DNA from: Alphaproteobacteria bacterium
Lineage (GTDB): Bacteria > Pseudomonadota > Alphaproteobacteria > UBA9219
Length of the DNA stretch: 64,000 nucleotides
Direction of reading: 5' to 3'
NCBI GenBank assembly: GCA_028866275.1
Contig: JAGWIK010000002.1
Span: forward strand, 62,001 to 126,000
Both the position numbers and the translations under genes were made by a program. Of this stretch, positions 1 through 64,000 are shown one piece after another; position 1 is the stretch's first letter, and each line of letters opens with the position of its first letter. Under the pieces are notes generated by a model. The model was given only the letters and a program-made list of their open reading frames with translations. It was not told where the DNA came from and ran no database searches.

Positions 1-308
1 GGCTGCGCGGATCGGACGGCATTGTCGGCGCGTGCAAGAAAAAGCTTGGCATCGGGCCGGGCGAAAGCACGGCGGACGGCAAATTCACGGTGGTCGAGGT
101 CGAATGCATGGGCGCCTGCGTCAACGCGCCGATGGTTCAGATTAACGACGATTATTACGAGGATTTGTCGCCCGAACTGATGGAAAAAATTCTCGACGAT
201 CTGGCCGCGGGGCGCAAACCGCCGCCGGGGTCGCAAACGGGCCGCCGCGGGTCGTGCGCACAGAACGGGCCGACGAGCTTGAAGGAAAAGGCGAAGTCAG
301 ATGCTTGA
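1..308 (+). CDS. nuoE: NADH-quinone oxidoreductase subunit E, 3' part
   Basis: The gene begins before the window; the reading frame is open from base 3. NuoE is the small 2Fe-2S subunit of the NADH-oxidising arm of complex I. The motif ECMGAC followed by [10 protein letters not shown] is the second cysteine pair of the NuoE 2Fe-2S site; the first pair lies upstream of the window. A basic tail of about 30 residues ([15 protein letters not shown] and on) follows the fold. Its stop overlaps the nuoF start by 8 bases, which suggests translational coupling. Confidence 0.95.
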
Positions 309-1581
309 AGATAAAGACCGCATTTTCACCAATCTGTATGGCTTCGACGGCTGGAACCTCGCGGCGGCGCGGCGGCGCGGCGTGTGGGACGGCACCGGCG
401 ACATCATCAAGAAGGGCCAGCCGTGGGTTGTCGAGGAAACCAAGAATTCCGGCCTGCGCGGACGCGGCGGGGCAGGATTTCCCACCGGCATGAAATGGTC
501 GTTCATGCCCAAGCCTTCGGACAAGCCGCATTATTTATTGGTCAATGCCGACGAATCCGAACCCGGCACATGCAAAGACCGCGATATTTTGCGTTACGAT
601 CCGCATCGGTTGCTGGAAGGCGTGCTGATCGCCGCCTTCGCCATCAACGCGCATACGGCCTATATCTATGTGCGCGGCGAATATTATAACGAAGCCTCGC
701 ATTTGCAGCAGGCAATCGACGAAGCCTATTCATATGGCTTGCTCGGCAAAAATGCCTGCGGGTCGGGTTGGGACTGCGACGTTTATTTGCATCGCGGTGC
801 GGGCGCCTATGTCTGTGGCGAAGAAACCGCGTTGATGGAAAGCCTGGAAGGCAAAAAGGGCCAGCCGCGCAACAAACCGCCCTTTCCGGCGGGGGCGGGG
901 CTTTATTCATGCCCGACCACGATCAACAATGTCGAAACGATTGCCTCCGTGCCGGAAATTTTGCGTCGCGGCGCGACATGGTTCAGCGGTTTCGGCCGGC
1001 CCAAAAATAACGGCACCAAGCTGTTTTCTATCTCCGGTCATGTTGAACAGCCGTGCAATGTCGAAGAGGCGATGAGCATTCCGCTCAAGGAACTGGTGGA
1101 AAAACATGCGGGCGGTGTGCGCGGCGGGTGGGATAACCTGCTGGCCATCATTCCCGGCGGGTCGTCGACGCCGATTTTGCCGCGCGAAATTTGCGACACC
1201 GTGTTGATGGATTTCGACGCGCTGCGCGAAGTGCGTTCCGGCCTCGGCACCGCGGCGGTCATCGTCATGGACAAATCGACGGACGTTATCTATGCCATCG
1301 CGCGGCTGGCCAAATTCTATATGCATGAAAGCTGCGGCCAATGCACGCCCTGCCGCGAAGGCACGGCGTGGTTGTGGCGCATGATGCAACGCATGGTGCG
1401 CGGCGACGCCACGGTTGCGGAAATCGACCAGTTGCTTGACGTCACCAAGGAAATCGAAGGCCATACCATCTGCGCTTTCGGCGACGGCGCGGTGTGGCCG
1501 GTGCAGGGCCTGATCCGGCATTTCAAGCCGCAGATGATCGAGCGCATCGAGCAATATCGCAAAATAGCAAAGGCGGCGTAG
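301..1581 (+). CDS. nuoF: NADH-quinone oxidoreductase subunit F
   Basis: 426 residues, the usual NuoF length. This is the flavoprotein that binds NADH and FMN and passes electrons to the Fe-S chain of complex I. Residues about 51-63 ([13 protein letters not shown]) form the glycine-rich FMN/NADH site. The N3 4Fe-4S ligands are visible as ESCGQCTPC (C345, C348, C351) plus the distal C391 in ICAFGDG. It overlaps nuoE by 8 bases. Two unrelated small genes sit between it and nuoG, where nuoG would normally follow directly. Confidence 0.98.
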
Positions 1582-1583
1582 TC

Positions 1584-1976
1584 ATGAATATATCGTTTAA
1601 AGCGGCGCTAGGACTTTTCAGGCGTAACAACAAGTCCGGAACAGAAACCTTGGCGCTGCGCGTCAAATCGGCCTGTGGCATCAATGTTTTTAAATCCGGC
1701 ATTCAATTGCCGCGTGATGCGGACATGCTTGCCGCCGTCGAAACCATCAATGCGCGTATCGGTGAAAATAGCGCGGGATCATCTTGCTATATAACTTGCA
1801 CCGAGCACGGCCATTTTGTTCATGACAAGGCCGAGCAAGGTCGCGCCCTGACCATCTTTCCGCAGGGCAGCGCGGCGTTGCTGCCGTTTCTGGAAAAATT
1901 TGTCGAAAGCGGCCTTGATCTGCGTGCCTATATGGCCGCGCGCTCCTGTCATCAACCGTTGAAGCTGGCTGCATGA
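1584..1976 (+). CDS. Unrecognised small protein between nuoF and nuoG
   Basis: 130 residues from the ATG two bases after the nuoF stop. An in-frame ATG inside nuoF (1494) would add 30 residues and I reject it. I do not recognise a family. There is no signal peptide and no membrane segment; the N-terminus is basic (FRRNNKSGTE). A Cys pair lies in SSCYITCTEHGHFVHD, and the C-terminal half reads like a folded globular domain. The downstream ORF starts inside its stop codon (ATGA). Placement in the nuo operon suggests co-expression with complex I, but nothing shows a role in it. Confidence 0.7.
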   Translation: MNISFKAALGLFRRNNKSGTETLALRVKSACGINVFKSGIQLPRDADMLAAVETINARIGENSAGSSCYITCTEHGHFVHDKAEQGRALTIFPQGSAALLPFLEKFVESGLDLRAYMAARSCHQPLKLAA

Positions 1977-2290
1977 TGTCCGTCCCCATCCCCGCAACGA
2001 CCAGATTGTCCGGCCCTCTATTCAGGCTTCGGCTGGATGGCGCAACGCCTGAACAAGCCCAGTGGATCGCCGGTTTTAACGCGGCGGCTTCGCGTATGGC
2101 CGTACAAAACGGCGTGCCGGACAGCGCACCCGTTCGGCCGGTCGCCCCTTGGGAAAGCTATCCCTTTGCTGTCCGCCCTCGCGACCATGCGCCTGTTATA
2201 GCCGCTACGAATTTTATCCCGTTTATGAAAGGCTGCGCGCGGCTGGCGGGTATCAGCAATAACTACATTCCAGAACCAATGGCCGTGTGA
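1973..2290 (+). CDS. Unrecognised small protein between nuoF and nuoG
   Basis: 105 residues, starting in an ATGA overlap with the preceding ORF and ending one base before the nuoG ATG, so it is tightly packed in the operon. I do not recognise it. It is soluble-looking, rich in proline and arginine (PVRPVAPWESYPFAVRPRD), with no Cys cluster, signal peptide or transmembrane helix. The close coupling on both sides argues for a real coding region. It could be a divergent protein specific to this lineage. Confidence 0.6.
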   Translation: MMSVPIPATTRLSGPLFRLRLDGATPEQAQWIAGFNAAASRMAVQNGVPDSAPVRPVAPWESYPFAVRPRDHAPVIAATNFIPFMKGCARLAGISNNYIPEPMAV

Positions 2291-2291
2291 C

Positions 2292-4343
2292 ATGCCTAAA
2301 CTGACCATCAACGGAACCGAACTTGAAGTCGCGCCGGGCACATCGGTGTTGCAGGCCTGCGAGCAATTGGGCATCGAAGTGCCGCGTTTCTGCTATCACG
2401 ACAAATTATCCGTGCCGGCCAGTTGCCGCATGTGCATGGTCGAAATCGAAAAAACGCCGAAACCGGTGGCCAGCTGCGCGATGCCGTGCGGCGACGGCAT
2501 GGTTGTCCACACCGACAGCCCGATGGTGAAAAAGGCGCGCGAAAACGTGATGGAAATGCTGTTGATCAACCATCCGCTCGATTGCCCCATCTGCGATCAG
2601 GGCGGCGAATGCGATCTGCAGGATCAGGCCGTTTCCTACGGCATGGATCACAGCCGTTACAACGAAGCCAAACGCGCCGTGACGGATAAAGAACTGGGGC
2701 CTTTGGTCAAGACGGTCATGACCCGTTGCATCCATTGCACGCGTTGCGTCCGTTTTGTCGATGAAATTTGCGGCACGCCGGAACTGGGCGGCATCAATCG
2801 CGGCGAGCATCTGGAAATCGGCACTTTCATCGACCGCGCGTTGACGTCCGAAATGTCGGGCAATCTGATCGATATCTGCCCCGTCGGCGCGTTGACCAAC
2901 AAACCGGCCGCCTTTACCGCGCGCGCATGGGAATTTCAAAAAACCGACAGCGTCGATGTATTCGACGCCATCGGATCGAATATCCGCATCGATGTGCGCG
3001 GCAATGAAGTCATGCGCGTTTTGCCGCGCCTGAACGAAGACGTCAACGAGGAATGGATCAACGATAAAACCCGTTTCGCCATCGACGGGCTGAAACGCCA
3101 ACGGCTTGATAAACCCTATGTGCGCCGCGACGGTAAATTGCAACCCGCGACATGGGCCGAAGCCTTTGCCGTTATCGCCGAACGGCTGCGTAACACCGCC
3201 CCCGATCGCGTCGGCGCGCTGGCCGGGCCGATGGTCGATTGCGAATCCATGTTCGCGCTGAAATCGCTGATGCTGGCTTTGGGTTCGCCCAATATGGATT
3301 GCCGCAGCGACGGCGCGGACTATGACATCTCGTCGCGCGCCGGTTATATCATGAACAGCGGCATCGCCGGCATCGAAGACACGGATGCTGTTTTACTGAT
3401 CGGAACCAACCCGCGCCACGAAGGCACGCTGGTCAATGCCCGTATTCGCAAACGCTGGCTGCGTGGCGGTTGCCGGGTCGGCATGGCCGGCGCGCCGGTC
3501 GATCTGGGCTATCCGTACAAACATATTGGCGACACGCCGCAGGCTTTGGCCGATCTGGCGTCGGGCAGGCATCCGTTTGCCGCGACCCTGAAAAACGCCA
3601 AGAAGCCGATGTTCATTCTGGGCGCGGGCGCGCTGGCGCGGCCCGACGGCGCGGCGTTGCATCGGGCGGTGCGGGAACTGGCGGAACAATTCAACATCGT
3701 GCGCGACGATTGGAACGGGTTTAACATATTGCAAATGGCGGCGTCGCGCGTCGGCGGCATCGATATTGATTTCCTGCCGCAAACCGGCGGGTCGGGCGCG
3801 CGCGGCATCCTTAGCGGCAAGATGGAAATCATCTGGCTGCTGGGCGCCGACGATATCGACATGCAGCATATCGGCAATGCGTTTGTCGTCTATCAAGGGC
3901 ATCACGGCGATGCCGGGGCGCATCGCGCCGATGTCATTCTGCCCGGCGCGGCCTATACCGAAAAATCCGGCATTTATGTCAATACCGAAGGCCGCCCGCA
4001 AATGGCGTTGCAGGCGGTGTTCCCGCCCGGCGAAGCCCGCGAAGACTGGAAGATTATCCGCGCTTTTTCCGATGCTATCGGCGAAACCCTGCCATTCAAT
4101 ACGCTGGCCGAACTGCGCCGGTCGATGATTGAATTTGCGCCTGTCTTGGGCGATATCGGCCATTGCAGGAAGGCGGAATGGAAAAAATTCGGCAAGGAAG
4201 GCGATGTTTCGGCTGCGCCCTTTGTGCCGGTTATCGCCAATTTCTATATGACCGATCCCATCAGCCGCGCGTCGGTGACGATGGCGAAATGCACCGATGA
4301 AATTTTGCCGCTGATAACTCCTGTGGCGGAGGCGGCGGAATGA
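2292..4343 (+). CDS. nuoG: NADH-quinone oxidoreductase subunit G
   Basis: 683 residues, typical of alphaproteobacterial NuoG. It is the large Fe-S subunit of the peripheral arm. The N-terminal 2Fe-2S ferredoxin domain carries C34, C45 and C48 (CRMC) and C62. [18 protein letters not shown] supplies the N5-type His/Cys cluster, and [10 protein letters not shown] with CPVGALT a further 4Fe-4S site. The rest is a molybdopterin-oxidoreductase-like fold without its catalytic cofactor role. The stop overlaps the nuoH start (ATGA). Confidence 0.98.
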
Positions 4344-5353
4344 CCATGGCCGATATGCTCGACACCTATATCATTCCTTTTGTCTGGATGGTCGTCAAAA
4401 TCGTGGCGATTATCGTGCCGCTTTTAATAGCGGTTGCGTATCTGACCTATGCCGAACGCAAAGTCATGGCGGCGATGCAATTGCGCCGCGGGCCGAATGT
4501 GACGGGGCCGTTCGGGTTGCTGCAGCCGATGGCCGACGGCATTAAATTGCTGGGCAAGGAAACCATCATTCCCGCCGGAGCCAGCAAGGCGCTGTTCGTC
4601 ATGGCGCCGATGTTTACGTTCCTGCTGGCGTTGTCGGCATGGGCCGTTATTCCGTTTCAGGCGGGCATGGTTCTGGCCGACATTAATGTCGGCGTTTTAT
4701 ATCTGTTCGCGATTTCGTCGCTGTCGGTTTACGGCATCATCGTCGCCGGTTGGGCGTCGAATTCGAAATACGCGTTTTTGGGCGGGTTGCGGTCGGCGGC
4801 GCAGATGGTGTCGTACGAAGTTTCAATCGGCCTTGTCATCGTCACGGTTTTGCTGCGCACGGGGTCGTTGAATCTGTCGGCGATCGTCGAGGCGCAGCGT
4901 AACGGCTGGTTCGCCTGCGGCATGCTGTTCCCGATGTTCATCGTATTTTTTATCTCGGCGCTGGCGGAAACCAACCGCCATCCGTTCGATTTGCCCGAAG
5001 GCGAATCCGAACTGGTCGGCGGGTTCAATACCGAATATTCGTCGATGACCTTTGCTTTGTTCTTTCTTGGCGAATATGCCAATATGATCTTGCTGTCTGC
5101 GATGACATCGGTGTTGTTCCTTGGCGGGTGGCTGTCGCCTGTGGCCGCTTTGTCCTTCATCCCCGGCATTGTCTGGTTCTTCGCCAAAATCGCGTTTTGC
5201 CTGTTCGTGTTTTTGTGGGTGCGCGCGACCTTGCCGCGTTACCGGTATGACCAGCTGATGCGCGTGGGCTGGCGTTTCTTTTTGCCTTTGTCCCTGCTGT
5301 GGGTCGTTGTGACGGCGGGATATCTGGTTTATTTCCACAAGCTGCCGCATTAG
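4340..5353 (+). CDS. nuoH: NADH-quinone oxidoreductase subunit H
   Basis: 337 residues, about eight membrane helices. NuoH lies at the junction between the peripheral and membrane arms and forms part of the quinone channel. Signature segments are visible: [15 protein letters not shown] after the first helix, and [20 protein letters not shown], the conserved acidic loop near the quinone site. It overlaps nuoG by 4 bases and lies 10 bases before nuoI. Confidence 0.98.
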
Positions 5354-5363
5354 GGTTGGTGTC

Positions 5364-5849
5364 ATGTCTTTTATCCGCCCCGTCAAACGCCTGTTCCTTT
5401 TTGAAATCCTGCGCGGGATGGCTTTGACCTTTTTCTATATGTTCAAGCGCAAGGTGACGCTGAACTATCCTTATGAAAAAGGCCCCATCTCGCCGCGTTT
5501 TCGCGGTGAACATGCGCTGCGCCGCTATCCTAACGGCGAAGAACGCTGCATCGCCTGTAAATTGTGCGAAGCGATTTGCCCGGCGCAGGCCATCACGATC
5601 GAAGCCGAACCGCGCGCCGACGGCAGCCGCCGCACTACGCGTTACGATATCGACATGACCAAATGCATTTATTGCGGCCTGTGTCAGGAAGCATGCCCCG
5701 TCGACGCCATTGTCGAAGGGCCGAATTTCGAATTCGCCACCGAAACGCACGAAGAATTGCTGTTCACCAAGGAACGGCTGTTGACCAATGGCGACAGGTG
5801 GGAAGCGGAAATCGCCGCCAATCTGGCCGCCGACGCGAAATACAGGTGA
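5364..5849 (+). CDS. nuoI: NADH-quinone oxidoreductase subunit I
   Basis: 161 residues. This ferredoxin-like subunit carries the two 4Fe-4S clusters (N6a, N6b) that feed electrons toward the quinone site. Both motifs are intact: C62-I-A-C65-K-L-C68 with C72-P, and C101-I-Y-C104-G-L-C107 with C111-P. The N-terminal amphipathic stretch ([17 protein letters not shown]) fits membrane-surface docking against NuoH. Confidence 0.98.
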
Positions 5850-5853
5850 CGAT

Positions 5854-6462
5854 ATGATGCTCGAATCCGCCGTCTTTTATATTTTGTCCGCCGTGCTGCT
5901 GGCCTCGGCCAGCATGGTGATTGCGGCGCGCAATCCCGTGCATGCGGTGTTGTTCCTGATCCTGTGCTTCTTTAACGCCGCGGGTTTGTTTTTGTTGATG
6001 GGGGCGGAATTCGTCGCCTTCATCCTTGTCATCGTTTATGTCGGCGCGATTGCGGTTTTGTTCCTGTTCGTCGTCATGATGCTGGATGTTAATTTCCGCG
6101 CGTCCGGCCAACGGTTTCGCCGTTATCTGCCCGTTGGCGGCGCGGTCGCCCTGGTGCTGGCGGCGCAACTGGTGTTGATGTCGACGATGTGGATGACCGA
6201 CCCGATGGCCGTGTCGACCGCCAGCGGGCAGAATATCGTGGAAAACACCCGCGCCATCGGCCGCATTTTGTATACCGATTATTTCTATCCGTTTCAGGTG
6301 TCGGGGCTGGTTTTGCTGGTCGCGATGACGGGGGCCATTGTGTTGACGTTGCGCGAACGCAAGGACGCGCGGCATCAGAAAGTCGATCGCCAGCTCGACC
6401 GTCCCTTGGCGGAAATTATCGAAGTCCGTAAAATCACGCCGGGGCAGGGAGTTGACCTATGA
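5854..6462 (+). CDS. nuoJ: NADH-quinone oxidoreductase subunit J
   Basis: 202 residues from the ATG at 5854, five bases after the nuoI stop; the next codon is also ATG, so translation may begin at 5857. A longer in-frame start inside nuoI is not needed. Five hydrophobic helices are visible, with the NuoJ-typical segment GAEFVAFILVIVYVGAIAVL. It is part of the proton-conducting membrane arm. The tail after the last helix is charged and cytoplasmic. The next gene is not nuoK but a secreted protein that starts inside the nuoJ stop codon. Confidence 0.96.
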   Translation: MMLESAVFYILSAVLLASASMVIAARNPVHAVLFLILCFFNAAGLFLLMGAEFVAFILVIVYVGAIAVLFLFVVMMLDVNFRASGQRFRRYLPVGGAVALVLAAQLVLMSTMWMTDPMAVSTASGQNIVENTRAIGRILYTDYFYPFQVSGLVLLVAMTGAIVLTLRERKDARHQKVDRQLDRPLAEIIEVRKITPGQGVDL

Positions 6463-6995
6463 AATTGATGGCTTTTCTTGCATTGTTCGTTTTGTTTTTT
6501 GCCGCGCCCGTTCATGCCGATGCTGTGGCGGCGCAGGGTTCGGCGGCGGTTGATCCCAAGAACTATGCCATAGCGTTGCAGATCGTGCGGTCGTTCGATC
6601 TTAAAGCGCAATTGCACGGTGTTCTGGACGTCGTGTCGAAGACCATGTCGATGATTTTGAACAAGGAAAATCCGGGGCAGAGCGACAAAATCAACGCCAT
6701 TGTCGCCGGCGCGGTGGAAAAATCCGTATCGTCCCATCTCGGCGATATGGAAAAGAACGACGCCACTGTCTATGCCCAGATCTTTACCTATGACGAGCTG
6801 ACGCAACTGCGCGGTTTCTATCAATCGCCCGTCGGCCAGAAATTCATCAAGGCGACGCCGCAATTGATAAGCCGAAATGCCGCATTGAATCGCAGCATCA
6901 TGCTGTCGGCGATACAGGACGCCAACCGCGCGGTTATCGAACAAATGCATCAAGACGGAATGAAAATTCCCCAGAATATGGGAGGACGCCTATGA
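6459..6995 (+). CDS. Secreted DUF2059-like protein inside nuo operon
   Basis: 178 residues with a clear signal peptide (about residues 1-21, hydrophobic core [15 protein letters not shown]). The mature part is helical and holds the block [18 protein letters not shown], which matches the hallmark of DUF2059-type periplasmic proteins (aromatic, then SP-G-K/Q). Function is unknown. It overlaps nuoJ and nuoK by 4 bases each (both ATGA), and a GGAGG at 6981-6985 near its end serves nuoK. The coupling suggests fixed stoichiometry with complex I; a periplasmic assembly or stability role would be only a guess. Confidence 0.85.
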
Positions 6996-7315
6996 ATACC
7001 GGATTGATGACGATAGGCTTGCCGCATTTTCTGGTCGTGGCCGCGTTGCTGTTCACGATCGGCGTTATCGGCATTTTCGTGAACCGCCGTAACGTAATCG
7101 TTATTCTGATGGCGATCGAGTTGATCCTGCTGGCTGTCAATATCAACTTCGTCGCTTTTTCCGTTTATCAACATAATCTGATCGGGCAGGTTTTCACGAT
7201 GATCGTCCTGACCGTGGCCGCCGCCGAAGCCGCCATCGGTCTTGCCATCCTTGTCGTGCATTTCCGTAATCGCGGCGATATCGCCGTCGATCATGCCAAT
7301 ATCATGAAGGGCTAG
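6992..7315 (+). CDS. nuoK: NADH-quinone oxidoreductase subunit K
   Basis: 107 residues, three membrane helices, typical NuoK. The conserved membrane glutamates are visible in [14 protein letters not shown] and [12 protein letters not shown]; these belong to the proton-translocation path linking NuoH/J to NuoN. The start is set by GGAGG at 6981-6985 and the ATGA overlap with the DUF2059-like gene. The stop is two bases from nuoL. Confidence 0.97.
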
Positions 7316-7317
7316 CG

Positions 7318-9270
7318 ATGCATTTGCCGTATGACATTCTTGCTGTTTTCCCGACATTGTTGGGGGCTGCCGTCGCGGGGTTGTTCGGGCGCGTCATTGG
7401 CGAACGTGCGTCGCAACTGGTCACCTGCGCGGGCGTATTGCTGGCCGCCGCGGCGTCGATGATGTTGTTTTCGCGCGGGCAGGTCAGCGACCATGTGTTG
7501 ATGGACTGGCTGCAATCGGGCGAATTGTCGGCGAACTGGAGCATAAAAATAGATACGCTGGCGGCCTTGATGCTGACCATCATCAATGGCGTGTCGTCGA
7601 TGATTCATATTTATTCGATCGGCTATATGAAAGATGACGACAGACCCGACAGCGGCATGTCGCGCTTTATGGCCTATCTGAGCTTGTTTACTTTCTTCAT
7701 GTCGATGCTGGTGGTGTCGGACAATTTGTTGCAATTGTTCTTTGGATGGGAAGGCGTCGGGCTGGCGTCCTATCTGTTGATCAATTTCTGGTACGAAAAA
7801 GACAGCGCCAATAACGCCGCGATCAAGGCCTTTATCGTCAATCGTGTCGGCGATTTCGGTTTCGCGCTTGGTATTTTCGCCTGTTATCAGGTTTTCGGGT
7901 CGATTACCTATGCCGATATTTTTGCCAAGGCGCCGGGATTGGCGTCGGATCATTTTACCTTTCTGGGCTGTACGGTTCCGACATTGACGACCATTTGCCT
8001 GTTGCTGTTTTTCGGCGCGATGGGCAAATCGGCGCAATTGGGGCTGCATACATGGCTGGCCGACGCGATGGAAGGGCCGACCCCTGTTTCTGCGCTGATC
8101 CACGCCGCCACCATGGTCACGGCGGGCGTGTTCATGCTGGCGCGTTTGTCGCCGTTGTTCGAATATGCGCCGGCGGCGCTGGCCGTCGTTACCGTGGTCG
8201 GGGCGTTGACCTGTTTCATCGCGGCTTCGATCGGCTTGACGCAGTTCGACATTAAACGCGTGATCGCCTATTCGACGATGAGCCAGCTTGGCTACATGTT
8301 CATCGCTGCCGGCGTTTCGGCTTATTCCGCCGCGGTGTTTCATCTGATGACGCACGCTTTTTTCAAAGCCTTGCTGTTTCTGGCGGCGGGTTCCGTCATC
8401 CACGCTCTGTCGGGCGAACAGGATCTGCGTAACATGGGCGGGTTGTGGCGGCGGATCCCCTTCACCTATGCATTGATGTGGATCGGGTTTCTGGCTCTGG
8501 CGGGAGTCGGGCTGGAGAATGTGTTCGGCTTCGCCGGTTTTTATTCCAAGGATTTGATTTTGGAATCCGCGCTGGCCAGCGGCACGGGCGTCGGCAAATT
8601 CGCCTATATCCTCGGCACGGCCGCCGTGTTCATGACCGCGTTTTATTCGTGGCGTTTGCTGATTATGGCGTTTCACGGCACGCCGCGCGCCGACGCGGAT
8701 GTTATGGCGCATGTCCATGAATCGCCGTTGGTGATGTTGCTGCCGCTGGTTCCGCTGGCGCTGGGCGCGACGTTTGCCGGTTGGTATGGCTATGGCTGGT
8801 TCGGCGGCGCGGACAGGGAAGCGTTCTGGAAAGGCGCGCTGTTTATTCTGCCCGGCCATGATTCCATTGCTGGCGTGGTGGATGTGCCGGAATATGAAAA
8901 ATGGTTGCCTTTGGGCATGGCGTTGCCCGGTATTTTCTTCGCCTATATCTTCTATATGGTCAGGCCGGAATGGCCGGGTAAATTGGCGCGTGGGTTGGGC
9001 GGCCTTTACCGGTTGATTTACCGCAAATATTACTTCGACGAAGTCTATGGCTTCCTGTTCGCGCGTCCGGCGCAGGCTGTGGGACGTTTTTTATGGAAAA
9101 CGGGCGACGAGATCATCATCGACGGGCTTGGCCCCGACGGGTTTGCGTCTTTGTCGCGGCGGGTCGCGCGGCGCGTCGGCATGGCTGAAACCGGCTATCT
9201 GTATCACTATGCGTTCGCCATGATTTTGGGCGTGGCGGGTTTCGTTTCCTGGTTCTGGTTCAAGGGATAA
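7318..9270 (+). CDS. nuoL: NADH-quinone oxidoreductase subunit L
   Basis: 650 residues, the largest antiporter-like subunit, at the far end of the membrane arm. The conserved core is visible: GWEGVGLASYLLINFWYEK carrying the TM5 glutamate, HTWLADAMEGPTPVSALIHA with the Lys/His pathway, and the C-terminal segment leading to the lateral helix (KLARGLGGLYRLIYRKYYFD). Length and order are normal for the family. Confidence 0.98.
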   Translation: MHLPYDILAVFPTLLGAAVAGLFGRVIGERASQLVTCAGVLLAAAASMMLFSRGQVSDHVLMDWLQSGELSANWSIKIDTLAALMLTIINGVSSMIHIYSIGYMKDDDRPDSGMSRFMAYLSLFTFFMSMLVVSDNLLQLFFGWEGVGLASYLLINFWYEKDSANNAAIKAFIVNRVGDFGFALGIFACYQVFGSITYADIFAKAPGLASDHFTFLGCTVPTLTTICLLLFFGAMGKSAQLGLHTWLADAMEGPTPVSALIHAATMVTAGVFMLARLSPLFEYAPAALAVVTVVGALTCFIAASIGLTQFDIKRVIAYSTMSQLGYMFIAAGVSAYSAAVFHLMTHAFFKALLFLAAGSVIHALSGEQDLRNMGGLWRRIPFTYALMWIGFLALAGVGLENVFGFAGFYSKDLILESALASGTGVGKFAYILGTAAVFMTAFYSWRLLIMAFHGTPRADADVMAHVHESPLVMLLPLVPLALGATFAGWYGYGWFGGADREAFWKGALFILPGHDSIAGVVDVPEYEKWLPLGMALPGIFFAYIFYMVRPEWPGKLARGLGGLYRLIYRKYYFDEVYGFLFARPAQAVGRFLWKTGDEIIIDGLGPDGFASLSRRVARRVGMAETGYLYHYAFAMILGVAGFVSWFWFKG

Positions 9271-9276
9271 CAATCA

Positions 9277-10782
9277 ATGGATTCCTTTCCCCTGCTTTCC
9301 GTTATCACTTTCCTGCCATTGGCGGGCGCGGTTCTGGTTGCGCTTCTGGCGCGCGGCGGCGATTGCAAAACCGGCGTTAAAATTTCCCTGGGTATCGGCT
9401 TTGTGGCATCGCTGGCCACGCTGGGGCTGTCGGCCTATATGCTGCATTTATTCGATCCGGCGAATACAGCGTTTCAGTTTGTCGAGCGCGCCGTCTGGAT
9501 TCCGGCGTTCAACATCGCCTATATCAAAGGCATTGACGGCATTTCGGTGTGGTTTGTGATGCTGACGGCTTTACTGACGCCGGTCGGATTGTTGTCCATC
9601 ATCGGCGGAGTCAGAACGCGGGCCAAGGAATTCGTCATTGCCTTGCTGGTTTTGGAAACCATGTTGCTGGGCGTTTTTACCTCGCTCGACCTCATCCTGT
9701 TTTATGTGTTTTTCGAAGGCGTCCTGATCCCGATGTTCATTATCGTCGGCGCGTGGGGGCAAACGAAAACGGGCTATGCCGCGTATAAATCGGTGCTTTA
9801 CACATTGCTGGGCTCGCTTCTGATGCTGGTCGCGATTTTCGTTACGGCGCTGAATGCCGGAACGACCGACATGACGGCGTTAATCGGCAATCCCAACCTG
9901 CCGCCGCATATGGCCTTGTGGCTGTTCCTTGCTTTCTTTGTTTCTTTTGCCATTAAAACGCCGATCTGGCCGTTTCATACCTGGTTGCCATATGTTTATG
10001 AGGAAACGCCTGCGGCTTTTGTCGTGATGTCGGGCGTTATGCTGAAAATGGGCAGCTATGGTTTTATCCGCATCGGCGTGCAGATGTTGCCCCATGCCAG
10101 CACGGATTTTGCGCCGCTGGTGATCTGGTTGAGCCTTATCGGCATTGTCTATGCGTCGCTGGCCGCGCTGGCGCAGACTGAAATGAAGCGTGTTATCGCC
10201 TATTCGTCGGTGGCGCATATGGGCTATATCACCCTCGGCATTTTCAGCTTCACCGACCAAGGTTTCGACGGCGCGATGTTCGTGGCGTTGTCGCATAGCC
10301 TCGTTGCCGCCGCGTTGTTTCTGGGCGTCAGCGTTCCCTTCGAACGACTTGGCATCACCAAAACCGCGCGCTATGGCGGCATGGCCAACAACATGCCGCG
10401 TTACGCCGCGTTGTTCATGGTTTTCACGCTGGCCTCGGTCGGATTGCCGGGAACGTCGGGGTTCATCGGCGAATTTTTGACGACGCAGGGAGCCTATCTG
10501 GCCAACAGCTGGTACGGGGTTATCGCGGCCACGGGTATGGTTTTGGGCGCAGCCTATATGCTGGTGCTGTATCGCGGCCTGTTCTTTGGCCCGTCGGACA
10601 AGCCCGATGTCGCCGCGATGAAAGATGTCAATGTGCGCGAAATGGCGATGTTCGCGCCATTGCTGGTTCTGGTTTTGTGGCTGGGTATTCATCCGGCCGA
10701 TTTCCGCCATATCTATGCGCCGACGCTTGATAAGGTCATATCCGACTATCAGGCCCACATTCAGGGTGATACCAATGATTGA
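9277..10782 (+). CDS. nuoM: NADH-quinone oxidoreductase subunit M
   Basis: 501 residues, a second antiporter-like proton-pumping subunit with about 14 helices. LILFYVFFEGVLIPMFIIVG carries the conserved TM5 glutamate, and FHTWLPYVYEETPAAFVVMS and LAQTEMKRVIAYSSVAHMGY are diagnostic for NuoM. Its last 8 bases overlap the nuoN start. Confidence 0.98.
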   Translation: MDSFPLLSVITFLPLAGAVLVALLARGGDCKTGVKISLGIGFVASLATLGLSAYMLHLFDPANTAFQFVERAVWIPAFNIAYIKGIDGISVWFVMLTALLTPVGLLSIIGGVRTRAKEFVIALLVLETMLLGVFTSLDLILFYVFFEGVLIPMFIIVGAWGQTKTGYAAYKSVLYTLLGSLLMLVAIFVTALNAGTTDMTALIGNPNLPPHMALWLFLAFFVSFAIKTPIWPFHTWLPYVYEETPAAFVVMSGVMLKMGSYGFIRIGVQMLPHASTDFAPLVIWLSLIGIVYASLAALAQTEMKRVIAYSSVAHMGYITLGIFSFTDQGFDGAMFVALSHSLVAAALFLGVSVPFERLGITKTARYGGMANNMPRYAALFMVFTLASVGLPGTSGFIGEFLTTQGAYLANSWYGVIAATGMVLGAAYMLVLYRGLFFGPSDKPDVAAMKDVNVREMAMFAPLLVLVLWLGIHPADFRHIYAPTLDKVISDYQAHIQGDTND

Positions 10783-12241
10783 TATCCAGTCGCTGACAAT
10801 CGTGATGCCGGAAATCACGTTAGCCGTCGTGGCTTTTGTCTGCCTGATCGCGGCTGCGGCGTGCGGCCCGCGGGTGACGCGGCATATCGGCGTTCTGGCC
10901 ATCGGCGCTTTTGCCTTGGCGGGCGGGGTGTTGTTCTGCCCCGAACGGTTGAAGCATTTGCTGGACGGCGCCTTGCCGGTGTTCGCTTTCGGCACGCAAT
11001 TCGTCGACGATTCCTTTGGCCGTTTCGGCAAAGCCCTGATTTTAACGGCGGCGTCGCTGTCCGTTTTGCTGTCATGGAGCTATTTCGAAAAAACCGGCGA
11101 TGAAAAACCCGAATACCCCGTTTTGATTATGTTTGCGACGCTGGGCATGATGTTGATGGTGTCGGCGTCGGATTTCATTTCTTTGTATGTCGGCATCGAA
11201 TTGCAAAGTCTTGCGCTTTACGTGCTGGCGGCGTTCAAGCGCGACGACATCCGGTCGAGCGAGGCGGGCTTGAAATATTTCACGCTCGGCGCGCTGTCGT
11301 CGGGGTTGCTGCTGTACGGCATATCGCTGATATACGGCTACACCGGCACGACCGATTTCGTGTCGGTGTCGATCGCCTTGCGCCAGCATATGTTGACCAA
11401 TCCCGGCATTGTTATCGGGATGGTTTTTGTTTGTGCCGCCTTGTCGTTCAAAGTGTCCGGCGTGCCGTTCCATATGTGGGCGCCCGACGTTTACGAAGGC
11501 GCGCCGACCCCCGTTGCGGCGTTCTTTGCCTCGGCGCCAAAAATCGCCGCGCTTATCCTGTTTGCCCGTTTTTTGCTGACGCCGATGCATGCGATGGCCG
11601 GACAATGGCACCAGATCATCGTTTTCGTCGCTCTGGCGTCCATGCTGTGGGGCGCGTTTGCGGGATTGGCGCAAACCAACTTCAAACGGTTGCTGGCTTA
11701 CAGCTCCATCGCCAATATCGGCTTTATTCTCGTGGCCCTGTCTGTCGGCGGGCGCGAGGGGTTGCAGTCGATGCTGGTTTATCTGGCGATTTACGCGCTG
11801 AACACGCTTGGCGCCTTTGCGGTCTTGCTGTGCCTGCGCCGCGACGGCAAGCCGGTTAATGATATTGCCGATTTCGCGGGTCTTGGCAAAACCAATCCGG
11901 GGCTTGCGCTGGCGATGACGGTTTTGATGTTCTCGCTGGCGGGCGTGCCGCCGCTGGCCGGGTTCTTTGCCAAATATTTCGTTCTTCTGGCTGCCGTCGA
12001 TGCCGGCATGTTGCCCGTCGTCGTGATCGGCGTGCTTAGCAGCGTTGTCGGCGCCTTTTACTATCTGAAAATCGTCAAGCTGATATATGTCGACGAACCG
12101 CAAGGCGCGTTTGATCCGTTGCCCGACTGGGGTGTGCGGTCGGTTCTGGCGCTGTCCGCGCTGGCGATGATCGGCATCACGCTGGCTCCGTCGCCATTGC
12201 TGGACGCCACGATGAAGGCCGCGCGCGGTTTCATTGGCTGA
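10775..12241 (+). CDS. nuoN: NADH-quinone oxidoreductase subunit N
   Basis: 488 residues from the ATG at 10775 (MIDIQSLTIVMPE), overlapping nuoM by 8 bases; an upstream in-frame ATG at 10625 lies deep inside nuoM and is rejected. It is the third antiporter-like subunit. LYVGIELQSLALYVLAAFK carries the TM5 glutamate, and FHMWAPDVYEGAPTPVAAFF the conserved channel segment. The final A of its TGA is the first base of the birA ATG. Confidence 0.97.
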   Translation: MIDIQSLTIVMPEITLAVVAFVCLIAAAACGPRVTRHIGVLAIGAFALAGGVLFCPERLKHLLDGALPVFAFGTQFVDDSFGRFGKALILTAASLSVLLSWSYFEKTGDEKPEYPVLIMFATLGMMLMVSASDFISLYVGIELQSLALYVLAAFKRDDIRSSEAGLKYFTLGALSSGLLLYGISLIYGYTGTTDFVSVSIALRQHMLTNPGIVIGMVFVCAALSFKVSGVPFHMWAPDVYEGAPTPVAAFFASAPKIAALILFARFLLTPMHAMAGQWHQIIVFVALASMLWGAFAGLAQTNFKRLLAYSSIANIGFILVALSVGGREGLQSMLVYLAIYALNTLGAFAVLLCLRRDGKPVNDIADFAGLGKTNPGLALAMTVLMFSLAGVPPLAGFFAKYFVLLAAVDAGMLPVVVIGVLSSVVGAFYYLKIVKLIYVDEPQGAFDPLPDWGVRSVLALSALAMIGITLAPSPLLDATMKAARGFIG

Positions 12242-12942
12242 TGCGTTTCGATATCCGGAAATTTGAACAGACGACCAGCACCAACGACGATGCGCGGGTG
12301 GCGGGCGAGGCGGGCGCGCCAGCCGGAACCGTTATCTGGGCCGTGCGCCAAAGCGCGGGCCGCGGGCGACGCGGGCGGCAATGGGAATCGCCCGAAGGCA
12401 ATCTGTATGGTTCGGTCGTGTTGCGCCCCGCCGGAGGACGGTCTGTTTACGGGCTTTACGCCTTCGTCGCCGCGTTGGCCATTTTCGAGACGGTTGCCGG
12501 TTTGTTGCCGGAAGCGAAAATTGAGCTTAAATGGCCCAACGATGTTCTGGCGGGCGGCAAGAAAATCAGCGGCGTCCTGCTGGAATCCGGCGGCGATTTC
12601 CTGATTATGGGCATCGGCATCAATGTCCGCCATTGCCCCGAAAACCCGCTTTACCCCGTTACCAGCCTTGCCGCCGAAATGCCCGCAGCACCGCCGGTCG
12701 AAGATGTCCTGAACCGCCTTCTTGGCCATATCGGCTATTGGGACGATATTTTAACGCGCGAGGGCTTTGCGCCGCTGCGGCAGCGGTGGCTGGCCCATGC
12801 GCGCAAGGGCGCGATGCGCGTCCGGCTGCCGAACGAAGAAATAGCCGGGGAATTTGCCGATCTGGACGAAAACGGCCATTTACACCTGCTTTTGCCCGAC
12901 AAAACCACCCGCGTTATTACCGCCGGCGACGTATTTTTTTGA
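12241..12942 (+). CDS. birA: Biotin--[acetyl-CoA-carboxylase] ligase
   Basis: 233 residues. It makes biotinyl-AMP and transfers biotin to a lysine of biotin-dependent carboxylases. The adenylate-binding loop is [14 protein letters not shown] (about 40-53) and the biotin pocket contains [16 protein letters not shown] (about 97-112). There is no N-terminal DNA-binding domain, so this is the enzyme-only form rather than the E. coli-type repressor. It is fused to the nuo transcript by a TGATG overlap with nuoN, an arrangement common in alphaproteobacteria. Confidence 0.93.
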
Positions 12943-12968
12943 TATTTTTCTGCGAGTTCGGCTATATA
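12939..12968 (+). promoter_or_regulatory. Candidate promoter for purL
   Basis: TTGATA at 12939-12944 and TATATA at 12963-12968 are separated by 18 bases and overlap the end of birA. A start point near 12975 would leave a short leader holding the CAGGAG ribosome site before the ATG at 12992. This is a motif match only. Confidence 0.35.
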
Positions 12969-12991
12969 GAAGCCCTCATACAGGAGCCTCG

Positions 12992-15199
12992 ATGACCAAC
13001 GCCGTCCGTAAAATTTCCGAAGAAAAAACCGGCCTCGACCAATTGCTGGCCGAACATGGCATGTCGCGTGATGAATATGCCGTGCTGCTCAAGGTGCTGG
13101 GGCGCGAACCGACGCTGGCCGAATTCGGCATCGCTTCGGCAATGTGGTCGGAACATTGTTCGTACAAATCGACGCGCGTGCATCTGAAGACTTTGCCGAC
13201 CACGGGCCCGCAGGTCATTTGCGGCCCCGGCGAAAATGCCGGCGTTATCGACATCGGCGACGGCCAGGCCGCGATTTTCAAAATGGAAAGCCATAATCAC
13301 CCGTCCTATATCGAACCGTATCAGGGCGCGGCGACGGGCGTGGGCGGCATTCTGCGCGACGTTTTCACGATGGGCGCGCGGCCCGTGGCCAACCTTAACG
13401 CGTTGCGCTTCGGCGATCCGTCGCATCCCAAAACCAAATCGCTGGTCGCCGGCGTCGTCGCGGGCATCGGCGGTTATGGCAATTGCGTCGGCGTGCCCAC
13501 CGTGGGCGGCGAAACCAATTTCCATGCCAGCTATAACGGAAACTGTCTGGTCAACGCCATGACCGTCGGCGTCGCCGACGCGAACAAGATTTTCTATTCC
13601 AAGGCCGCGGGCGTCGGTAACCCCGTGGTCTATGTCGGGTCGAAAACGGGCCGCGACGGCATCAAGGGCGCCAGCATGTCGTCCGGCGAATTCAACGAGG
13701 ATTCCGAAAGCAAACGCCCGACGGTGCAGGTCGGCGACCCGTTCGTCGAAAAACTGGTGATGGAAGCGTGCCTCGAACTGATGGCGACCGACGCCATCGT
13801 GTCGATACAGGATATGGGGGCGGCGGGTCTGACATCCTCGGCGGTTGAAATGGCGTCGAAAGGCGGGCTTGGCATCGAATTGAATCTCGACAAGGTTCCG
13901 CTGCGCGAATCCGGCATGTCGGCCTATGAAATCATGCTGTCCGAAAGTCAGGAACGTATGTTGATGGTTCTGAAACCCGGATGCGAGGCCGAGGCTGAAA
14001 AGATCTTCCACAAATGGGAACTCGACTTCGCCGTGATCGGCAAATTGACCGACACCGGCCGTCTGGTCTGCACCCGTTTCGGCAAGACGGAAATCGACAT
14101 CGAAGTCGAACCTTTGGTCGAGCAGTCGCCGGTTTATCACCGTCCGTGGGAACCGACGCCGCTGCAACCCGTCATTGATGCCGCGCAATATCCGTTGCCG
14201 TCGGGCGAAACGGCGTTGAGCGTTTTACAAAAACTGGTGGCGACGCCCGATTTATGTTCGCGCCGCTGGATATGGGAACAATATGACAGCCTTGTGCGCG
14301 CCAACACTGCGCAAGGGCCGGGGGGCGATGCGGCGGTCGTACGCATCGACGGCGGCGACAAAGCCTTGGCCATGTCGGTTGACGTTACGCCGCGTTATTG
14401 CGCCGCCGACCCCGTCATGGGCGGTATGCAGGCGGTTGTGGAAACATGGCGCAATATCTGCGCCGTCGGCGCGAAACCGCTGGCGATTACCGACAACATG
14501 AATTTCGGCAATCCTGAAAAACCGCGCATTATGGGGCAGTTCGTCGGCGCGGTTCAGGGAATACGCGAAGCCTGTCTCGCGCTCGACTATCCCGTCGTGT
14601 CGGGTAATTGCAGCCTTTACAACGAAACCAGCGGCAATCCTATTCTGCCTGCGCCCGCCATCGGCGGCGTCGGCCTGATGCCGGATGTTTCCAAAACCGT
14701 GGGCATCGCGTTCCGTGGCGACGGCGAGACCATTCTGGTTATCGGCGATACCAAAGGCCATATCGGCCAGTCGCTTTATTTGCGCGAAATTTTCGGCAAG
14801 GAAGAAGGCGCGCCGCCGCCGGTTGATCTGGCCGCCGAACGCAAACATGGCGAATTTGTCCGCGCCCTGATCGGTGAACGGCTTATCTCATCCTGCCACG
14901 ATGTTTCCGACGGCGGGTTGTTGGTCGCGGTCGCCGAAATGGCGATGGCATCAGGCATCGGGTGCGCGATCGGGCAGGGTGGCGACGCCGCTTTCTGGTT
15001 CGGCGAAGACCAAGCCCGTTATGTTATCGCCACGAAGAATGCAGATGCCGTTATGGCGAAAGCCAAGGAAGCGGGCGTTCCCGTTTTCGTTCTCGGCAAA
15101 ACCGGCGGCGTGGATATTGTGTTGCCGGGCGATGTCAAGGTGGCCGTTGCGGCTTTGCGCGGCGCGCATGAAGCGTGGCTGCCTGAATTTATGAATTAA
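12992..15199 (+). CDS. purL: Phosphoribosylformylglycinamidine synthase subunit PurL
   Basis: 735 residues, the size of the short PurL that works with separate PurS and PurQ. It catalyses the ATP-dependent conversion of FGAR to FGAM in purine synthesis. The start is ATG 12992 with CAGGAG 7 bases upstream; a longer frame into birA is rejected. Motifs seen: WSEHCSYKS (about 52-60, catalytic His), [20 protein letters not shown] (98 onward) and the second AIRS-like half with [11 protein letters not shown]. No purS, purQ or purC is present nearby. Confidence 0.97.
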
Positions 15200-15213
15200 G
15201 ATAGGATATTCCC

Positions 15214-15453
15214 ATGCCGATGAACGCTGATGAAATTATCCGCCTGATCAAGGAAGCCTTGCCCGATGCCGCGGTCGAGATCAAAGACCTGCGCGGCGAC
15301 GGCGATCATTATCAGGCCTATGTCGAAAGCCGCGAATTCGTCGGCAAGACGCGGGTTCAGCAGCACCAGATGGTTTATGCGGCGCTACAGGGGCGTGTCG
15401 GCGGCGTATTACATGCGCTGGCGCTCAGCACCGCGATACCGGCCAAGGCGTAA
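15214..15453 (+). CDS. BolA/IbaG-family protein
   Basis: 79 residues, the compact BolA fold. The helix-turn region ending KTRVQQHQMVYAALQGRVGG carries the conserved histidine that binds a shared 2Fe-2S cluster with a monothiol glutaredoxin in this family. In many alphaproteobacteria purL is followed by bolA and then grxD; here grxD is absent and a - strand membrane gene follows. An AGGA ribosome site lies about 6 bases upstream. A role in Fe-S trafficking is inferred from the family. Confidence 0.88.
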   Translation: MPMNADEIIRLIKEALPDAAVEIKDLRGDGDHYQAYVESREFVGKTRVQQHQMVYAALQGRVGGVLHALALSTAIPAKA

Positions 15454-15458
15454 ACGCG

Positions 15459-15653
15459 CTATTGCGTCGTGCAACTGCCCCATTGGGTCAGGCCGGCCTG
15501 TGCCGATTTGTCGCAGACCAGCGGTTTTTCTTTGGGCGAGTTCATCAGCATCCAGATAATCCCCGCCGTGGCGGCAATAATAAAAACCCATTTCAGAATA
15601 GGGGGCTTGTTATCCGAATTGGTCGAGGCGTTTGAGGGAGGCGGGATTGGCAT
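15459..15653 (-). CDS. Small single-pass membrane protein, unknown
   Basis: 64 residues. The N-terminus is polar and proline-rich (MPIPPPSNASTNSDN), then one membrane helix (about 20-38, ILKWVFIIAATAGIIWMLM), then a short tail with two cysteines (LVCDKSAQAGLTQWGSC). A GAGG lies 8 bases before the ATG. I do not recognise it. It converges on the bolA gene with a 5-base gap. The two cysteines after the helix could form a disulfide if the tail is periplasmic. Confidence 0.55.
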   Translation of the reverse strand: MPIPPPSNASTNSDNKPPILKWVFIIAATAGIIWMLMNSPKEKPLVCDKSAQAGLTQWGSCTTQ

Positions 15654-15916
15654 GACAGCCTCATGGATAGGTATGCGGCATTAAAGGCAACCCCCGTTTG
15701 GCCTGTCAAGGGCCGGCATTGAGGGGGCTTGCATTAAAGATGGCGCGGTAGCCGGGGCGAAAAGTCGGTCGGATTTATGAATTTGAACCCTCGACTTCGC
15801 GTTTTTATCTGATATAAAGCCCAGCCTTTGGAAATTCGACCGGCTGCAAAAGTTTCTGCGGCAAATGGCGTTTTTGCTTGATTGAAAAGACAAAAACCCA
15901 TTATTTATCAAGGGAC

Positions 15917-16006
15917 GGAGAGGTGGCAGAGCGGTTGAATGCGGCGGTCTCGAAAACCGTTAAAGGTGCAAGCCTTTCGGGGGTTCGAATCCCCCCCTCT
16001 CCGCCA
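15917..16006 (+). tRNA. tRNA-Ser (anticodon CGA)
   Basis: A 90-base class II tRNA. The acceptor stem GGAGAGG pairs with CCTCTCC, then discriminator G and encoded CCA. The anticodon loop CTCGAAA gives CGA. A long variable arm (TAAAGGTGCAAGCCTTT) identifies serine. The T arm reads GGGGGTTCGAATCCCCC. It reads UCG codons. The gene downstream is AT-richer than the rest of the window and repeat-flanked. Confidence 0.97.
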
Positions 16007-16048
16007 TGGTTTCTTGAAGAGAAATCGATAAGATAATGCCTTCAACCA

Positions 16049-16071
16049 AATAGATTTGAGAACACTTTTTT
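16049..16071 (+). repeat. Left copy of imperfect direct repeat around HAD gene
   Basis: 23 bases beginning AATAGATTTGAGAACAC and ending in a T run. The partner is at 16859-16881; 20 of 23 positions match. The two copies bracket the HAD phosphatase gene, 810 bases apart. Confidence 0.6.
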
Positions 16072-16125
16072 TATTCATGTGCTCCTTGTCTGTAAATAGA
16101 CAGCAAATAAAACAAGGTTTTATTG

Positions 16126-16863
16126 ATGCTTAACAAATTGGCAGATGCCATTTCGAAATCGCGCTTCGTGGTCTTCGACAATGATGGCGTAACTTACAGG
16201 ATAACGCCGGAAATGATGCAGGCATGCAGCCACGCTGCAGCCCTCGCCACGCAAAAATTCGTACCGGGACTTTCCTATGAAAATGCAAAAGCATTATGTC
16301 AGGGGTATTACAGAAAGTACCATTCGAGTACTTATGGCTTGGTGATCGATTATGGAGTCGATCACGCTGAAGTACATGACATTTATCACAAGCTGGTTGA
16401 TGAACGCCATGTGCCGAAAGACGACGTTTTACCGGAGTTGTTTGAGTCTTTCATTCTGCCGAGAGCTCTGCTGACGAATGGCAGCCGCGACTGGACAAAC
16501 CGGGTGCTGAACCGATTAAGATTGCGGGCGTACTTTCCTGATCACTCAATCTATCCTTTTGAGGATGTCGACTATCAGCGTAAGGCTGCTTCCGAAAAGC
16601 CCTTCCGGCACGTTCTTGATCGCGAAGGTTTCTGCGCATCCGATTCGATAATGGTCGAAGACACTCCGGGGAATTTGATACATGCGAAAAAGATTGGAAT
16701 GAAAACAGTTTTGGTATCGGATGAAACGATCGGCCCTTTTTCACAATTTGACCACATTGATTTCACTGTGCCAAACATAAGAACGTTTTTACGATTGATG
16801 GGTAATAGGTCGTCTATTGAACACCAAGCAATTCCTGTCCAACCGTCCAATTCGATAAAATAG
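16126..16863 (+). CDS. HAD-family phosphatase, pyrimidine-nucleotidase-like
   Basis: 245 residues from ATG 16126 (AAGG 8 bases upstream); a TTG directly before it is less likely. All four HAD motifs are present: I, VVFDNDGVTY (D18, D20); II, LLTNGS (T117, N118); III, K158 in SEKPFR; IV, MVEDTPGN (E178, D179). A helical cap lies between I and II. It resembles subfamily IA phosphatases such as yeast-type pyrimidine 5'-nucleotidases; the substrate is not visible. Its base composition is AT-richer than its neighbours, it follows a tRNA gene and it is flanked by a direct repeat, so lateral acquisition is plausible. Confidence 0.85.
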   Translation: MLNKLADAISKSRFVVFDNDGVTYRITPEMMQACSHAAALATQKFVPGLSYENAKALCQGYYRKYHSSTYGLVIDYGVDHAEVHDIYHKLVDERHVPKDDVLPELFESFILPRALLTNGSRDWTNRVLNRLRLRAYFPDHSIYPFEDVDYQRKAASEKPFRHVLDREGFCASDSIMVEDTPGNLIHAKKIGMKTVLVSDETIGPFSQFDHIDFTVPNIRTFLRLMGNRSSIEHQAIPVQPSNSIK

Positions 16864-16881
16864 ATCCGAGATCACTTTTTT
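16859..16881 (+). repeat. Right copy of imperfect direct repeat around HAD gene
   Basis: 23 bases beginning AATAGATCCGAGATCAC and overlapping the stop codon of the HAD gene. It matches 16049-16071 at 20 of 23 positions, including the T run at the end. Confidence 0.6.
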
Positions 16882-16937
16882 AAAATAAGCACTAACCTCC
16901 ATCAGTGCACCGCCATTACGGCTCAGGCGTTATCGCC

Positions 16938-17966
<1,029 letters not shown>

Positions 17967-18122
17967 TTACCCGGTAGCTAATAGGGTATTTACTTGGATT
18001 GAAAAAGCTTTTCTTTCTGCAGGGGCGAGAGATCGTCCGGATGTTAATCCTTTATCAATAATAATTTCATAGCGATAGATGGTTAACGCTCCTATCCCTC
18101 CTTCCTGCATCATAGGTTCTTT

Positions 18123-20057
18123 ATGCGCATTCAAGACATGTCCCTGTCGGCAAAGCTCGGCGCTTCCATTGCCATTTCGTTGTTTCCCGTGGCGTTGCTG
18201 ATTTATTTCGTCATTAGCGAAAAAGATGGGGCTATTTCCTTTGCGCAGAAGGAAATTGCCGGCGTCGAGTATTTGCGCGCCCTGCAAGACGGTTTTGCCG
18301 TCGCGACGGCAATCGATTTCGACAAGGCGGCAGCCAGCGCCGCCGCCGCGCGCATACAACAGGCTGAAATTGCCGATGCAGGCATTATGGGGCTGACCGA
18401 TAAAACAAACACATCCGTGGCTGCGCTTGCGGCCGGCAATGCCGCCGATGCCGATGCCGCGCTGGCCGATGAGATCAGCGCCGCGTCCGATAATTCCAAC
18501 ATTACGCTTGACCCTGATAATGACGCCTATTTCGTCGGCGATATGCTGGTTAATCAAGGTGAGGGGATTTTACAGAAAACATCCGATCTTGTCGCCGCCG
18601 CGCAAATTCTGCAAAAGGGCAAAACGGACGATGCCGAGATGGCCTTTGCCACCGCGCGTGACGAGCTGGCCACGATGGCGGGGAATTATGCGGCCGATCT
18701 GGCCAAGTCCATTAAAGGCAATGCCGACGGCCAATTGAAAGGCAACATCAATGCCGTTGCCAGCGCCGTGGGAGCAGCGACAGACAAATTGTCGGCAGCG
18801 GCCAAGGCCAATGATTATACCGCCGTCATCGCGACGGCACCCGATGTTATGTCATCCGTCAATGCGGCGTTTCCCCATCTCGACGATGAAATGGATCGTT
18901 TGTTGAAGGCGCGTATTGCCGGATTCCGCGATACGATTATCAGCCGTACGGCGATTTCGTTATTTTTTGCTGTTTTGGGCATGATTATTTGCTGGGTGGT
19001 GGTGCGGTCCGTTACCCGCCCCATCGGGATGATCATTCAGGCGATGGATGGAATTAGCGGCGGCAATTTGAACGTCTTCATTCCCCACGATGACCGGCGC
19101 GACGAGATAGGGCGGCTTATCGATGCGACGAAGGCGTTTCGCGAAGCGGCCGCGAAAGCCGCCAAGGCCAAGGAGGTGGAAGACGCGCGCGTTGCGGCAG
19201 ACAGCAAGCGGGCGGCAAAGCTGGTCACGCTTAACGAGGCCTTTAGTTCGTCCGTCAAGCAATCGCTGGGCGAATTAGGCGTTGCCGTAAAAACCGTAAC
19301 CGCGGCAACCGCGGCTATCGCGCATGATTCTGAGGAAGAGTCGTCGCAGGCTTCCGCGATTGCGGCGGCGGCACAGCAGGCGTCGGCCAATGTGCAAACC
19401 GTCGCGGCGGCGTCCGAGGAATTATCGGCATCCATTCGGGAAATCGCGGCACGCGTTCAGGAAGCCGGCGCGATCACCGGCAAAGCGACCGAGGAAACGC
19501 GGCAGGCCCGCGAGCTGGTTGGCAGCCTGTCCGAAGCGACGGTTAAAATCGGCGTGGTCATCAATCTTATCACTGAAATTGCCAGCCAGACAAACCTGCT
19601 GGCGCTCAACGCCACGATTGAAGCCGCCCGCGCGGGCGAAGCGGGCAAGGGATTCGCGGTGGTGGCGTCCGAGGTCAAGACTCTTGCCAACCAGACGTCG
19701 CACGCGACCGAGGACATCACCGATCATATTCAGGCGATTCAGGGCGCGGTTAAAAGCGTTATCGATGCCATCAATGTTATCGAAAACACGATCGGCAAGG
19801 TCAACGGCATATCCGGCACAATTGCCAGCGCTATTGAAGAGCAGGGGGCTGCGACTCAGGAAATCGCCCGAAACGTTCAGGAAGCAGCGACAGGAACGGC
19901 AGATGTTACGGCCAGCATCACGCGCATTGCAGGCATGATCGAAACGACAAAAAACGCCTGCCAGGACGTGCTTGTTTCCGTCAATCATCTTGAAAACGAA
20001 AGCCAGAAATTGGGTGACGATGTCGGGATGTACATTGCCAATGTGTCGTCCGTATAG
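18123..20057 (+). CDS. Methyl-accepting chemotaxis protein
   Basis: 644 residues. Order: a first membrane helix (about 13-32, [18 protein letters not shown]); a helical, alanine-rich periplasmic sensor domain to about 275; a second helix (about 277-297, [18 protein letters not shown]); a HAMP domain (about 298-350, [12 protein letters not shown]); then the cytoplasmic signalling rod with the hairpin tip near 489 ([20 protein letters not shown]) that contacts CheA/CheW. The ligand is unknown. There is no C-terminal CheR pentapeptide. No che genes are nearby, so it is a stand-alone receptor. AGG lies 7 bases before the ATG. Confidence 0.95.
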
Positions 20058-20105
20058 GCGTCAATTAAACTTTCAGCGCATCGCCAACTTCTTGCAGGTT
20101 CATTT

Positions 20106-21365
20106 ATGACAAACTTTACCCGCGGCAAAAAATCCTTTCGTTCGGGATTGCTTCTCGGCACCATGCTTGCCGGATTCAGCCTTCAGGCGCACGCCGATGA
20201 TGCCGTCGCGCCGGCCAACCATAGCGCTCTTTCTTCTTTTGCCGACAGCATCCAGTTCTATGGCCATGCCGAAGCCGGCATCGCCATGAGCCCCACCGTT
20301 CCCAGCGGCGGCGAAAATGTCGGCAGTCTGTTTACCGACAAATCGAACCAGTTCCAGATGAACCAGTTGATGGTAACGGCGCTGCGGCCGATCGATCCGG
20401 ATATGCCCGCATTCAATTGGGGCTTCAAGCTGCAAGGCCTGTTCGGCACCGACGCGCGTTATACCCATTCGCTGGCCGAAACGGATCATCTGATAGACAG
20501 CCGCTATCAGTTCGATTTCAATGAAGCGACGATCAACATGCATTTACCGACGCTGGTTGCGGGCGGTGTCGACCTCAAGATCGGGCAGTTTCCCTCGCCA
20601 TTGGGCGCGGAGCTGATCGACGCGACAGCCAACAGTTTTTATTCGCATTCCTATATCTTTAACTTCGGCGTTCCGGTGAAAAGCACCGGCATTCTGGCAA
20701 CGGCCCATGTGACGCCGATGCTTGATCTCTATGCCGGGCTTGATACCGGCGTCAATGGCGGCATTACCGCGGAAGGCGATAACAACCGGAACATCAAAGG
20801 GCAGTTCGGTTTCGGTCTCAACAATCTTTTGGGCGGTGCGCTTAACATCGTCGCGCTCAGCCATGTCGGCACGGAAGACCCGACGAATGTCACCCCGACG
20901 GGAGCCATGCGTTATCTGAACGATATCACCGCGACGTACAAAGCCAGCGACAAATGGTTGTTCACGACTGATATCAATTACGCGGAGGAAGACAGCACGA
21001 ACGCCATAGCCTATGGCGTGGCGCAATATGTGTCTTATGTTTTGAACAGCCATGTCACGCTGGTCGGTCGCGGCGAAGTTTGGCGCGACAATTCGGGCGC
21101 GTTCGTAACGGTCGATCCCAGCAATTTCGATGCCGCCAATGCGCAACGCGGATTGACCAATACATCCTATGCCGTGCCGCGCACGACCTACAGCGAATTA
21201 ACGCTGGGCGTTAATTATATGCCGGATGTGCCTAAATCTATTGAAGGATTTGTTATCCGGCCGGAAATGCGCGTCGATCATTCCTTGAATGGCAGTCATC
21301 CTTTCAATCAGGGAAAAGACAATACTGCCTTCACCCCGGCGGTGGATGTCGTCGTGCCGTTTTAA
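20106..21365 (+). CDS. Outer-membrane beta-barrel porin, BBP2-like
   Basis: 419 residues with a signal peptide cut after AHA at about residue 30. The mature chain is rich in alternating beta strands (FYGHAEAGIAMSP, FNWGFKLQGLFG, VDLKIGQFPSPLGAELIDA) and ends in phenylalanine (VDVVVPF), the terminal signal used by the BAM machinery. GQFPSPLGAE and the overall plan resemble putative beta-barrel porin family 2. The solute is unknown. It lies 48 bases behind the chemoreceptor on the same strand and converges on parE. Confidence 0.8.
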   Translation: MTNFTRGKKSFRSGLLLGTMLAGFSLQAHADDAVAPANHSALSSFADSIQFYGHAEAGIAMSPTVPSGGENVGSLFTDKSNQFQMNQLMVTALRPIDPDMPAFNWGFKLQGLFGTDARYTHSLAETDHLIDSRYQFDFNEATINMHLPTLVAGGVDLKIGQFPSPLGAELIDATANSFYSHSYIFNFGVPVKSTGILATAHVTPMLDLYAGLDTGVNGGITAEGDNNRNIKGQFGFGLNNLLGGALNIVALSHVGTEDPTNVTPTGAMRYLNDITATYKASDKWLFTTDINYAEEDSTNAIAYGVAQYVSYVLNSHVTLVGRGEVWRDNSGAFVTVDPSNFDAANAQRGLTNTSYAVPRTTYSELTLGVNYMPDVPKSIEGFVIRPEMRVDHSLNGSHPFNQGKDNTAFTPAVDVVVPF

Positions 21366-21386
21366 TGGGTGTATCCCGACTGACGG

Positions 21387-23375
21387 TTATACATCGACGT
21401 CGCGGGCGAAGCGGGCGTTTTCCTGAATGAACTGGAAACGCAATTCCGCCTTGCGGCCCATCAGGCTTTCGACCAGTTCTTCGGTGTCTTTGATCTCGGC
21501 CTGTTTGTCTTCGTTGGCATTCGACGCCACGACGACGCGCAGCAGGGAACGTTTGGCGGGGTCCATCGTGGTGTCGCGCAATTGCGCGGGCATCATTTCG
21601 CCCAGACCTTTGAACCGGCTGATATCGATTTTGCCGCGTCCGTTGAATGCGGTTTTCATCAGTTCGTCTTTATGCGCGTCATCGCGGGCATACAGCGTCG
21701 TGCTGCCTTGCGTGATGCGATACAAAGGGGGTTGCGCCAGAAACAACTTTCCGCCGGTAATCAGCCCCGGCATTTCGCGATAGAAAAACGTCATGAGCAG
21801 CGAGGCGATATGCGCGCCGTCGACATCGGCGTCGGTCATGATGATGACGCGGTCGTAACGCAATTTGTCCAGTTTGAATTCGGAACCGACGCCGCAACCC
21901 AGCGCCTGCGTCAGATCCTGCAATTCCTGATTGGCGCGCAGCTTGTCGACCGTCGCGCTGGCAACGTTCAGGATTTTGCCGCGCAACGGCAGGATGGCCT
22001 GTGTTTCGCGTTTGCGCGCCTGTTTGGCCGAGCCGCCTGCCGAGTCGCCTTCGACCAGAAAAATTTCGGTGTCGCGCGTCGAATTTTGCGAACAATCGGC
22101 CAATTTGCCGGGCAGGCGCAATTTTTTGGTCGCCGATTTACGCGCCAGATCCTTGGCCTGATTGGCGCGGACGCGTTCTTCGGCTTTGAAAATCAGATGA
22201 TCGAGCAGGGCTTTGCTGGCCGCAGCGTCGGCCACCAGCCAGTGATCCAGATGATCCTTGACCGTCTGGTCGACCAGACGCGTGGCCTCGGCGGTCGCCA
22301 GTTTTTCTTTGGTCTGGCCCTGAAACTGGGGGTTCTTGATGAACAAAGACAGCAACACAACGGCGTCGCCGAAGGCTTCGTCACCCGTAATCGCCGCCGC
22401 CCGCCGGTTGCCGGACATTTCGCCGTAATTGCGCAACCCGCGCAGCAAGGCCGAACGCATGCCGCTTTCATGCGTGCCGCCTTGCGGGGTGGGGACGGTA
22501 TTGCAGTATGAACGGCATGAACCTTCGCCGTCCGTGGGCCACGCCACGGCCCATTCGACCTTGCCCTGATTATCCGGCAAATCGGCGACGCCGGCAAAAA
22601 CCTGCGGCGTCAGGGTGTCGCGCCCTTCAATCGCCGTGGCCAGATAATCGGCCAGGCCGCCGGGGAAATGCAAAACCGCTTCGGCGGGCGTTTTGTCGTC
22701 GCCCTTGATCAGCGACGCGTCACAGCTCCAGCGAATTTCGACGCCGCGGAACAGATAGGCTTTCGACCGCGCCATGCGGAACAAAGTCGCGGGTTTGAAT
22801 TGCAGGCGGTCGCCGAAAATTTCGGGGTCGGGGCTGAAGGCGATTTTGGTGCCGCGCCATGTCACCGCGCCGGCTTTTTTCAATTTACCCTGCGGTACGC
22901 CGCGGCTGTAGCTTTGGGTATAAAGCTGTTTGTCGCGCGCGACTTCGACGTCGAATGTGTCCGACAGGGCGTTGACGACCGAACTGCCTACCCCGTGCAA
23001 CCCGCCCGATGTTTCATAGACTTTGTCGGAAAATTTGCCGCCCGAATGCAGGGTGGTCAGGATGACTTCCAGCGCCGATTTGCCCGGATATTTGGGATGA
23101 TTGTCGACGGGAATGCCGCGGCCATTGTCGCGGATGGTGACGCGGTTGCCGGTATCGAGGCGGAATTCGATGAAGGAAGCGAAGCCGGCGACGGCTTCGT
23201 CCATCGAATTGTCGAGGATTTCTGCGGCCAGATGATGCATGGCGGCTTCGTCCGTGCCGCCGATATACATGCCGGGACGGCGGCGTACGGGTTCGAGGCC
23301 TTCGAGGACTTCGATATCCTGGGCGCTGTAGCTGTCGCCTTTTTTACGGGCGGCGGAGGGAAAGAGATCGGACAT
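21387..23375 (-). CDS. parE: DNA topoisomerase IV subunit B
   Basis: 662 residues from ATG 23375 (MSDLFPSAAR); a TTG four codons earlier is possible but less likely. It is the ATPase subunit that works with ParC to unlink daughter chromosomes. The GHKL ATPase motifs are EILDNSMDEAVAGFA, DNGRGIPVD and GGLHGVGSSVVNALS. The TOPRIM domain shows VEGDSAGGSAKQ and DADVDGAHI. At this length, without the C-terminal insert of many GyrB proteins, and with a Lys-poor tail, it fits ParE better than GyrB. parC is not in the window. Confidence 0.9.
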   Translation of the reverse strand: MSDLFPSAARKKGDSYSAQDIEVLEGLEPVRRRPGMYIGGTDEAAMHHLAAEILDNSMDEAVAGFASFIEFRLDTGNRVTIRDNGRGIPVDNHPKYPGKSALEVILTTLHSGGKFSDKVYETSGGLHGVGSSVVNALSDTFDVEVARDKQLYTQSYSRGVPQGKLKKAGAVTWRGTKIAFSPDPEIFGDRLQFKPATLFRMARSKAYLFRGVEIRWSCDASLIKGDDKTPAEAVLHFPGGLADYLATAIEGRDTLTPQVFAGVADLPDNQGKVEWAVAWPTDGEGSCRSYCNTVPTPQGGTHESGMRSALLRGLRNYGEMSGNRRAAAITGDEAFGDAVVLLSLFIKNPQFQGQTKEKLATAEATRLVDQTVKDHLDHWLVADAAASKALLDHLIFKAEERVRANQAKDLARKSATKKLRLPGKLADCSQNSTRDTEIFLVEGDSAGGSAKQARKRETQAILPLRGKILNVASATVDKLRANQELQDLTQALGCGVGSEFKLDKLRYDRVIIMTDADVDGAHIASLLMTFFYREMPGLITGGKLFLAQPPLYRITQGSTTLYARDDAHKDELMKTAFNGRGKIDISRFKGLGEMMPAQLRDTTMDPAKRSLLRVVVASNANEDKQAEIKDTEELVESLMGRKAELRFQFIQENARFARDVDV

Positions 23376-23431
23376 ATCGTTACACAAGCCAGAAATGCGG
23401 GATGCGCGTTTCTAACATGATTCGCCCGTGA

Positions 23432-24523
23432 TTAAAGAACCTGTGGTGCTTCTGCCGCACGGGGCATATGGCCGAACCCACTCCTTGTTACCGGCACCGT
23501 CGCCGCGCCCGCCGCAGGGAAAGCACCTCTGGCAACCATACGGAAGTGCTCGCGCACGGCTATTCTCTCGCTTCTTAGAAATTCAAGCATGCGTTCATAG
23601 GCAAAACCCAGATGGCGCACGCCATAGCGACGTAGCGCATAAATTTTTATCTCCGCCTGTTCGAGGGTAATTTTCAAATCTTCGTCGGGAAGGCCGACCT
23701 CTCTTTTGGCGGCGAGACTCATGCTCTGAATCGACGGATCCGCGCGCCGCGCCGCGCCATAAGCGTCACGGGACATACAATCCCTGGCCAGATTATTGAA
23801 TTTATCCGCCGCCCTGATGGCCACGTTTGCCGATTTAACCGCAGTCAGGAAAAGCGTGAGTTGCCGGTCGGGAAGATTGAGGTTCGAGATATATCCTGCA
23901 TCGGAAGGCGGTCGCGGATGTTTCCCCGCCTGTTCCGCGATACGGCTATGTCCGGACAGGGCCGGATCATCCCTGTCCGTAAGGTGGTCAAAGACGGTCG
24001 CGCGCAGGAAGGCGCGTTCAACCGGGCTGTTAAGGGGAATAATTTGGCACAACCTTTCGTGGAACTCGTCCTTGTCGAACAAAAGCCCTTTAAGTCTTAT
24101 GGATTTTTGTGTGTCTTCGACGATATCGTGCAGGCATCCCGCAATTGCAAGCATGGTTGGCGGCATGCCGGCCGCCGCGAGGTCTTTGCGGGCGGTTGGA
24201 TTGTTGTACGCCGAATGACCAACCCAGATCACATGGACAAGCTCGGTGACGTTTTTTCCGTATCTGCGTGTATGGCCGATATTGTCGTTGCACAGATATG
24301 ACGATGCCACGGCGTAAAGCGCCATCTGGCAACGTTCGTCCGCAAGCCATTCTTGTCCGTTTTCCCTTCCCTGAGGGGGCGTGTGAAGGAAGTGTCCCGG
24401 GGCGGCGTCGATACCCGAACCTGCAAGGCCGCGCGCGATCAGGGCCGACATTTCATCCGCGGATCCTGTGCCGATAGCCGCGCTTTCTGGCGATGTGTAG
24501 AAGGATGAGGGTAACGTATCCAT
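23432..24523 (-). CDS. HD-domain protein resembling (p)ppGpp hydrolases
   Basis: 363 residues. Residues 131-138 are LHDIVEDT, the metal-binding HD-x-x-ED block of SpoT/Rel/MESH1 hydrolase domains, and IRAADKFNNLARD (236-248) stands where those enzymes have the ADR-hN motif. An upstream histidine (H97 or H103) could be the first metal ligand. There is no synthetase, TGS or ACT domain, so this would be hydrolase-only. The N-terminal about 60 and C-terminal about 60 residues are unlike the family and look disordered. It is divergent from gcrA, with the shared intergenic region in between. The substrate is an inference; other phosphohydrolase activities are possible. Confidence 0.65.
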   Translation of the reverse strand: MDTLPSSFYTSPESAAIGTGSADEMSALIARGLAGSGIDAAPGHFLHTPPQGRENGQEWLADERCQMALYAVASSYLCNDNIGHTRRYGKNVTELVHVIWVGHSAYNNPTARKDLAAAGMPPTMLAIAGCLHDIVEDTQKSIRLKGLLFDKDEFHERLCQIIPLNSPVERAFLRATVFDHLTDRDDPALSGHSRIAEQAGKHPRPPSDAGYISNLNLPDRQLTLFLTAVKSANVAIRAADKFNNLARDCMSRDAYGAARRADPSIQSMSLAAKREVGLPDEDLKITLEQAEIKIYALRRYGVRHLGFAYERMLEFLRSERIAVREHFRMVARGAFPAAGAATVPVTRSGFGHMPRAAEAPQVL

Positions 24524-24610
24524 GTCGTCCGGCCTTGTTGCGGTGCCGCAATTTTAGCCCCTCATGCGCCTTTTTAGGTTTTAACACAAGTTAAATCGGC
24601 GCAAGAAAGT

Positions 24611-24766
24611 TGTGGATAAGTTGGCCGGTTTTGTCGAAAAAACGCCAAAATCGAATTTGTCAGCCCTGTGAATAAGTTAAGAAATGGTAAACGATTCATA
24701 AGGTTAAAAATCAACATGTCGTTGCTACCCACAATTTATCCACAATATGATGTGTTGGGTAGAATC
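24611..24766. promoter_or_regulatory. DnaA-box cluster upstream of gcrA
   Basis: The 386-base gap at 24524-24909 holds three matches to the DnaA box TTATNCACA: 24611-24619 and 24667-24675 on the - strand (TGTGGATAA, TGTGAATAA) and 24736-24744 on the + strand (TTATCCACA). The stretch between them is AT-rich. Two GANTC sites, the CcrM methylation target of alphaproteobacteria, lie at 24693-24697 and 24762-24766. In Caulobacter DnaA activates gcrA transcription, so a DnaA-controlled gcrA promoter is the simplest reading. Confidence 0.6.
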
Positions 24767-24909
24767 AGTTCGCTTCCTATGGTATGGCTATTGAACCTAA
24801 TCCACTAAATCTAGTGGTTAATATCCAAGGGTTTAGGCGGTTTGTTTCGAAAACATAACGTTTTCGGGCAATCCGTCCCCGCCAACCAACCGCCAGGGAG
24901 CGACGCACA

Positions 24910-25440
24910 ATGACTTGGACCGAGCAAAAAATCCAGATGCTCAAGGATATGTGGGGACACCACAGCGCCAGCGAAATCGCCGAACAAATCGGCGGGCTGA
25001 CCCGCAACGCCGTCATTGGCAAAGCGCACCGCCTGAAACTGTCCACACAAAAATCGTCGGAAGGAGGCGTGTCGATCCAGCGCGTTTCCGGCGGGGCTTC
25101 GTCGTTGGGCAAAACGTCGCGCAAACGGGTTTTGATGCGGACTTTGCCTGTCGTGCCGCCGTCTTCGTCCGCCGTGGTCGTGCGGCAGACGCCGCCGGCC
25201 AAAGATATATTCCGTTCGCTGGAAGGCATCAGCGGCGCGGCGCGCGGCGAAGGCATCGCCGTGACCAAGGCCGGTGATCGTCATTGCCGCTGGCCGGTGG
25301 GCGATCCGCGTTCGCCCGATTTCCGTTTCTGCGGCTGCACGGCGCATGAAGGTTTGCCTTACTGCGTCGACCATGCCCGCGTCGCCTATCAGAATGTCGG
25401 CAAGCGCACGCGCGGATCGTCCGAAGAACGGGCGCATTAA
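24910..25440 (+). CDS. gcrA: Cell-cycle regulator GcrA
   Basis: 176 residues. GcrA is the alphaproteobacterial sigma70-binding cell-cycle activator that acts at GANTC-methylated promoters. The N-terminal helix-turn-helix is clear (MTWTEQKIQMLKDMW, then LTRNAVIGKAHRLKL at 30-44). A low-complexity Ser/Pro linker follows. The C-terminal domain holds HCRWPVGDPRSPDFRFCGC and PYCVDHARVAY, the Cys/His block typical of the family. The start is fixed by the conserved first residues and a GGAGCGACGCACA leader. It is monocistronic, ending at a terminator. Confidence 0.95.
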   Translation: MTWTEQKIQMLKDMWGHHSASEIAEQIGGLTRNAVIGKAHRLKLSTQKSSEGGVSIQRVSGGASSLGKTSRKRVLMRTLPVVPPSSSAVVVRQTPPAKDIFRSLEGISGAARGEGIAVTKAGDRHCRWPVGDPRSPDFRFCGCTAHEGLPYCVDHARVAYQNVGKRTRGSSEERAH

Positions 25441-25458
25441 GGGTAAATTTTTGCCGTG

Positions 25459-25498
25459 AAAAAGGCCGCTTTGCCCGAATGGCGAAGCGGCCTTTTTT
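25459..25498. terminator. Bidirectional rho-independent terminator
   Basis: AAAAAGGCCGCTT and AAGCGGCCTTTTTT form a long GC-rich stem around a 13-base loop. There is a T run at the right end and an A run at the left end, so it can end transcription of gcrA from the left and hpnE from the right. Confidence 0.88.
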
Positions 25499-25507
25499 AT
25501 ATCTGCG

Positions 25508-26764
25508 TTATTGTTTCCACCGCATCGCCACCTGTGCGGCTTTCATCCCGGATCGTATGGCGCCTTCAATCGTCGAGGGCAAGCCTGTCGCCGTCCATTC
25601 ACCGGCCAGCGACACGTTGTTCCATCCGGTATAAGCGGTCGGACGGCGGATATTCTGTTCCGGCGTCGCGGCAAAGGTCGCATATTTTTCCAAGAAAATG
25701 CGATGCGGCGGCACGCGATCGGGGTCCAGGTGCAACAACGCGGCGACTTCCCGCCATACGGGGGCGGCCAGATCGCGGGCCGCGATATGTTTGTGCCGTT
25801 CGGCGCAGCTGATCGTCACCGACGCTACCCCGCCGCGCACGAAAATCCATTCGGCATAGCCGCCGATTACGCCGGTGAAGCCGATATCGTCATCGGGCGC
25901 ATCGACGCGATAATGGGCGTTGATAATGGAACGGAAATCGGTCGGCACGGGAATTTGCGGCAGCAATTCGCGCAAAAACCACGCGGGCAGGGCAAGGACC
26001 ACCCAGTCATTGGCCGCAATTTCGATGCTGTTGCCGTTGAAGTCGAGCTCGCGCACAGTGTCGCCTTCCCACAGCATCGCGCGCAGGCGGTGATAGTATT
26101 TTACCTCGACATCATGCTGGCGCAGCACATTCAGGCACGGGTTGATAAAAGTTTCCGACAGCCCGACTTTGGGGATCAGCGGAATGCAGGCATCGCCGCC
26201 CGCCGCAAAGCTTTGCAGCAAAATGTTGCGCAGCAATTGCGCCGAGGCGATATCGGGTTCCGTGTTGAGCGCGCCGATAATAAAAGGTTCCCAAAAGCGC
26301 CGGTACAGGTTTGTTTTCTGATTCAGCAAATAACCCGCCTGATCCGTGCTGTTGGCCATCAGCAAGGGAATCATCGACAGGTAATCGGCCAGACTGGTTC
26401 CCGCGACGCGGCGTTTTTTGTCGAAGATCCACCACGGTATCGCGCCTTTATTCATGCGCACCGTCCATCTTTCATTGGTGGTCAGGTCGATGAAAGGAAA
26501 GACCGGCGCGCCGGGGCCGCCCATGGTGTCGAGCGCGTTGGACAGGTACAGATAATCCTGCACCGCGACATTGCCCGACAACACCATGTGATTGCCGTTG
26601 TCGATGCGACACCCCAGTTCGCGGTCGAGAAACGACCGGCAACGCCCGCCCGCGAAAGGCGCGGCTTCGTACACGGTGACTTTTTCGCCCGATAACGATA
26701 ATTGCAGCGCGGCCGACAACCCCGCCAGCCCCGCGCCGATGACGTGAACATGGCGTTGCGTCAT
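25508..26764 (-). CDS. hpnE: Squalene-associated FAD-dependent desaturase HpnE
   Basis: 418 residues from the ATG that overlaps the hpnD stop (ATGA). HpnE reduces hydroxysqualene to squalene in the HpnCDE route. An N-terminal dinucleotide-binding motif is present (HVIGAGLAGLSAALQLS, then VYEAAPFAGGRCRS). Near the C-terminus NVSLAGEWTATGLPSTIEGA is the second FAD contact typical of carotene-desaturase-like amine oxidoreductases. A longer in-frame start would run into hpnD and is rejected. It is the last gene of hpnB-C-D-E. Confidence 0.92.
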   Translation of the reverse strand: MTQRHVHVIGAGLAGLSAALQLSLSGEKVTVYEAAPFAGGRCRSFLDRELGCRIDNGNHMVLSGNVAVQDYLYLSNALDTMGGPGAPVFPFIDLTTNERWTVRMNKGAIPWWIFDKKRRVAGTSLADYLSMIPLLMANSTDQAGYLLNQKTNLYRRFWEPFIIGALNTEPDIASAQLLRNILLQSFAAGGDACIPLIPKVGLSETFINPCLNVLRQHDVEVKYYHRLRAMLWEGDTVRELDFNGNSIEIAANDWVVLALPAWFLRELLPQIPVPTDFRSIINAHYRVDAPDDDIGFTGVIGGYAEWIFVRGGVASVTISCAERHKHIAARDLAAPVWREVAALLHLDPDRVPPHRIFLEKYATFAATPEQNIRRPTAYTGWNNVSLAGEWTATGLPSTIEGAIRSGMKAAQVAMRWKQ

Positions 26765-27612
26765 ACGAAATATCCTTTGGCCGCCAGCATGATTTTCCGC
26801 CATTTGGGCAGTGTGACGCGCACGAACGGATCGCGCCAGTCCCGTTCGACCAGCCGGTCGAAAATGGCGGCGTAATAACTGCGCATGATGCGCGCGGGCC
26901 GCATGGCGCGCGCGTCGCATTTCTTCATAAAGTCGCCGGCATATTGGTAATGTTCGCGCGCCTGACCGGCCAGATCGCGGCAGATCGCGGACAGATGCGG
27001 GTCGTGCAACACGGCTTCAGGATCCCGCGTTTCGACGCCGTGCTTTTCCAACAGTTCTTGCGGTAAATAGAGCCGGCCCCGTCTGGCGTCTTCGGCCAGA
27101 TCGCGCAGGATATTGGTCAATTGCAGGGCGCGGCCCAGATGATGGGCAACCTGCATGGCGTCGGGGCTGGAATCGCCAAAAATGCGCACCGACACGCGCC
27201 CCACCGCGCTGGCCACCAGATCGCAATAGGTATCGAGCGTTTTGTCGTCGGGCGCGACGATGGCGGTGGAATCCATTTCCATGCCGTCGATAATTTCATG
27301 GAATTCGGTTTCATCGAGATTGAAAGCGGCAATGGCGGGCAGCAATGCCGTAGTGACGGCGTTCGACGCCTTGCCTTGAAATGCGTCGGCAATGTATCCG
27401 CGCCATTGTTCCAACCCGCGCGCTGCGATTTCCGGCGTCGCGCTGTCGTCGGCGATGTCGTCCACGGCGCGGCAAAAACCATATAGCGCGTACATGGCGT
27501 CGCGGCGCGCGCGCGGCAGGATGGCCATGCCGGCATGAAACGACGTGCCCGAAGCGGCGACCTGCGCTTTTACCTCTGCCAAGGCTTCGTGATAGGTCAT
27601 ATTCACAGCCAT
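26761..27612 (-). CDS. hpnD: Presqualene diphosphate synthase HpnD
   Basis: 283 residues, a trans-isoprenyl diphosphate synthase fold. It condenses two farnesyl diphosphates to presqualene diphosphate. Both Asp-rich metal sites are intact: AVDDIADD (49-56) and ILRDLAEDARRGRLYLP. The start overlaps the end of hpnC by 10 bases; a second ATG four codons in is possible. Confidence 0.93.
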   Translation of the reverse strand: MAVNMTYHEALAEVKAQVAASGTSFHAGMAILPRARRDAMYALYGFCRAVDDIADDSATPEIAARGLEQWRGYIADAFQGKASNAVTTALLPAIAAFNLDETEFHEIIDGMEMDSTAIVAPDDKTLDTYCDLVASAVGRVSVRIFGDSSPDAMQVAHHLGRALQLTNILRDLAEDARRGRLYLPQELLEKHGVETRDPEAVLHDPHLSAICRDLAGQAREHYQYAGDFMKKCDARAMRPARIMRSYYAAIFDRLVERDWRDPFVRVTLPKWRKIMLAAKGYFV

Positions 27613-28451
27613 GCGCGGACAACCCCCGTTACCGTCGCCGTCATCATCGACAATTTTCCCAGTTTGACATTATCGAACAGCGGATCGCGGCGGCGCAGCA
27701 GGGCCAGCAGCCGTTCCGCCAGCACGCATATCACCGACGTTTCGCAGCGCAACCGCCAGTCGGGCACCTGACGCGGCAGGTCGTGCGCGGCGGCGGCCAG
27801 CGGCATGGTCTTGTCGAGCATTGCCAGCAGGCTTTTGTGCAAGGCCGGCGTGGATTCTTCGCGCGATAAATCGGCAATTTCGGCCCCGTACAGGGACATG
27901 ATGTCCTGCGGAATATAAACGCGGTCGAGCTCGCGATAATCGTCGGCGCAATCCTGAATGTGGTTGATAATTTGCAACGCGTTGCACAAAGCGTCGTTGG
28001 CGGGCCATGCTGTTTTGCCGACGCCGTGCAACGCCAGCACATGGCGGCCCACGGGCGCCGCCGAATAATTGCAATAATCGATCAGATCGTCCCAGTCGCG
28101 GTAACGCAGCTGGGTCGCGTCGCGTTTGAAGGCGGTCAGAAGATCGAGGCTGTGTTGCGGCGTCACGCCGGTTTCGCGCAGGCTTTGGCGCAGCGCGACG
28201 GCGGACGGCACGTCGTTGTTTTTGCCGTCCAGCAATGTGACGGCGAATTTTTCCAGCCGGGCGACCTTGTCGGCGGCATCAAGCAGCGGGTGATCGCTGA
28301 TATCGTCGGCGGCGCGCGCGAAATTGTAAAAAGCGTGGACATGGCGGCGCAAATCGGGCCGGATCAGCAAAGACCCGACCGGAAAATTTTCCGTGTCGCG
28401 ATTTTTGCCGCTGGCGGTATCGGTTACATTCTGTGTCGCCGCAATTGTCAT
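27603..28451 (-). CDS. hpnC: Hydroxysqualene synthase HpnC
   Basis: 282 residues from the ATG at 28451, which overlaps the hpnB stop (TGATG). HpnC converts presqualene diphosphate to hydroxysqualene. It is a paralogue of HpnD. The first Asp motif reads ARAADDISDHP and the second is QDCADDYRELDRVYIPQD, close to the normal pattern. A long upstream in-frame extension into hpnB is an artefact of the overlapping frame. Confidence 0.92.
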   Translation of the reverse strand: MTIAATQNVTDTASGKNRDTENFPVGSLLIRPDLRRHVHAFYNFARAADDISDHPLLDAADKVARLEKFAVTLLDGKNNDVPSAVALRQSLRETGVTPQHSLDLLTAFKRDATQLRYRDWDDLIDYCNYSAAPVGRHVLALHGVGKTAWPANDALCNALQIINHIQDCADDYRELDRVYIPQDIMSLYGAEIADLSREESTPALHKSLLAMLDKTMPLAAAAHDLPRQVPDWRLRCETSVICVLAERLLALLRRRDPLFDNVKLGKLSMMTATVTGVVRAWL

Positions 28452-29584
28452 CACTGCCCCTGTGCCTGAGCCCGGCCTTTCCATTGCCCGCCTTTGCCCA
28501 GATGGTACAAGCGCGCGGAATCGAAAGTCGCCAGAGCATATATCACGGCAGAAAGCGGCAAGGTCAACGCCCAAGCGGGGGAGAGGCGGTAAAATTTGAC
28601 CGTCGGGTAATAAAGGCATCCCATCAGCAGCCATGTTATCAGCCCCATGCCGATGGCGTCGGGCGTATTGGCCGTCAAAAATGCCGCAATTGGCGCGACA
28701 TATAACAGGGCCATGCCTGCCAGCGTTCCCGCCAGCCAGAGAGGCGAATGCCGCAATTGCGTATAGGCCGTCCGCGCCACCATTTGCCATACATCGCGTA
28801 TATGGGGATAGGGGCGCAGGCTGTCGATTTCATTGGTTAAAGTCAATTCAATGCTGCCGCCCATTCTTTTGACCGCGTGCGCCAAGCCGCAATCGTCGAT
28901 CAAGGCCGATTTGATGGCGCCCAGCCCGCCGATCGTATTTAACATCGTCCGGCGCATCAGCATTGTGCCCCCCGCCGCCGCCGCGACGCGGCTGTGCGGA
29001 TCGGCGGCACGGCGGAACGGATACAGCATGGCAAAGAAAAAGACGAAGGCGGGAATCAGCAGCTTTTCGGCAAAGCTTTCGCAGTTGAGCCGCACCATGC
29101 GGGACGTGAGGTCGATTTTCGCATCCTCGGCCCGCGCCACCAGATGCAACAGGCTTTGCGGCCCGTGAGCGATATCGGCGTCGGTAAAGAGGATGAAATC
29201 CGCCGTGCTGTGCGCGACGCCGGCATGCATCGCGGCGACCTTGCCGCTCCAGCCTTTGGGCAGATCGGGCGCGTCGATGACGCTGAGGCGGTCGGTTTTT
29301 TCAAGATCGGCGGCGACGGCGCGCGCAATATCGCCCGTGCCGTCGGTGCTGTGGTCGTTGACCACGATCACCCGCCACGCGCCCGCATATTCCTGCGTCA
29401 ACAAAGACGGCAATGAATGGGGCAGGGCGGCGGCTTCGTCGCGCGCCGGCACAATGATGTCGACGGACGGCCAGCGCGCCGGTTCAGGCGCGGATGCGGG
29501 CAGCACAGGCAGCCAGAACCGCCCGTGAAACAGGGCCAGATAAACCCAGCCCAGCAGGGCCAGCAATGATAGAAGAGCGAACAT
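28451..29584 (-). CDS. hpnB: Hopene-associated glycosyltransferase HpnB
   Basis: 377 residues from ATG 29584; a GTG 17 codons earlier is the alternative, and neither has a strong ribosome site. A membrane helix starts at once (FALLSLLALLGWVYLALF), followed by a GT-A family 2 domain: VDIIVPARDEAAAL, ILFTDADIAHGP (DxD), and several C-terminal helices. The family is found with hopanoid genes; its acceptor is not established. It is the first gene of hpnB-C-D-E. The squalene-hopene cyclase gene is not in the window. Confidence 0.88.
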   Translation of the reverse strand: MFALLSLLALLGWVYLALFHGRFWLPVLPASAPEPARWPSVDIIVPARDEAAALPHSLPSLLTQEYAGAWRVIVVNDHSTDGTGDIARAVAADLEKTDRLSVIDAPDLPKGWSGKVAAMHAGVAHSTADFILFTDADIAHGPQSLLHLVARAEDAKIDLTSRMVRLNCESFAEKLLIPAFVFFFAMLYPFRRAADPHSRVAAAAGGTMLMRRTMLNTIGGLGAIKSALIDDCGLAHAVKRMGGSIELTLTNEIDSLRPYPHIRDVWQMVARTAYTQLRHSPLWLAGTLAGMALLYVAPIAAFLTANTPDAIGMGLITWLLMGCLYYPTVKFYRLSPAWALTLPLSAVIYALATFDSARLYHLGKGGQWKGRAQAQGQ

Positions 29585-29828
29585 GGAAAACCGGCAGGGG
29601 GCAGGAAAAGGGTTGACGGCAACGACCCGAAACACATATCATACCGCCATGCAAAAGATAGAAACAGTTTTTGTTGTTTTCCCCGCCGGAGGTCTCGTCC
29701 CGCCGCCGTGCTTTGCCGCGCCGTTTTGCGCGATGCCGTGCGCCTAGCCGCACGATACCGTTTCCCCCTATTCCATCGTTGTTCTTTTTATTGCGGCTTT
29801 TCGGTGCCGCCGGTTACGAGGTAATTTC

Positions 29829-30845
29829 ATGACCCGTTTTATCGATGTCGACGATCTTGTCGCCCTGACCCGCGAGATCGGGATCGAAAAATTCCTGTCG
29901 GATATGGCCGGATATATTGCCGAGGATTACCGGCACTGGGGCGATTTTGAAAAAGCGCCGCGTATTGCCAGCCATTCGGCGCTAGGGGTCATTGAATTGA
30001 TGCCGACATCGAACGGCAGGCTGTACGGCTTTAAATATGTCAACGGCCATCCCGCCAATGTGGCGAAAAACCTGCCCAATGTTGTGGCGTTCGGCGCCTT
30101 GGCCGATGTCGAAACCGGCGTGCCGTTGATGCTGTGCGAAATGACCTTGTTGACGGCAATGCGGACGGCGGCGATGTCTGCCGTGGCCGCCAAAGCGATG
30201 GCGCGATCTGGTAGCCGCATTATGGCGGTGATCGGTTGTGGCGCGCAGTGCGAGTTCCAGATTCTGGCGTTCAAAGCCGTGCTGGGCGTCGACGAGGTAC
30301 GATTGTTCGATCTTAATCCTGCGGCGATCGAAAAAGTGCTGCGCAATCTTGCGGGCGTGAAAGACCTGCGTGTGACGATTGCGTCCTCGGCCAGCGACGC
30401 GGTGAAAGGCGCGGATATCGTGTCGACGATGACGGCGGCGAAGACTCGGACTGCAGTATTGACGCCCGACATGGTCGAAGCCGGCATGCATATCAACGCT
30501 ATCGGCGGCGATTGTCCCGGCAAGACCGAGCTGCATCCCGATGTCGTGCGCGGCGCGCGCGTGGGTGTCGAATATGAACCGCAAACGCGACATGAGGGCG
30601 AGATTCAGCAGATGCCCGCCGATTTCACCGTGACGGAAATGTGGAAAATCCTGACCGGCGTTGAACCGGGCCGCCGCGACGAAGCCGAGGTGACTTTGTT
30701 CGATTCCGTCGGTTTTGCGATTAATGATTTTTCGGCGCTGCGTTACCTGCGCGACGTTGCGGTGGCGCATAATGCGGGCAGCGATATCGGGTTGATCCCG
30801 CATCTGGCCGATCCGCGCGATTTGTTCACGCTGTTGCGGGGCTGA
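29829..30845 (+). CDS. Ornithine cyclodeaminase family protein
   Basis: 338 residues. It is an NAD-dependent enzyme of the OCD/mu-crystallin family; the named activity converts ornithine to proline and ammonia. The substrate half has GVIELMPTSNGRLYGFKYVN. The Rossmann half shows VIGCGAQCEFQILAF, then LFDLNPAA at the end of beta 2. INAIGGDCPGKTELH matches the conserved segment with the catalytic Asp region of true OCD rather than alanine dehydrogenase relatives. GAGG lies 7 bases upstream. Two bases separate it from a glutamate-kinase-like gene. Confidence 0.88.
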   Translation: MTRFIDVDDLVALTREIGIEKFLSDMAGYIAEDYRHWGDFEKAPRIASHSALGVIELMPTSNGRLYGFKYVNGHPANVAKNLPNVVAFGALADVETGVPLMLCEMTLLTAMRTAAMSAVAAKAMARSGSRIMAVIGCGAQCEFQILAFKAVLGVDEVRLFDLNPAAIEKVLRNLAGVKDLRVTIASSASDAVKGADIVSTMTAAKTRTAVLTPDMVEAGMHINAIGGDCPGKTELHPDVVRGARVGVEYEPQTRHEGEIQQMPADFTVTEMWKILTGVEPGRRDEAEVTLFDSVGFAINDFSALRYLRDVAVAHNAGSDIGLIPHLADPRDLFTLLRG

Positions 30846-30847
30846 AC

Positions 30848-31750
30848 ATGTCGACGCTGGAATTAAAGAAAGCCGCGCAGGGTGTGGCCAAGAAAATTGT
30901 CGTCAAGATCGGCAGCGAGGCTTTGATCGACCGCGCGTCCGGGTTGCCGGATCCCGGAGTGATGAATCCTTTGGCGGAGGAAATCGCGACGCTGAAACGC
31001 GACGGGCATGATGTCTGGCTGGTGACTTCGGGGGCGACGCGCAGCGGCGAGGCCGTCTATGGCGCGGAATATAAAAAAGGCGAACATGGCAGGCCGCAGC
31101 GTTACACGAAATCAATTCTGGCGGCCATGGGCAACCCCGTGCTGGCGGCTTCCTATGCCGAAGCGTTCAAGCCTTACGGGCTGGTTCCCGCGCTTTTTCT
31201 TTTGACCAAGGAAGATATCACGGGGCGGGCGCGGCGCGATTTGCGCGGCATGTTCCGCGGCATGCATCGCGATTTTCCGCGCGGCGTCGCCGTTATTAAC
31301 GCCAATGACAGCACGACGAACGACGAAATGCGCCGGTTAAGCCAGATGGCGGATAATGACGATTTGGCCAGGCGCATCGCCGGGTTGGTGCGCGCGCACC
31401 ATCTTGTCATTCTGACGAAAAATAATTTGTGCGACAAAGATCCCAATCATCACGTCGACGCCGAGCCGGTTCGCGTAATCGACTGGCGGAATCCGCCGCG
31501 GCTGGATCTGGACGGAAAATCGGGCGCGGGCACCGGTGGCATGGCCAGCAAGGTCGGGGTAATGCTGGAACTGGCGGCGCAGGGGATTTGCGGGCACATT
31601 GCCTGTTCGCGCGAGGAAGGCGTGATCCGGCGGGCGTTGAACGGCGAAACCGGGACGTCGTTTCCGGCCTACCCCCAGCCGGCATCGTGGATGATGCGCC
31701 GTTTTTTGACGGCCGCGCGCATGTGGGCCGTCGGGGCCACAACGGGGTAA
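30848..31750 (+). CDS. Glutamate-5-kinase-like amino acid kinase
   Basis: 300 residues, equal to the catalytic domain of ProB without the PUA domain. Conserved blocks are VVKIGSEAL, WLVTSGATRSGE, the INENDA-type motif written INANDSTT (Glu replaced by Ala), MADNDDLARR, and GAGTGGMASKVGVML. The usual LTD at the nucleotide site is LTK here. ProB makes glutamyl-5-phosphate for proline synthesis; with these changes the substrate may differ. proA is not nearby. It is sandwiched between OCD and csaA with 2-3 base gaps. Confidence 0.75.
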   Translation: MSTLELKKAAQGVAKKIVVKIGSEALIDRASGLPDPGVMNPLAEEIATLKRDGHDVWLVTSGATRSGEAVYGAEYKKGEHGRPQRYTKSILAAMGNPVLAASYAEAFKPYGLVPALFLLTKEDITGRARRDLRGMFRGMHRDFPRGVAVINANDSTTNDEMRRLSQMADNDDLARRIAGLVRAHHLVILTKNNLCDKDPNHHVDAEPVRVIDWRNPPRLDLDGKSGAGTGGMASKVGVMLELAAQGICGHIACSREEGVIRRALNGETGTSFPAYPQPASWMMRRFLTAARMWAVGATTG

Positions 31751-31753
31751 GCC

Positions 31754-32116
31754 ATGAGCGATGACACAAGCAATGCCGGGGATGATATTACATGGGCGCA
31801 ATTCGAAAGCGTCGATTTGCGTGTTGGCACGGTCGTACGCGCGGAGGCGTTTCCCAAGGCGCACAAGCCTGCCTATAAATTATGGGTCGATTTCGGGCCC
31901 GCATTCGGCATTCGCCAGACTTCCGCCCAAATTACCGTGCATTATACGCCTGAAACGCTGATAGGACGGCAGGTGGTCGGTTGCCTGAATTTAGGCGAGA
32001 AGAACATCGCCGGATTTATATCGAACTTTCTGTGCACCGGCTTTCCTGACGAAACCGGCGCGATTGTTCTGATAGGCCCTGATAAACGAGTGCCCAATGG
32101 GGGGAAGTTGTTTTGA
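31754..32116 (+). CDS. csaA: CsaA-like tRNA-binding protein
   Basis: 120 residues, a single EMAP/Trbp111-type OB-fold domain. FESVDLRVGTVVRAEAFPKA, KPAYKLWVDFGPAFGIRQTS and the ending GPDKRVPNGGKLF are hallmark CsaA sequences. CsaA binds tRNA in structures and has been described as a Sec-linked chaperone in Bacillus. Four bases separate it from the kinase gene; the ProRS gene follows, which favours a tRNA-related role here. Confidence 0.92.
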   Translation: MSDDTSNAGDDITWAQFESVDLRVGTVVRAEAFPKAHKPAYKLWVDFGPAFGIRQTSAQITVHYTPETLIGRQVVGCLNLGEKNIAGFISNFLCTGFPDETGAIVLIGPDKRVPNGGKLF

Positions 32117-32182
32117 ATCGTTAGCTCTTTGCTTCCCAAGTTCGTATTGCTATCTTCGCCCCAGTTTGACAAGGAACGACCA

Positions 32183-33730
32183 ATGACCAACACGCCCGCC
32201 GCCCAGCCCAAGCCCCAAACGGCCAAGACCGCCATCGCGCCGACGCGCGCGGAGAATTACGCCGAATGGTACCAACAGGTGGTGCGGGCGTCCGACATGG
32301 CCGAATTATCCGGCGTGCGCGGCTGCATGATTATCAAGCCCTGGGGCTATGGCATTTGGGAACAGATGCAGCGCGACCTCGACCGGCGTTTCAAGGAAAC
32401 GGGACATGACAATTGCTATTTCCCGCTCTTCATCCCGTTGAGCTATTTTCAAAAGGAAGCCGACCATGTCGAGGGCTTTGCCAAGGAAATGGCCGTGGTC
32501 ACGCATCACCGGTTGAAATCCGATGACGGCAAGCTGACGCCCGACGGCGAATTGGAAGAACCTCTGGTCGTGCGCCCGACATCGGAAATGGTTATCGGCA
32601 CGGCGATGGCGAAATGGATCAAATCCTATCGCGATCTACCCTTGCTGATCAATCAATGGGCCAATGTCGTGCGGTGGGAAATGCGCCCGCGCATTCTTTT
32701 GCGCACGGCGGAATTTTTGTGGCAGGAAGGCCATACCGCGCATGAAACCTATGACGACGCGATGAAGGAAACGCGGGTCATGCTGGACGTTTATCGCGAT
32801 TTCGCCGAACAGGTTCTGGCCTTGCCCGTCATTCCCGGCGAGAAAACGCCCAATGAGCGGTTCCCCGGCGCCGTCAACACCTACACCATCGAGGCGATGA
32901 TGCAGGATGGCCGCGCGTTGCAGGCCGGCACGTCGCATTATCTGGGGCAGAATTTTTCCAAATCGCTTAACATTCAATTCCAAAATCGCGAAGGCGTTTT
33001 GGAATTTGCCCACACCACGTCGTGGGGATTGTCAACGCGCATGCTCGGCGCGCTGGTTATGGCGCACAGCGACGATAACGGTTTGCGCACGCCGCCGCGC
33101 GTCGCGCCGTGGCAGGTGGTCATCGTGCCCATCACCCGCAACGACGCCGACAAACAGGCGGTGATGGACTATTGCCAGAAAATCAAGGCCGATTTGCAGG
33201 CGCAGGTTTATGCCGGCCAGCCGCTGCGGGTAAAACTGGATGCACGCGACATTGCGGGCGCGGATAAAAGGTGGGAATGGATCAAGAAAGGCGCGCCGCT
33301 GGTCGTGGAAATCGGCGCGCGCGACATCGAAGGCGGCAAGGTTTGCGTGACGCGCCGCGACCGGCTCGATCAGGGAAAACAGTTCGTGCTGCGCGACGAT
33401 TTTATCGCCGCTGTCGCAGGCGAACTGGCTTCCATCCAGCAAACCCTGTTTGACGAGGCTTTGGCGTTTCAGAAAACGCGCATCGTCACGAACATCAAAA
33501 CGCTCGCCGATTTCGAAGCCTATTTCGGCAAGGACGCGGATAATAGCTTTGCGGGCGGGCAGGGATTCGTGCGCGCCAAATGGTCGGGCGATGAAGCCTC
33601 GCTGGGCATTCTCGATAAATACGGCGTCACTATCCGCTGTGTTCCTTTCGATCAGGACGGCCAGACGGGCACATGCGTGTTGACCGGCGCGCCGGCGACG
33701 CAGGACGTCATTTTCGCAAGGGCTTACTGA
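32183..33730 (+). CDS. proS: Proline--tRNA ligase, archaeal/eukaryotic type
   Basis: 515 residues from ATG 32183, with AAGGA 7 bases upstream; an ATG at 32129 is rejected for lacking a site. It charges tRNA-Pro. Class II motifs include RPTSEMVIGTAMAKWIKSYR and, as motif 2, RILLRTAEFLWQEGHTAHET, the signature of the archaeal/eukaryotic ProRS group, which also has the C-terminal extension. The bacterial insertion domain is absent. This type is unusual for alphaproteobacteria, which as far as I know use a short bacterial form. It overlaps the lol gene by one base. Confidence 0.93.
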   Translation: MTNTPAAQPKPQTAKTAIAPTRAENYAEWYQQVVRASDMAELSGVRGCMIIKPWGYGIWEQMQRDLDRRFKETGHDNCYFPLFIPLSYFQKEADHVEGFAKEMAVVTHHRLKSDDGKLTPDGELEEPLVVRPTSEMVIGTAMAKWIKSYRDLPLLINQWANVVRWEMRPRILLRTAEFLWQEGHTAHETYDDAMKETRVMLDVYRDFAEQVLALPVIPGEKTPNERFPGAVNTYTIEAMMQDGRALQAGTSHYLGQNFSKSLNIQFQNREGVLEFAHTTSWGLSTRMLGALVMAHSDDNGLRTPPRVAPWQVVIVPITRNDADKQAVMDYCQKIKADLQAQVYAGQPLRVKLDARDIAGADKRWEWIKKGAPLVVEIGARDIEGGKVCVTRRDRLDQGKQFVLRDDFIAAVAGELASIQQTLFDEALAFQKTRIVTNIKTLADFEAYFGKDADNSFAGGQGFVRAKWSGDEASLGILDKYGVTIRCVPFDQDGQTGTCVLTGAPATQDVIFARAY

Positions 33731-34983
33731 TGATCTTTTCTCCCTTCGAGCGGCTGGTGGCGATGCGGTACCTGCGGGCGCGGCGGCAGGAGGGGTTTAT
33801 CTCCGTCATCACCTGGTTTTCGCTGATCGGCATCGCGCTGGGCGTGGCGACTTTGATCGTCGTCATGTCGGTGATGAACGGGTTCCGGCAGGATTTGTTT
33901 TCGCGGGTCATCGGCCTGAACGGCCATATGAATGTCTATGCGGAGCAGGGCGTTCTGACCGGTTATCAGCCTTTGCTTGAGCAAATCCGGAAAGAACCGG
34001 ACATCGTTTCGGCCGCGCCGATTGTCGAAGCGCAGGCGCTTGTGTCGCATAACGGCGCGGCGTCGGGCGTATTCGTGCGCGGCATGCCGCCCGAGGCGTT
34101 GCGCGGGCGCGCCGCCATAGCAGGGCACATCGCCTATGGATCGCTGGACGATTTTCATGGCGACGGCATCGCCATCGGCATACGCATGGCGCAACGGCTT
34201 GGGCTGAATATCGGCGATACGCTGACGTTGATCTCGCCGGTCAGCCAGAACACCATTTTCGGCGCCGCGCCGCGTATGCGCGGTTATAAAGTCGTCGCGA
34301 TTTTCGACGTCGGCATGTTCGAATACGACAATAATTTCATCTTCATGCCGTTGCAGGCGGCGCAGGTGTTTTTCAAAACCGGCGACGGCGTTTCCGCGCT
34401 TGAAATCTTTGCCGGAAATCCCGACGACTTGCGCGGCGCGCGCGACGATATCATGCAAGCCGCCGCCGATGTGCATCAGCAAGTGCAGGTGATGGACTGG
34501 CAACAGAAAAACGCCAGCTTTGTCACCGCCATTCAGGTCGAACGCAATGTGATGTTTTTAATTCTGACGCTGATTATCCTTGTCGCCGCCTTCAACATCA
34601 TCTCGAGCCTTATCATGCTGGTCAAGGACAAGGGACGCGATATCGCCGTGCTGCGGACGATGGGCGCGACCAAGGGGATGGTCATGCGGATTTTCTTTCT
34701 TAACGGCGCGTGCATCGGCGTTTTCGGCACGCTGTTCGGGGTTGTGCTGGGGCTTGTCGTCGCCAAGAATATCGAAGCCATTCGCCAATTCGTGCAACGC
34801 GTGACGCATGTCGATCCTTTTTCGCCCAGCGTTTATTTTTTGACCCACATGCCGTCGCTGATCGATCCGGCCGATGTCTGGCATATCGTCGCCATGTCTT
34901 TGTCCCTGTCTTTGCTGGCGACATTGTACCCGTCGTGGCGCGCCGCCAAAATGGATCCCGTCGAGGCGTTGCGTTATGAATGA
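33730..34983 (+). CDS. Lipoprotein-releasing permease LolC/LolE
   Basis: 417 residues from the ATG that shares its A with the proS TGA. It is the membrane subunit of the ABC machine that extracts lipoproteins from the inner membrane for LolA. MacB/FtsX topology: helix 1 near 25-47 (VITWFSLIGIALGVATLIVV), a large periplasmic domain, and three C-terminal helices. The motif ARRQEGFISVITWFSLIGIA is typical of LolC/E. Only one permease gene is present, as in alphaproteobacteria that use a homodimer; LolC and LolE cannot be told apart here. Confidence 0.92.
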   Translation: MIFSPFERLVAMRYLRARRQEGFISVITWFSLIGIALGVATLIVVMSVMNGFRQDLFSRVIGLNGHMNVYAEQGVLTGYQPLLEQIRKEPDIVSAAPIVEAQALVSHNGAASGVFVRGMPPEALRGRAAIAGHIAYGSLDDFHGDGIAIGIRMAQRLGLNIGDTLTLISPVSQNTIFGAAPRMRGYKVVAIFDVGMFEYDNNFIFMPLQAAQVFFKTGDGVSALEIFAGNPDDLRGARDDIMQAAADVHQQVQVMDWQQKNASFVTAIQVERNVMFLILTLIILVAAFNIISSLIMLVKDKGRDIAVLRTMGATKGMVMRIFFLNGACIGVFGTLFGVVLGLVVAKNIEAIRQFVQRVTHVDPFSPSVYFLTHMPSLIDPADVWHIVAMSLSLSLLATLYPSWRAAKMDPVEALRYE

Positions 34984-35662
34984 TGTTGTGACGCCTCCCG
35001 TTTTGCATCTGGGCAACGTTACCCGCCGTTATGCGCAGGCTGACGGGTTTCTGGATGTGTTGCGCGGCTGCTCGCTGGATATCCGCGCGGGGGAAACCGT
35101 GGCGTTGATAGGGCCTTCGGGTTCCGGCAAATCGACCTTGCTGCACAGCGCGGGGCTTCTGGAGAGGCCCGACAGCGGCGAGGTGGTTATCGCCGGACAA
35201 AACGCCATGGCGTTGAACGATGCCGGGCGCACGGCATTGCGGTGCAAAACAATTGGCTTTGTTTACCAGTTTCATCATTTGCTGCCGGAATTTTCCGCAT
35301 TGGAAAATATCGTCGTGCCGCAAATGATCGCGGGCGTGGCGCGACGCGACGCCGAAATCCGCGCGAAAGAATTGCTGGATCTTGTCGGGCTTGCGGCCCG
35401 CGCCGACCATCGCCCCGGTAAATTATCGGGCGGGGAGCAACAGCGCGTGGCATTGGCCCGCGCGCTGGCCAACAAACCGCAATTGCTGATTGCCGATGAA
35501 CCGACCGGCAATCTTGATCCGGCCACGGCTGCGCATGTTTTTGACGTTCTTCAAAACCTTGTGCGCACCCAAAACCTTGCCTTGCTGATGGCGACGCACA
35601 ACCACGATCTGGCGCAGCGAATGGCGCGGGCGGTCGAAATCAGCGATGGCGTTCTGGTTTAG
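34976..35662 (+). CDS. lolD: Lipoprotein-releasing ATP-binding protein LolD
   Basis: 228 residues from ATG 34976, overlapping the permease gene by 8 bases. ABC ATPase motifs are complete: Walker A GPSGSGKST, Q-loop VYQFHHLLPEFSALENIV, signature LSGGEQQRVALARALA, Walker B LLIADEPTGNLDP and switch His in MATHNHDLAQ. QFHHLLPEFSALENV is typical of LolD among MacB-like ATPases. Confidence 0.95.
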   Translation: MNDVVTPPVLHLGNVTRRYAQADGFLDVLRGCSLDIRAGETVALIGPSGSGKSTLLHSAGLLERPDSGEVVIAGQNAMALNDAGRTALRCKTIGFVYQFHHLLPEFSALENIVVPQMIAGVARRDAEIRAKELLDLVGLAARADHRPGKLSGGEQQRVALARALANKPQLLIADEPTGNLDPATAAHVFDVLQNLVRTQNLALLMATHNHDLAQRMARAVEISDGVLV

Positions 35663-35783
35663 CGGCAACGCCTTGATTTACAAGGTTTTATGCGCAATTT
35701 TTTGCTTGGGTTCCAACGGCTTGGATGCTAGAAATTCACCTTGAATTTTAACATCGTGATTCCCAGAAAAACAGGCCCTTCAA

Positions 35784-38516
35784 GTGACCGACAACACAGC
35801 CCCGCTGCCGCCTTCCGACATTCAGCCCATCACCATCGAAGACGAGATGCGAACATCGTATCTCGCTTATGCGATGAGCGTCATTGTCAGCCGCGCGTTG
35901 CCGGATGTGCGCGACGGGTTAAAGCCCGTGCATCGCCGTATTCTGTACGCGATGCAGGAAGGCGGGTATGACAGTTCCAAACCCTATCGCAAATCGGCGC
36001 GCATCGTCGGTGACGTGATGGGTAAATACCATCCCCATGGCGACAGCGCGATTTACGATGCCATGGTACGCATGGCGCAGGATTTTTCGATGCGGCTGCC
36101 GTTGATCGACGGGCAGGGCAATTTCGGGTCGATGGACGGCGATAATGCCGCCGCCATGCGTTACACCGAAGCGCGGCTGGACAAGGCCGCCGAGACAATG
36201 CTGGAAGATATCGGCAAAGACACCGTCGATTTCCACCCCAATTACGACGGGTCGGAACATGAACCCGACGTTCTGCCCGCGCGCTTTCCCAACATGCTGG
36301 TCAATGGCGGCGGCGGCATCGCGGTCGGGATGGCCACCAACATCGCGCCGCACAATCTGGGCGAGGTTATCGACGCCACGCTTGCGCTTATCAAAAATCC
36401 GGATATTTCCATCGACGAATTGCTGGACATCATCCCGGGGCCGGATTTTCCCACCGGCGGGCTTATCCTCGGCACGACGGGGTGCCGCGCCGCCATGCAT
36501 ACTGGCCGCGGCAGCGTTACGATGCGCGCGCGCCATGTCATCGAGGAAATCCGCAAAGACCGTCAGGCGATTGTCTTTACGGAAATTCCGTTCCAGTTGA
36601 ACAAGGAAAATCTGGTCAAACGCATTGCCGAATGCGTGCATGAAAAAATCATCGAAGGGATTTCGGAATTGCGCGATGAATCCGACCGCGACGGCGTGCG
36701 CGTCGTTGTCGAGATCAAGCGCGACGCGATGGCCGAGGTTGTATTGAACCAGCTGTTCGCCCATACGCCGTTGCAAAGCAATTTCGCCGTTAACATGCTG
36801 GCCCTGAACAACGGCAAGCCGGAATTGCTGAATTTGAAGGGTGTTTTGTCGGCCTTTGTCGATTTCCGCGAAAAAACCATCACGCGCCGCACCGAATATG
36901 AATTGAAGCAGGCCCGTGACCGCGCCCATATCCTGCTTGGCCTTGCGGTCGCCGTTGCCAATATCGACGAAATCATTGCCCTGATCCGCCGCGCCGGCGA
37001 TCCCGCCATTGCCCGCGCCGAATTGATGGGCCGCGACTGGCCGGTGATGGATGTCGGCCCGTTGATACAAATGGTTGATGACGCCTTTGCCGCCGACGCC
37101 AAAACCTATCGCCTCAGCGAAGCGCAGGCCAAGGCCATTCTCGATTTGCGCCTGCACCGCCTTACCGGGTTGGAACGCGACAAAATCGGCAATGACCTGC
37201 GCGAGGTTGTGGCCCAGATTGCCGATTATCTCGACATCCTTTCCAACCGGCCGCGCGTGTTCGAAATTATGTCCGACGAAATGGCCGCGATCCGCGCCAA
37301 ATTCGCGACGCCGCGCAAAACGACGATCGAGCCTGTCGAATTCGAACAGGATATCGAGGATCTGATCCAGCGCGAAGACATGGTCGTGACCGTCAGCCAT
37401 GCCGGCTATGTCAAACGCGTGCCGCTGTCGACCTATCGCGCGCAAAAACGCGGCGGCAAGGGACGCGCGGGGATGGCGACCAAGGACGAAGATTTCGTCA
37501 GCGATATTTTCGTCGCGTCGACCCATACGCCGATGCTGTTTTTCTCGACGCTGGGACGGGTTTATAAACTGAAAGTCTACAAGCTTCCGCTCGGCAATCC
37601 GCAATCGCGCGGCAAGGCTTTGGTCAATATGCTGCCGCTGGAACAGGGGGAAACCATCACGACGGTTCTGCATCTGCCCGAAGACGAGGCGACGTGGGAA
37701 ACGCTGAACGTCATGTTCGCGACGTCGGCGGGCACGGTGCGCCGCAACCAGCTTTCCGATTTCAGCAATGTGCGCCCCAGCGGCATTATCGCGATGAAGC
37801 TGGAAGAAGGCGATCATTTAATTTCGGTGCAGACCTGCACCGAACATGATGATGTGCTGCTGGCCACCCGTCAGGGCAAGGCGATACGTTTCGCCGTTGA
37901 CGATGTGCGCGTGTTTTCGGGCCGCACGTCGGTCGGGGTGCGCGGCGTGCGTCTTGCCGACGGCGACGATGTCATTTCGATGTCCATTTTGAAACATGTC
38001 GAGGCCAGCGCCGAGGAACGCGCCGCCTATATCCGTCAGTCCAACGCCGCGCGCCGCGCCGCGGGCGAAGAAGAAATCGCTACAACTGCAGGCGATGATG
38101 AAGAAACGGCGGCCAATGTCACGCTGTCGCCCGAACGTTTCGCGGAAATGGCGGCGCAGGAAGAATTCCTGCTGACGGTTTCGGCGCGCGGTTTTGGCAA
38201 GCGCAGCTCGGCCTATGAATATCGTCTGTCGGGCCGCGGCGGGCAGGGGATATGGAACATGGCGATGTCGGAACGTAACGGGCTTATCGTCGCGACTTTC
38301 CCCGTCAAGGATACGCAAGACATCATGCTGGTATCCGACGGCGGGCAAATTATCCGTTCGCCGGTCAGGGATGTCCGCATTGCGGGCCGCATGACCCAAG
38401 GCGTCACCATCTTCCGCGTCGATGCGTCGGAAAAAGTTGTTTCCGTTGCCGCATTGAACGACAGCGGCGGCGATAATGGCGATAGCGATGCCGGCGAAGA
38501 GGAGGCCGATGCCTAA
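35784..38516 (+). CDS. gyrA: DNA gyrase subunit A
   Basis: 910 residues from a GTG start ([13 protein letters not shown]). It is the DNA-cleaving subunit of gyrase. The catalytic tyrosine is Y127 in [10 protein letters not shown]. The GyrA box QKRGGKG lies at about 554-560 at the head of the beta-pinwheel, which marks gyrase rather than ParC. An acidic insert ([16 protein letters not shown]) and an acidic tail ([11 protein letters not shown]) are present. A 121-base gap precedes it. The coaD start lies inside its last codons. Confidence 0.97.
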
Positions 38517-39042
38517 GACCGCGCGCATCGGGCTCTATCCCGGCACGTTCGACCCCATCACGCGGGGGCATATGGATATCATCCTGCGCGCCGCGCGGGT
38601 GGTTGATAAACTGGTCATCGGCGTCGCCAAACATTCGGGCAAAGACCCGTTATTCGACACCAAAACCCGCGTCAAAATGGTCAGGCGCGACATCGCCGGC
38701 ATGGGCGGCAATATCGACGTGATGCCGTTCGACGGTTTGTTGATGCATACGGCGCGCGATATCGGTGCGTCGGTCATTGTGCGCGGCCTGCGCGCCGTAT
38801 CGGATTTCGAATATGAAATCCAGATGGCGGCGATGAATTACCGCATGTATCCCGACATCGAAACCATTTTCCTGACTGCGACCGAAGGCACGCAATTTAT
38901 CGCTTCGCGTTTTGTCAAGGAAATCGCGCGGCTGGGCGGCGATGTGCGGCCATTTGTCAGCGATGCCACGGCCGCCGATCTGCGTCGCCGTTTCAGCAAC
39001 GGCAACGGCCGACGCAAAGTGCGGCCGGAAGTCCGTGATTGA
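38509..39042 (+). CDS. coaD: Phosphopantetheine adenylyltransferase
   Basis: 177 residues from ATG 38509, with GGAGG at 38501-38505; it overlaps gyrA by 8 bases. It makes dephospho-CoA from 4'-phosphopantetheine and ATP. The nucleotidyltransferase motif is [10 protein letters not shown] (12-21); the substrate loop [11 protein letters not shown] and the [13 protein letters not shown] segment match CoaD. The C-terminus is basic and slightly longer than the E. coli protein. Confidence 0.96.
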
Positions 39043-39047
39043 ATAAA

Positions 39048-39069
39048 ATGGTGACCCCGGCGAGATTTG
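39048..39069 (+). repeat. Copy of tRNA-Lys 3' end
   Basis: 22 bases starting ATGGTGACCCCGGCGAGATT are identical to 39190-39211, which is the 3' end of the tRNA-Lys gene plus one flanking base. A weaker third copy of the first bases follows the palindrome at 39118. Confidence 0.8.
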
Positions 39070-39098
39070 GCGCGAGGTTTTCTGTTTTTTACGCGCCG

Positions 39099-39121
39099 CC
39101 ATTTTGGCCAAGCCAAAATGG
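39099..39121. repeat. Palindrome between coaD and tRNA-Lys
   Basis: CCATTTTGGC and GCCAAAATGG form a perfect 10-base stem with a 3-base loop (CAA). No clear T run follows on either side, so I do not call it a terminator. Confidence 0.7.
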
Positions 39122-39153
39122 TGAACGCCGTTCAAATCTCACGGCAACTACAA

Positions 39154-39193
39154 CCATCATATGGCAAGGAATAAATTCCTTGCCATATGATGG
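39154..39193. repeat. 18-base perfect inverted repeat abutting tRNA-Lys
   Basis: CCATCATATGGCAAGGAA and its exact complement are separated by TAAA. The last three bases of the right arm are the encoded CCA end of tRNA-Lys read on the other strand. A transcript of the tRNA would fold this stem directly after the mature 3' end, so it could affect 3' processing or termination. Confidence 0.75.
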
Positions 39194-39266
39194 TGACCCC
39201 GGCGAGATTTGAACTCGCGACACCCTGATTAAAAGTCAGATGCTCTACCGGCTGAGCTACGGGGTC
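39191..39266 (-). tRNA. tRNA-Lys (anticodon TTT)
   Basis: 76 bases on the - strand. Acceptor GACCCCG pairs with CGGGGTC, discriminator A, encoded CCA. The anticodon arm CTGACTTTTAATCAG gives TTT, and the T arm reads GCGAGTTCAAATCTCGC. It reads AAA and AAG codons. Its 3' end is duplicated 142 bases downstream. Confidence 0.97.
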
Positions 39267-39431
39267 TCCACGGAAGGCGCTTTAGTTATCAGGTATTCCC
39301 AGGCAACGCAACCGTTTCATCGGGTTTTTTTGTCGCGAAAGCCGGCGTTTTTTTCCTGTTCCCTGCTTGCACAACCCCTGCTATGCCTTTAGAAACAAAA
39401 AGCTTTAATCTTTACCATCTCCGGTGTCACC

Positions 39432-39800
39432 ATGCTTGATCTTGCCCACATCCTTATCGCTCCGGCTTTCGCGCAGGATGCCGCCGACGCCGCGCCAAGC
39501 AACCCCAATGCCACATTGATGCAATATGTGCCGTTTGCCCTTATTCTTTTGGTGTTCTACTTCATCGTCATCCGGCCGCAGCAGAAGAAAATCACCGAGC
39601 AGGAAAAGATGATCAAAGCCTTGCAGCGCGGCGACCGCATCGTGACCAACGCGGGCATTCACGGCAAAATCGTGCGGCTGGAAGGCGACGATCATGTGAT
39701 CCTCGAAATCGCCGACGGCGTGCAAATCAAAATGGAAAAAAGCCACGTCAACGGCCTCGCCGCAAAAACGGAACCGGCGGCGGACTCAGACAAAAAGTAA
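39432..39800 (+). CDS. yajC: Sec translocase accessory subunit YajC
   Basis: 122 residues. It is an inner-membrane partner of SecDF. A short N-terminal segment (LDLAHILIAPAFAQDAADAA) precedes one membrane helix (about 33-50, VPFALILLVFYFIVIRPQ), then the conserved cytoplasmic block RPQQKKITEQEKMIKALQRG and GDRIVTNAGIHGKI. secD follows after 11 bases. Confidence 0.95.
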   Translation: MLDLAHILIAPAFAQDAADAAPSNPNATLMQYVPFALILLVFYFIVIRPQQKKITEQEKMIKALQRGDRIVTNAGIHGKIVRLEGDDHVILEIADGVQIKMEKSHVNGLAAKTEPAADSDKK

Positions 39801-39811
39801 GGCGGCGGTAA

Positions 39812-41371
39812 ATGGTTTATCTTGAACGCTGGAAAGTCATTCTTGTCCTTATCGTCTGCGCGATCGGCGTTTTATATTCCGCGCCGAATATGCTGGGCAG
39901 CCAGCGCGCCGCATGGTTACAGGCGCATACGCCGTCTTTCTTTCCCAACCAGACCGTCAATCTGGGGCTTGATCTGCGCGGCGGTTCCTATCTTCTGCTC
40001 GAGGTCGCGCTGGACAGCGTCGTCGATGAACATCGCCAAAGTCTGCTCGACCAGACCCGCGTTGCGCTGCGCGCTGCCAAAATCGGCTATGACGGGCTGA
40101 AAATAGCCGATGACGCGGTGCAATTCAGGCTTACCGACCCGTCGCAGGCCGATGCCGCGCGACAGGCCGTCGAAAATATAGATACCGGCCTGAATATCGC
40201 CAATAAAGACGGTGATTTTTCCGTCACGATGACCGACGCCAAAATCGCCGATCTGAAGCGCGCCGCAATGGATCAATCAATCGGCATCGTGCGCCGCCGC
40301 ATTGATGAAACCGGCACGCGCGAACCGTCGATTCAGCGGCAAGGCGATAACCGCATTATCGTCCAGCTTCCGGGGGTCGGCGATCCCGAACGCATTAAAA
40401 ACCTGCTTGGGCAGACCGCCAAGCTGTCTTTCCGTCTTGTCGATGAAACCGCGTCGGCATCCGGCGGCGTCGCGCCCGCGGGCGAAGAAATCATGCCGTC
40501 GGCCGACGACGGCCGTTCCTATGTCGTGCAACGTCGCGTGATGGTATCGGGCGATACGTTGACCGACGCCCAGCCGACATTTCAGGACGGCATGCCGGTC
40601 GTCAGCTTTAAATTCGATTCTATCGGCGCGCGCCGTTTCGGCGAAGCGACGCGCGACAATGTCGGGCATTTGTTCGCCATTGTTCTGGATAACAAGATTA
40701 TCAGCGCGCCGGTTATCCGCGAACCCATCATGGGCGGCAGCGGCGTGATTTCCGGCCATTTCACTGTGCAATCGGCGCAGGACCTGGCCCTGTTGCTGCG
40801 GGCCGGCGCCTTGCCCGCGCCGATCAAAGTTATCGAACAACGGACGGTCGGGCCCGGCCTCGGCGCGGATTCGATCAAGGCCGGCGCGACGGCCAGCCTT
40901 GTTGGCCTCGCCCTCGTCATCGTGTTTTTTGTCATCGCCTATGGTTTGTTCGGAATCTTTGCCAACATCGCCTTGCTGTTCAACATCGCCCTGATTTTCG
41001 CGATTTTGTCGATTTTACAGGCAACATTGACCCTGCCCGGCATCGCGGGGATTGTCCTGACAATCGGCACCGCGCTCGACGCCAACGTGTTGGTATTCGA
41101 ACGCATTCGCGAAGAAATGCGGTTGGGGCGTTCCGTGATAGCCTCCATCGATGCCGGCTATAACCGCGCTTTGTCCGCGATTGTTGACGCCAACATGACG
41201 ACTTTGATCGCCGCGATTTTGCTGTTTATCTTCGGGTCGGGGCCGGTCAAGGGCTTCGCCGTGACTTTGGGCATCGGCATCGTGACGTCTATTTTCTCGG
41301 CCATTATGGTGACGCGCCTGATCGTGGTGTGGTGGCTGCGCGCGACAAGCCCCAAGACTATCCCGCTTTAA
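39812..41371 (+). CDS. secD: Protein translocase subunit SecD
   Basis: 519 residues. An RND-like subunit that uses proton flow to help exported proteins leave the Sec channel. One N-terminal helix (WKVILVLIVCAIGVLYSAPN), the motif LGLDLRGGSYLLLEV, a large periplasmic domain, and five C-terminal helices containing GTALDANVLVFERIREE. secF, normally the next gene, is absent: the 3' end overlaps mazG on the other strand by 14 bases. The protein is not a SecDF fusion by length. Confidence 0.95.
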   Translation: MVYLERWKVILVLIVCAIGVLYSAPNMLGSQRAAWLQAHTPSFFPNQTVNLGLDLRGGSYLLLEVALDSVVDEHRQSLLDQTRVALRAAKIGYDGLKIADDAVQFRLTDPSQADAARQAVENIDTGLNIANKDGDFSVTMTDAKIADLKRAAMDQSIGIVRRRIDETGTREPSIQRQGDNRIIVQLPGVGDPERIKNLLGQTAKLSFRLVDETASASGGVAPAGEEIMPSADDGRSYVVQRRVMVSGDTLTDAQPTFQDGMPVVSFKFDSIGARRFGEATRDNVGHLFAIVLDNKIISAPVIREPIMGGSGVISGHFTVQSAQDLALLLRAGALPAPIKVIEQRTVGPGLGADSIKAGATASLVGLALVIVFFVIAYGLFGIFANIALLFNIALIFAILSILQATLTLPGIAGIVLTIGTALDANVLVFERIREEMRLGRSVIASIDAGYNRALSAIVDANMTTLIAAILLFIFGSGPVKGFAVTLGIGIVTSIFSAIMVTRLIVVWWLRATSPKTIPL

Positions 41372-42197
41372 TAACGGATTTTTCTTCAGCCTTGATGTCG
41401 TTCCAGATGCGCTCCATGTCGTCGAGCGAAGCGTCGGACAGCGTTCGCCCCTGTGCGGCAAGACGGGTTTCGATGCCGCGGAACCGCCGTTCGAATTTGC
41501 GGTTGGTGCGGCGCAGGGCGGTTTCGGGATCGACATTCAATTTGCGCGCCAGATTGACGACGGCGAACAGCACGTCCCCCATTTCGTCTTCGACCGCGTC
41601 GGCATCCGGCGCGGCGATGGCGAATTCATGTTCCAGTTCGCCGATTTCTTCGTGGATTTTTGCAATCACGTCGCGCGGATTGTTCCAATCGAACCCGGCT
41701 TTGGCGGCGCGGCTTTGTAATTTTACCGCGCGCGTCGCGGCGGGCAGGGCGGTGCTGACGCCGTCCAGCGCGCTGGCTACCCTGTTTTCGCGGGCCGCCG
41801 CCGCTTGCCGTTTGGCTTCTTTATCCGCTTCCCAATTGGCGGCGACATCGCCGGCATTGTCGACGTCACGCGCGCCAAAGACATGCGGGTGCCGTTCGAT
41901 CATCTTGTCGGCGACGTCCTGCGCTATGGAATCAAGATCGAATAATCCCGCTTCCTGTCCCATGCGGGCGTGAAAGGCCACCTGAAACAGCACATCGCCC
42001 AGTTCTTCCTTGATATGGACGATATCGTTGTGTTCGATCGCTTCGACCAGTTCGTAGGTTTCTTCCAGCGTATAAGGCGCGATGCTGGCAAAAGTCTGCT
42101 CCAGATCCCACGGACACCCGCCTTGCGGCGAACGCAGCCGCGCCATGACGGCGATGAGATGGTCGATACCGCGAAGGTTCGAAGCGTTTTCTTTCAT
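41358..42197 (-). CDS. mazG: Nucleoside triphosphate pyrophosphohydrolase MazG
   Basis: 279 residues with the usual two MazG repeats. The N-terminal one has CPWDLEQTFASIAPYTLEET and EELGDVLFQVAFHA; the C-terminal one has HEEIGELEHEF and EDEMGDVLFAVVNLAR. The EExxE metal motifs are intact. It hydrolyses noncanonical or excess NTPs. It is the last gene of a - strand run with the preceding membrane protein (ATGA overlap). Confidence 0.95.
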   Translation of the reverse strand: MKENASNLRGIDHLIAVMARLRSPQGGCPWDLEQTFASIAPYTLEETYELVEAIEHNDIVHIKEELGDVLFQVAFHARMGQEAGLFDLDSIAQDVADKMIERHPHVFGARDVDNAGDVAANWEADKEAKRQAAAARENRVASALDGVSTALPAATRAVKLQSRAAKAGFDWNNPRDVIAKIHEEIGELEHEFAIAAPDADAVEDEMGDVLFAVVNLARKLNVDPETALRRTNRKFERRFRGIETRLAAQGRTLSDASLDDMERIWNDIKAEEKSVIKAG

Positions 42198-44119
42198 GGC
42201 CAGCCCTGCTGATAAAGTTTCTTCTTGTCGATCCGGTAAAGACGGTAATTGGGGATGCTGGCATCAATGGGGGTCAGCCAGCTCGGCACCTGACCCGTTT
42301 CAAGCCTTCCGGCAAAAGATTGCTGTGCCAAAGGCGCGCCGGGAATATAAAGCCGCGCGGCGGTGCAAATGGCGACAAGATCGACGGCGTGACGTTGGGC
42401 AATGCCACGCGCAACATCGGGGTCGGTTGTGTCAAAAAAAGCGTAGTTGTCGATGAATTTGTTGTGCGACGGGTAGTTCGACACGAAATCGATGCGTACG
42501 TCGCTTTGATACAGCATATGCTCGGACAGCCATTGCGGCACGATCAGCAATGTATCGGGCGGATAGTGCGCGTCGATATATTGCGCGGCGGGCCGCGTGT
42601 CGCAGAGATCGGTTTCCGCCTGAAATGCGGCGGGAAATAAAAGAATGCTGGTGGTTATCGGCGCGTTGGCGCCGATATCGGGCAGCAGTAACATCCAGAA
42701 CGGCCCCAGCGCGACAAAACCGGCGGCGGCAAAGAGACTGTAGTGAATGTTTCTTTTCAGCCGTTGTTTGAATTTTTCCCACAGCCACAGCAACCATGCG
42801 CAGGACGATGTCATCGCGTGATGGTAATAACGGCAGAACAGCGCGCTCATAAAAAAAGTCAACGCGGTAAAACCGAGATAGCAGAAAAACATGGCGCGCC
42901 GCCGCCCGTTGCGCGCGGTTCCTGTCGCCCACGCGCCTGCCGCCAGCGCCATAAACATCGGGACGATCAGCCCGATGCTTTCAGCCAATGTGCGTCCGAC
43001 CTTGAAAATGGATTGCGCTTCGATATGCGTGTCGAGCGCGAGTTTGCGTTCCTGCGGCGACAGGCCGGCCGCCGCGCCGTTGAGAATATCGGGAAACGCC
43101 GTCACAAGCCCTGCGGCAAAAAGACACGCGACAATCACAAGGACAAAGGCCGTGATGCCGCGCCGCGTGAAACGGCGCAACAAAAAAGTTTCAATAACAA
43201 GAAATGTCGCCGCAACAGCGATCAGAATGGGGCCAAGAATGGAAGGTTCGGCGAACGAAACGGCAAAGAAATTTGCCGGCGGTTGATATAGCGGCAACAA
43301 TAGCAAGCTGGCAACCGCGCCGCACATGACGCCCAGCGCCGCGCGCGCCGCGACAAAAGGCCGGTTGGCGGCCCAGGCGACACAGGCCAAAACACCGACC
43401 GCCCCCGCGATAATCGGATAGCCTTCAATGCCGACTGCCGTCAGCAACGCTATTGATCCGCCCAGCATGAAAACCGGCGCGTAGGAAACGCTGCCCATCG
43501 CCAAACGCGCGGCGGCGCCGAACATCGTCAGGTTTAAAATGACATACCACGGGTGGTGGCTGACCTGTCCGATCATGAACCCGCTTAGGGAAAAATATTT
43601 CAGATTGAGGATAGAGGTAAACGCGATGAAAAGCCCGATGAGGCGCGCTTGGCTTTTGCCGACAAGCGGCCGGGCAAAATAGGGCGCGGCCCACGCGAAC
43701 AGCACGGCAATGTAAAGCAGGGGCACGATTGCGGCGGCGACCAGAGCTGCCGTTCTTTGCGCCACAAAATTCTGGGCGATTAAAATAATAAGCGCAAAGG
43801 GAGCGTCGACAAGGCGCGCCCATATCGTCGCAAATCCTTCGGGCGGGTTGGCGCGCATAATCGTGTGGTCATACCACCCCGCGCCATTGACCCAATCGAG
43901 GATATCGACCATGCGCACCTGATCGTCATAGCCGACCAGATGCCGCGTATAAACGCCGCCATAGGGCAACATAAGGCTGCAAAAAACGACATAGCCAAGA
44001 ATGAGCCACGGCACGCCACGATAGGGCGGGTTGACGATAGAGGCAAAAACGCGGCGAATTATTTTTGTGTCCATGACGGGAAAAGGTCGGGGTTGGAATC
44101 GGCCATTGTGGTCAAACAT
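42194..44119 (-). CDS. Large polytopic membrane protein, GT-C-like
   Basis: 641 residues with roughly 12 or more hydrophobic helices and a soluble C-terminal part of about 130 residues. The first periplasmic loop has YDDQVRMVDILDW, similar in position to the acidic motif of GT-C glycosyltransferases that use lipid-linked sugars. The family is not recognised. AGGAG lies 9 bases before ATG 44119, but this start overlaps the GT9 gene by 61 bases; ATG 44074 is the alternative with less overlap and no site. Between a GT9 gene and mazG, a role in surface polysaccharide is a reasonable guess. Confidence 0.75.
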   Translation of the reverse strand: MFDHNGRFQPRPFPVMDTKIIRRVFASIVNPPYRGVPWLILGYVVFCSLMLPYGGVYTRHLVGYDDQVRMVDILDWVNGAGWYDHTIMRANPPEGFATIWARLVDAPFALIILIAQNFVAQRTAALVAAAIVPLLYIAVLFAWAAPYFARPLVGKSQARLIGLFIAFTSILNLKYFSLSGFMIGQVSHHPWYVILNLTMFGAAARLAMGSVSYAPVFMLGGSIALLTAVGIEGYPIIAGAVGVLACVAWAANRPFVAARAALGVMCGAVASLLLLPLYQPPANFFAVSFAEPSILGPILIAVAATFLVIETFLLRRFTRRGITAFVLVIVACLFAAGLVTAFPDILNGAAAGLSPQERKLALDTHIEAQSIFKVGRTLAESIGLIVPMFMALAAGAWATGTARNGRRRAMFFCYLGFTALTFFMSALFCRYYHHAMTSSCAWLLWLWEKFKQRLKRNIHYSLFAAAGFVALGPFWMLLLPDIGANAPITTSILLFPAAFQAETDLCDTRPAAQYIDAHYPPDTLLIVPQWLSEHMLYQSDVRIDFVSNYPSHNKFIDNYAFFDTTDPDVARGIAQRHAVDLVAICTAARLYIPGAPLAQQSFAGRLETGQVPSWLTPIDASIPNYRLYRIDKKKLYQQGWP

Positions 44120-45201
44120 ACATTAAGACTCCTGCAAGGCGGAGTCTTGCCGGCGTCCAGACACGGCGAACAGGCGAATGGCCGGTAATGGGCGGTTTCG
44201 CGCAAATCGGGCATAGGGCGCAACCGTTGTTCGGGACGGGTCGGGCCCCAGAATGATTGCGTCGGCACGCCCGATAAACGCGCGACATGCAGCAAACCGG
44301 AATCCACCGCCCAGATTTCGTCACATAACGCCATCTGCGCCGCCGTCTGGCGCAGAGGGTATTGGCCGCATAAATCGGTAATGACCGCGCGCGGCATGCG
44401 TTGCCGCAGCGCCGCCGCCAAATCCTGCGCCATGGGGCGGTTGCGTGTGGATCCGAAAATATACAGTGTGACATCTTCATCGCCGAATGCGCGCGCCAGC
44501 AATGCCGCCCACACGCGCGGCGGCATCATGCGTTCGCGGGCAAAGTCTGAAGTAAAAGCGGCAATGCCTATGATTTTTGAACCCCCTTGCGGCAAAGGAA
44601 CAGGCGGGGGCAGGGCGCCGCGCAAAGCCGTGCGGCTGGCGGCGATATCGGCGGACATGCCGCCCAGCATTGCGCATAGCCTGTCGTAATAAGTGTAAAT
44701 CGGTGCGCGTTTGTTAAACGGCAAGATGTCTGTATAGGCGGCAGCACGGCTTTTATCCTGCGTGAACCCGTAACGCCGCGCGGCGCAGGTCAAGGCCGTA
44801 AAGACCGCGGCCAGAATGCTGTTGGGTTCAAGGTCAATGCATCTGTCGGCGCGAAAACTGCCGCAAAGGGCGCGGGCTGCGCTTGCCGCCAGCCTGAAAG
44901 GCGTCGTGTCGTCGACGACCAGATAATCGTCGAATATATTCGTCAGCTCTGCATAGGGCCGCACATCCGGCGTGCAGACGAGACTAAATTGCGCGTGAGG
45001 CAGGGCGCGTCGCAGCCCCAGCAAGGACGGCATTGCAATAATCAAGCTGCCGCCGCCCTTCATTTTGATAAAGATATATCGCGGTTGCGGGCCCGACGCG
45101 GCGGGCAGAAAACGCGCCAATAGCCGCAGCGGCCAGGCCAGCAATAACAGCAACAGGGGGCCGGCCCATCGGTCGATCGCCCCTAGAAGCCATAACGGCA
45201 T
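44059..45201 (-). CDS. Glycosyltransferase family 9 protein
   Basis: 380 residues, a GT-B fold like ADP-heptose:LPS heptosyltransferases. A hydrophobic N-terminal segment (WAGPLLLLLLAWPLRLLARF) may anchor it. It has the GT9-type block IKMKGGGSLIIAMPSLLGLR near the start. The nucleotide-sugar half includes KIIGIAAF, LYIFGSTRNRPMA, and DSGLLHVARLSGVPTQSFWG, the latter matching the sugar-donor loop (D/S-G-x-x-H). The sugar is unknown. It begins four bases after ispH. Confidence 0.85.
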   Translation of the reverse strand: MPLWLLGAIDRWAGPLLLLLLAWPLRLLARFLPAASGPQPRYIFIKMKGGGSLIIAMPSLLGLRRALPHAQFSLVCTPDVRPYAELTNIFDDYLVVDDTTPFRLAASAARALCGSFRADRCIDLEPNSILAAVFTALTCAARRYGFTQDKSRAAAYTDILPFNKRAPIYTYYDRLCAMLGGMSADIAASRTALRGALPPPVPLPQGGSKIIGIAAFTSDFARERMMPPRVWAALLARAFGDEDVTLYIFGSTRNRPMAQDLAAALRQRMPRAVITDLCGQYPLRQTAAQMALCDEIWAVDSGLLHVARLSGVPTQSFWGPTRPEQRLRPMPDLRETAHYRPFACSPCLDAGKTPPCRSLNVCLTTMADSNPDLFPSWTQK

Positions 45202-45205
45202 TTCG

Positions 45206-46153
45206 TTACGCCGATTTAATGCGCGATTCCGCTTTGGTCAGCGACAAGGGCAGACGGAAATGAACGTCTTCCTCGACGCCGGGCAAAATCGAAACATCGA
45301 CGGGTTCGATTTCGCGCAACCGTTCGATCAACCCCTGCACCAGATCTTCGGGAGCGGACGCGCCCGCGGTGATGCCGACGCGTTTTTTGTTCGACAACCA
45401 TTCGGTTTTAAGGTGCGAGGCGTCTTCGATCAAATAGGACGGCACGCCGACTTCTTCCGCGCGTTCGCGCAAACGATTGGAATTCGAGCTGTTATGCGCA
45501 CCGATAACCAGAACGACATCGACATGCTTGGCCAGTTCGCGCACGGCGACCTGCCGGTTCTGCGTGGCGTAGCAGATGTCTTTTGTCGCCGGGCCGACGA
45601 TGTTGGGGAAACGCGCTTTCAGCGCGTCGATCACCGCTTTGGTGTCGTCGACGCTCAGGGTCGTTTGCGTGACATAGGCCAGCATATCGGGATTGGCGAC
45701 GTTCAGTTTGGCGACGTCTTCGACTTCGGAAATCAAATGCACCTTGCCGGGAATGCGGCCCAGCGTGCCTTCGACTTCGGGATGGCCTTCATGACCGATC
45801 AGGATAATTTCGCGGCCGCTCTTGGCGTAACGCTGGCCTTCGGTATGGACTTTGGACACCAGCGGGCATGTGGCGTCGATGACCTGCAACCCGCGTTCCT
45901 TGGCGTGGGTTTCGACTTTCTCGGCGACGCCGTGCGCGCTGAAAATCGCGACGGCGCCTTCGGGGACTTCGTCGGTTTCTTCGACAAAAATCGCGCCTTT
46001 GGCGCGCAGGCTGTTCACAACATGCGGATTGTGGACGATTTCGTGACGGACATAAATCGGCGCGCCGAATTTTTCCAAAGCCTGTTCGACGATTTCAATG
46101 GCGCGTTCGACACCGGCGCAGAAACCGCGGGGCTGGGCGAGGATAACTTGCAT
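45206..46153 (-). CDS. ispH: 4-hydroxy-3-methylbut-2-enyl diphosphate reductase
   Basis: 315 residues from ATG 46153 ([17 protein letters not shown]); a longer frame of 32 residues is not supported. Last enzyme of the MEP pathway, yielding IPP and DMAPP. The three 4Fe-4S cysteines are in [18 protein letters not shown] and [20 protein letters not shown] and HNSSNSNRL provide the substrate-binding residues. It supplies precursors for squalene made by HpnCDE. Confidence 0.97.
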
Positions 46154-46692
46154 GTTGATGAATTCCCATTTGTGATGTTGCGCGAATGTAGAAGATAGGC
46201 TGGCCGCATGCCAAGGAAAATCCACGCCTTCCAACCATAATTTTATCAAACCGCCATGAATATCAACGGGATGGTTGGGATTAGGCGCCGCGGGCGAATC
46301 ACCTTTTTCTTGTATCTGGCAAGGTTTGGGCGCAGAATGACAGTTAGGCTATGTCGTCACGAAGGCGGTTTGTTTTGTGTTGATATTCCGGTCTGTTCAG
46401 AACCATTAATTGACAAGCAGAAATGTGGCGAAAATAAGAAAGTAATACAAAAAGCAATAAAATTACTTTGTTAATGCCATGGTATTTTCTTTTGTGAATC
46501 AAGGTCAAACCTAGATTAATCGCGCACTGTTTCGGTTTGTTGCCGATAGGTGACAATGACACGATATGTGGTATTATGCCTCGCGTAATATCCCACATCT
46601 TGTGGTTATCACCCTTTTTCACATAGGGGTTATCCACATCTGTTGATAAGTCGGTTCGTTTAGTTCAAGCAGGCGCGTTCGGAGGCCGGAAA
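46154..46692. other. 539-base intergenic region between ispH and nrdA
   Basis: AT-richer than the surrounding genes. I see no convincing gene; open frames of 72 and 97 codons here lack ribosome sites and family features. The right end holds candidate NrdR and DnaA sites. GANTC sites occur at 46296-46300 and 46496-46500. Confidence 0.6.
46559..46638. promoter_or_regulatory. Candidate NrdR boxes and DnaA box upstream of nrdA
   Basis: ACACGATATGTGGTAT (46559-46574) matches the NrdR consensus ACACWATATATWGTGT at 12 of 16 positions, and the inverted repeat CCACATCTTGTGG (46593-46605) lies about three helical turns away, the spacing expected for tandem NrdR boxes. A perfect DnaA box TTATCCACA is at 46630-46638, and TGTTGATAAG follows. 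Control of ribonucleotide reductase by NrdR and DnaA is known in other bacteria. Confidence 0.5.
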
Positions 46693-48543
46693 ATGTTCAA
46701 TTTAATTCAAGTCGAGCACGGAGAGAAAGTGGCTGTGGATTACAGTCGCGATGCGGCGTTGACCCGATTCGGTCATGCCACGCTCGAAGACCGTTATTTG
46801 CTGCCCGGCGAACGCCCGCAGGACATGTTCGCGCGTGTCGCGTCGACCTATGCCGACGATGCCGATCACGCCCAGCGTTTGTATGAGTATATCAGCAAGT
46901 TGTGGTTCATGCCGTCCACCCCCGTGCTGAGCAATGGCGGGGCCAACCGCGGATTGCCGATTTCCTGCTTCCTTAACGAATGCGGCGACAGCCTCGAAGG
47001 CATCGTCAATCTGTGGAATGAGAATGTCTGGCTGGCCGCGCTGGGCGGGGGCATCGGGTCTTATTGGGGCAATTTGCGTTCTATCGGCGAACCGGTCGGG
47101 CGCAACGGCAAAACATCCGGCATCGTGCCGTTCATTCGCGTGCAGGACAGCCTGACGCTTGCCATTTCCCAAGGCAGCCTGCGCCGCGGTTCCGCGGCGT
47201 GCTATCTGCCGATCAGCCATCCGGAAATCGAGGAATTCATTGAAATGCGTCGCCCCACCGGCGGCGACAACAATCGCAAGGCGTTGAACCTGCATCACGG
47301 CGTCGTCATCACCGACGCTTTTATGCGCGCGGTCGAAAATGACGAGGAATGGGCTTTGACCAGCCCCAAGGACCATGCCGTGCTGAGCCGCGTCAGCGCG
47401 CGGGCCTTGTGGATCCGTCTGTTGACGGCGCGCGTCGAAACCGGCGAGCCGTATCTGTTGTTCATCGACACCGTCAATCGCGCCATTCCCGAACATCACA
47501 AACTGGCGGGGCTGGAAGTCAAGATGTCCAACCTGTGCAGTGAAATCACGCTGCCGACCGGCAAGGATAAAGACGGGCAGGAACGTACGGCTGTGTGCTG
47601 CCTGTCGTCGCTTAATCTGGAAAAATTCCTTGAATGGGAAAATCACCCGACATTCATCGAAGACTGCATGCGGTTCCTCGACAATGTGCTGCAGGATTTC
47701 ATCGACCGCGCGCCGGCCAGCATGGCGCGCGCCAAATACGGCGCGTCGCGCGAACGGTCGGTTGGCCTTGGCGTCATGGGATTGCATTCCTTCCTGCAGG
47801 GCCAGAATGTTCCGATCGAAAGCGTGATGGCCAAGGTTTGGAACAAACGCATGTTCCGCCATATCAAGGCGCATGCCGACGAGGCTTCGGTCAAGCTGGC
47901 CCACGAACGGGGCGCATGCCCCGACGCCGCCGATTACGGCGTCATGGAGCGTTTTTCCAACAAGATCGCCATCGCGCCGACGGCGTCGATTTCGATCATT
48001 TGCGGCGGCGCCAGCCCCGGCATCGAACCGATTGCGGCCAATTCATACCTGCACAAGACATTGTCCGGCAGCTTCTCGGTCAAGAATGAATATCTTGCCA
48101 AGGTTCTGGAAAAATACGGCTTTAACGACGAAGAAACTTGGAGCAGCATCACCCAGCATGAAGGGTCGGTGCAGCATCTGGATTTCCTCAGCGATCATGA
48201 AAAGATGGTTTTCAAAACCGCCTTTGAACTCGATCAACGCTGGCTTATCGACCTTGCCGCCGATCGTTCGCCGTTCGTCTGTCAGGCGCAAAGCCTCAAC
48301 GTCTTCCTGCCCGCCAATGTGCATAAACGCGATTTGCACATGATCCATTTCATGGCGTGGAAGAAGGGCGTCAAGAGCCTGTATTACTGCCGGTCGAAAT
48401 CGATGCAGCGCGCGGAATCCGCGGCTCATGTCGCCAAACAGAAGTCGGAGCCAAACGCCGAGATGCCGGCAAATGATGCCGTTGCGACGCCTCTGCCCGA
48501 AGCCGAACCCGCCAATTACGAAGAATGTCTGGCCTGCCAATAG
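46693..48543 (+). CDS. nrdA: Ribonucleotide reductase alpha subunit, class I
   Basis: 616 residues, compact form without an N-terminal ATP-cone. It reduces ribonucleotides to deoxyribonucleotides with NrdB. Active-site elements: ISCFLNECGDS (first redox cysteine), NLCSEITLP (Asn-Cys-Glu radical site), CCLSSLNLEKF (second cysteine) and PTASISIICG. The tail ends EECLACQ, the mobile CxxC that re-reduces the active site. Lack of the cone suggests different allosteric activity control. Confidence 0.95.
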   Translation: MFNLIQVEHGEKVAVDYSRDAALTRFGHATLEDRYLLPGERPQDMFARVASTYADDADHAQRLYEYISKLWFMPSTPVLSNGGANRGLPISCFLNECGDSLEGIVNLWNENVWLAALGGGIGSYWGNLRSIGEPVGRNGKTSGIVPFIRVQDSLTLAISQGSLRRGSAACYLPISHPEIEEFIEMRRPTGGDNNRKALNLHHGVVITDAFMRAVENDEEWALTSPKDHAVLSRVSARALWIRLLTARVETGEPYLLFIDTVNRAIPEHHKLAGLEVKMSNLCSEITLPTGKDKDGQERTAVCCLSSLNLEKFLEWENHPTFIEDCMRFLDNVLQDFIDRAPASMARAKYGASRERSVGLGVMGLHSFLQGQNVPIESVMAKVWNKRMFRHIKAHADEASVKLAHERGACPDAADYGVMERFSNKIAIAPTASISIICGGASPGIEPIAANSYLHKTLSGSFSVKNEYLAKVLEKYGFNDEETWSSITQHEGSVQHLDFLSDHEKMVFKTAFELDQRWLIDLAADRSPFVCQAQSLNVFLPANVHKRDLHMIHFMAWKKGVKSLYYCRSKSMQRAESAAHVAKQKSEPNAEMPANDAVATPLPEAEPANYEECLACQ

Positions 48544-48574
48544 GCGGCCGGTCGGGCAAGCCTTGGGAGGCAGC

Positions 48575-48889
48575 ATGTTCGGTTCACCCGCCCCGTCGAT
48601 AGCGTCATCGCTCGTTCACGCGATTGAGGATGCCGTGCTGTTGGGCAATATCGGTGAAATCGACGGCATTCTTGATATGGTGGCCGACGATGACCGTTTT
48701 CCCGAAACCCTGCGTTACGGGTTGGAATCCTTGATGTATTTTCGTATCTATTACGGCAAGGGCGGCGCGCTGGAGCCGGCCGATGATGCCGGCAAACAGA
48801 AAACCGCGCAGATGGAAAGTTTTTGGGGCAGGGAATTGATTGAAACGATCGGGCACTATCCAGACCTGACCGAATCTAAATACGCATAA
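48575..48889 (+). CDS. Unrecognised small protein between nrdA and nrdB
   Basis: 104 residues from ATG 48575 with GGGAGG 4 bases upstream; an upstream in-frame ATG inside nrdA is rejected. It is acidic and helical (HAIEDAVLLGNIGEIDGILD, TLRYGLESLMYFRIYYGKGG). I do not recognise a family. It sits 31 bases after nrdA and 26 before nrdB in the same direction, so it is almost certainly part of the nrd transcript. It could influence NrdA/NrdB activity or assembly, but nothing in the sequence shows this. Confidence 0.75.
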   Translation: MFGSPAPSIASSLVHAIEDAVLLGNIGEIDGILDMVADDDRFPETLRYGLESLMYFRIYYGKGGALEPADDAGKQKTAQMESFWGRELIETIGHYPDLTESKYA

Positions 48890-48915
48890 CAACTTGATGA
48901 TGAAAGAGGCTTGAT

Positions 48916-49896
48916 ATGTCCGGACTTTTAACGCCCAACCCCGTTTACAAACCGTTCCGCTATCCGTGGGCGTATGAATGCTGGCAGAAGCAGCAGCAAT
49001 TGCACTGGCTGCCCGAAGAAGTGCCGATGGCGGACGACATCAAGGACTGGAAGCAAAAACTTACCGCCGCCGAGCGTAATCTGTTGACGCAGATTTTCCG
49101 TTTCTTCACGCAGGCGGATGTCGAAGTCAATAATTGCTATATGAAAAAATACGCAACCGTGTTCCAGCCGACCGAAGTGCAGATGATGCTGTCGGCCTTT
49201 TCGAACATGGAAACGATTCACATCGCGGCCTATTCGCATTTGCTGGACACGATCGGCATGCCCGAAGTCGAATATTCGGCATTTCTGCGCTACAAGGAAA
49301 TGAAGGATAAATACGACTATTGCCAGGGGTTCAATTGCAGCAATCCGGTCGAGACCGCGCGCACGCTGGCGGTGTTCGGCGGCTTCACCGAAGGGCTGCA
49401 GCTGTTCGCGTCCTTTGCGATGCTGATGAATTTCCCGCGCTTTAACAAGATGAAGGGCATGGGACAGATCGTCACCTGGTCGGTGCGCGACGAAACGTTG
49501 CACACGTTGTCGATGATCCGCTTGTTCCGCACATTCATTGACGAAAACAAATTCATCTGGACCGACAGCTTCCAGCGCGAATTGTACTTGGCCTGCGATA
49601 CCATCGTCGATCACGAAGACGCGTTCATTGATCTGGCGTTCGAATTGGGCGCAATCGAAGGGCTGACGGCGGAAGAAGTAAAATCCTACATCCGCTATAT
49701 CGCCGACCGCCGCCTGACGCAGCTCGGCATGCAGCCGATTTACAAGGTCGCAAAGAATCCGTTGCCGTGGATGGACGACATGATGAATGCGGCCGAACAT
49801 GCCAATTTCTTTGAAGCGCGCGCGACGGAATACAGCCGCGCGGCGACGCAGGGCACATGGGAAGAAGCCTTTGCGGGCATGATTGACGCGGCATAA
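48916..49896 (+). CDS. nrdB: Ribonucleotide reductase beta subunit, class Ia
   Basis: 326 residues. It carries the di-iron tyrosyl radical cofactor. Ligands are visible in FFTQADVEVNNCY, METIHIAAYSHLLDT (Glu, His and the radical Tyr) and SVRDETLHTLSMIRLF. The radical tyrosine is retained, so this is a Tyr-radical enzyme. An AAAGAGG site lies 7 bases before the ATG. Confidence 0.96.
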   Translation: MSGLLTPNPVYKPFRYPWAYECWQKQQQLHWLPEEVPMADDIKDWKQKLTAAERNLLTQIFRFFTQADVEVNNCYMKKYATVFQPTEVQMMLSAFSNMETIHIAAYSHLLDTIGMPEVEYSAFLRYKEMKDKYDYCQGFNCSNPVETARTLAVFGGFTEGLQLFASFAMLMNFPRFNKMKGMGQIVTWSVRDETLHTLSMIRLFRTFIDENKFIWTDSFQRELYLACDTIVDHEDAFIDLAFELGAIEGLTAEEVKSYIRYIADRRLTQLGMQPIYKVAKNPLPWMDDMMNAAEHANFFEARATEYSRAATQGTWEEAFAGMIDAA

Positions 49897-49905
49897 GGAA
49901 ACAAC

Positions 49906-50688
49906 ATGCTTAAAGGTAAAACGGCCATTGTCACGGGTTCCAGCAGCGGCATCGGGCTTGGCGTCGCGCGCGCTTTGGCGGGGCAGGGGGCAAATATCAT
50001 GCTCAACGGTTTCGGCGATACGCCGGAAACCGTGGCAAAGTTAAAGACCGAATTCGCCGCAATGGGCGTCAAGGTCGATTACAACCCCGCCGATGTGACG
50101 AAGCCGGATCAACTGGCGGCGATGGTCGACGCGGCCCACAAAAATTTGGGCGGCGTCGATATTCTGGTCAATAATGCGGGCATTCAATTCGTGTCGCCCA
50201 TCGACCAGTTCCCCATTGAAAAATGGGATGCCGTTATTGCCACCAACCTGTCGTCGGCTTTTTACGCCACGCGGCTGGTGCTGGATGCCATGAAGACCAA
50301 AGGCTGGGGCCGCGTCATCAATATCGCCTCGGCGCACGGGCTGGTGGCCAGCGCGGGTAAATCCGCCTATGTCGCCGCCAAACACGGCATTGTCGGATTT
50401 ACCAAAGTCACGGCATTGGAAAGCGCGGGCACGGGCGTTACCAGTAATGCCATTTGCCCCGGCTGGGTTCTGACGCCGCTGGTGCAAAAACAGATCGACG
50501 CCATTGTGGCCAAGGATGGCATCAGCAACGCGCAGGCTTCGGAAAAGCTGCTGTCGGAAAAACAGCCGAGCAAACAGTTCGTGACGCCGGAACAAATTGG
50601 CGGCCTTGCGGTGTTTTTATGTTCCGACGCCGCGGCACAGATCACCGGTTCGGCCTACAGCATCGACGGCGGGTGGGTGGCGCAATAG
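49906..50688 (+). CDS. bdhA: 3-hydroxybutyrate dehydrogenase
   Basis: 260 residues, short-chain dehydrogenase fold. TGSSSGIGLGVARALA binds NAD, NNAG is conserved, and the catalytic Ser-Tyr-Lys lies in ASAHGLVASAGKSAYVAAKH. The lid segment NAICPGWVLTPLVQKQID and the insert near SEKQPSKQFVTPEQIG are typical of BdhA. It oxidises 3-hydroxybutyrate in polyhydroxybutyrate or ketone-body use. No pha genes are nearby. It is 9 bases behind nrdB but likely functionally separate. Confidence 0.92.
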   Translation: MLKGKTAIVTGSSSGIGLGVARALAGQGANIMLNGFGDTPETVAKLKTEFAAMGVKVDYNPADVTKPDQLAAMVDAAHKNLGGVDILVNNAGIQFVSPIDQFPIEKWDAVIATNLSSAFYATRLVLDAMKTKGWGRVINIASAHGLVASAGKSAYVAAKHGIVGFTKVTALESAGTGVTSNAICPGWVLTPLVQKQIDAIVAKDGISNAQASEKLLSEKQPSKQFVTPEQIGGLAVFLCSDAAAQITGSAYSIDGGWVAQ

Positions 50689-50694
50689 ACCCCG

Positions 50695-51123
50695 TCAGCG
50701 GGGTTTATATTCGGGATAGCTCTCGAGATAGCCATCAAATTTGTTGCGCGGATAATCTGGCTGTTCGCCGAAAACGTCAATAACGCCTTGATACAGGCCG
50801 ACAAGGCGGTGGTGTGCGGCGGCATAGCTTTCGAAATCCGGAAATCCCCCTTTGTCGAAGGAAAGGCCGGCACCGCCGATGCTGTGCGCGATTTTTGCAA
50901 GGACGGCCGCGGGCTCCTGCGGCGGCACTTTGTCCCAGCGCGTCATGTTGATGATCTCTTTTTGGATGGCGGCAGGCAGAATGCCGATCAATTGCCTGAA
51001 GGATTTGTGTTCGGGCGTTCCCCTTAAATCGGGGCCTATATAGGTGGCACCGAATTCCTGATATGTGCCGTGCTCGGCTTTTTGAGCCTCGGCATATTGT
51101 TTGATCCATTCCGAAACTTCCAT
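50695..51123 (-). CDS. Unrecognised protein downstream of anmK
   Basis: 142 residues, soluble, no signal peptide or membrane helix. Aromatic-rich (FGATYIGPDL, FPDFESYAAAHH, DYPRNKFDGYLESYPEYKPR). I do not recognise a family. Its ATG overlaps the anmK TAA (TAATG), so the two form an operon; it converges on bdhA with a 6-base gap. A link to cell-wall recycling is suggested only by the neighbour. Confidence 0.7.
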   Translation of the reverse strand: MEVSEWIKQYAEAQKAEHGTYQEFGATYIGPDLRGTPEHKSFRQLIGILPAAIQKEIINMTRWDKVPPQEPAAVLAKIAHSIGGAGLSFDKGGFPDFESYAAAHHRLVGLYQGVIDVFGEQPDYPRNKFDGYLESYPEYKPR

Positions 51124-52235
51124 TATTCGTTCCTCGCTGCTTCTATTGGAGGTGGCCTGTGTCGTTTTCCGCCTGTTGTCGGATGAGGGGTACCTGTGGT
51201 TTGGGGCAGGCTAAAAGGCAGGCCGAGAACCGACCGCACGGCCAGCCAGGCGAAAGCTTCGGCCTCCAACCCGTCGCCGCTCCAACCCAGTTCGTCGACC
51301 GATCGCACATCAAGCCCTGTGACATCGCCGATCCAGCGCATCAAGGTAATGTTATGCCGCCCGCCGCCCGCGACATAAATCGCCGCCGGAACTTGCGGCA
51401 AAAAGGGCAGGGCGGCGGCGACGGCGCGCGCGGTAATCATGGTCAGCGTGGCGGCGCCGTCGGCGGCGTCGAGATTTTCGGGCACATAGCGGCGGAAATT
51501 ATCGCGGTCGAGCGATTTGGGCGGCGCGGTTTTGAAAAAATCAATCGCCAGCGTGCGGTTGACTGCATCCATATCGACGGTTCCGGCGGCGGCCAGCAGC
51601 CCGTCTTTGTCATAAGGATGTCCCGTGTGGCGCAGCACCCAGTCGTCGATCAGCGCGTTGCCGGGCCCGACATCGCAGGCGAGGATGTCGTCATCGCCGT
51701 CGCCATTCACCCAAGTGATATTCGACACGCCGCCGATATTGAGGATGAGAACAGGTTTTTTAATGCCCGCGAGCAGGGCGCGATGATACAGCGGCACCAG
51801 CGGCGCACCATGACCGCCCGCCCGCACATCGGCGCTACGAAAATCATTAACAACTGGCGTGCGCGTAAGGCGGGCCAGCAACGCGCCGTCGCCGATCTGA
51901 ACCGTCAGCCGTTCCGCCGGATTGTGATACAGGGTTTGGCCGTGGAAGCCGATCAGGTCGGCATTTATGCCCGTTTCGCGCATAAGATTCAGCGCAATAT
52001 CGGCGTGACGTTCGGTTAATTCGCGTTCGAAAGCCGCCACGGCAGGGTCGGCGGCGCCGCGTTTATTGCCCAGATGGGCGCGTAATTTTTGCCGGAATTC
52101 GGGGGTATAGGCCATGCCCTTGAAGCCCAAAACCCGGATATGGTCATGCCCGTCGGTTTCGATCAGGGCGGCGTCAATGCCGTCGATGGATGTGCCGCTC
52201 ATCAGGCCGAGGGAATGGTAAAGTTTTGGCTTCAT
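51123..52235 (-). CDS. anmK: Anhydro-N-acetylmuramic acid kinase
   Basis: 370 residues from ATG 52235 (MKPKLYHSLGLMSGT); an 11-residue longer start is less likely. It phosphorylates 1,6-anhydro-MurNAc from recycled murein. Family motifs: GLMSGTSIDGIDAALIET, GFHGQTLYHNP, NDFRSADVRAGGHGAPLVP, LNIGGVSNITW, and GGGRHNITLM. The tail past about 350 is basic and Pro-rich. It is divergent from tyrS. Confidence 0.95.
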   Translation of the reverse strand: MKPKLYHSLGLMSGTSIDGIDAALIETDGHDHIRVLGFKGMAYTPEFRQKLRAHLGNKRGAADPAVAAFERELTERHADIALNLMRETGINADLIGFHGQTLYHNPAERLTVQIGDGALLARLTRTPVVNDFRSADVRAGGHGAPLVPLYHRALLAGIKKPVLILNIGGVSNITWVNGDGDDDILACDVGPGNALIDDWVLRHTGHPYDKDGLLAAAGTVDMDAVNRTLAIDFFKTAPPKSLDRDNFRRYVPENLDAADGAATLTMITARAVAAALPFLPQVPAAIYVAGGGRHNITLMRWIGDVTGLDVRSVDELGWSGDGLEAEAFAWLAVRSVLGLPFSLPQTTGTPHPTTGGKRHRPPPIEAARNE

Positions 52236-52300
52236 GTCGGCGGAGTGCTTGGGTAGAATGAAGGCCAAGAATAACAGAACCTTATGAAGGCTGCCAGACT

Positions 52301-53545
52301 ATGACTCAGTTTAAATCCGACTTTTTACGCGTCATGCATGAACGCGGGCATGTCCATCAATGCACCAATATGGAAGCTCTGGACGAACAGGCCGCCAAGG
52401 GTGTGGTGACGGGCTATATCGGATTCGACCCCACGGCGGACAGCCTGCATGTCGGCAATATGGCCGGCATCATGATGCTGCACCGGATGCAGCAGACGGG
52501 ACATCGGCCCGTGGTGCTGATAGGCGGCGGCACGGCCAAAGTCGGCGATCCGTCGGGTAAGGATGAAAGCCGCCAGATGATGACCGACGATAAAATCGCG
52601 TCGAACATCGCGGCGATTAAAGAAAATTTCAGCGGCTATCTGACATTCGGCAACGGGCCGACCGATGCCGTGATGGTCAACAACGCCGACTGGCTGGACG
52701 GGTTGGGCTATATCCCGTTTTTGCGCGAAGTCGGGCGGCATTTCACCATTAACCGCATGCTGTCTTTCGACTCGGTCAAATTGCGGCTCGACCGCGAACA
52801 ACCGCTGACCTTCCTCGAATTCAATTACATGATTATGCAGGGATATGATTTTGTCGAATTGAACAAGCGTATAGGCTGCACGCTGCAAATGGGCGGTTCC
52901 GACCAATGGGGCAATATCGTCAACGGCGTCGAATTGGGCCGCCGCATGCATGACAAGGAATTGTTCGGCCTGACGACGCCGCTGATTACCACCGCGTCGG
53001 GCGCGAAGATGGGCAAGACGGCGGCGGGGGCCGTGTGGCTGGGTAAAAACCGGCTGTCGCCCTATGATTTCTGGCAATTCTGGCGCAATACCGAAGACGC
53101 CGATGTCGGGCGTTTTCTGAAGCTGTTTACCGATTTGCCTTTGGATGAAATCGCGCGGCTGGAAAAACTGCGCGACGCCGAGATTAATGAGGCCAAGAAA
53201 ATACTGGCATTCGAAGCGACAAAACTGGCGCATGGGCCGGATGAAGCGCAGCGCGCCGCCGATACCGCCAAGGCGACATTCGAAGGCGGCGGCGCGGGCG
53301 ATGCCTTGCCGGTTTACGAATTTCCGCGCGGCACAACGCCATTGGTCATCGATGTCGTCGTGACTTTGGGGCTGGCGGCGTCGCGCGGCGAAGCCAAGAG
53401 GTTGATCGAGCAGGGCGGCGTTCGCCTGAACGATGCGCCGGTAACGTCGCTGGCCGCCACGGTGGGCGCGCATGATGTTGGCGCGGACGGTGCGGCGCGG
53501 TTGAGCGCGGGCAAAAAGCGTCACGCCGTGATCAAAGCGGTATAA
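52301..53545 (+). CDS. tyrS: Tyrosine--tRNA ligase
   Basis: 414 residues, class I synthetase. The HIGH motif appears as LHVGN, the KMSKS motif as KMGKT, and the tyrosine pocket as [21 protein letters not shown] (Q and D contacts). A C-terminal S4-like RNA-binding domain begins near 345 ([18 protein letters not shown]). The next gene begins directly at the base after the stop. Confidence 0.96.
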
Positions 53546-54145
53546 ATGAAAAATACAGCTGGATATTTAGACGACTGCCTTGTCGTTTTTGCGCTGAAAG
53601 CCGAGTCAGGCGGACGTTTTGACGCCTTCAATACCGTTTATTGCGGCGTCGGCAAGGTCAACGCCGCCTATCGTTTGACGCAAGCATTAATGCAATGGAA
53701 GCATGAACGCGGGCGCGCGCCGCGCCTCGTTTTGAATTTGGGCAGCGCCGGTTCGCCGCATTTCCATACTGGCGAGGTCGTCAATTGCACCGGATTCATT
53801 CAACGCGATTTTGATGTCAGCGCCTTTGGCCATGATCTGTATGTGAACCCGTTCGACAAATTGCCCGGCCTTCTGAAAACGGGCCGGCGCTGGGACGCGC
53901 ATCCCGAAGGAATATGCGGCACGGGGGACAGTTTCGTCGCCGATGCCAGCCAGCCGACGCCATGGAACGTGATGGATATGGAGGCCTATGCCTTGGCGCG
54001 GGTCTGCGCGGCCGAAGAAATTCCGTTCGGCTGCCTGAAATACATTACCGATGGCGCGGACGGCGACGCCGCCACGGTATGGGAGCAAAGGCTGGCGGCG
54101 GCGGCGCTGGCACTGGAAGGAGCGGTTTCAGGATTAAAGGTTTAG
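53546..54145 (+). CDS. MTA/SAH nucleosidase-like phosphorylase-fold protein
   Basis: 199 residues, shorter than MtnN (about 230). The fold is recognisable: CGVGKVNAAYRLTQ, VLNLGSAGS, FIQRDFDVSAFG, ICGTGDSFV, and MDMEAYALARVCA followed by YITDGADGDA, which holds the catalytic Asp of the nucleosidases. Members cleave methylthioadenosine or S-adenosylhomocysteine. It starts on the base after the tyrS stop. HpnG-like hopanoid phosphorylases share this fold and are a less likely alternative. Confidence 0.8.
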   Translation: MKNTAGYLDDCLVVFALKAESGGRFDAFNTVYCGVGKVNAAYRLTQALMQWKHERGRAPRLVLNLGSAGSPHFHTGEVVNCTGFIQRDFDVSAFGHDLYVNPFDKLPGLLKTGRRWDAHPEGICGTGDSFVADASQPTPWNVMDMEAYALARVCAAEEIPFGCLKYITDGADGDAATVWEQRLAAAALALEGAVSGLKV

Positions 54146-54310
54146 GCTGCGCAGGACGTGTTTTGTGGGTGACTTCACCACTCTTAAGTCGCATAAGATA
54201 TATTATGTTAAATGAAGCAAGGTAAAAACAGGGGGTGAAACTATTGTCGGTATTGATGACCGGCTTGGGCACCGCTACATAGGCGCGGCACCTTTTTACA
54301 TGAGTTATTT

Positions 54311-55009
54311 ATGCTCGGTTATATCACCCGCCCGACGCAGATGCTGCGTCAGTATTTTGCCAAAGCCGCAGAATCTATTGTCGAATGCAAGAGCGTTGCA
54401 CCGTTCGAACACCGCATGCGAATGGTTCAACGGCGTTGCGACGCCCACATACCGCCGCGCGGATGCCATTTTGTTCCGTTTTCTTCCTTTATTCACAACG
54501 CCCAGTTTTATCTGGACATGTCGGACAAGTTCAAGCCAAAGACGGCAACCGAGGAAGCCAAAAACATCGCGCGGCGATTTGAAAAGTTACATTGGGCCTA
54601 TACCCAAGCTTTGAACGCCCAGATTGAAGGCTTGGCGGAATATGAAACCGCTATCAAGCGGCATCGGCACTTTCCGCGATCATGGCGACACACCCAAATA
54701 ACTCGAACGACGGGATTGGCGCGCACGGCAAAAGCATGCATTAACGACTGCGTCCGGCGTCAAATCGATCTGGACGAAACCGCTGTCGATCTTCTGGACG
54801 TTATTTTGGACATTATTCCGCAAGCCAACAGAGTGTACTACAGAGGCGCTTTAAACTTGCTCAAGCAGCTAAGAAAACCTTTTTACGAAGACGCCGAAGA
54901 TTTTCTTTCCGGCGAGATGTCGCCCAACAGCCGTTCGGCCGATCTTTCGGCCAGACGGCCAAACGCCAGACGCCAGACATCACTTGTCAGCAGGGCTTCC
55001 CGGCAATAA
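54311..55009 (+). CDS. Unrecognised basic protein
   Basis: 232 residues, strongly basic, with helical stretches (EEAKNIARRFEKLHWAYTQA, DLLDVILDIIPQANRVYYR) and no signal or membrane helix. No family recognised. The ribosome site is weak. Its last 30 bases overlap the convergent GT-C gene. Codon quality is poorer than its neighbours, and the N-terminal 60 residues are arginine/cysteine-rich, so the true start may be later, at ATG 54518 (MSDKFKPKTATEE). Confidence 0.5.
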   Translation: MLGYITRPTQMLRQYFAKAAESIVECKSVAPFEHRMRMVQRRCDAHIPPRGCHFVPFSSFIHNAQFYLDMSDKFKPKTATEEAKNIARRFEKLHWAYTQALNAQIEGLAEYETAIKRHRHFPRSWRHTQITRTTGLARTAKACINDCVRRQIDLDETAVDLLDVILDIIPQANRVYYRGALNLLKQLRKPFYEDAEDFLSGEMSPNSRSADLSARRPNARRQTSLVSRASRQ

Positions 55010-56641
55010 CTCATAACCGCCACGCAGGTCTTTGACGACGCTGAGCGGCGCCCCCATACGTTTGACGGTGATGATAACCTTGCCCGGCCGCATATCCTGG
55101 CATTTCCACCGTGTCGTCGACAGAAAAAATTCGGCCGCATCGCCCGCATCGACGGCTCTGAAATCCGGTGGCAAATAGATCATCGCAGCGTCTGCCGGGC
55201 CGCAAATCGCAATGCGGTATATCTTGCCCGTAGGCACGCCGCCTTCCTTGGCGACATAGGCTTGCAGATCTGCGGCGGCTTCTTTGAACGACGAGCCCCA
55301 ATAATCGGATTCGTAACGGCCATAAGCACCGTGCACGCCGCCGGTCAAAGCGTTGGCATAGATATATTCATAAGGATGCAGCCGTACCATGATGTAAATC
55401 TGGCCGGCGATACACAACGCGAAGGCGGCCAGCATAACCGTGCCGGCAGCGCAGCGGAATTTTTTGTTTTCGAACCGGGCAATAATCCAGCGGAATGCCG
55501 TGTCGGCACCGACCGCCGCGACAATGCAGACCAAGGGCGCTACAAACAAAAAATGCCGGACGGCGTCATACAAGGCCGGACGGCGGATGACGGCATAGGA
55601 TACCGGCACCGCGATCATCAAGGATAAAGCCGTTATTCCCTGCCGCTGCGCCGGCGCCATGCGCCGCCACATCAACGGCGAAAACAACACGGAAACGGCC
55701 AGCAGGAACAACAGGATTTCCGGCAGTTGCACGCTGAAATAAAGCGGCACATAGAACCACGGTAATTTCACAGAGCTGTAAGTCGTGCCGTCAAGCAGAA
55801 CATCGACGATCTGCGGGAAATTGCTGAATTCGTGAAGCGCGCGCAACGGGTTCATGATGGGGTCTTGTTGCGCCCACGGCCAGCATATCAACATGACCAC
55901 ATAAGACATGACGCCGACAGGCAACACAATGCGCCAGCCACGATGCCATAACGAAAGGGCCACGGCGCGGACGGTTTTCATATCGCGCGTTTTCCACAAA
56001 GGCAAAAGGGCCGCGATGCCCATCGGCGCGAGCCAGAACATGAACAGCATCACGCCACCTACCCGTATGCCCAGCGTCAGGCCGTAAATGATGCCGAGCC
56101 GTATCAACACGCGCCATGTCGGCTTGGCATAGCTGCGGCACATAAAATAAAGCGTCCATATGATGCCGACGGCGAACGGAATGTCTTTGGGATTGTTATA
56201 CATATGGCCGTAATACATCGGCGTCGTCGCGCACAGGATAAGCGCGACAAGACCAACCGCACCGCCGGATGTCGTTTCTTGCGCGGTGCGACGCGCGCCC
56301 AGAAAGCAGCCAAGCTTCCATACGCCCATCAACCCCAACAGGCCGAACAGCGCGTTGATAAGATGGCGCGTTTCATAGGTGCTGAACGGCGTAAAATGAT
56401 CAATAACCGACGCCAGCCCGTCAAACATGCCGCCGTAGAGATAAAGATTGAAAATCTGGTCGTAGCTTTGGTCTTTGAAAAACGAGGCATAGTAATCGAC
56501 CACGGCGCGGCCATACTGGCTTTGCAGTTCTTCATCCCAGGTGATGCCGTAATCGCGGAACGTGCACAGAATAAGCGCAAAGATAAGCGCGAAGATTCCC
56601 CACGCGGCATAACGATACAATTTTTCGTTTTTGATCAGCAT
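54980..56641 (-). CDS. GT-C type membrane glycosyltransferase-like protein
   Basis: 553 residues, about 11-12 membrane helices. The first periplasmic loop has DYGITWDEELQSQYGRA, the acidic motif used by PMT/ArnT-type GT-C enzymes with polyprenyl-phosphate sugars; YNNPKDIPFAVG is another common block. The C-terminal soluble part contains HPYEYIYANALTGGVHGAYG. The acceptor is unknown. It overlaps the MBL gene by 7 bases and is last in the tatD operon. Confidence 0.82.
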   Translation of the reverse strand: MLIKNEKLYRYAAWGIFALIFALILCTFRDYGITWDEELQSQYGRAVVDYYASFFKDQSYDQIFNLYLYGGMFDGLASVIDHFTPFSTYETRHLINALFGLLGLMGVWKLGCFLGARRTAQETTSGGAVGLVALILCATTPMYYGHMYNNPKDIPFAVGIIWTLYFMCRSYAKPTWRVLIRLGIIYGLTLGIRVGGVMLFMFWLAPMGIAALLPLWKTRDMKTVRAVALSLWHRGWRIVLPVGVMSYVVMLICWPWAQQDPIMNPLRALHEFSNFPQIVDVLLDGTTYSSVKLPWFYVPLYFSVQLPEILLFLLAVSVLFSPLMWRRMAPAQRQGITALSLMIAVPVSYAVIRRPALYDAVRHFLFVAPLVCIVAAVGADTAFRWIIARFENKKFRCAAGTVMLAAFALCIAGQIYIMVRLHPYEYIYANALTGGVHGAYGRYESDYWGSSFKEAAADLQAYVAKEGGVPTGKIYRIAICGPADAAMIYLPPDFRAVDAGDAAEFFLSTTRWKCQDMRPGKVIITVKRMGAPLSVVKDLRGGYELLPGSPADK

Positions 56642-57405
56642 TCGATTATCATTCCATCATAGGCGGGTTCGACCCCGCGGGGCAGCTTGTTGCACAGCGT
56701 TTCGTAATCCATATCCTGATTCATATGGGTAAGAAAAGCGCGTTCGGGGTTGACGCGTTCGATCCATTGCAGGGTCTGTTCCAGATGCGAATGGGTCGGA
56801 TGCGGCGTTTCACGCACGCAATCGACCAGCCACGTCTTAACGCCGCGCAGCGCATCGAAGGCGGCACCGTCAAGCCGGTGCACATCGGTGGAATAGGCAA
56901 AGTCGCCGAAACGGAAACCCAGCGATGTTATTTTGCCATGTTCTTGCACAAAAGGCATAACGGCGATGTCGCCGACATTGAACGCCCCCGTGATTTCATG
57001 CACGGCGACGGCGGGTTTGTAATAACTGCCCTGCCCCTGCCCTTTGACGGCAAAAATATAAGCAAAGCGGTTTTCGAGTTCCGCCAATGTGCGGGCGTCG
57101 GCATAAACATCGACGGGTTTCTGCGCCAGCCAGTTAATACTGCGTAAATCGTCGATGCCGTGACAATGATCGGCATGGGCGTGGGTATATAAAACGGCGT
57201 CGAGTTTTTTCAGATCGCAGGCCAGCAATTGCTGGCGCATATCGGGCGACGTATCGACGATCAATGTGGTGTCGCCCTGTTCGACCAGAACGGATACGCG
57301 GGTGCGGCGGTTGCGCGGGTTGGCTGGATCGCATTTCCCCCAATTGCCGCCGATCAAAGGCACGCCTCCGGACGATCCGCAGCCAAGGACGGTGACCTTC
57401 ATCAT
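56635..57405 (-). CDS. MBL-fold hydrolase, PhnP-like
   Basis: 256 residues from the ATG that overlaps the tatD stop (ATGA); an upstream extension would be tatD in another frame. It begins with the PhnP-like block VLGCGSSGGVPLIGGNWGKC and carries the metal motif THAHADHCHGIDD, with a further His in TPHPTHSHLEQTL. MBL proteins of this type commonly follow tatD in alphaproteobacteria; cyclic phosphodiesters or RNA ends are typical substrates. The specific substrate is unknown. Confidence 0.88.
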   Translation of the reverse strand: MMKVTVLGCGSSGGVPLIGGNWGKCDPANPRNRRTRVSVLVEQGDTTLIVDTSPDMRQQLLACDLKKLDAVLYTHAHADHCHGIDDLRSINWLAQKPVDVYADARTLAELENRFAYIFAVKGQGQGSYYKPAVAVHEITGAFNVGDIAVMPFVQEHGKITSLGFRFGDFAYSTDVHRLDGAAFDALRGVKTWLVDCVRETPHPTHSHLEQTLQWIERVNPERAFLTHMNQDMDYETLCNKLPRGVEPAYDGMIIEC

Positions 57406-58175
57406 GGCCGCGAGACCTTGGTAAACAGGCGAAAGAAATTTTCCGTGGTATGACGCGCGATATCGTCGGGGCTGATGCCTTTGATTTCGGCCAGCACCTG
57501 CGCCGTGCACACGACATAAGCCGGTTCGCATGTTTTGCCGCGATAAGGTTCCGGCGCGAGGTAGGGCGAGTCCGTTTCGACCAGCAGCCTGTCGAGCGGC
57601 ATGTCGCGGGCAATGTCGCGCAATTCCTGCGATTTCTTGAATGTCAGAATGCCCGACAGCGAGATATAGAAACCGATTTCCAGCGCCTGTTCGGCCAGAA
57701 TGCGGCGCGAGCTGAAGCAATGCATGACGCCGGTCGACGGGCCTTCGGATTTCAGCACGCGGATAGTGTCTTCTTCGGCGTCACGGCTGTGGATGATAAG
57801 CGGCAGTTTCGCGGCTTGCGCGGCCCGGATGTGGCGACGGAAACTGTCTTCCTGCCTGTCGCGCGGGGCTGTGTCGTAGTAAAAATCCAGGCCCGTTTCG
57901 CCGATCCCCACCACTTTGGGATGCGCGGCGCGGCTGGCCAATTCTTCGGTCGATAAATGCTCGCCTTCTTCGTGGACATGATGCGGATGCACGCCGACAG
58001 TGCAAAAAACATCCGGAACCTGTTCGGCCGTGACGCGAACCGCATCCATATCCGCGCGGCGCGTCGAAATGTTAACCATGCGCGTTATCCCTGCGGCGCG
58101 GGCACGTTGCAACACGCCGTCGCGGTCGGCGACGAGCGCGGGAAAATCGAGATGGCAATGGCTGTCGATCAGCAT
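57402..58175 (-). CDS. tatD: TatD-family metal-dependent DNase
   Basis: 257 residues. Motifs: IDSHCHLDFP (metal His pair), GVHPHHVHE, GIGETGLDFYYD (Glu ligand), IIHSRDAEED, GVMHCFSS and ETDSPYLAPEPYRGK (catalytic Asp). TatD-family proteins are 3'-5' exonucleases or D-aminoacyl-tRNA deacylases of TIM-barrel fold. metG often precedes it but is absent here; the divergent neighbour is trmFO. Confidence 0.95.
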   Translation of the reverse strand: MLIDSHCHLDFPALVADRDGVLQRARAAGITRMVNISTRRADMDAVRVTAEQVPDVFCTVGVHPHHVHEEGEHLSTEELASRAAHPKVVGIGETGLDFYYDTAPRDRQEDSFRRHIRAAQAAKLPLIIHSRDAEEDTIRVLKSEGPSTGVMHCFSSRRILAEQALEIGFYISLSGILTFKKSQELRDIARDMPLDRLLVETDSPYLAPEPYRGKTCEPAYVVCTAQVLAEIKGISPDDIARHTTENFFRLFTKVSRP

Positions 58176-58259
58176 ATTTTAGGCCCGGCATCGAGAAAGA
58201 TTGAGTTATAAAGCGATTTATGGTTTTTGTAAGCCGTTAATACAAGCAAGAAATGGCTT

Positions 58260-59624
58260 ATGCAGAACCCTATTCACATCATTGGCGGCGGTCTTGCAGG
58301 CAGCGAAGCGGCCTGGCAGGCGGCACAAGCGGGCGTGCCGGTTATATTGCACGAAATGCGGCCCGCGCGCAAAACGGACGCGCACGAAACCGACGGGCTG
58401 GCCGAATTGGTCTGTTCCAATTCTTTCCGTTCGGACGACAGCGATTATAACGCCGTCGGGTTGCTGCATGACGAAATGCGGCGATGCGGATCGTTGATTA
58501 TGGCGGCAGCCGATAAAAATCAGGTTCCCGCAGGCGGCGCCTTGGCCGTCGACCGGCATGGGTTTTCAAACGCGGTGACGGCAGCATTGACGGCGCATCC
58601 GCTGGTGACGATTGCGCGCGATGAAATCGCCGCCCTGCCCGCCCCGGACAAAATGGATAATGTGATTGTCGCCACCGGGCCTTTGACGTCGGGCGCGTTG
58701 GCGGAGTCTATCCGCGCCGCGGCGGGCGTCGAATATCTGGCTTTTTATGACGCTATCGCGCCTATCGTGCATCGCGAAAGCATCGATATGTCGAAAGCAT
58801 GGATGCAATCGCGGTACGACAAAACCGGCCCCGGCGGCACGGGGTCGGATTATATCAATTGCGCGATGGACAAAGACCAATATGAAAATTTCGTGCGTGA
58901 ATTGATCGCCGCACCGAAGACGGAATTCAAAGAATGGGAAAAAAATACGCCCTATTTCGACGGTTGTTTGCCGATCGAGGTGATGGCCGAACGCGGCATT
59001 GACACGCTGCGTCACGGGCCGATGAAACCGGTGGGGTTGACCAATCCGCATACCGCGCCCGTGGGCGAAGACGGGCGGAAAAAATTCGCGCGATCGCACG
59101 CGGTCGTCCAGCTGCGGCAGGATAATGCTTCGGGCACGTTGTATAATATCGTCGGCTTTCAGACCAAGATGAAATATGCCGACCAGGCTCGGGTGTTCCG
59201 CATGATACCGGGGCTGGAAAATGCCGAATTCGCGCGGCTGGGCGGATTGCATCGCAATACGTTTCTGAACAGCCCGCGGCTTCTGGACAATCAACTGCGG
59301 TTGAAAGCGATGCCGCATATTCGCTTTGCAGGACAGATTACCGGCGTCGAAGGTTATGTCGAATCCGCGTCGATGGGATTGCTGGCCGGACGTTTCGCGG
59401 TGGCGCAACGACAGGGACGGATTCTGGCCAATCCCCCGCGGACGACGGCTATGGGCGCGTTGATCACGCATATTACGGGCGAAGCCAATCCCGATACGTT
59501 CCAGCCGATGAATGTCAATTTCGGATTAATGCCGCCTATGGACGAAGGCAAGGGACGCGACAGAAAGCTGTTATATACGCAACGGGCGAAGGCCGATTTT
59601 GCGGCGTGGCTGGCCGCGCAATAA
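58260..59624 (+). CDS. trmFO: Methylenetetrahydrofolate--tRNA-(uracil-5-)-methyltransferase
   Basis: 454 residues. A folate/FAD enzyme that makes m5U54 in tRNA. FAD site [19 protein letters not shown] at the start, [16 protein letters not shown], and [20 protein letters not shown] hold the family's conserved cysteine; [15 protein letters not shown] is the second FAD contact. It converges on hscB. Confidence 0.96.
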
Positions 59625-59645
59625 TCCGGCCTCTCCAACCTTCCT

Positions 59646-60305
59646 TTACGTCATCAACACTTCTTCCGGCGTGCCTTTATCGTTGCCCGGGGCGAGTTTG
59701 ACGCGGCAGCCACGCACTTCGTTGAGGATGCCTTCGACACCGTCAAGCTCGGCCAATATCTGGTTCGCCTGCCGCCAGTCCTGACTGCGCAGGGCCTGCA
59801 TTAATGCCATTACGCCTTGTTGCAAGGCCTGCCCCGCGCGTTGCGCCACGCGGTCGCACTGGCCGGGTTCGGCGGCATCGGTCAAAGCCGCGCGCAATTC
59901 GTGCACCAACGGGTTGGCCGCCGCCGTTTCGTCAAAAATCTGGGCGTTGATCTGCAGCCAATAGCGGCCGCGGCGCAGCGGATCGCGTAACGTTTCATAG
60001 GCTTCGTTCAGCGCTTCGAGCTGCTTGGCGGCGTGGGTGCGTTCTCCCATGCCGCGAATAACGAAACGTTGCGGATCGAGCGTGCGCGCCAGCGCGGCAT
60101 ATTGTTTTTCCAAAGCATCGGTGTCGAGGTCGATGCGGCGTTCGAGGCCGAGGCGCGCGAAATGGTCGATGTCGCGCACGGCCTGTATCGTGCCGCAATG
60201 GTGGCAGAATAGCGCGCGCGTCGACACCGGTTTCTGGCACAACCAGCAATGCAGGTCGCCGTTAGCCATTCCGACGAATTCATTCATTCCCACGACATTT
60301 GACAT
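59646..60305 (-). CDS. hscB: Fe-S co-chaperone HscB
   Basis: 219 residues. Order: a short N-terminal stretch, a four-cysteine zinc-ribbon (CWLCQKP, then CHHCG at about 34-37), a J domain (about 45-120) and the C-terminal three-helix domain that contacts IscU. The tripeptide HPD that activates Hsp70 is replaced: the loop reads LDPQRF. The gene starts from the second of two nearly identical leader copies. hscA and iscU are not in the window. Confidence 0.85.
   Translation of the reverse strand: MSNVVGMNEFVGMANGDLHCWLCQKPVSTRALFCHHCGTIQAVRDIDHFARLGLERRIDLDTDALEKQYAALARTLDPQRFVIRGMGERTHAAKQLEALNEAYETLRDPLRRGRYWLQINAQIFDETAAANPLVHELRAALTDAAEPGQCDRVAQRAGQALQQGVMALMQALRSQDWRQANQILAELDGVEGILNEVRGCRVKLAPGNDKGTPEEVLMT
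60271..60305 (-). repeat. 35-base direct repeat, copy over hscB start
   Basis: The first 35 bases of hscB (encoding MSNVVGMNEFV and part of the next codon). Identical to 60382-60416. The similarity extends weakly upstream into the TTAAAAGGAAA leader. Confidence 0.9.
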
Positions 60306-60317
60306 GCTTTTTTCCTT

Positions 60318-60416
60318 TTAATTTTTTTGACTCGCGAGCGATTCACGCCCGCATGGAAGAATGCGGGCGACCGCGCGCGAACCGACGAATTCATTCATTC
60401 CCACGACATTTGACAT
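60318..60416 (-). CDS. 32-residue ORF in duplicated hscB leader
   Basis: Starts at the copied hscB ATG with AAAGGAAAC upstream, shares the first 11 residues (MSNVVGMNEFV) with HscB, then runs through the palindrome (SRAVARILPCGRESLASQKN) and stops just before the hscB ribosome site. It is probably translated because the leader is intact, but it may be only a by-product of the insertion. No known function. Confidence 0.45.
   Translation of the reverse strand: MSNVVGMNEFVGSRAVARILPCGRESLASQKN
60332..60380. repeat. 49-base imperfect palindrome in hscB leader
   Basis: Inner arms CGCCCGCAT and ATGCGGGCG around a 6-base loop, and outer arms TCGCGAGCG and CGCGCGCGA with one mismatch. It looks like a small palindromic repeat element of the REP or RPE type. 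Transcribed, it would fold into a strong hairpin between iscS and hscB. Confidence 0.75.
60382..60416 (-). repeat. 35-base direct repeat, upstream copy
   Basis: Identical over 35 bases to 60271-60305, 111 bases away, with its own ribosome site in the iscS-hscB gap. Confidence 0.9.
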
Positions 60417-60429
60417 TTTTGTTTCCTTT

Positions 60430-61542
60430 TTAAGCGGCTTTGCCCGTACGCGCGGCGCGCGTGCGGCGGTATAGGTTTTCCCATGCTTCGGCGCAGCGCA
60501 TGATGTCGGACTCCGACGTGTGCCAGCCCAGCGAGACGCGCAGCGCGCAACCGGCGATGTCGGGCGCATAGCCCATCGCCTTCAACACATGCGATGCTTT
60601 GACCTTGCCGCTGGAACAGGCCGAACCGGCGCTGACTGCAACGCCGGACAAATCCATCGCCGCGACTTGCGTTTCGCTGTTGACGCCGCGCAAGGCAATC
60701 GACAACGTATTGGCCACGCGCGGCACGGCGTTACCGATCACAATCGCATCATCGCCGGCGATGCCGGACAAAACGGTTTCCAACCGGTCGCGCAAGGCGG
60801 CAAGGCGCGGCATATCGCGGATATCGTCGGCGGCCAATTGCGCGGCGACACCCAAACCGACAATGCCAGCGACATTTTCCGTGCCCGCCCGACGGTTGCG
60901 TTCCTGTCCGCCGCCGCGCATGTGTGGCTGCAGGTTCAAATTTTCGCGCGCGATCAGCGCGCCCACACCCTGGGCCGCGCCGATTTTGTGCCCGGATACC
61001 GTCATGGCATCGACGCCCAGCGCGGCGAAGTCGACCGGTAACCGGCCCGCAGCCTGTACCGCGTCGGCATGCACGATATGACCATATTTTTTGGCCAGCG
61101 CAGCCAGCGTGGCGACGGGTTGAATGATGCCGGTTTCGTTATTGACCTTCATCACCGATACCAGCGAACCGCGCGGGGCGTTTTTTAAAATCGCGTCAGC
61201 GGCATCGAGGTCGAGAATACCGTCGCGCGTCACCGGCAGCCGATTGTCGGGCGGGACGAAAGCCAGCACCGAGTCATGTTCGATAGCCGACGCATAAACA
61301 GACGCATAATTCGACAGGATCAGGTTATTGGCTTCGGTACCGCCGGCGGTGAAGATGACTTGCGCGGGCTTCGCGCCGGTCATCGCCGCCACGGCGGCGC
61401 GGGCATCCTCGACATAACGGCGCGCAATGCGGCCATAGCGATGCGCCGACGACGGGTTGCCGTGGCGTTCCATCGCTTCCATCATCGCCGCGCGCACGGC
61501 GGGCTTGATGGGGGCGGTTGCATTGGTGTCGAGATAGATCAA
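60430..61542 (-). CDS. Cysteine desulfurase, IscS/NifS family
   Basis: 370 residues. No ATG lies at the N-terminus; TTG 61542 (giving MIYLDTNATAP) has AAGAGG 5 bases upstream and matches family starts, while TTG 61584 would add 14 residues. PLP enzyme: HGNPSSAH, TAGGTEANNL, VNNETGIIQP, the PLP lysine in SGHKIGAAQGVGAL, and the catalytic cysteine in SAGSACSSGK. It donates sulfur for Fe-S clusters and other uses. hscB follows but iscU and iscA do not, so the exact role is open. Confidence 0.92.
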   Translation of the reverse strand: MIYLDTNATAPIKPAVRAAMMEAMERHGNPSSAHRYGRIARRYVEDARAAVAAMTGAKPAQVIFTAGGTEANNLILSNYASVYASAIEHDSVLAFVPPDNRLPVTRDGILDLDAADAILKNAPRGSLVSVMKVNNETGIIQPVATLAALAKKYGHIVHADAVQAAGRLPVDFAALGVDAMTVSGHKIGAAQGVGALIARENLNLQPHMRGGGQERNRRAGTENVAGIVGLGVAAQLAADDIRDMPRLAALRDRLETVLSGIAGDDAIVIGNAVPRVANTLSIALRGVNSETQVAAMDLSGVAVSAGSACSSGKVKASHVLKAMGYAPDIAGCALRVSLGWHTSESDIMRCAEAWENLYRRTRAARTGKAA

Positions 61543-61771
61543 ATTCAGCCTCTTTTCGTTGCAATTGACGGCAAAAACTCTCAATTCATTGAATTTGCTT
61601 GCTAACGAGATTGTTTTAATCCCTCAAAGCCTTTTTCCAAAGCCTTGAATTACTTACTTGAAATTAACCTTGCCGGGTGTGCTACACTGGCCCTGCCGCG
61701 ACCGGAAGCGTCAAGGCCGTGGAATATAGCAGATTTTTATGATTTGTGCAGCAACTTAGCAGGTGGAATCT

Positions 61772-62443
61772 ATGCCCGAAGTCCTTTTTGCCGGCCCCGC
61801 CGGACGTTTGGAAGGCCGTTACAGCCCCGGCAAATCGCCGACAGCCCCCGTGGCGTTGATCCTGCACCCGCATCCGCAACATGGCGGCACAATGAACAAT
61901 AAGGTCGTTTATTCGCTTTATAACGCTTTTGCCGAACGCGATTTCGCGACGCTGCGCTTCAATTTCCGTGGCGTCGGCAAGAGTCAGGGCGTTTACGACC
62001 GCGGCGAAGGCGAATTGTCCGATGCCGCCAGCGCGCTCGACTGGCTGCAAAGCATCAACCCCAATGCGCGCAGCGCGTGGGTCGCCGGTTTTTCGTTCGG
62101 ATCGTGGATCGGCATGCAGCTTTTGATGCGCCGCCCGGAGATTGAATCTTTCATCTCTGTCGCGCCGCCCGCCAATATGCTGGATTTCAACTTCCTCGCC
62201 CCCTGCCCCACATCGGGCCAGATTATTCACGGCGAGGCCGATGAAATCGTGCCCGAACCTTTTGTGCAGAAACTGGTAACGAAATTGTCGAGCCAGCGCG
62301 GCGTCAAGATCGACTACCGCATCATTCCCGGCGCCAGCCATTTCTTTGGCGAACAGCTGGATCAACTTGCGACCGCGGTCGAAGATTACCTCGACCTCGC
62401 GCTGTACCAACGGCCCGTGTCCGGGCTGGCGATGGCAGGGTAA
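61772..62443 (+). CDS. Alpha/beta hydrolase
   Basis: 223 residues from ATG 61772 (AGGTGGA 5 bases upstream); a GTG three codons earlier is possible. A compact alpha/beta hydrolase: HPHPQHGGTMNNKVV (oxyanion region), FNFRGVGKSQGVYDRGEGE, nucleophile elbow AGFSFGSW (Ser), GEADEIVP (Asp) and GASHFFGEQ (His). The substrate is unknown. This type is often next to iscS in alphaproteobacteria, here divergent from it. Confidence 0.88.
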   Translation: MPEVLFAGPAGRLEGRYSPGKSPTAPVALILHPHPQHGGTMNNKVVYSLYNAFAERDFATLRFNFRGVGKSQGVYDRGEGELSDAASALDWLQSINPNARSAWVAGFSFGSWIGMQLLMRRPEIESFISVAPPANMLDFNFLAPCPTSGQIIHGEADEIVPEPFVQKLVTKLSSQRGVKIDYRIIPGASHFFGEQLDQLATAVEDYLDLALYQRPVSGLAMAG

Positions 62444-62452
62444 GATCAAGAC

Positions 62453-62767
62453 TTAAACGCCGCGCAACCAATTCAGGTAATCCGCGTTTCCCGCCACAAT
62501 CGGGGTCGCCACGATACAGGGGCATTCGTAGGAATGCAGATCCCTGATGCGCGCCTGCAAAGCATCGAATTGTGTTGCCGCGCATTTGATAAAGATAACG
62601 CATTCTGCGGCTTGTTCCACTTTACCCCGCCAGCGATAGATCGATTGCGCGCCCGACAAAATATTGGCGCAGGCCGCAAGGTTTTCCGTAACCACGCTGC
62701 GCGCGATTTTTTCCGCTTCGCCATATGACGGCGCGGTGACAAAAACCGATAAAAATTCAGCCGTCAT
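62453..62767 (-). CDS. cutA: CutA-like divalent-cation tolerance protein
   Basis: 104 residues, ferredoxin-like trimeric CutA1 fold. FVTAPSYGEAEKIARSVVTE, LAACANILSGAQSIYRWRGK, and CPCIVATPIVAGNADYLNWL are diagnostic. The physiological role is unsettled despite the copper-tolerance name. It overlaps the argC stop (ATGA) and is read after it. Confidence 0.94.
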   Translation of the reverse strand: MTAEFLSVFVTAPSYGEAEKIARSVVTENLAACANILSGAQSIYRWRGKVEQAAECVIFIKCAATQFDALQARIRDLHSYECPCIVATPIVAGNADYLNWLRGV

Positions 62768-63714
62768 GCCAGCCCCAGCATCAATTCGGCATTTTGCACG
62801 GCGGCGCCAGACGCCCCCTTGCCCAGATTGTCGAGGCAGGCGGTCAGGACCACGGTTTGTTTTCCGGCATTGGAGAAAACGCGCAATTGAACATTATTCG
62901 TTTCGTTTTGCGCCAGCGGCGTCAGCACATAGGCTTTTTCCAGTTTTTCCTGCAACGGTTCGACGATGATATTTTTCATGCCCGCATAGCGCGCGGCCAG
63001 CGTTTCACGAACAAATGCGCCATCGGCCGGCTTGCCCGTTCTTTGGTTCAATATATCAAGGCGCAACACAATATTGATCAACATGCCGCGATAAAAAGCG
63101 CTGCTGTAAGACGGCAGGAATACCGGTTCGACGGCGAGACCGCTGTAGAGTTTCATTTCCGGCAGATGTTTATGATTTTGATCCAGCCCATAAAGGCAAT
63201 AGGCGGCGGCGCGATCGCTGCCGTCCGGATTTTCGCACAAAGCGATCAGTTCCTTGCCGCCGCCGGAATAGCCGGAAATGGCGTTGATAGTAACGCCATA
63301 ATCGGCAGGAATAATTCCGGCATCAACCAGAGGCCGCAACAACGCGACGGCGCCGGTGGGATAACAGCCGGGATTGCTGACTCGTTTCGCCGCGCGGATT
63401 TCATCGGCCTGACCGGGCGTCAGTTCGGCAAAGCCATATACCCAGTCGGGCGCGGTGCGAAATGCAGTGCTGGCGTCCAGCACGCGGGTTTGAGGATTGT
63501 CGATAAGGCCGACGGCCTCGCGCGCGGCATCGTCGGGCAGGCATAAAATGGCCAGATCGCAGGCGTTGAGGCATTTTTTGCGTTCGCCTGCGTCTTTGCG
63601 CTTGGTGGCGTCGATGCTGATGATGTCGACATCGCGGCGGGTTTCGAGCCGTTTGCGGATTTCAAGCCCCGTCGTGCCCGCTTCGCCGTCGATATAGATG
63701 GTTGGTTTGGCCAT
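62764..63714 (-). CDS. argC: N-acetyl-gamma-glutamyl-phosphate reductase
   Basis: 316 residues from ATG 63714, with AAAGGGG 6 bases upstream; a 48-residue longer frame is rejected. Short type 2 ArgC. It reduces N-acetylglutamyl phosphate in arginine synthesis. Motifs: IDGEAGTTGLEIRKRL (NADP loop), the catalytic cysteine in VSNPGCYPTGA, and NAISGYSGGGKEL. cutA follows in the operon. Confidence 0.95.
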   Translation of the reverse strand: MAKPTIYIDGEAGTTGLEIRKRLETRRDVDIISIDATKRKDAGERKKCLNACDLAILCLPDDAAREAVGLIDNPQTRVLDASTAFRTAPDWVYGFAELTPGQADEIRAAKRVSNPGCYPTGAVALLRPLVDAGIIPADYGVTINAISGYSGGGKELIALCENPDGSDRAAAYCLYGLDQNHKHLPEMKLYSGLAVEPVFLPSYSSAFYRGMLINIVLRLDILNQRTGKPADGAFVRETLAARYAGMKNIIVEPLQEKLEKAYVLTPLAQNETNNVQLRVFSNAGKQTVVLTACLDNLGKGASGAAVQNAELMLGLA

Positions 63715-63870
63715 ATGCAGCCCCTTTGTCCCGGAAAAACAGATGAAGAACGCCTTGTATCTTTTTGAATTAACATGATGAAGTTGCGGCGAACAGGGTT
63801 TTTGCTTTTGGGCGTGGTTTTGCAGAATTTTTTCTGTTTCCATCTTCATTTTCAGCATGAGGATGAAGAA

Positions 63871-63879
63871 TTATCCACA
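63871..63879 (+). promoter_or_regulatory. DnaA-box match upstream of argC
   Basis: TTATCCACA, a perfect DnaA box, in the 286-base region upstream of argC. The rest of 63715-64000 shows no gene I can support; the sequence runs off the window. Confidence 0.35.
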
Positions 63880-64000
63880 ACACTATGATTTTATTCTGCA
63901 AATGAAACGATTCGGCCAAAAGACATAAAATTTACGGCTTTTTGCCGGTATTGCGACCCAAAAGCCGTGAAGAATAAGCGAACATCGAAAAAATCAGCGA

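Follow-up and report, generated by a model that had tools for sequence, protein, structure and literature searches.

How bacteria match progress through the cell cycle to the supply of nucleotides is the question raised by the promoter of gcrA, the gene for the cell-cycle sigma-70 cofactor GcrA, in this alphaproteobacterial genome. In Caulobacter crescentus, DnaA activates the gcrA promoter (PMC3193534). An earlier note on the window (the whole stretch of DNA that was analysed, 64,000 nucleotides) had described three DnaA boxes within 134 bases and two GANTC sites at the gcrA promoter, and these are confirmed in their places among the following features:

23432-24523, minus strand: divergent gene whose product has an HDIVEDT motif; it is not conserved here and is not judged part of the system
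24611-24619, minus strand: DnaA box 1, TTATCCACA, an exact match inside the conserved block AGAAAGTTGTGGATAA
24667-24675, minus strand: DnaA box 2, TTATTCACA, an exact match
24693-24697: GANTC (GATTC), a candidate CcrM site between DnaA boxes 2 and 3, retained in most genus members
24736-24744, plus strand: DnaA box 3, TTATCCACA, an exact match whose CCACA is common to NrdR-type box 1 (see below)
24762-24766: GANTC (GAATC), about 16 bp 5' of the extended -10
24780-24788, plus strand: extended -10, TGGTATGGC, inferred from the consensus, with TGGTATG (24780-24786) conserved in the alignment
24910-25440, plus strand: gcrA (Pfam PF07750, E 2.4e-35)

TTATNCACA occurs three times without mismatch within 134 bp 5' of gcrA, and the 2.19 Mb assembly holds 33 such sites in total, so that about 0.002 are expected per 134 bp. 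Among the 33 assembly sites there is no second three-box cluster within a few hundred bases; the gcrA cluster is unique. As the sole cluster of its kind, and an AT-rich one, it might serve to start replication or to titrate DnaA instead of controlling a promoter. However, no GC-skew turn occurs within the window, the boxes hold a near-fixed distance to the gcrA start codon while the neighbouring genes vary, and other members of the class also have such boxes in front of gcrA. A function as origin or titration site is very improbable; a replication origin at gcrA found no support in the skew of the window or in the box positions of relatives.

Conservation was assessed in gcrA promoters taken from relatives and from 80 named genome contigs. 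Of the 19 genus and family promoters for which sufficient sequence was available, 18 have an exact DnaA box 1 (as AGAAAGTTGTGGATAA), and boxes 2 and 3 are each exact in about half of the genus and family promoters; these figures, like all conservation counts given here, come from genomes that are non-independent samples. In the promoter alignment, the order, orientation and spacing of the boxes are unchanged across genus and family, and box 3 reads TCATCCACA in most genus members. A DnaA box is also present in 26 of 29 gcrA promoters of the Micavibrionales (grouped here by record title and similarity), where it usually lies some 150 bp ahead of the start codon. Across the class, 28 of 86 sampled gcrA promoters have one, against an expectation of 0.8. 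The link from DnaA to gcrA, which the earlier note had supposed to be conserved, is well supported as sequence, and phylogenetic footprinting of the gap, suggested there as a check, recovers the boxes among relatives. The DnaA motif at gcrA was rated as poorly conserved or not conserved in a 2010 survey (PMC2877005), which the conservation described here extends. As in Caulobacter crescentus, a DnaA box lies upstream of gcrA; however, Caulobacter has one box there, whereas this promoter has three in a fixed layout, one of them fused with an NrdR-type box.

It had also been proposed that DnaA might act on the divergent HD gene. This gene adjoins gcrA in only two other relatives, at about 27% identity (tblastn), and the DnaA boxes persist next to unrelated neighbours. 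Because the divergent gene varies among relatives while the boxes remain, the boxes belong to gcrA, and control of the HD gene by DnaA was rejected, the gene not being conserved at this place. The encoded protein has no Pfam or NCBIfam matches; its HDIVEDT motif is of the kind seen in RelA/SpoT-type hydrolases. Full CtrA sites (TTAA-N7-TTAA) are absent from the gcrA promoter in the window and only sporadic in relatives, and an Rfam search gave no match at this promoter. The same genome carries a second, divergent GcrA-family gene (G000:C78:11292-11702, L120; E 7e-15).

The promoter alignment, made without an NrdR hypothesis, contains a conserved TTATCCACAAnAT..tGTGt across DnaA box 3, further blocks of GAATC (often GAATCGATTC) and TGGTATG, and then CCACAACATCTAGTGG downstream. 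The extent first proposed for the element, 24611-24766, does contain the DnaA boxes but is only part of it, as conserved sequence continues to 24802-24817. That reading of the promoter was incomplete: it had missed NrdR-type operators that are at least as conserved as the DnaA boxes. The NrdR-type set is helically phased and comprises:

24709-24724: NrdR-type box 0, AATCAACATGTCGTTG, weak, 31 bp before box 1, from a genome-wide tandem search
24740-24755: NrdR-type box 1, the 16-bp palindrome CCACAATATGATGTGT, fused with DnaA box 3 via CCACA
24770-24785: possible NrdR-type box over the -10 region, TCGCTTCCTATGGTAT, weak and tentative, in the phase of boxes 1 and 2
24802-24817: NrdR-type box 2, the palindrome CCACTAAATCTAGTGG, 3' of the inferred start site and conserved through the order

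NrdR loaded with dATP and ATP binds DNA and then represses (PMC9110341). Its known sites are 16-bp palindromes that come in pairs, spaced by about 31-32 bp and often overlying the promoter (PMC2892513; PMC12051234), with integer helix turns between box centres (PMC2892513; PMC12051234; PMC9110341); Listeria nrdAB has four NrdR boxes (PMC2892513; PMC12051234). The gcrA promoter resembles the nrd operons of E. coli, Salmonella, Streptomyces and Listeria in having such palindromes at about this spacing over the promoter, but its target is a cell-cycle regulator, a DnaA box is merged into one of its boxes, and the strong boxes (24740 and 24802) are separated by 62 bp. The strict 31-bp pair (24709 and 24740) consists of one strong and one weak box. 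At the 24770 place, relatives have better NrdR-box matches, for example TCGTAACATATGGTAT. Genome-wide, CCACWAHATNTWGTGG is matched with zero mismatches at 24802-24817 only.

The reductase promoters of the same genomes serve as a reference: nrdA and a class II reductase-like gene (L167:6357-8426, minus strand, which is G000:C69:20359-22425, minus strand; 689 aa) bear the same palindromes paired at 31 bp. In the window, these features are:

46559-46574: nrdA NrdR box 1, ACACGATATGTGGTAT, over the inferred -10, reference operator
46590-46605: nrdA NrdR box 2, ATCCCACATCTTGTGG, 31 bp downstream of box 1, reference operator
46693-48543, plus strand: nrdA, class I ribonucleotide reductase alpha (PF02867, E 1e-121; NLCSE motif), reference NrdR target
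48916-49896, plus strand: nrdB, ribonucleotide reductase beta (PF00268, E 3e-76)

NrdR itself is encoded in the genome, retaining the RRRR motif and the D/R contact pair (KDSR) of its DNA-contact residues, and was found in 29 of 32 relatives. At the class II reductase-like gene, most family members have the second NrdR-type box merged with a DnaA box (CTTGTGGATAA).

Some further observations concern these reductase and nrdR loci. The 689-aa class II (B12) reductase relative lacks the NxCxE catalytic motif and occurs alongside a normal class I nrdAB; it is retained at about 700 aa in most family members, and distant class members have a full-length NrdJ with NPCSE. The protein under NrdR-type boxes looks like a retained, inactive reductase relative. 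A possible DnaA site, TTATCCACA, lies at 46630-46638 in the window, 3' of the nrdA NrdR boxes; the same sequence is found about 60 bp before the nrdA start codon in several relatives and directly before the nrdR start codon in this genome (G000:C73:90092-90100; L164, about 1593-1601).

Two matrices match the gcrA palindromes to the NrdR box. The first was trained on 27 reductase promoters only, with the nrdA sites in the training set and the gcrA sites excluded. Among the 63,985 16-mers of the window it places gcrA 24740 best (18.6), and gcrA 24802 (16.4), nrdA 46590 (16.4) and nrdA 46559 (16.0) complete the top four, the fifth scoring 12.5; it also finds the tandems of E. coli nrdHIEF, nrdAB and nrdDG at 31, 32 and 31 bp. 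The second, built from six boxes of three E. coli nrd promoters, ranks gcrA 24802 first, gcrA 24740 second and nrdA third and fourth of 63,985 window positions, in a test that is not fully blind because the E. coli boxes were placed using the alphaproteobacterial matrix. With the same matrix, the 31-bp tandems in the window score 21.3 at nrdA, 18.3 at gcrA (24709/24740) and 7.7 for the third. A matrix-free genome search for the tandem core with at most one mismatch returns six places. Three fall within long reading frames, and the only ones outside genes are those at gcrA, nrdA and the class II reductase-like gene.

These palindromes might be occupied by another, unnamed regulator of reductase genes, as the palindrome-binding protein is assigned from sequence and box 0 departs from the consensus. 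Such a regulator is very unlikely, however, given that the same motif and 31-32 bp pairing characterise NrdR sites at the nrd promoters of distant bacteria, that E. coli boxes retrieve the gcrA sites and that NrdR is encoded in the genome.

The NrdR-type sites at gcrA extend well beyond this genome. Within the order, a site scoring at least 13 is present in 29 of 29 gcrA promoters, against 0.07 expected from dinucleotide shuffles and 1 of 307 control tiles, and the best box pairs stand 31, 32 or 62 bp apart in 22 of the 23 order promoters that have a pair. At the same threshold, sites occur in 16 of 40 other alphaproteobacterial gcrA promoters (0.08 expected; 0 of 750 tiles). A class-wide sample searched for sites of at least 11 yields 46 of 86 promoters, with 0.7 promoters expected, and 28 of 44 other alphaproteobacterial families. 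DnaA and NrdR-type motifs are both present at gcrA in 12 families, and a DnaA box and an NrdR-type box have CCACA in common, in exact register, in 18 gcrA promoters from several families. Caulobacter-like promoters (L198-L200) have weaker NrdR-type matches, of which L199 and L200 are phased at 31 bp. In the Micavibrionales, whose gcrA promoters do have DnaA boxes, just one promoter of 29 has an NrdR-type site; thus, the NrdR-type link at gcrA, as judged by these motifs, is not universal.

That the Micavibrionales keep DnaA boxes alone, and that CCACA occurs in both motifs, would suit a promoter controlled by DnaA only, perhaps with GcrA at GANTC, where the palindromes arose by chance or as by-products of DnaA boxes sharing CCACA. 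This is very unlikely, because the palindrome CCACTAAATCTAGTGG has no DnaA-box overlap and is nevertheless conserved through the order, because sites are found in every order promoter at a frequency far above expectation, and because the boxes are phased at 31 and 62 bp. In addition, box 3 of most genus members has lost the DnaA consensus but retained the palindrome half.

The GANTC sites may add another layer. GANTC is depleted in the window (97 seen versus 254 expected), and because the window avoids this sequence, a pair of GANTC sites within 74 bp is notable. The genome also encodes a CcrM-type RAMA-domain protein, and avoidance together with such a gene is as expected where CcrM methylates GANTC. 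The GAATC about 16 bp before the extended -10 is found in 15 of 20 relatives, often doubled as GAATCGATTC, giving a conserved GANTC at the core promoter. The region thus resembles GcrA-CcrM promoters with methylated GANTC, in that GANTC adjoins the core promoter and a CcrM-type gene is present; it would differ from them in autoregulation of gcrA, for which no published case was found. Feedback of GcrA on its own promoter via GANTC is plausible, as a weaker extra possibility and a guess.

What is observed is the boxes and their conservation, their agreement with nrd promoters in motif and spacing, and an NrdR gene in the genome; from this we infer that NrdR binds at gcrA, that it represses, that it competes with DnaA and that this bears on cell-cycle timing. 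With a probability of roughly 70%, DnaA and NrdR jointly control the gcrA promoter, where dATP-loaded NrdR represses and competes with DnaA. DnaA would bind the upstream boxes and activate gcrA, as in Caulobacter. At high dATP, NrdR would occupy the phased boxes across the promoter and block RNA polymerase, and NrdR on the shared TTATCCACAATATGATGTGT element would exclude DnaA. As both proteins cannot easily bind this element together, the promoter would compare initiator activity with the dATP level. Once replication consumes dATP, NrdR would leave and gcrA would rise with the ribonucleotide reductase genes.

NrdR might instead activate gcrA, or loop between boxes rather than block polymerase. 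In Pseudomonas aeruginosa, topA expression is lower in an nrdR mutant, which was read as activation by NrdR (PMC4409342), and the strong gcrA boxes are 62 bp apart; yet the boxes cover the inferred -10 and the DNA just 3' of it, which is the arrangement at nrd promoters under repression, so that activation or looping is unlikely. Like gcrA, topA has an NrdR box without being a reductase gene (PMC4409342), but it is a DNA topology gene with a single box, whereas gcrA has several phased boxes that are widespread in the class.

In a 2025 study of Caulobacter, S-phase entry was delayed, through an undefined pathway, when dNTPs were raised, and deletion of nrdR gave more rather than less of the spreading phenotype associated with a longer swarmer phase, additively with raised dNTPs (PMC12186491). 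Because the nrdR deletion adds to the effect, NrdR action on gcrA does not explain the dNTP delay, at least in Caulobacter.

DnaA control of gcrA and NrdR operators as such are already known. The literature searched, with RegPrecise and the 2005 NrdR survey lying outside that search, yielded no description of NrdR-type operators at gcrA, of how widely they occur in the class or of a box fused from DnaA and NrdR sites. It is somewhat better than an even bet that gcrA, the gene of an S-phase regulator, belongs to the NrdR regulon across Alphaproteobacteria, and that DnaA and the dATP sensor compete at the fused box, so that entry into the GcrA programme depends on the deoxynucleotide pool, coordinately with ribonucleotide reductase. 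If so, a dATP-sensing repressor at the gene for a master cell-cycle regulator would connect nucleotide supply directly to the cell cycle, and the role of NrdR, seen so far as repressing reductase genes, would extend to cell-cycle control. The shared box would be a simple means to weigh initiator activity against the dATP level.
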